22,969 nt of DNA, taken from the NCBI GenBank assembly GCA_030765605.1, contig JAVCCG010000070.1, forward strand, positions 1 through 22,969, given 5' to 3'. A program made the translations under genes and the position numbers. This stretch comes from Candidatus Alcyoniella australis. GTDB taxonomy: Bacteria; Lernaellota; Lernaellaia; JAVCCG01; Alcyoniellaceae. The first letter of the stretch is position 1; each line of letters begins with the position of its first letter. Below the pieces are notes generated by a model. That model ran no database searches. It was not told the origin of the DNA and saw nothing but the letters and a program-made list of their open reading frames with translations. Of this stretch, positions 1-22,969 are shown piece by piece.

Positions 1-323
1 CCGGTCAGGTCGGGGTGAAACCCGGCGCCCAGCTCGAGCAGCGCGGCCACGCGGCCGTCGATTCGCACGCGTCCGGCCGAGGGATCGAAGATGCTGGCCA
101 CCAGTTTAAGCAGCGTGGATTTGCCCGAACCGTTGCGCCCCATCACCGCCACGGTCTGGCCGTGCTCGACCTGGAAGCCGACGTTCTTCAGCGCGGGGAA
201 GATCTCGCAGGTATCGCTGCGCTTGACCTTGCTGATCAGCGTAGCCTTGAGGCTCGCCGAGCGCTCGTGGAACAGCCGGTAGTTAAGCGAGACGTTCTCA
301 AAGCTGATCGCCGGTCGCGCCAT
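1..323 (-). CDS. ABC transporter ATP-binding protein, Wzt-like (3' end beyond window)
   Basis: This is the N-terminal part, about 107 codons, of an ABC ATPase that would energise export of a surface polysaccharide across the inner membrane. The Walker A motif GRNGSGKST is at residues 62-70, and ELGAGFHPDLTG follows where Wzt/TagH-type ATPases carry the same sequence before the Q-loop region. The chain opens with MARPAISFENVSLNYRL, typical of this family. Its ATG shares one base with the TAA of the permease upstream (TAATG), so the two are translationally coupled. The rest of the protein, including Walker B and the signature motif, lies outside the window, so an extra C-terminal carbohydrate-binding domain cannot be assessed. 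Family assignment is secure from Walker A and the permease partner; the substrate is inferred from neighbouring glycosyltransferases. Confidence 0.9.
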   Translation of the reverse strand, partial: MARPAISFENVSLNYRLFHERSASLKATLISKVKRSDTCEIFPALKNVGFQVEHGQTVAVMGRNGSGKSTLLKLVASIFDPSAGRVRIDGRVAALLELGAGFHPDLT

Positions 324-1123
324 TACAGCTCCTTGGCGAAGGTGCGGCTGCGGGCGTTAAAGTGCCGCCAACCCAGAACCAGAAGCAGCGCGCCCCAGGC
401 CGCGGGATACCACAGCGCGAACCAGCCGGGCCAGGGCGTGCCCAGCAGCATCCAGCGGTAGAGCGCCAGTAGTTGCGCCAGTGGATTGTAGGCCAGCACG
501 CGCCCCACCGTCGCCATCTGGCCGGAGAAAATATCGAGGGTATAGAACACCGGCGTGAGGTAGAACAGGAACTGCAACAGCACTTCGAGAATTTGCCCCA
601 CATCGCGGTAGCTGACGTTCATACTCGAGACGAACAACGCCAATCCCAGCACCAGCACCAGCTCGACCAGCAACGGCACCGGCAGCAGCAGCATGCTCAG
701 CCGCAATCCTACGCCGGGGGTGAAGGCCACGAAGCAGATAAGCACCAGGCCGCTGAGGAACAGGTGCACCAGATTGGCCAGCACCGTGGCCAACGGCAGC
801 AGGTGACGCGGGAAGTGCACCTGCTTGACCAGCGATGAGTTGGCCACTACCGACAGCTGGCTGTTGGCCGTGGCCGTGCTGAAGAAGATCCAGGGAATGT
901 AGCCCGAGAGGAAGTAGAGGAAGTACGGCACGTGGCCCGGCAAACTGATGGCGATCTTCTGGAAGTTGGAGAAGATCAACGTGAAGATTCCCATCATCAG
1001 CAGCGGGTTGAGCAGGCTCCAGCCGATTCCCAGGGCGCTGCGCTTGTAGCGCAGCTTGACCTCTTTGACCACCAGCTGCGTGAGCAGGAAGCGGTAGCGG
1101 AAGGTCTGGGTCAGCAGCTTCAC
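323..1123 (-). CDS. ABC-2 type polysaccharide export permease, Wzm/TagG-like
   Basis: A 266-residue integral membrane protein, the usual length for the family. After a short cytoplasmic N-terminus with the typical VVKEVKLRYKRSALGIGWS segment come about six hydrophobic segments, ending with a short charged tail. I chose the GTG at 1123, two bases after the stop of the preceding glycosyltransferase, because the protein then starts VKLLTQTFRYRFLL as family members do; the longer open frame runs back through the neighbour and has no family character. It pairs with the ATPase that follows (one-base overlap) to form an exporter for a lipid-linked glycan, probably O-antigen-like or capsular. Two glycosyltransferases directly upstream support this. 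Wzm and TagG relatives cannot be separated here. Confidence 0.92.
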   Translation of the reverse strand: MKLLTQTFRYRFLLTQLVVKEVKLRYKRSALGIGWSLLNPLLMMGIFTLIFSNFQKIAISLPGHVPYFLYFLSGYIPWIFFSTATANSQLSVVANSSLVKQVHFPRHLLPLATVLANLVHLFLSGLVLICFVAFTPGVGLRLSMLLLPVPLLVELVLVLGLALFVSSMNVSYRDVGQILEVLLQFLFYLTPVFYTLDIFSGQMATVGRVLAYNPLAQLLALYRWMLLGTPWPGWFALWYPAAWGALLLVLGWRHFNARSRTFAKEL

Positions 1124-1125
1124 GT

Positions 1126-2103
1126 TCAGTGCTCGATCTTGGCCGGCAGCCTGCCGGTCAGCGCCAGGGCGGCGATGTTCTTGTAGACCAGGGCCATGCA
1201 CTCGGCCTCGTAGCGCTCCTCGGGATCGCCGCGATACCAGTAGCGCACTGCCCACAGCGAGAGGTAGCCCAAGCTTTTAAACAGCACCCACAGCCGCGTG
1301 AGCAGCCCGAAGAGCCGTCCGCGATATTTGCGCAGGAAGTAGAACTGGCTGCGGCGGTACTCGATCAGCGATGTGATCTTGTCGGTGGCCGCGGACTCGC
1401 CGCCGAAATGCACGATCTGGGTCTGCGAGTCGATGCAAACCCGAAAGCCCGCCTCTCGCGCACGGCGACACCAGTCGATGTCCTCGAAGTACATAAAGAT
1501 GTTCTCGTCCATCGGGCCGATCTTGTCCACGACCTCGCGCCGCACGAGCATGCACGAGCCCGCGACCCAGTCCACATTGCAGGTCCCGTTGAGGTTGTCC
1601 TCCAGCGCAGTGCGCACCGCGCTGTCATCGAGGCTCATCCGCATGTGGCGCGACTTGCGCTGGATCTCGCTGAGCACCGTGGGGAAGCGGCCCCAGGTGA
1701 GTTGAATCCGCCCCTGTCCGTCGACCTGTTTGCAGCCGACGATCCCCGCGCCGCTGCTCGAATCGAGAAATTGCACCAGCCGCTCCAGGGTTCCCGGCGG
1801 CACAACCGTATCGGGGTTGAGCAGCAGCAGCCGTCGGCCGCGACTGCGCTCGATGGCGCGGTTGTTGGCGCGCACGAACCCTAGGTTGCACTGGTTGGCG
1901 AACAGCAGCACGTCGCCGAAGCGCTCGCGCACCATCTGGGCCGAGCCGTCGTTGCTGTAGTTGTCGACCACCAGCACCTCGAGGCTCAGCGCGGTCTGCT
2001 GGGCGTAGATCGACTCGAGGCATGCGGCAAGCAGCTCGCCGGTATTGTAATTGACGATGATGATCGACAGGTCCAGCGGTTCGGCGTTCTGCGCGGGGCT
2101 CAT
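1126..2103 (-). CDS. Family 2 glycosyltransferase (rhamnosyltransferase-like)
   Basis: A 325-residue GT-A-fold glycosyltransferase, probably adding a sugar to a growing surface polysaccharide on the cytoplasmic face. It begins DLSIIIVNYNTGELL (residues 11-25), has the VVDNYSNDGS nucleotide-sugar-binding turn near 46-54, NPDT at 96-99 as the DxD-equivalent metal site, and MYFEDIDWCRRAREAGF at 204-220, the acidic catalytic-base region of WbbL-type enzymes. The ATG at 2103 overlaps the upstream gene's stop as ATGA; the same frame stays open further upstream but only runs opposite or across the neighbouring gene and is not family-like. The C-terminal 100 residues are basic and hydrophobic, likely membrane-associated. 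The sugar donor and acceptor cannot be told from sequence. Confidence 0.92.
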   Translation of the reverse strand: MSPAQNAEPLDLSIIIVNYNTGELLAACLESIYAQQTALSLEVLVVDNYSNDGSAQMVRERFGDVLLFANQCNLGFVRANNRAIERSRGRRLLLLNPDTVVPPGTLERLVQFLDSSSGAGIVGCKQVDGQGRIQLTWGRFPTVLSEIQRKSRHMRMSLDDSAVRTALEDNLNGTCNVDWVAGSCMLVRREVVDKIGPMDENIFMYFEDIDWCRRAREAGFRVCIDSQTQIVHFGGESAATDKITSLIEYRRSQFYFLRKYRGRLFGLLTRLWVLFKSLGYLSLWAVRYWYRGDPEERYEAECMALVYKNIAALALTGRLPAKIEH

Positions 2104-3017
2104 CGCTCCCTCCGCCGGATCGAGCGGCGTTTGCGCAGCATCCGCGGCAGCAGTCCCAACCCGCTGATCAGGAACCGCAAGTAGCCCGGGTCGTCCACTG
2201 CCCGCGACAGCGTGCGCAGCGTCTCCCAGATCAACTGCCGGGGCAGCACGGTTATCAGCTCGATCCATGTATATCTCTCGTTCTTTAAAAACAGCCACAG
2301 GCGATTCAGATCGGCCCTGCGGCGGATCTGCGTGCCGTGAGCGCGCGGGCCGCTGCGCGGATGCTCGCCCCGCGCCCGGGGTTCGTACAGACAACGCCAG
2401 CCCGCATTGCGTGCGCGCCAGGCGAGGTCCACGTCCTCGTAGTAGGCGAAGAAATCCTCGTCGAACACCTCGCCGTCCGGCGCCAGCTCGTCCAGGGCCG
2501 CCCGGCGGTAGATAGCGGCCGCGGCCGATGGACCCAGCGGCTCGTCGCGCAACCGGGGCGTGTCGTATTGGCCGCGGTCGGGCTCGCCCTCACCGCGATC
2601 GGTCGGCTGCAACCGTGCGCGGCCCAGCACGATCCCCGTGCTGTCCAGCGGACCCTCGGGCCCCTTGAGCAGCTTGCCGTAGGCGCTTGCCGCCTGCGGG
2701 TCGGTCTGCAAAGCGTCGACCAGCAGAGCGACGAAATCCGGCTCGAGCCTGGCGTCGGGATTGATAAAGAGCACGTACTCGCCGTTGCAGCGGGCCACTC
2801 CGGCATTATTGGCAACGCTGAACCCCAGATTGCGCGGCAGTCCCAACACCTGGGCCCCGGCCTCGCGCGCGATCTGAACGCTGCGATCAAAGCTGGCGTT
2901 GTCGACCACCAGCAGCTCCAGCGCTGGCCAAGTCTGGTCCCGCAACGACTCCAGGCACTGCCCGAGGTCGCGTTCGCTGTTGTGGCTGACCACAATCGCG
3001 CTTACCAACGGCGGCAA
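2100..3017 (-). CDS. Family 2 glycosyltransferase
   Basis: A 305-residue GT2 enzyme and first gene of the polysaccharide operon. Visible motifs are VSAIVVSHNSERDLGQ (residues 5-20), VVDNASFDRS near 37-46, FINPDA at 84-89 and FAYYEDVDLAWRARNAGW at 190-207, the last being the usual catalytic-base segment. The start is a TTG at 3017; no ATG or GTG fits, and a strong purine-rich ribosome site (GGGAGGGAG) lies a few bases upstream, which supports TTG. The C-terminus is strongly basic (RKRRSIRRRER), suggesting peripheral membrane contact. The gene overlaps the next by four bases. Similarity to the following glycosyltransferase suggests an old duplication with specialisation for successive sugars; that is inference. 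Confidence 0.9.
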   Translation of the reverse strand: MPPLVSAIVVSHNSERDLGQCLESLRDQTWPALELLVVDNASFDRSVQIAREAGAQVLGLPRNLGFSVANNAGVARCNGEYVLFINPDARLEPDFVALLVDALQTDPQAASAYGKLLKGPEGPLDSTGIVLGRARLQPTDRGEGEPDRGQYDTPRLRDEPLGPSAAAAIYRRAALDELAPDGEVFDEDFFAYYEDVDLAWRARNAGWRCLYEPRARGEHPRSGPRAHGTQIRRRADLNRLWLFLKNERYTWIELITVLPRQLIWETLRTLSRAVDDPGYLRFLISGLGLLPRMLRKRRSIRRRER

Positions 3018-3071
3018 ATCTCCCTCCCGCGACTATGCAAAACGTACACCCCCATGCGGGCAGGAAGCTAT

Positions 3072-3100
3072 GTTGTAAGGGCCCGATTGTATTGTGTCAA
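3072..3100 (-). promoter_or_regulatory. Sigma-70-type promoter of the polysaccharide export operon
   Basis: On the minus strand a perfect TTGACA (3100-3095) is followed by a 17-base spacer and TACAAC (3077-3072, four of six consensus). Transcription would start near 3065, leaving a leader of about 48 bases before the TTG start at 3017. It fits as promoter of the two glycosyltransferases and the exporter genes. It was read by eye and has not been tested. Confidence 0.55.
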
Positions 3101-3206
3101 TATCCGCACGGCCGGCGATAAGCCGGATCGAGGCGCGTAAGCAACCCCTGTTGCGGTTGCACGATCCGTTGCTTGAGGACAATCGGACCTGGATTATCCA
3201 TGATGA

Positions 3207-3890
3207 TTAGAACAGATTGAACTTGGCGGTCATCAGTGCGCTCAGCGGAAGGTAGTCCAGCTCGATCTCGGCGCTGTCCGTGTCGTTGAGATCCACGTCG
3301 AACTGCATGTCCATCGCGTAGTTGAAACGCAGCTCCAGGCCGAAGCAGACCCAATCGGCGCCGTACATATCGACGCCCGCGGCCAGCGTGACCTGGGGCG
3401 CGTAGACCTGCTGGGCCTCGCCATCGAACTCGGCGTGGACATAGGCCAGGCCCGGGCCCAGCGCGGCGTAGGGCGTGAAGCGACCTTCGTAGAAATAGAG
3501 CCAGGCCAGCAGCTGAGCCTGCCAGAGGCTGAAAAACATTTTGGTGTCGTAGCTCCCCGGGGCGCCGTCGAGTTCCAAATCGCCGCGCAGTTCGCCGCGA
3601 AATCCGCTGTAGTCGGCCTCGAGCCCCACGGCGTAGCGGATCAGTCCCGGCCTTGGGGAGTAGGCGCAGCTCAGCCCGTAGAACACGCTGGGGTCCAGAT
3701 AGCTGTCGTCGTCAACGTCCATCTGCTGCACGCCTTGTTCGGCGCGCTGGACATCGACGTTCCAATTACAGAGCGGTAAAAACGAGTACCCGCCTTGCAC
3801 GCCCAGCTGCCAGCGCGAGCCCTCGGCGGCCAGGGCTGCCGTCGAACACAGCAGGATTATAGCCAATCCGATCGTAATGCTGTTTCTCAT
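3207..3890 (-). CDS. Small secreted outer-membrane beta-barrel protein (hypothetical)
   Basis: A 227-residue protein with a clear Sec signal peptide (MRNSITIGLAIILLCSTAALA, cleavage near residue 21) followed by alternating amphipathic strands rich in Tyr, Trp and Gly, and ending KFNLF. A C-terminal Phe is the usual signal for barrel insertion by the BAM machinery. The repeated pattern of segments such as RWQLGVQGGYSF, LIRYAVGLEADYSGF and VCFGLELRFNYAMDM matches OmpW/OmpA-like eight-stranded barrels, but I recognise no specific family. I chose the ATG at 3890; a GTG three codons upstream is possible but sits inside the GGTGGAG ribosome-site-like sequence. It stands alone, 189 bases upstream of the polysaccharide operon and divergent from the next gene. 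Its function is unknown. Confidence 0.8.
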   Translation of the reverse strand: MRNSITIGLAIILLCSTAALAAEGSRWQLGVQGGYSFLPLCNWNVDVQRAEQGVQQMDVDDDSYLDPSVFYGLSCAYSPRPGLIRYAVGLEADYSGFRGELRGDLELDGAPGSYDTKMFFSLWQAQLLAWLYFYEGRFTPYAALGPGLAYVHAEFDGEAQQVYAPQVTLAAGVDMYGADWVCFGLELRFNYAMDMQFDVDLNDTDSAEIELDYLPLSALMTAKFNLF

Positions 3891-4030
3891 TCGCTCCACC
3901 GATTGCCCGAATTAATCATGACAAACCTTCATGAACAATCCAGGCCTTGATTATCCCTGGTCTAACTGTACTTATAGCAGTCAGCCCAACCAGCGGGCAA
4001 GCCATGTCAAGGTCAGTGTTTAGGGCCCGC

Positions 4031-4060
4031 TTGACAAGCTGACGAGCCGTAGACTAAAGT
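4031..4060 (+). promoter_or_regulatory. Sigma-70-type promoter of the 4086-6768 operon
   Basis: A perfect TTGACA at 4031-4036, an 18-base spacer and TAAAGT at 4055-4060 (four of six) stand 25 bases before the ATG at 4086. Predicted transcription start near 4066 gives a leader of about 20 bases. The site lies in the 195-base gap between divergent genes. A second AT-rich element, TATATT, follows but is too far from TTGACA. Confidence 0.5.
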
Positions 4061-4085
4061 TGTATATTCGCGCGGTCACGGTGAG

Positions 4086-4706
4086 ATGCACTGTTGTATA
4101 ACACATTGTAACTTCTCGATTTTCGAGAGAAATTTTGTTTGCGCGCAGCGCGAGTGTACACGTTCGCCCAAAAGCGTCCTGGCGCGCGCCGCCACTTTGG
4201 CGCTACTGCTGCTGCTGATCCTCTGCTGCTGCCCGGCCGTTGCGCAGGCGCCCACGCCCTCGCCTACCAAGGGTGTGCTGCTGTTTCGCTATACCAACGC
4301 CGACGGCAAGTACCTCTACACCGACAACTACAACGCGATCCCGCGCGAGCTGCGCGATACCGCGGTCCGCGGCACTTTCCTGCCCGATGACAGCGGCCAA
4401 CCCCCCGAGGACGCGCCGCCGGGCGCGGAGCTGACCGGCCGCATCGACCACTTCGACAACACCTACCGCATCGAGAGCGACTATTTGTACATCCAGGGCA
4501 AGGTGCGCAACGGCACCAACGCCACGGTCTCCTCGGTCAAGGTGCGCGTAACGTTCTTCAATTCAGCGGGCGGCACGGTGCGCACCGAGTCGACGCTGAT
4601 CAATCCGCTCGAGCTCTCGCCCGGCGCGGTGGGAAGCTATCAGTTGATCTTCAAGATGCAGCCGGACATCGCGACATTTAAAACCGAGATAAACTGGAAG
4701 AGATGA
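4086..4706 (+). CDS. Secreted protein with DUF4124-like and FxLYD-like domains
   Basis: A 206-residue exported protein. Residues about 30-54 form a signal peptide with a Leu/Cys-rich core and AVAQA cleavage site; the unusually long 30-residue N-region leaves the start uncertain, but no better in-frame start exists. Residues about 62-90 (LLFRYTNADGKYLYTDN) resemble DUF4124, a short domain of periplasmic envelope proteins. Residues about 130-200 (DYLYIQGKVRNGTNATVSSV, then PGAVGSYQLIF) match the FxLYD pattern, a small immunoglobulin-like beta-sandwich. Its stop overlaps the next start (ATGA), making it first gene of a three-gene operon with a SAM-hydrolysing enzyme and an HKD phospholipase. The role is unknown; envelope location is inferred. 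Confidence 0.75.
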   Translation: MHCCITHCNFSIFERNFVCAQRECTRSPKSVLARAATLALLLLLILCCCPAVAQAPTPSPTKGVLLFRYTNADGKYLYTDNYNAIPRELRDTAVRGTFLPDDSGQPPEDAPPGAELTGRIDHFDNTYRIESDYLYIQGKVRNGTNATVSSVKVRVTFFNSAGGTVRTESTLINPLELSPGAVGSYQLIFKMQPDIATFKTEINWKR

Positions 4707-5509
4707 CCATGCGCGCCACAAAACTCGTCACCCTGTTGTCCGACTTCGGCCCCTGCGATCCCTACGCCGGCGCAATGAAAGGCGCGGTGCTCGCCGTGGA
4801 TCCCTCGTTGCAGCTGGTGGATATCACGCACCAGATCGAGCCGCAGAACGTTCTGGCCGGCGCGCTGTCGTTACGGGCCTACGCCTTCGTCTTTCCCGCG
4901 GGCACCGTGCACCTAGCGGTGGTCGACCCCGAGGTCGGCGCGGAACGCAGGCCGATGGTGGCGCAGGCCAACGGCCGGATGTTCGTCGGCCCGGACAACG
5001 GGCTGTTTACCTTCGTACTCGGGCCCCAGGCCGAGGCGTTCGAGATCGCCGATCCCGGAGTGTTCCGCCAGCCGGTCTCGCCGGTGTTCCACGGCCGCGA
5101 CATCTTCGGCCCGGCGGCCGGGCACCTGGCCTGCGGCCGCTCGCCCGCGACCTTCGGCCCGCGCATCGACCAACCGGTGCGGTTGATGATCCCGCGGCCG
5201 CACTCGATCGACGGCGGAGTCGAGGGCGAGGTGATGCACATCGATTGCTTCGGCAACCTGACCACCAACGTGCCCTCGCAGTTGCTGAGCAAGTTCGGGC
5301 CGCCCCAGCGGCTGTCGGTGGAGATCGGCGGGCAGCTGATCCTCGGGATGTGCAGCAACTATTCCGAGGCTCAACACGGCGGACTGCTGATGCTCGTGGG
5401 CTCGGCCGGATTCGTCGAGATCGCCGTCAACCAGGGCTCGGCGGCCAAACTAATGAACGTCGAGGTCGGCCACAGCCTACGCATTATCGGTAGCCAGACC
5501 AACGACTGA
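4703..5509 (+). CDS. S-adenosyl-L-methionine hydroxide adenosyltransferase (DUF62 / SAM hydrolase)
   Basis: A 268-residue member of the fluorinase/chlorinase/DUF62 superfamily. Non-halogenating members use water or hydroxide to split S-adenosylmethionine into adenosine and methionine. Seen here: LLSDFG and DPYAGAMKG near the N-terminus (SAM binding), VVDPEVGAERR with Asp75 and Arg82, FHGRDIFGPAAGHL with His130, and DCFGNLTTN in the C-terminal barrel. Asp, Arg and His correspond to the triad known for hydroxide adenosyltransferases; I see no halide-specific insertion. The ATG at 4703 overlaps the previous stop, but the ATG at 4709 has better spacing to GGAAG and may be the real start (266 residues). 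The next gene begins in the stop codon (TGATG). No signal peptide, so cytoplasmic. Confidence 0.92.
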   Translation: MTMRATKLVTLLSDFGPCDPYAGAMKGAVLAVDPSLQLVDITHQIEPQNVLAGALSLRAYAFVFPAGTVHLAVVDPEVGAERRPMVAQANGRMFVGPDNGLFTFVLGPQAEAFEIADPGVFRQPVSPVFHGRDIFGPAAGHLACGRSPATFGPRIDQPVRLMIPRPHSIDGGVEGEVMHIDCFGNLTTNVPSQLLSKFGPPQRLSVEIGGQLILGMCSNYSEAQHGGLLMLVGSAGFVEIAVNQGSAAKLMNVEVGHSLRIIGSQTND

Positions 5510-6768
5510 TGCGTTCGCCGCAAATCAGCCTTGCGCGCGTCGCAGCCCTGGCGTTTATCCCGCTGCTGATCGTCTGCTGCGCCCCGGTGCAGACCGGCTA
5601 CTACCGTTTTAACCAGGACCCCTACTCCGAGCTGTTCATCGATCTGCTCAACGACGTATGCGACGAGCCGATGGTCGGCGGCAACTACGTCGAACTGCTG
5701 GTCAACGGAGTCGAGATTTTGCCGGGCATGCTCGAGGCCATCGAAAATGCCGAGCACAGCGTGAATCTCGAGAGCTACATCATTTACGACGACGAGGTCG
5801 GTCACCAGTTCGCCGAGGCGCTGATCCGCAAAGCCGAGCAGGGCGTGGCCGTGCGGCTGATGTTCGACTACTTCGGCGGCAAGCTCAGCGATCCGTGGAT
5901 CGAGGCGCTCAAACGCGCGGGGGTCGAGGTGGTCAACTTCAATCCCTTCCATTGGTACGCAATGCTCAAGGGCGACTTCCGCACCCATCGCAAGCTGATG
6001 GTGATCGACGGCCGCATCGGCTTTGCCGGCGGAGTCTGCTTGGCCAACGAATGGCGCGGAGATGCCGACGCTCCGGACCACTGGCGCGATACCCACGTGC
6101 GCGTCGAGGGGCCGGTGGTGCATCAGATGCAGGATCTGTTCTGGCGCAACTGGACGCGCGCGGGCAAGCTCTCCGACTACTCCGAAGATTACTACCCCTA
6201 CATCCCGCCCAAAGGCGACATGCTCTGCGGAGTGGTCGGACGTTTCGAGCAGGGGCGCGGCAGCCGCATCCGCGAGATGTTCCTGCTGCCGCTGGCCGCC
6301 AGCCAGGAGAACTACTGGGCGTCGATTGCCTACTTCACCCCGGACTACGACGTGATCAGCGCGTTCTCCGACGCCGTGGATCGCGGCGTGGACATCCGCT
6401 TTATCGTGCCCGGCGAGGCCAACGACCTGCCGATGGTGCGGCGGCTGTCGATGAAGTACTACGGCCGAATGCTCAAAGAGGGCGTGCGGATTTTCGAGTA
6501 CCAGGGGACCAACATGCACGCCAAGACCGTGACCTGCGACGGCGTGTGGTCCACGGTCGGCTCGTCGAACATGAACAACCGCGCATTCGTGCACAATGCC
6601 GAGAACAACCTGGTGATTTACGACGAGGAGTTCGCCCTGCAAATGGAGCAGCTCTATCGCCTGGACCTGGCGCGCAGCCGCGAGATCTCGTTGGCCGAGT
6701 GGAAAACCCGACCGTTGCGCAAGCGCTTCTACGAACAGATCTGGGGCATCCTCGAGGGCTGGATGTAG
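5509..6768 (+). CDS. Phospholipase D / cardiolipin synthase-like HKD protein
   Basis: A 419-residue protein with two HKD phosphodiesterase motifs: HRKLMVIDG (His160, Lys162, Asp167) and HAKTVTCDG (His337, Lys339, Asp344), each followed by the usual GG/GSSN serine or glycine turn. The layout and length match ClsB-type cardiolipin synthases, which join phosphatidyl groups in the inner membrane. The N-terminus (LAFIPLLIVCC) is a hydrophobic export or anchor segment ending in Cys-Cys; it looks like a lipoprotein signal but lacks Gly, Ala or Ser before the cysteine, so lipidation is doubtful. The ATG shares one base with the preceding stop. Coupling to a SAM-hydrolysing enzyme and an envelope protein is unusual. 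Phosphatidyl transfer is the family expectation; other phosphodiester substrates are possible. Confidence 0.9.
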   Translation: MRSPQISLARVAALAFIPLLIVCCAPVQTGYYRFNQDPYSELFIDLLNDVCDEPMVGGNYVELLVNGVEILPGMLEAIENAEHSVNLESYIIYDDEVGHQFAEALIRKAEQGVAVRLMFDYFGGKLSDPWIEALKRAGVEVVNFNPFHWYAMLKGDFRTHRKLMVIDGRIGFAGGVCLANEWRGDADAPDHWRDTHVRVEGPVVHQMQDLFWRNWTRAGKLSDYSEDYYPYIPPKGDMLCGVVGRFEQGRGSRIREMFLLPLAASQENYWASIAYFTPDYDVISAFSDAVDRGVDIRFIVPGEANDLPMVRRLSMKYYGRMLKEGVRIFEYQGTNMHAKTVTCDGVWSTVGSSNMNNRAFVHNAENNLVIYDEEFALQMEQLYRLDLARSREISLAEWKTRPLRKRFYEQIWGILEGWM

Positions 6769-6783
6769 GCAGCTTAGAGCTGC
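6769..6783 (+). terminator. Stem-loop right after the HKD gene (weak terminator candidate)
   Basis: GCAGCT, loop TAG, then AGCTGC begins immediately after the stop codon at 6768. The stem is perfect over 6 bp, but no T-tract follows, so it may only be a 3'-end stabiliser. Confidence 0.3.
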
Positions 6784-6881
6784 ACCAAAACTCGCAAGCG
6801 GACCTGCACGTGGCTCAACGTTGCTCTCCGCGACGCGGCATGGGTCGATGCAAAAAGACCAGGGAAATATGCGAGCCATGT

Positions 6882-6898
6882 GGCGGCTCCAAGCCGCC
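6882..6898 (-). terminator. GC stem-loop just downstream of pyruvate kinase
   Basis: A perfect 7-bp stem (GGCGGCT, loop CCA, AGCCGCC) lies five bases past the pyk stop codon. No T-run follows directly on the minus strand; a TTTTT occurs about 20 bases further on. It could end transcripts from either of the two convergent genes. Confidence 0.35.
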
Positions 6899-6903
6899 CC
6901 CTG

Positions 6904-8328
6904 TTAAACCTTGTGGATCACCAGGGTGTCGGTCGATCCGGTGGTGCCCAGCTCGCGGCCGTAGACCAGTACCAGTACGTCTTTTTTGCGCGCCAATCCG
7001 GCCGTGCGCAATGCGGCCGAAGCTGCCTGGGCCACATCGTCGATCCGGCCGATGTTGTCGATGGTCAGCGGGGTCACGCCCCAGCACAGGGCCAGCGAGT
7101 TGCGCACCTGCGCATCGGGGGTCAGGGCGCAGATCGGCGTGGTCGGGCGCAACGACGAGATCAGCCGGGCCGACGCGCCGCTGCGGGTAAAGGCGACGAT
7201 CCAACGCGCGCCGGAGCGCTGCGCAGCCTCGCACGCCGCGTCGCCCACAGCCCCTCCGGCCGACGAGGTGGCCTCGCGGCGGGTGATTGCCTGGCCGGGC
7301 AGTTCCTGCTCCACGTAGCGCGTCACCGCGTCCATGGTCTTGACCGCTCGTAGCGGGTATTTGCCGCTGGCGGTCTCGGCCGAGAGCATCACCGCGTCGG
7401 TGCCGTCGAGAATCGCGTTGGCCACGTCCGAGACCTCGGCGCGGGTGGGCAACGGCGAGACGGTCATTGACTCGAGCATTTGGGTGGCGGTGATGCAAGG
7501 CTTGCCCGCGGCGTTGGCCACGCTGATGATTTGTTTTTGCAGCACCGGGACCTGATGGATCGGCAGCGAGACGCCCAAATCTCCGCGGGCGACCATCACG
7601 CAGTCCGCGCAATCGACGATGCTCTGCAGGTTGTCGATGGCCTCGGGGCGCTCGAGCTTGGCGATGATCGGCAGCTCGCGTCCGGCGCGGCGCGTCAGCC
7701 TGCGTACGTGTTCCACGTCCTGGGCGCTGCGCACGAAACTGGCGGCGATGTAGTCGAACCCGAGCTCCACAGCCTGGCGGATCGCAATCCGGTCGCGCGG
7801 TCCCACGGTCGGCACGTCCAACGTCCCGGCCAGGGTGATGCCCTTGCGCGAGCGCAAAATGCCGCCGTCGATCACCTTGCAAAGTGCTCGGTTGCCCTCG
7901 ATCCGTTCGACCTTGAGCCGAATCAGACCATCGTCGAGAAAGAGCATGTCGCCCGCGTTAAGCGCCTCGCCGATCAGCCGCTGCGGAACCGGGATCGCGT
8001 TGGGACCCGCACCGCGCGCTGATTTACGACCGATCAGCAGAGTCACGCGGCCGGCCGCCCGCAGCTCCAGGGCGTCCCCCTCCAGCTCGCCGATGCGCAG
8101 CTTGGGTCCCGGCAGGTCGGCCAGTAGCGCCAGCGGACGCTTGGCGCGCACGGCGGCCGCGCGCAGCCTGCGCACCAGCTGGGGCACGAACGCTGGATCG
8201 GCGTGGGAGTAGTTGACGCGCGCCATGTCGAGCCCGGCGCGCAGCAGCGCGTCGATACTACGGCGCGACGAGCAGGCCGGTCCCATGGTGGCGACGATTT
8301 TAACTCTGCGCGTGTGGCCTTTGCTCAT
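6904..8328 (-). CDS. pyk: Pyruvate kinase
   Basis: A 474-residue pyruvate kinase, which transfers phosphate from phosphoenolpyruvate to ADP in the last step of glycolysis. Seen: [13 protein letters not shown] at the N-terminus, RVNYSHA (ATP site), [10 protein letters not shown] at the B-domain edge, [14 protein letters not shown], the active site [14 protein letters not shown] with catalytic Lys and metal-binding Glu, [10 protein letters not shown] with metal-binding Asp, and TATQMLESM. The C-terminal allosteric domain is complete and ends LVIHKV. Oddities: Ser replaces the usual Glu after ARGDLGV, and NYSHA stands for the common NFSHG. The ATG at 8328 has an AGGAC about 10 bases upstream. 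A strong hairpin terminator ends only 22 bases before the ATG, so its own promoter is not obvious. Confidence 0.96.
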
Positions 8329-8350
8329 GACGATATTGTCCTGTGGATGT

Positions 8351-8386
8351 AAAAAAGGCGGCGAAGCCGCAGGGCTCCGCCGCCTT
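8351..8386 (-). terminator. Rho-independent terminator between the CCCH-motif protein and pyk
   Basis: On the minus strand AAGGCGGC (8386-8379) pairs with GCCGCCTT (8362-8355), and the stem continues inward through GGAGCC and GGCTTC with one G-U pair to a CTGC loop, about 14 bp in all. Six T residues end it (8356-8351). It lies after the stop at 8442 and just before the pyk start at 8328, so it ends the upstream transcript or acts as an attenuator for pyk. Confidence 0.8.
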
Positions 8387-8441
8387 GATAAATCGTGTTG
8401 ATCATTCGCCCGTCATGGGCGCTGTCGCATGGCGCCGTACG

Positions 8442-9011
8442 CTACTCTACGGGCTGCTCTTCAGGCTGCGCATCTTCTTCAACAGCCTCAGGCTCGGGCT
8501 CGTTGAGCAACAGCTCGCCGTTGAGCACCTTCAGCGCGTCGCCGGCCACAACATCTGCCGGGTGCTGGGCGATGTACTCACCCAAATACAGCTTGGCTTT
8601 GTCCAATGCGTTGCCGTTGAGCTCGGTGGTCTTCCAGTCCTCCAGCGCAGCCAGGCGCTCGGGCACGGCCTGCATCTTCTCTGAAAATACCTTGAAGTCG
8701 GTGGTCAACGCGTTGACTTCAACCTGCAGATCGTCAGTGCCGATATCGCCCACGTGTCCAAGAAGGATCAGCAGCAGGGCGACCGCGGACATGATCAGTG
8801 CGATTCCGGGAACGAAACCGATGTTACCGTTGCTTGACATATTGGACATCTCCTTGTCTTTTGACGATCCTGATGGCGATCCATGTTTCGCGCCGTCCTT
8901 GTCCGCCGCGGCCGAAACCATGATCTTGGTGTGTGTGATGCAATACGCAGAGCCGGGAACGGCATTGGCCTGACAGGGCTTTCCCGACTTCGTTGTCTCT
9001 TGGCATTTCAC
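8442..9011 (-). CDS. Single-pass membrane protein with N-terminal CCCH zinc-ribbon-like motif
   Basis: A 189-residue protein of unknown function. The N-terminus has Cys3, Cys13, Cys24 and His27 in the spacing C-x9-C-x10-C-x2-H (TKSGKPCQANAVPGSAYC), a short motif found at the ends of various bacterial proteins and plausibly a metal site. A Ser/Lys-rich linker leads to one membrane segment at about residues 66-87 (GIALIMSAVALLLILLG). The C-terminal half is predicted helical, with a TPR-like or coiled-coil feel (LEDWKTTELNGNALDKAKLY), and ends in a Glu/Pro-rich acidic tail. The start is a GTG preceded by AAGGA with good spacing; starting inside at the second Met would lose the motif. A strong promoter lies upstream and a terminator downstream, so it is a single-gene transcript. 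Confidence 0.75.
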   Translation of the reverse strand: MKCQETTKSGKPCQANAVPGSAYCITHTKIMVSAAADKDGAKHGSPSGSSKDKEMSNMSSNGNIGFVPGIALIMSAVALLLILLGHVGDIGTDDLQVEVNALTTDFKVFSEKMQAVPERLAALEDWKTTELNGNALDKAKLYLGEYIAQHPADVVAGDALKVLNGELLLNEPEPEAVEEDAQPEEQPVE

Positions 9012-9054
9012 TGATATTCCTTAGTACTCCAGATTCGACACCGAAGGTTCAGCC

Positions 9055-9084
9055 ATTAAAACAGAGCGATCAGATTTCTGTCAA
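9055..9084 (-). promoter_or_regulatory. Sigma-70-type promoter of the CCCH-motif membrane protein
   Basis: On the minus strand TTGACA (9084-9079, perfect), an 18-base spacer and TTTAAT (9060-9055, five of six) give a predicted start near 9048 and a leader of about 37 bases to the GTG at 9011. Among the clearest promoters in the window. Confidence 0.6.
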
Positions 9085-9206
9085 GAATGCTCTGAATCAA
9101 CCCGCCGGACCGTGCGTTCAGCGGCCGGGGATGGAGGTTGCGGCGATGGTTTTGCATCGAGGGTTGTGCTAGTTTTCAGCCTGCAAGACGCATCCGGAGG
9201 CCGCAA

Positions 9207-10685
<1,479 letters not shown>

Positions 10686-10700
10686 TCAGGAGTTTTAACG

Positions 10701-12023
10701 ATGAAGCGTAACGCACTGTTCGCCCTGACGTTGATCGCCGTGCTGGCGATCGCTCTGCCCTGCGCAGCCAAAGACTACCAGGCAATGCAACGCCTGATCG
10801 ACCAATCCGGCGCCGCCTGGACCGTAGGTCACACGTCGCTCTCCGAGTACAGCCGCGACCAGATGGGATTGCTGTGCAACCTCGACTTCGCCATGCCGGT
10901 TCAGCCCGCGAGCGACCTGGACCAGATCGAGCTGTCCAAGGACATACCCGCGCACCTGGACTGGCGCGATTTCAACGGCAACAACTACATGACACCGATC
11001 AAGGATCAGCATCCCTGCGGCACCTGCGCCACGTTCTCGTCCGTGGGCGCCACCGAGGCGCTGCTCAAGATCGCCGTTGACAATCCGTTCGTGGAACCCG
11101 ACATCTCGGAGCAGCACATCTACTCCTGCGCCGGCGAATTCCCCTACACCTTCTTCCATCCGCTGAACGTGCTCCAGGGCCAGGGCGCGCCCGACGAGAC
11201 CTGCTTCCCCTACGACTGCCCGGTGCAAGGCTACCGCCCGCCGTGCGAAGACTCCTGCGCCGACTGGGCGTCCCGCACCTTTTTCATCGACGGCTATCAA
11301 GCGCTGATGTTCCCCACGACCGAGCAGATCCTCACCGCGGTGCAGGACGGCCCGGTGGTGGCCGGTTTCCAGGTCTTCTCCGATTTCCAGGACTACACCG
11401 GCGGCGTGTACGAGCACGTCTACGGCGAGCTGCTCGGGGGCCACGGCGTGGTCATCGCGGGCTACGACATGGCCGAGCAATACTGGATCTGCAAAAATTC
11501 CTGGGGAACCCAATGGGGCGAGGAAGGCTGGTTCAAAATCCGCTGGAGCACCGAGCTGCTGGGCTTCGGCTATCAGACCTTCGATATCTTCACCAGCTAC
11601 GAGTCGTTCTGCGGACAGCACGTCGAGCCGACCATCGGCTCGCTGGAACTGCTCAACGCCGGTCCCGAACTGGCCCAAGGCGAACAGCTTGAGGTGCGCT
11701 TCGAGTTTATCGACACTGACGCCGACATGCGCGGCGGCGAGCTGTGGCACCAAGTGGACGAGGGCGAGGCCCAGCGCTTTGCCGAGCCGCTACGCGAGTT
11801 CGTTGGCACCCAGTCCGACCCGCTGGACCTGCCGAGCTTTTCGTTCTCCGGTGATTACGCGCCGGGTCCGCACACGCTCAAGGTCTGGCTGGCCGACGTC
11901 TGCGGATTGCAAAGCACCCAGGCAACTGTCGAGTTTACCGTAGAGGGCGAGGTGCCAGGCGATGACGACGACGACGAATCGGCCGACGACGACGATGACG
12001 ACGACTCGAGCTGTGGATGCTGA
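10701..12023 (+). CDS. Secreted papain-family (C1) cysteine peptidase with Asp-rich Cys-terminal tail
   Basis: A 440-residue exported protease. A Sec signal peptide covers residues 1-23 (LTLIAVLAIALPCAA). A short pro-region leads to the catalytic domain starting near LDWRDFNGN. The papain triad is complete: Cys109 in CGTCATF with the oxyanion Gln in KDQ, His248 in GGHGVVIAGYD and Asn266 in KNSWGTQWGEEGW. A beta-sandwich-like domain follows at about residues 310-415. The end is exceptional: residues 421-435 are 12 Asp among 15 residues, then SSCGC and stop. No membrane helix or basic cluster follows, unlike LPXTG or PEP-CTERM-type signals. The subtilisin-like protease at 15139-17430 has an equivalent tail. 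A ribosome site AGGAG precedes the ATG. It sits between glpK and an overlapping hydrolase gene. Confidence 0.92.
   Translation: MKRNALFALTLIAVLAIALPCAAKDYQAMQRLIDQSGAAWTVGHTSLSEYSRDQMGLLCNLDFAMPVQPASDLDQIELSKDIPAHLDWRDFNGNNYMTPIKDQHPCGTCATFSSVGATEALLKIAVDNPFVEPDISEQHIYSCAGEFPYTFFHPLNVLQGQGAPDETCFPYDCPVQGYRPPCEDSCADWASRTFFIDGYQALMFPTTEQILTAVQDGPVVAGFQVFSDFQDYTGGVYEHVYGELLGGHGVVIAGYDMAEQYWICKNSWGTQWGEEGWFKIRWSTELLGFGYQTFDIFTSYESFCGQHVEPTIGSLELLNAGPELAQGEQLEVRFEFIDTDADMRGGELWHQVDEGEAQRFAEPLREFVGTQSDPLDLPSFSFSGDYAPGPHTLKVWLADVCGLQSTQATVEFTVEGEVPGDDDDDESADDDDDDDSSCGC
11961..12005 (+). repeat. GAC/GAT codon tract encoding the Asp-rich tail of the C1 peptidase
   Basis: Fifteen codons encode 12 Asp interrupted by Glu-Ser-Ala. 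The trinucleotide repeat could change length by replication slippage without shifting frame. It ends six codons before the stop and partly precedes the GTG start of the next gene. Confidence 0.8.
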
Positions 12024-12765
12024 TCCGCAAATAGTCCGCATCGAGGGCTGGACCGCTAACGGCTATCTGATAGTCGGCCAAAAGATCGTGGTTGTGGACC
12101 CCGGCGTTCCGCGCCTGGTGCGCTCCATGCTGCACTACGTGGAACACGAGCTGAAACGTCCGGCCTCGGACATCTCCTGGGCCACGGTCACGCACTATCA
12201 CAACGACCACGTGGGCGGGATGGGCCTGCTGCAACAGATCAGCGGCTGCCAAGTGGCGCTGCCCGCCTTGGCCCGACCGTTTGTGGAACAGGGCGCGCGC
12301 ATCCCGTTTCCGCGGCCATTGCGCTGGCTGCACATGCTCGCAGTACACAACCGACAGCGCAATCCCACGCCGACCCCGCGCGACGCTTGGCAGACCGAGA
12401 AGATCGGCCTGCCGCTGATCTCGCCGCGACCGAAATTCGACGTGCATGCCTGGCTCGATGAGGGCGACGCGCTGCCCGACGCGCCTGGGTTCACAGCGCT
12501 GTTCACACCCGGACACAGTGCGGACAGCACCTGCCTGTGGCACGAACAATCCGGCTCACTGTTCTCCGGCGACATGCTGCTGGGCAACTTCGAGGGCCCG
12601 CCCCAGGCCAACGCTTACTGCCTGAGCCGCACCAAAACCATCGCCAGCCTGCAACGCCTGGCCGACCTACCGATCAAACGCCTATTCCCCGGCCACGGCC
12701 CACTGCATAGCGGGGAGTACCTCGCCAAAGAAGCGGTCGAGACGCTGAGGACGGATCTGGTTTAG
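12013..12765 (+). CDS. Metallo-beta-lactamase-fold hydrolase
   Basis: A 250-residue MBL-fold metallohydrolase. Metal ligands are visible: HYHNDHVGG (His61, His63, Asp65, His66), a third-ligand region TPGHSADST, FSGDMLLG (bridging Asp) and the late PGHGP histidine. The layout suits glyoxalase II-like or LACTB2-like hydrolases; the substrate cannot be read. The GTG at 12013 is chosen because the protein then reads VDADPQIVRIEGWTANGYLI, a natural first strand; a longer frame begins with out-of-frame translation of the neighbour's Asp codons (Thr-rich) and is artificial. It overlaps the peptidase stop by 11 bases, implying coupling. No signal peptide, so cytoplasmic. A hairpin starts 11 bases after the stop and may end the operon. 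Confidence 0.88.
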   Translation: MDADPQIVRIEGWTANGYLIVGQKIVVVDPGVPRLVRSMLHYVEHELKRPASDISWATVTHYHNDHVGGMGLLQQISGCQVALPALARPFVEQGARIPFPRPLRWLHMLAVHNRQRNPTPTPRDAWQTEKIGLPLISPRPKFDVHAWLDEGDALPDAPGFTALFTPGHSADSTCLWHEQSGSLFSGDMLLGNFEGPPQANAYCLSRTKTIASLQRLADLPIKRLFPGHGPLHSGEYLAKEAVETLRTDLV

Positions 12766-12776
12766 ACCTTCCTATT

Positions 12777-12806
12777 CAGAAAACTAACAACTGATTGTGT
12801 TTTCTG
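12777..12806. repeat. Interrupted inverted repeat touching a -35 box at the left edge of the AT-rich insert
   Basis: CAGAAAAC (12777-12784) is the exact complement of GTTTTCTG (12799-12806), and inside ACAA pairs with TTGT around a CTGA loop after a two-base bulge, 12 bp in total. There is no T-tract. Its right arm ends exactly where TTGACA begins at 12807. It may be an operator for the next gene, a hairpin ending the MBL transcript or an element end. Confidence 0.55.
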
Positions 12807-12836
12807 TTGACAGCAAGGCTGTAATTGTAATATTTT
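12807..12836 (+). promoter_or_regulatory. Promoter of the small Cys-rich protein
   Basis: A perfect TTGACA (12807-12812) is followed after 18 bases by TATTTT (12831-12836), or after 15 bases by TAATAT (12828-12833). The leader to the ATG at 12872 is about 30 bases and contains AAAGGAG. The -35 box abuts the inverted repeat at 12777-12806, a layout suggestive of repression. Confidence 0.5.
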
Positions 12837-12871
12837 TATATCCTCTTTCCCATCATTAAAGGAGCTGGATA

Positions 12872-13078
12872 ATGGTCGAGTACTACGTGAATAAAAACGC
12901 CCAAACAAACGGCGACCATGAAGTCCATAAGTCCGGCTGCCAGTTCATGCCGGATATTAACAACAGACGTTCTCTTGGGTACTTCAATAATTGCGCTGAC
13001 GCAGTTAAAGAGGCAAAGAAGACCTATCCCAAAAGTAACGGCTGCAAATTCTGTTCAGTAGAGTGTCACACCTCATAG
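12872..13078 (+). CDS. Small Cys-rich protein of unknown function (68 residues)
   Basis: A 68-residue protein with a good ribosome site (AAAGGAG) ahead of its ATG. It has five cysteines (23, 41, 58, 61, 65) and histidines 16, 19 and 66; the C-terminal CKFCSVECHTS contains C-x2-C-x3-C-H, likely a metal-binding knuckle. The opening YYVNKNAQTNGDHEVH followed by SGC recalls a widespread family of uncharacterised small proteins, from memory and unverified. No signal peptide or membrane segment. It is first of two genes in an AT-rich segment, 171 bases before the AlbA_2-like gene, with its own promoter and a possible operator. Function unknown. Confidence 0.75.
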   Translation: MVEYYVNKNAQTNGDHEVHKSGCQFMPDINNRRSLGYFNNCADAVKEAKKTYPKSNGCKFCSVECHTS

Positions 13079-13158
13079 ACGGCGACTGAACCAACAGCCT
13101 AAAACAGCTCATCCCGAGATGGCAAACCGTCCGGGAAGTGCTTGGATTTTGCAATTGA

Positions 13159-13191
13159 AATAAAAAAATTCAAAGCCGCCTATTTTTTATT
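13159..13191. repeat. AT-rich inverted repeat between the two insert genes
   Basis: AATAAAAAA (13159-13167) is exactly complementary to TTTTTTATT (13183-13191) with a 15-base loop containing AAGCCGCC. It could end the small-gene transcript (the right arm is itself a T-tract) or lie in the control region of the next gene. AT-only arms make chance more likely than for a GC stem. Confidence 0.35.
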
Positions 13192-13218
13192 GCTTAATTA
13201 AAGACTACATTATATTGT
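13190..13218 (+). promoter_or_regulatory. Possible promoter of the AlbA_2-domain gene
   Basis: TTGCTT (13190-13195), a 17-base spacer and TATTGT (13213-13218); an overlapping TATATT (13211-13216) would give a 15-base spacer. Both boxes are partial matches in AT-rich DNA where such matches are common. Confidence 0.3.
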
Positions 13219-13249
13219 TATCGTAAGCAGTAATTCGAAAGGATGGTAT

Positions 13250-14614
13250 ATGGATACATCGGTTAATCTTGAGTTGGCAAAATTAACGATAGGGCGTATT
13301 TTAGATGAAGAACCTCTTGATGCAGAACGTATCGATGTTGAAATTAAAACTTTTCTCAATCCGAAAAAAAAGGCAAACCATGCAATTATAGCTAAAGCAG
13401 TAGCTGCATTAGCTAACGGTGGTGGTGGTATTATTATTATTGGTTTCATCCAAAATGATAGCCGCTACAGAGAAGAAAATTCTAGCGCAGAAACAAAGCC
13501 CAGTGTTTGGAACCAAACAGAGCTAAACAGGGCGCTTGGAAATTTTCTTGAGCCAAATATAGAAACTAGACTGACTTTCTTGTCTGGAAAAATATCCGAT
13601 CATCCTTGTCTGCTTGTTCCTTCTCATGGAAGCACTCCTATAATTTTTAAAAGAGACTTTGATGCCTTCACACGTGGGACCATATTTATTAGGCGTCCTG
13701 GACCTGAAAGTGCACCAATTTCTTCCTATGAAGAGTGGCGAGAGCTGATAGAACGCTGTACAGTCAATGACCGAGAGAGACTTGCATCAATAATCCGAAG
13801 AATTTTAATTCCTACTGAACAACCAACCACATCGCAGGAGATCGAGAATAGTTTTCAGAAAAAACTTGTTGATTGTGATCATAGCTATGAGAAACTAATC
13901 AAAGAACATAAATCGGATATTCCTAAAGATATTCAACGGTCTTTCATATTGAACGGCAGAAGGACTGTGGCCTTTCAAGTATTCCCTCCCAAGAGAGCTG
14001 GTGATCTTAACGACCTGCGAAACGCTTTACTAGAGGCTGTAGGCCGCGAAACGGGATGGCCCCACGGTAGATTTCCTTCTCCTCCTGATGAACCAAAAGT
14101 AATCAACGGGGGAATAGAGTCTTTTAAAGTAACCACGTTACGTAGCTTTCCGTCACATACAAATATAGATTTCTGGCAGGCGCGACCAAGTGGATTCTTC
14201 TACGCTACTAGAGTATACGAAGAAGACAGGGAGCTTAGACGCCAACAAAAATGTTTGATCTGGAATCTACCGATCTGGCGTCTAGGAGAGGCTATCTTGC
14301 ATGCTGTTAGATTTGCAAATGCCTATTCTCCAAAATTCGACACAATAACCGGTTATGTAAGATTCGATGATCTTGCAGGACGGATCTTGGCTTGTGACTC
14401 ACAAGGCCTCCGCTCAGATGCGGAAGATCATGGATGTAATACAATGAAATGGCATAGATATTTTTCAATACCATCAGGTTTTTCGACAGAAAATCTGCCA
14501 GACTTATTACGTGAGATTCTGAAGGACTTTTATGCTCACTTTGACTTTTTCAACGTCAGCTTAGATGAATATGAGCAGGAAATTAATGCGATGATTCATC
14601 GTCGTGTGTATTGA
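13250..14614 (+). CDS. AlbA_2 / Schlafen-like DNA-binding domain protein
   Basis: A 454-residue protein. Residues about 26-150 match the AlbA_2 (Schlafen AAA_4-like) nucleic-acid-binding domain: RIDVEIKTFL (Glu31, Lys33), AIIAKAVAALANGGGGIIIIG (residues 45-65, split here by the usual glycine run), and FTRGTIFIRRPGPESAPIS near 140-155, the RxGS/T-like end of the domain. The C-terminal 300 residues have no motif I recognise and lack an AAA ATPase P-loop or winged-helix signature I can see. AlbA_2 proteins occur in transcription regulators and in phage-defence or toxin-type genes; which applies is unknown. The ATG follows AAGGA by six bases. Codon use is AT-rich unlike both flanks, so acquisition by transfer is likely. 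Confidence 0.8.
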   Translation: MDTSVNLELAKLTIGRILDEEPLDAERIDVEIKTFLNPKKKANHAIIAKAVAALANGGGGIIIIGFIQNDSRYREENSSAETKPSVWNQTELNRALGNFLEPNIETRLTFLSGKISDHPCLLVPSHGSTPIIFKRDFDAFTRGTIFIRRPGPESAPISSYEEWRELIERCTVNDRERLASIIRRILIPTEQPTTSQEIENSFQKKLVDCDHSYEKLIKEHKSDIPKDIQRSFILNGRRTVAFQVFPPKRAGDLNDLRNALLEAVGRETGWPHGRFPSPPDEPKVINGGIESFKVTTLRSFPSHTNIDFWQARPSGFFYATRVYEEDRELRRQQKCLIWNLPIWRLGEAILHAVRFANAYSPKFDTITGYVRFDDLAGRILACDSQGLRSDAEDHGCNTMKWHRYFSIPSGFSTENLPDLLREILKDFYAHFDFFNVSLDEYEQEINAMIHRRVY

Positions 14615-14647
14615 AATATACAGGAATTCCGGGGCCACCCATAACCG

Positions 14648-14673
14648 CACTACTTCGCTGAAGCTTCGTAGTG
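14648..14673. repeat. Inverted repeat at the right edge of the AT-rich insert
   Basis: CACTAC (14648-14653) and GTAGTG (14668-14673) flank TTCGCTGAAGCTTC, within which TTC and GAA can pair and GAAGCTTC is itself palindromic. It lies 34 bases after the insert's last gene and about 90 bases before the barrel remnant. A terminator without T-tract, or a boundary element, is possible. Confidence 0.35.
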
Positions 14674-14763
14674 TGCCGCTACCACGTCAAAGCTGAGCAT
14701 GGAGTCCCAGGGACACGAAACTTCATTGATAGTTGATGGTCGACGCTTTTTCCTGAAAATCCC

Positions 14764-15036
14764 TTATTGCCGCGAATCTCGGCCGTGTGCTTTCTTGTCC
14801 GGGCGGCGCAGGTCGAATTGGAATTGCACGCCCAGGTTGGCCAGGTAGAAGACCCTGCCGTTGTCGTGGTTGATGGTAACGCCGAGCTCGGGGAACAGGT
14901 AGAGCCAGTTCACAGTCCGGATCCGCGAGCCGATGAACAGGTCGCTGTAAAAGCTCCTGTTGTCCGGCAGGTCGGGCTTCCAATCGTCCTCGTCCTCCTT
15001 GTTCTTGCGGCATCTTGCACGCCTCGCTACGAACCC
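14764..15036 (-). pseudogene. 5'-truncated outer-membrane beta-barrel remnant
   Basis: On the minus strand a frame ending with TAA at 14766-14764 encodes about 90 residues with no start codon: a stop lies just upstream of 15036 and only charged residues precede the barrel-like part. It reads NRSFYSDLFIGSRIRTV, then LYLFPELGVTINHD and RVFYLANLGVQFQFDLR, alternating aromatic and polar residues typical of the last strands of an outer-membrane barrel, and stops about 15 residues later. A longer frame on the same strand with a Met (14723-15040) is Arg/Pro-rich and looks like a shadow. It lies between the AT-rich insert and the S8 protease terminator, so the 5' part was probably lost. Confidence 0.55.
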
Positions 15037-15083
15037 TCATGAATAATGCGGGCTACGTTAATATCCGATCGCGCATCATCAAC

Positions 15084-15114
15084 AAAAAAACGGCCTCCCC
15101 AGGTGGGGAGGCCG
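15084..15114 (-). terminator. Rho-independent terminator of the S8 protease gene
   Basis: CGGCCTCCCC (15091-15100) pairs perfectly over 10 bp with GGGGAGGCCG (15105-15114) around a four-base AGGT loop, and on the minus strand seven T residues follow (15090-15084). It lies 25 bases after the stop at 15139. Confidence 0.9.
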
Positions 15115-15138
15115 ATGGCTTGTAGATCTAATTAACGC

Positions 15139-17430
15139 TCAGCCGCAACAGCCGTCGTCGCTGCTGCCTTTGGTGCCGGTAGATGCGTCGTCGTCATCGT
15201 CAGCATCGTCGTCGCCCGTATCGTCATCATCGTCCGTGTCGTCGTCATCATCATCGTCGTCATCGGCGCCGTCGCAGTCCGGGTCGTCCAGGTCGGTCAA
15301 GTCGTCGCAGTCGTTGTCGATTCCGTCGTCGCAGACCTCGTCGTGTCCGGGGTAGGCCTCGGCCTCCTCGTCGTTGCAGTCGTCGCCGCCGCAGATCTCG
15401 GCCAGATGGCCGTCGTTGTCAGCGTCGCAGGAGGCGCTGCCCGCGGCCGGGGCCACCACCGAGAACGTCTGCGGGCCTTGGGGCACGGTTGTCCCCGCGA
15501 CCTTGACCAGGTACAGGCCGGTAGTCGGCACGGTGAACAGCACCTGCTCGATGTTGTCGATGGTGTTCACGCCGGTTGTGGCGTTGGAGCTCGGGCTTGC
15601 GGGGTTAAGCACCCAGGGGTAGTAGACCGTGTCGTCGGGGCCGATCACGGTCAGGTCGAGGTCGTTGACCAAGTTGGGCACGGTGTTGGGGGTTCCCGGA
15701 TAGTCGTCCCAGGCGATTGTCACGCGCATGCTCGCACCGGCGTCGCGCTGGACCGGGATCAGCCATTCGCCGCCCTGGCTGAGGCTTGCTTCGGCGAAGT
15801 TGTCGTTGAGGATGTTAGCCACAGGGTAGAGCGCCAGCACCTTGCCGTAGCCGTAGACATAGTCCGGGCCGAATCGACCCAGGTCGACCGCCGAGTGCGC
15901 CAGCAGCGCCTTGACCGTCGAGGGGACCAGGATCTGCGGGTTGACCGAGGCGTTGGCCTGGAGCATCAGCGCCACGACCCCGGCCACTGCCGGGCTGGCC
16001 ATCGAGGTGCCGCACATCGTGGTGTAGGTGTCGTAGCGCACCGTGCTGGTCACGCCGTAGTCGCTGCTGCTCTGGCAGCCCGGGCCGCTGATGTCGGGAC
16101 GCATCCGGCCATCGTCGGTGGGACCCCACGAGCTGAAACTGGTCATCGAGTCGTCGTTGGAGTTGATCGCGCCGACCACCACCGCGTTCTTAGTGGCCGA
16201 GGGAACCGGTATCGTGGAATAGGTGGTGCCGCAACGCCCTGAGCCGCGCTCGTTGCCGCCGGCCCAGACCACCGAATAGGCGCGTCCCAGCGATCCGCGC
16301 ACGATGGCGTCGATCAGCGCGGCCGAACTCTCGTAGTCGCCTTCCCACGAGCAGTCGTTGCCGTTGGACGCGATGTTCGAGCCGATCGAGTTGTTGCTGA
16401 CGTGGGTCGCGGCGTTGATGCCGGCCTGGTAGTCGGACTGGATGTCGCCCGGGTTGTTGTAGAAGAACGGGAACGAGCCGCTGAACACGCGCGAGTAAAT
16501 CAACGCCCCCGGGGCCATGCCCGCGTAGTTGCCGCTTGAGCGCGTACCGTCGCCGGCCACTGTGCCCGCCACGTGTGTCGCGTGGGCGCCGTAGTAGCTG
16601 GACTCGCCCTGGGTTACGCGCGAGCCGAAGTCGTCGTGGGTCGAGTCGACCAGCCCCGCGTCGTAGACGAACACGCGCACGCCCGAGCCGTTAAACCCAT
16701 ACGGCGCGGCCCAGACCGTCTCCACGCCCATGTCGGCGCGCGCGCTGTTGTTCAGCGGTCCCCAGGCCGGAGAGACCTGGTCGACCCACATCACCGCGTC
16801 GTCGAGCACCAGTTCTTCAATATCGAGCGGGTCCAGAGCCACGATCAGCGCGTTGATCGCGTCGGCCGCGTCGACCACTTCGCCGTAATAGCCGGCGATC
16901 AGCTCGGCCTCAAGCGGCGCCACGTCGGGGTGGAACATCGCCACTACGTGTACGCGCCCCTGGTCGTCAATTGCAAAGTCCTCGAACTCATTCTCGATGA
17001 TGCGCTGCGTCACTTTGTCGCCGTACTCAATGGCTCCGGCCCAACGCAGCTCGGGGAACGCCTCGGGCGTCAGGGCGGAACTGCCATCAAGCGCCGCGAA
17101 CCAAGCGCGGTCCGGCACCCAGCTGAGTAGCTCGAGTCCGCGATCAGCCAGCTCCGCGCGCTGTTCGGCGGTCGGCACCTCATCGAGCTGCACCAGCAAG
17201 TGCATCCGCTCGCCGCCATCAAGGGTTGCGGCCAGCTGCGTCAGCTGCGGGTCGATCCCCTGCTCGGGCACGTACATCCGCGACTGTGTCTTAATTGTGT
17301 ACGGCTCGGCATTTAGAAACGAGAACCGCTCTGCGTCCGCGGCCCAACTCAGGGCCGGCAGACACATCACCGCTGCCGTGGCCAGCAGAATCGCCGCTGC
17401 CACAGCGTTCGAATTCGATTTATTTCGCAT
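15139..17430 (-). CDS. Secreted subtilisin-like (S8) serine protease with MopE-like motif and Asp-rich Cys-terminal tail
   Basis: A 763-residue exported multidomain protease. A signal peptide covers residues 1-31 (LLATAAVMCLPALSWA). A pro-domain of about 200 residues precedes the S8 domain, whose triad is intact: Asp257 in VYDAGLVDSTHDD, His283 in GAHATHVAGTVAG and Ser476 in CGTSMASPAVAG, with oxyanion Asn in SNNSIGSN. A P-domain-like beta-sandwich follows (MRVTIAWDDYPGTPNTV, near 575-665). Residues about 668-720 carry a MopE-type Cys/Asp metal-binding motif (DDCNDEEAEAYPGHDEVCDD). Residues about 724-763 are an Asp-rich tract ending SSDDGCCG and stop. I chose the ATG at 17430, preceded by AAAGGAG; a TTG eight codons upstream lies before the ribosome site. 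Confidence 0.95.
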   Translation of the reverse strand: MRNKSNSNAVAAAILLATAAVMCLPALSWAADAERFSFLNAEPYTIKTQSRMYVPEQGIDPQLTQLAATLDGGERMHLLVQLDEVPTAEQRAELADRGLELLSWVPDRAWFAALDGSSALTPEAFPELRWAGAIEYGDKVTQRIIENEFEDFAIDDQGRVHVVAMFHPDVAPLEAELIAGYYGEVVDAADAINALIVALDPLDIEELVLDDAVMWVDQVSPAWGPLNNSARADMGVETVWAAPYGFNGSGVRVFVYDAGLVDSTHDDFGSRVTQGESSYYGAHATHVAGTVAGDGTRSSGNYAGMAPGALIYSRVFSGSFPFFYNNPGDIQSDYQAGINAATHVSNNSIGSNIASNGNDCSWEGDYESSAALIDAIVRGSLGRAYSVVWAGGNERGSGRCGTTYSTIPVPSATKNAVVVGAINSNDDSMTSFSSWGPTDDGRMRPDISGPGCQSSSDYGVTSTVRYDTYTTMCGTSMASPAVAGVVALMLQANASVNPQILVPSTVKALLAHSAVDLGRFGPDYVYGYGKVLALYPVANILNDNFAEASLSQGGEWLIPVQRDAGASMRVTIAWDDYPGTPNTVPNLVNDLDLTVIGPDDTVYYPWVLNPASPSSNATTGVNTIDNIEQVLFTVPTTGLYLVKVAGTTVPQGPQTFSVVAPAAGSASCDADNDGHLAEICGGDDCNDEEAEAYPGHDEVCDDGIDNDCDDLTDLDDPDCDGADDDDDDDDDTDDDDDTGDDDADDDDDASTGTKGSSDDGCCG
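15187..15264 (-). repeat. GAC/GAT codon tract encoding the Asp-rich tail of the S8 protease
   Basis: Twenty-six codons, mostly GAC and GAT, encode Asp with Thr, Gly and Ala interruptions. The tract is the counterpart of 11961-12005 in the C1 peptidase and could vary in length by in-frame slippage. It is not a CRISPR: units are three bases with no spacers. Confidence 0.85.
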
Positions 17431-17474
17431 GAAACCAGGCTCCTTTAAGTCCAATTACACTTCCCAGCATTACA

Positions 17475-17503
17475 AGTTTACATGTTTTTCAAGTGGTCCA
17501 CAA
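17475..17503 (-). promoter_or_regulatory. Possible promoter of the S8 protease gene
   Basis: On the minus strand TTGTGG (17503-17498), a 17-base spacer and TAAACT (17480-17475). Matches are three and four of six. It is the best pair in the short gap upstream of the protease, giving a leader of about 40 bases. Confidence 0.3.
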
Positions 17504-17552
17504 TGAGACGGACAACCGGACCGCGGCCATTTCCTGCGGCTCCAAGGGAGCT

Positions 17553-18920
17553 TTAACCTGCGTCTTTTCTTGGCCTCTCACGCCACAGGACAAGCGCGGC
17601 ACCCAGTACCATGAGGTACACTGCATTCATGTGCCGTGGTTGATATTGCAAAAAGGATACGATTAGAAGCTTGTAAAAAATGAAACAGGCTCCAAGACCT
17701 ATCAGCAACTTGCGGGACGATTCGCGGTATATATAAAAAGCCTTTGACCAAAAAACCAACAAAACGATAAAAATCAGACAATAGATTTTGGCTATCATGA
17801 AGTTCACGGCCAAAGCCCCGGCCTCTGTAAACCGAACGCTTTTAATCCCCTGCCATCTGCCGACCTGCTGAGTTAAAACCCAGATCTGGTTCAGGCGCTC
17901 CTTTTCTATTGTCAGGTTGGCATACTCACCGGTATACACTCCGCCGATCAGACTTCTAAGTAAATTGTGCCCCACTTTGATTATATAGGCACCGGGGTGA
18001 TCCTTTATCAGGCGTATGGTTGCGCCCTTGAGCAACGCTTCCCCCTCAGTCGAATACGGATCATTTACTCCATGTCTCGCAGTATATCTCCATCCATCGT
18101 CGTCAACATGTTTGATTCCCCAGGGATTGCCGGGCAGCTGCCCAAGGGAGATATATGCAACCAAGCCTCCGTTGGTGGCGGTCAAGCGCCATTGCCCGTC
18201 GTAGAGGAATGATCGTGCGGACCACGGTATAAGTAAAACCACGGTCGCGACCGTGATTGCGCCGCAAAGAATGGCAACCCTGCGCCTGTAATTGCGAAAG
18301 TGCGGCAGAATTGAAAAGGAAAGAATGAGTATCGGCACAAACAGATAATCGCTACGAAAATTGCCGATGACCCCCATCAGCAACGCGGTGGGGATCAATG
18401 CTTTTAACGAGCCTTTTTCGATATAACGCACCCCGTAACAGAATACGAAAAACAACAGCGCGTCTACTATTGCATCAGGTATTTTCGCCGACATAATAAC
18501 AACGAAAGGTAAAAGTAGAATTAGGTGTCGATAGCGATATTCGAGTTTAAATAATTTATAGAAAAGTTTGATCGCCACAATGCAAAGCAATCCTTGGATC
18601 AACAACAGGACCAGCCCGGGATGGCCAACAGAAAGTCCGAGCATTACCAGCAGCGGGTATCCCCAGAGGGGATAAAAAGCCGGCTGATTTGAATCCGCCC
18701 GGTAGGAATAGCCGTGGCCATTTAAAATATTTTGTGCCAAAGCCACATGTCTATCTTGATAAATCCCTTGTTCAATAAGATGGTTTTTATTTAAGAAAAA
18801 ACAACCGGCGACAAAGGCGAGCAGAACAATAGTGAAACAGACGTTTTTCCGCGACCTGTTGCCGAACTTTATCATGCGCTCAGACACGATCGACTGTCTT
18901 CCGTCTGCATTCTTATCCAT
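17553..18920 (-). CDS. Multi-pass membrane protein, GT-C (PMT/ArnT-like) glycosyltransferase candidate
   Basis: A 455-residue integral membrane protein with about 9-11 hydrophobic segments. The large loop after the first helix contains EQGIYQDRHVALAQNILNGH then GYSYR and FYPLWGYPLL, which resembles the acidic-residue loop and the xxYPPL-like motif of polyprenyl-phosphate-dependent GT-C glycosyltransferases. A soluble insertion near 240-320 (LGQLPGNPWGIKHVDDDGWR) and the closing QPRHMNAVYLMVLGAALVL also fit such enzymes. It could transfer a lipid-linked sugar in the periplasm. The ATG at 18920 has no strong ribosome site; a Met at residue 16 is an alternative. The gene is clearly AT-richer than its neighbours, suggesting transfer. 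Family assignment is moderate. Confidence 0.7.
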   Translation of the reverse strand: MDKNADGRQSIVSERMIKFGNRSRKNVCFTIVLLAFVAGCFFLNKNHLIEQGIYQDRHVALAQNILNGHGYSYRADSNQPAFYPLWGYPLLVMLGLSVGHPGLVLLLIQGLLCIVAIKLFYKLFKLEYRYRHLILLLPFVVIMSAKIPDAIVDALLFFVFCYGVRYIEKGSLKALIPTALLMGVIGNFRSDYLFVPILILSFSILPHFRNYRRRVAILCGAITVATVVLLIPWSARSFLYDGQWRLTATNGGLVAYISLGQLPGNPWGIKHVDDDGWRYTARHGVNDPYSTEGEALLKGATIRLIKDHPGAYIIKVGHNLLRSLIGGVYTGEYANLTIEKERLNQIWVLTQQVGRWQGIKSVRFTEAGALAVNFMIAKIYCLIFIVLLVFWSKAFYIYRESSRKLLIGLGACFIFYKLLIVSFLQYQPRHMNAVYLMVLGAALVLWRERPRKDAG

Positions 18921-18983
18921 GTAGCGTTGTTGTCGCCGTCTTCAAATGGGAAGTCATCGTCGGTCACTATGTTGGTGCAAAAT

Positions 18984-19013
18984 ATTATAGCGTCCAGGCC
19001 GATGGCGGTCCAG
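18984..19013 (-). promoter_or_regulatory. Promoter of the membrane glycosyltransferase candidate
   Basis: On the minus strand CTGGAC (19013-19008, four of six), an 18-base spacer and a perfect TATAAT (18989-18984). Predicted leader to the ATG at 18920 is near 57 bases. The remaining gap up to 19145 holds only the terminator of the next gene. Confidence 0.5.
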
Positions 19014-19088
19014 ATTTAATACTGCCTCAGCACGGCCTTGTCCCCGGGTGGCTCGTTGTTCACATCCCGCGCGGCGGCTTACAGAACG

Positions 19089-19120
19089 AAAAAAGGGCCG
19101 CGGCTTGCGCCGCGGCCCTT
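19089..19120 (-). terminator. Rho-independent terminator of the acetyl-CoA synthetase gene
   Basis: AAGGGCCGCGGC (19093-19104) pairs perfectly over 12 bp with GCCGCGGCCCTT (19109-19120) around TTGC, and on the minus strand a run of six T residues follows (19094-19089). It lies 25 bases past the stop at 19146. Confidence 0.9.
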
Positions 19121-19145
19121 GAGCGATCGGAAAATTACGCCTGGA

Positions 19146-20960
<1,815 letters not shown>

Positions 20961-21018
20961 CAACTTCGAGTAGACCCCGTTCGGCCGGCACTGGCCAGGG
21001 GCGAAGGTCAGCAGACCG

Positions 21019-22969
21019 TCAGCGCCGTCGGATGACCTTGCGGATCTCGTCGACCCACAACACCGCGGAGGCGAGGCCGACACAGGTCGCCCACTGGGTG
21101 ATGTCGAGCGCATCGGTGTCGAACGCTCGTTGGAGCGGCGGTGCGTGCACCACGGCGATCTGCAACACCAACGTGAGGCCAGCGGCCGCCCACAGCAGGC
21201 GATTGTCGAACGGTCGGACGAAGGCGCTCACGGTGTCGGACCGGGCGTTGAATGCGTTGAAGATCTGTGCGAGCACGATCGTCGTGAACACCATGGTTCG
21301 CGCCGTGGAGATGTCGCCGGACCCACCGAGCAGGCCGCCGGCCAGTTCGAGATCGAGCGCGATCAGCCCGGCGATCGCACTGGTCACGCCGATCAGCGCG
21401 ATCGTGACGATCATCGAGCGGTCGACGATGCGATCGGTGACTCGGCGAGGCGGCACGTCCATCACGTCCTCCACGGCGGGGTCGACGCCGAGCGCCAGTG
21501 CGAGTGCGCTGTCGGTGAGCAGATTGATCCACAGGATCTGCGTCGCCAGCAGCGGAACCGCCAGGCCGTCGCCGCCGGTGGCGTCGGTCAGGCCGAGCGC
21601 TCCGGCGGCGAGCACGCCGACGAACATCACCAGGACTTCTCCTGCGTTCGACGCCAGCAGGTAGCGAAGGAACTTGCGGATGTCGGCGAAGATCTCGCGG
21701 CCCTCGCGTACGGCGCTCAGGATGGTGGCGAAGTTGTCGTCGGCGAGGATCATGTCGGCGGCCTCTTTCGAAACCTCGGTGCCGTTGATCCCCATCGCCA
21801 CGCCGATCTCGGCCTGCCGCAGCGCCGGTGCGTCGTTCACGCCGTCTCCGGTCATCGCCACGATCTGGCCGTCATGCTGCAGTGCTTCGACGATGCGCAG
21901 TTTCTGTTCGGGCGACACCCGAGCGAACACCGAACGGCGGCCCACAGTGGCGGCAAACTCGGCCTCGTCGAGTTTGCCGAGTTCCGCACCGGTGACACCG
22001 GTCCCGTTCTGGCCTCCGGCGCTCGCCGCTGCGTCGGTCTCGATACCCAACTGTTGCCCGATGCGGCCAGCGGTGCGGGGGTGGTCACCAGTGATCATGA
22101 TCACCCGCACACCGGCGCGCTGCGCATCGGCAACGGCCTCGATCACCTCCGGTCGCGGCGGGTCGACGATGCCGACGATGCCGAGGTGGACCAGATCGTG
22201 CTCGTGGGACTCGTCGATGTCGTTGGCCACCGTGTCGAGGCGTCGGTAGGCAACGGCCAACGTCCTCAGGGCATCGTCGGCGAGTCGTTCGACGTCGGCC
22301 AGGATGCGGTCGCGGCGCTGTGGGGTCAGTTCGACGACGTCGCCGCCGACCCGTTCATGGGTGCAGCGGCCGAGCAACACGTCGGGTGCCCCCTTGGTGA
22401 CGAGTACGAACTCGCGGCGATCGTGGTGGTTCTGCCCGTGTTCAGCCTGGCTGTCGAGGTCGACCGTCGTCATCAATTTGCGCTCGGAGGTGAACGGCAC
22501 CTCGGCGACGCGCTCGAACCGCTCCGATCGCGCAGCGGTCAGTCCGAGCTTTCGTTCGGCGACGAGGAACGCCGCCTCGGTCGGGTCCCCCAGCACCTCC
22601 CAACGGTCACCGTCGGAGCGCAATGTTGCGTCGTTGGCGAGGCTGCCGCCCTCCAGCACCAGTTCGACTTCGCGTCGCAGGAGTTCGTCCTGCACTCGTT
22701 CGCCGTTCACCCGGACCTCGCCGACCGGTTCGTACCCGATCCCGGTGACATCGACCTCGACCGACGGCGTGACGACCTTCACGATCGTCATCTCGTTGCG
22801 GGTCAGCGTGCCCGTCTTGTCGGTGCAGATCACCGATGCTGATCCGAGGGTCTCGACCGACGAGAGTCGTTTCACGATCGCTCGCTGGGACGCCATGCGT
22901 TGGACACCGAGCGCCAACACCACCGAGAGGATCGCGGGCAACCCCTCGGGTACGGCAGCGACCGCGAGC
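21019..22969 (-). CDS. P-type cation-transporting ATPase, calcium-pump-like (5' end beyond window)
   Basis: About 649 residues of the C-terminal part of a P-type ATPase that pumps a cation, most likely calcium, across the cytoplasmic membrane. Seen from the window edge: VAAVPEGLPAILS (transmembrane helix 4 ion site), ICTDKTGTLTRNEM with the phosphorylated Asp, FVLVTKGAPDVLL (nucleotide binding), VIMITGDHPRTA, VAMTGDGVNDAPAL (hinge) and then six C-terminal membrane segments (Cation_ATPase_C), ending VDEIRKVIRRR. The PEGLP motif and C-terminal domain place it in type II (PacL/PMR1-like), not heavy-metal type I. The N-terminal actuator domain and first helices are outside the window. Wording and composition look actinobacterial. 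It lies 58 bases upstream of the acetyl-CoA synthetase on the same strand. Confidence 0.93.
   Translation of the reverse strand, partial: LAVAAVPEGLPAILSVVLALGVQRMASQRAIVKRLSSVETLGSASVICTDKTGTLTRNEMTIVKVVTPSVEVDVTGIGYEPVGEVRVNGERVQDELLRREVELVLEGGSLANDATLRSDGDRWEVLGDPTEAAFLVAERKLGLTAARSERFERVAEVPFTSERKLMTTVDLDSQAEHGQNHHDRREFVLVTKGAPDVLLGRCTHERVGGDVVELTPQRRDRILADVERLADDALRTLAVAYRRLDTVANDIDESHEHDLVHLGIVGIVDPPRPEVIEAVADAQRAGVRVIMITGDHPRTAGRIGQQLGIETDAAASAGGQNGTGVTGAELGKLDEAEFAATVGRRSVFARVSPEQKLRIVEALQHDGQIVAMTGDGVNDAPALRQAEIGVAMGINGTEVSKEAADMILADDNFATILSAVREGREIFADIRKFLRYLLASNAGEVLVMFVGVLAAGALGLTDATGGDGLAVPLLATQILWINLLTDSALALALGVDPAVEDVMDVPPRRVTDRIVDRSMIVTIALIGVTSAIAGLIALDLELAGGLLGGSGDISTARTMVFTTIVLAQIFNAFNARSDTVSAFVRPFDNRLLWAAAGLTLVLQIAVVHAPPLQRAFDTDALDITQWATCVGLASAVLWVDEIRKVIRRR

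Follow-up and report, generated by a model that had tools for sequence, protein, structure and literature searches.

A helix-free C-terminal cysteine tail on signal-peptide proteins of Candidatus Lernaellota and its resemblance to MYXO-CTERM

Two peptidases with acidic, cysteine-containing C-termini

The window analysed here, i.e., the whole 22,969-nucleotide stretch of contig JAVCCG010000070.1 from Candidatus Alcyoniella australis (the source genome, G000), encodes two predicted exported peptidases whose polypeptides end in an acidic linker and a short cysteine motif. This ending is called the bare tail (or bare tag) below. The features concerned are as follows.

10701–12023, plus strand: gene for an exported papain-like (C1) peptidase of 440 aa with a bare cysteine tag (Peptidase_C1, E = 8e-38)
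10701–10772, plus strand: Sec-type signal peptide, MKRNALFALTLIAVLAIALPCAAK, end approximate (sequence)
10944–11549, plus strand: papain catalytic domain, residues 82–283 (Pfam match; AlphaFold model mostly at pLDDT 70–91)
11628–11942, plus strand: C-terminal all-beta (sandwich-like) domain, residues ~310–414 (AlphaFold strands from E311–317 to E408–414)
11961–12005, plus strand: acidic linker, DDDDDESADDDDDDD, residues 421–435, 12 Asp in 15 residues, disordered (sequence, AlphaFold model)
12006–12023, plus strand: tag core Ser-Ser-Cys438-Gly-Cys440-stop, with Cys438 as the invariant residue (homologue alignment, 106 tails tabulated)
15139–17430, minus strand: gene for an exported subtilisin-like (S8) peptidase whose tag has the CCG form (Peptidase_S8, E = 9e-44)
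15142–15264, minus strand: acidic linker and terminal Cys-Cys-Gly of the S8 peptidase (sequence)

The whole tail of the C1 peptidase is GDDDDDESADDDDDDDSSCGC, and an earlier sequence-only reading of this DNA had described it exactly, i.e., as 12 Asp in 15 residues followed by SSCGC and a stop. The Cys438-Gly-Cys440 codons occupy 12012–12020 and the TGA stop 12021–12023. In the AlphaFold model of this protein there is no secondary structure past residue 414, and the pLDDT is below 50 from residue 426. The catalytic residues C109, H248 and N266 are intact and invariant in an alignment with 11 homologues (33–52% identity), every one of which opens with a signal peptide. Beside these catalytic residues, Cys438 is among the few positions that do not vary in the same alignment; Cys440 is not invariant, and the acidic linker varies freely in both length and sequence. 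A gene for a metallo-beta-lactamase-fold hydrolase lies at 12013–12765 of the window, and its probable GTG start at 12013 sits within the Cys-Gly-Cys codons of the C1 peptidase, so that the two genes overlap. That the tail is an artefact of this overlap was ruled out, since homologues elsewhere retain the cysteine.

The C-terminal end of the S8 peptidase is DDDDDASTGTKGSSDDGCCG, the last residues being SSDDGCCG-stop. S8 homologues bearing bare tails are present in all six relatives of the source genome that were compared, and those homologues whose ends could be read all show the acidic linker with a cysteine, except for one distant subtilase (L335), which is without any such tail. The S8 gene is flanked by an AlbA_2/Schlafen-type gene (13250–14614, GC 41%) and by a gene for a polytopic membrane protein with no Pfam match (17553–18920, GC 47%), and both of these look acquired, the GC content around them being 63–67%.

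Occurrence and anatomy of the bare tail

The comparison set consisted of the source genome, six relatives of the same class and 72 genomes outside the class; members of the phylum beyond the class of the source genome were absent from the genomes examined. By inference, the source genome and its six relatives belong to Ca. Lernaellota/FEN-1099: one relative (G005) is Deltaproteobacteria bacterium FR_14 (JAOSJX), whose contigs are labelled FR-FEN-1099, and Candidatus Lernaellota (alias Podoxiota), with seven species, bears FEN-1099 as its placeholder name (PMC11382960, PMC13248872).

An unbiased sample of 20-kb stretches, 40 from the source genome and 20 from each of two relatives (~1.44 Mb), was picked without regard to tails and read with simple ORF calls. 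In this sample from three genomes, a cysteine was found within the last four residues of 20 of 23 Asp-rich C-termini, compared with 90 of 1163 other ORFs, giving an odds ratio of 79 (Fisher p = 6e-19). Within the source-genome part of the sample, tails occurred on 9 of 220 proteins with a signal peptide, as called by a simple home-made rule rather than SignalP, versus 0 of 261 others (p = 8e-4). Extrapolation from these samples gives estimates of ~60 tagged proteins in the source genome and 80–100 in the two relatives. When the DNA was searched for Asp tracts leading into CGC-stop or CCG-stop, many further source-genome proteins emerged, most of them with signal peptides.

The spread over genomes was followed with the DD..CGC-stop pattern, the counts of which include overlapping matches and, for the relatives, come from sequence read in part. 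It gave 18–107 matches per genome in the six class relatives (0–3 in the reversed control), and 0–9 per genome among the 72 genomes outside the class, where the nine matches in G022 were mostly copies of one out-of-frame repeat. The source genome, with 7 matches versus 4 in its control, is near background because CCG-stop is mostly used there. Among the matches listed from a scan of a wider collection, most were out-of-frame noise, and the in-frame tails came from FR_14 (L192, L195, L215, L242) and one isolated Holophagae ORF. Thus, as read from sequence, the bare tail is common to dozens of unrelated, predicted exported proteins per genome in all seven genomes of the phylum.

In total, 106 distinct bare tails were read, 38 in the source genome and 68 in the relatives. 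By the simple rule a signal peptide precedes 81 of them, and most of the other carriers are cut at the 5′ side. The carriers include C1, S8, C25 and M14 peptidases, metallophosphatases, Kelch and SBBP propellers, amidase/golvesin proteins and DUF6055 proteins. The proposal of a recurrent C-terminal tag on dozens of unrelated signal-peptide proteins is thereby borne out, and the tail is neither confined to the two window proteins nor freely lost, the cysteine being invariant across homologues. C25 peptidases elsewhere often bear a type IX secretion domain; the gingipain-like C25 peptidases with a bare cysteine tag observed here (L300:3612-6797, L306:377-3901, L317:1468-3729 and L295:3655-6342, the last assigned to C25 by homology only) have no tail resembling that domain.

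In the consensus of the tag, the acidic linker is followed by one to three Gly/Ser, a single invariant cysteine, zero to three further residues and the stop. CGC, which the sequence-only reading had taken as the conserved unit, is only the commonest ending (34 of 106), followed by CCG (24), CCGC (13), and then CGL, CG, CA, CS, CGK, CAV and others. The first cysteine lies at position −3 in 73 of the 106 tails and is preceded by Gly in 75, and zero to three residues follow the last cysteine, apart from one tail with five. Approximately one fifth of the tails contain a single cysteine, suggesting that the shared function needs one thiol; the second cysteine of CGC appears dispensable, and the conserved element is one cysteine. 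TGA, TAA and TAG are all used as stops after bare tails, which rules out stop-codon readthrough or selenocysteine as the origin of the endings.

Relation to MYXO-CTERM and myxosortase

The MYXO-CTERM signature of Myxococcus is a generic GCGC motif, or CCG in TraA, and its invariant cysteine is required for cleavage and has been proposed to be lipidated (PMC11980579). Myxosortase was proposed to cut just past this cysteine after lipidation (PMC11980579). Even in M. xanthus the lipid on MYXO-CTERM is itself a prediction. The bare tail shares several properties with this system (TIGR03901; MrtX NF040593, Myxococcus xanthus): it is carried by signal-peptide proteins of many families, with dozens of carriers per genome; it has a disordered linker of acidic and small residues; its signature is GCGC or CCG and includes an invariant cysteine; and most genomes with bare tails encode an Mrt-family CPBP protease. 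Unlike MYXO-CTERM, the bare tail has neither a transmembrane helix nor an Arg cluster, ends zero to three residues past the cysteine motif, has no match to TIGR03901, is found outside Myxococcota, and is present in a genome without a detectable myxosortase. Neither of the two window proteases matched TIGR03901 at E ≤ 1, the alignment of C1 peptidases did not match it at E ≤ 10, and the C1 peptidase has no NCBIfam match. Since the helix and the Arg cluster are absent and TIGR03901 is unmatched, the bare tail is not classed as a member of MYXO-CTERM, but it may work in the same way. LPXTG, PEP-CTERM and GlyGly-CTERM are comparable in that they direct C-terminal sorting of exported proteins; however, each has its own motif with a helix and a basic tail, none of which occurs on the C1 peptidase or the other bare-tail sequences inspected.

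Full MYXO-CTERM tails, i.e., an acidic linker, GCGC or CCG, a hydrophobic helix and an Arg tail, occur beside the bare ones in all seven genomes, on few proteins each, and TIGR03901 exceeded its cut-off for full tails in every genome. Examples are DDDDDDDGCGCSVTGGKASGFALPALMLMIGVFAYVLGLRRSR in G005 and DEDEEEEGCGCQTAKNGPTSATLIFVLLGMLFLLVARRRA in the source genome. The absence of a helix and a basic tail, pointed out in the sequence-only reading, therefore holds for the bare tails but not for four proteins read in the source genome, in which both follow the same linker and cysteine motif. The further suggestion that the tag is unrelated to known sorting signals does not stand, since its motif is the MYXO-CTERM signature and the same genomes hold full tails together with myxosortase-family proteases. 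Full tails were also observed on small proteins of ~140–290 aa, often in tandem clusters (L464 on G004:C122, L463 on G004:C6, G005:C25, and L462 on G003:C106).

The two forms also meet within one protein family. The source-genome S8 paralogue L299, which contains a MopE-like metal-binding motif, ends in a full MYXO-CTERM tail (GLCALSTSSSRVAASLLTALAALLFIARRRRAK), and in the S8 tree it falls within a clade of 100/100 support whose eight other members, the window protein included, are bare-tailed. This placement suggests a swap between the two forms of tail within a single family, and it is the only clear switch of tail type found between homologues.

A myxosortase-family CPBP protease is encoded in six of the seven genomes, five of which exceed the cut-off of the Mrt_core profile; the source genome does so narrowly (100.4 bits, cut-off 100), and G001 stays below it at 69 bits. 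All seven genomes are below the cut-off of the MrtX model (NF040593). In G003, which is 99% complete, no myxosortase was detectable with Mrt_core, yet bare tails are equally abundant there as in the other relatives, suggesting that bare tails can do without myxosortase. A gene adjoining the myxosortase gene in three genomes was considered as a possible transferase, which was ruled out because it encodes a TPR protein. Two tandem fusion genes lie beside the myxosortase gene in two relatives (L455:8990-14845 in G002 and L456:9759-15560 in G004), and were not seen next to it in the other genomes; the one that was scanned (L455:8990-11665) combines a carbamoyltransferase with a radical-SAM/SPASM region.

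Possible roles of the terminal cysteine

The observations above led us to favour, at no better than an even chance, an account in which the bare tail is a phylum-wide C-terminal sorting or anchoring tag corresponding to the recognition half of MYXO-CTERM minus its helix and basic tail, with the protein anchored through the cysteine, most probably by a lipid. Judged from sequence patterns, this residue is probably what holds the tagged proteins at the cell surface. The tagged protein would be exported by Sec, consistent with its signal peptide, and the acidic stalk, predicted to be disordered from the AlphaFold model and its variable length, would follow the folded domains and present one invariant cysteine, usually behind Gly, within the last few residues. 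Because this end resembles the C-terminus proposed to remain after myxosortase cleavage, a cut would be unnecessary; the identity with the cleavage product is approximate, as the number of residues past the cysteine varies (zero to three, rarely five). The thiol would next acquire a modification, either in the periplasm or at the membrane, most likely a lipid attached by an acyltransferase of the Lgt type or another kind, and display on the outer surface would follow, probably through type II secretion by analogy with the MYXO-CTERM model. The full MYXO-CTERM proteins of the same cells would arrive at this end state too, once the resident myxosortase-family protease had cut them.

Lipidation through the bare tail faces one difficulty, which counts against it: without a helix, the tail would have to gain access to a membrane-bound acyltransferase by other means. 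The bacterial lipoprotein pathway (Lgt, LspA, Lnt) is similar in that a cysteine thiol at the membrane-facing end is the proposed lipid site, and in that Lgt occurs in three copies here, but the bare-tag cysteine is C-terminal and has no lipobox, and most carriers have ordinary signal peptides. No lipobox was found in the C1 and S8 proteases of the window, and a lipobox-like sequence was seen in only 10 of the 81 signal-peptide carriers, few of them convincing. Three Lgt homologues are encoded in each of the seven genomes, and mostly one in the 72 others, two unrelated genomes among which also have three. This threefold Lgt amounts to a single phylum-level event and is a candidate lead to the tail-modifying enzyme only; the dedicated processing enzyme that the sequence-only reading had expected to accompany the bare tail was not identified. 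One Lgt copy of the source genome looks classical (RLGNFFNSEIVGR) and two are divergent (L434, L435 and L436), and the six relatives have only divergent, GCCYG-type copies (loci L437–L453 and L460). In eukaryotes, Rab-type -CC and -CXC ends are prenylated without proteolysis, beside a longer CaaX form that is cut by the CPBP-family protease Rce1. The likeness, a bare cysteine end left uncut alongside a longer one that a CPBP-family protease cleaves, is one of analogy only: the eukaryotic system is cytoplasmic, uses prenyl transferases and shows no homology, and serves here simply as a natural example of such a pairing. More specifically, and as a tentative proposal that is rather doubtful as it stands, a helix-free pathway of C-terminal lipidation or other thiol anchoring might exist, in which a dedicated enzyme, perhaps an extra Lgt homologue, recognises, in the periplasm, the soluble Gly-Cys end that the acidic stalk presents and thereby attaches dozens of proteins per cell to the outer surface, no proteolytic sorting step being involved.

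An exposed, invariant cysteine on a flexible stalk would be equally suitable for thiol crosslinking, i.e., a disulfide or thioether to a surface molecule or another tagged protein without any lipid, and this alternative would need no membrane-embedded enzyme and fits the two or three cysteines of many tails. It is nevertheless unlikely: a disulfide requires neither a position near the carboxyl end nor a preceding Gly nor identity with the MYXO-CTERM signature, no partner rich in cysteine was found, and the reported habitats of the phylum (digesters, sludge and permafrost soil) are presumably reducing, which would make bare disulfides fragile. Less probable again is that a secretion system reads the acidic, Cys-ended tail as an address label and makes no covalent use of the cysteine. 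The tail is C-terminal, disordered and restricted to signal-peptide proteins, and other secretion systems that read C-terminal signals offer a precedent; however, a single invariant cysteine amid otherwise free variation would be unexpected for a label of this kind, as would its interchangeability with a helix-bearing membrane tag.

Redox activity is known for CXC peptides, and Asp-rich linkers can possibly bind Ca, so the poly-Asp and CGC/CCG might bind metal ions or act as a CXC thiol-disulfide catalyst, and the MopE-like motif of L299 would suit a metal-related role. This reading is very improbable, since approximately one fifth of the tails have one cysteine only (e.g., those ending in CGL, CS, CA, CGK or CAV) and the second cysteine is unconserved among the C1 homologues; a CXC redox or two-cysteine metal motif in particular is ruled out by the single-cysteine tails. 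Finally, GAC/GAT repeats are prone to expansion and the linker is clearly unstable in length, as would be expected if acidic low-complexity ends without function had spread by duplication in a GC-rich genome and acquired cysteines by drift. We find this scarcely credible, given that the terminal cysteine is invariant over homologues at 33–52% identity, the tail occurs on unrelated folds and is absent from the other phyla compared, and all three stop codons are in use.

The C-terminal sorting tags described in the literature searched (LPXTG, PEP-CTERM, PGF-CTERM, GlyGly-CTERM and MYXO-CTERM) all bear a membrane helix, and each is cleaved by its own dedicated protease. No NCBIfam model covers the bare tail, and no description of it was found in that literature, which covered few preprints and no subscription papers. 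A tag reduced to the cysteine signature would mean that neither the helix nor the cut is essential, and if the helix-free anchoring pathway is true, cleavage and anchoring would be separable. Which enzyme modifies the invariant cysteine of MYXO-CTERM, and whether it does so independently of cleavage, has been stated as an open question (PMC11980579), and the bare tails, as natural substrates that carry the cysteine with nothing to cleave, bear on it. Anchoring of the bare tag through its cysteine would also offer a mechanism by which proteases, phosphatases and adhesin-like propellers might be displayed across a whole uncultured phylum.
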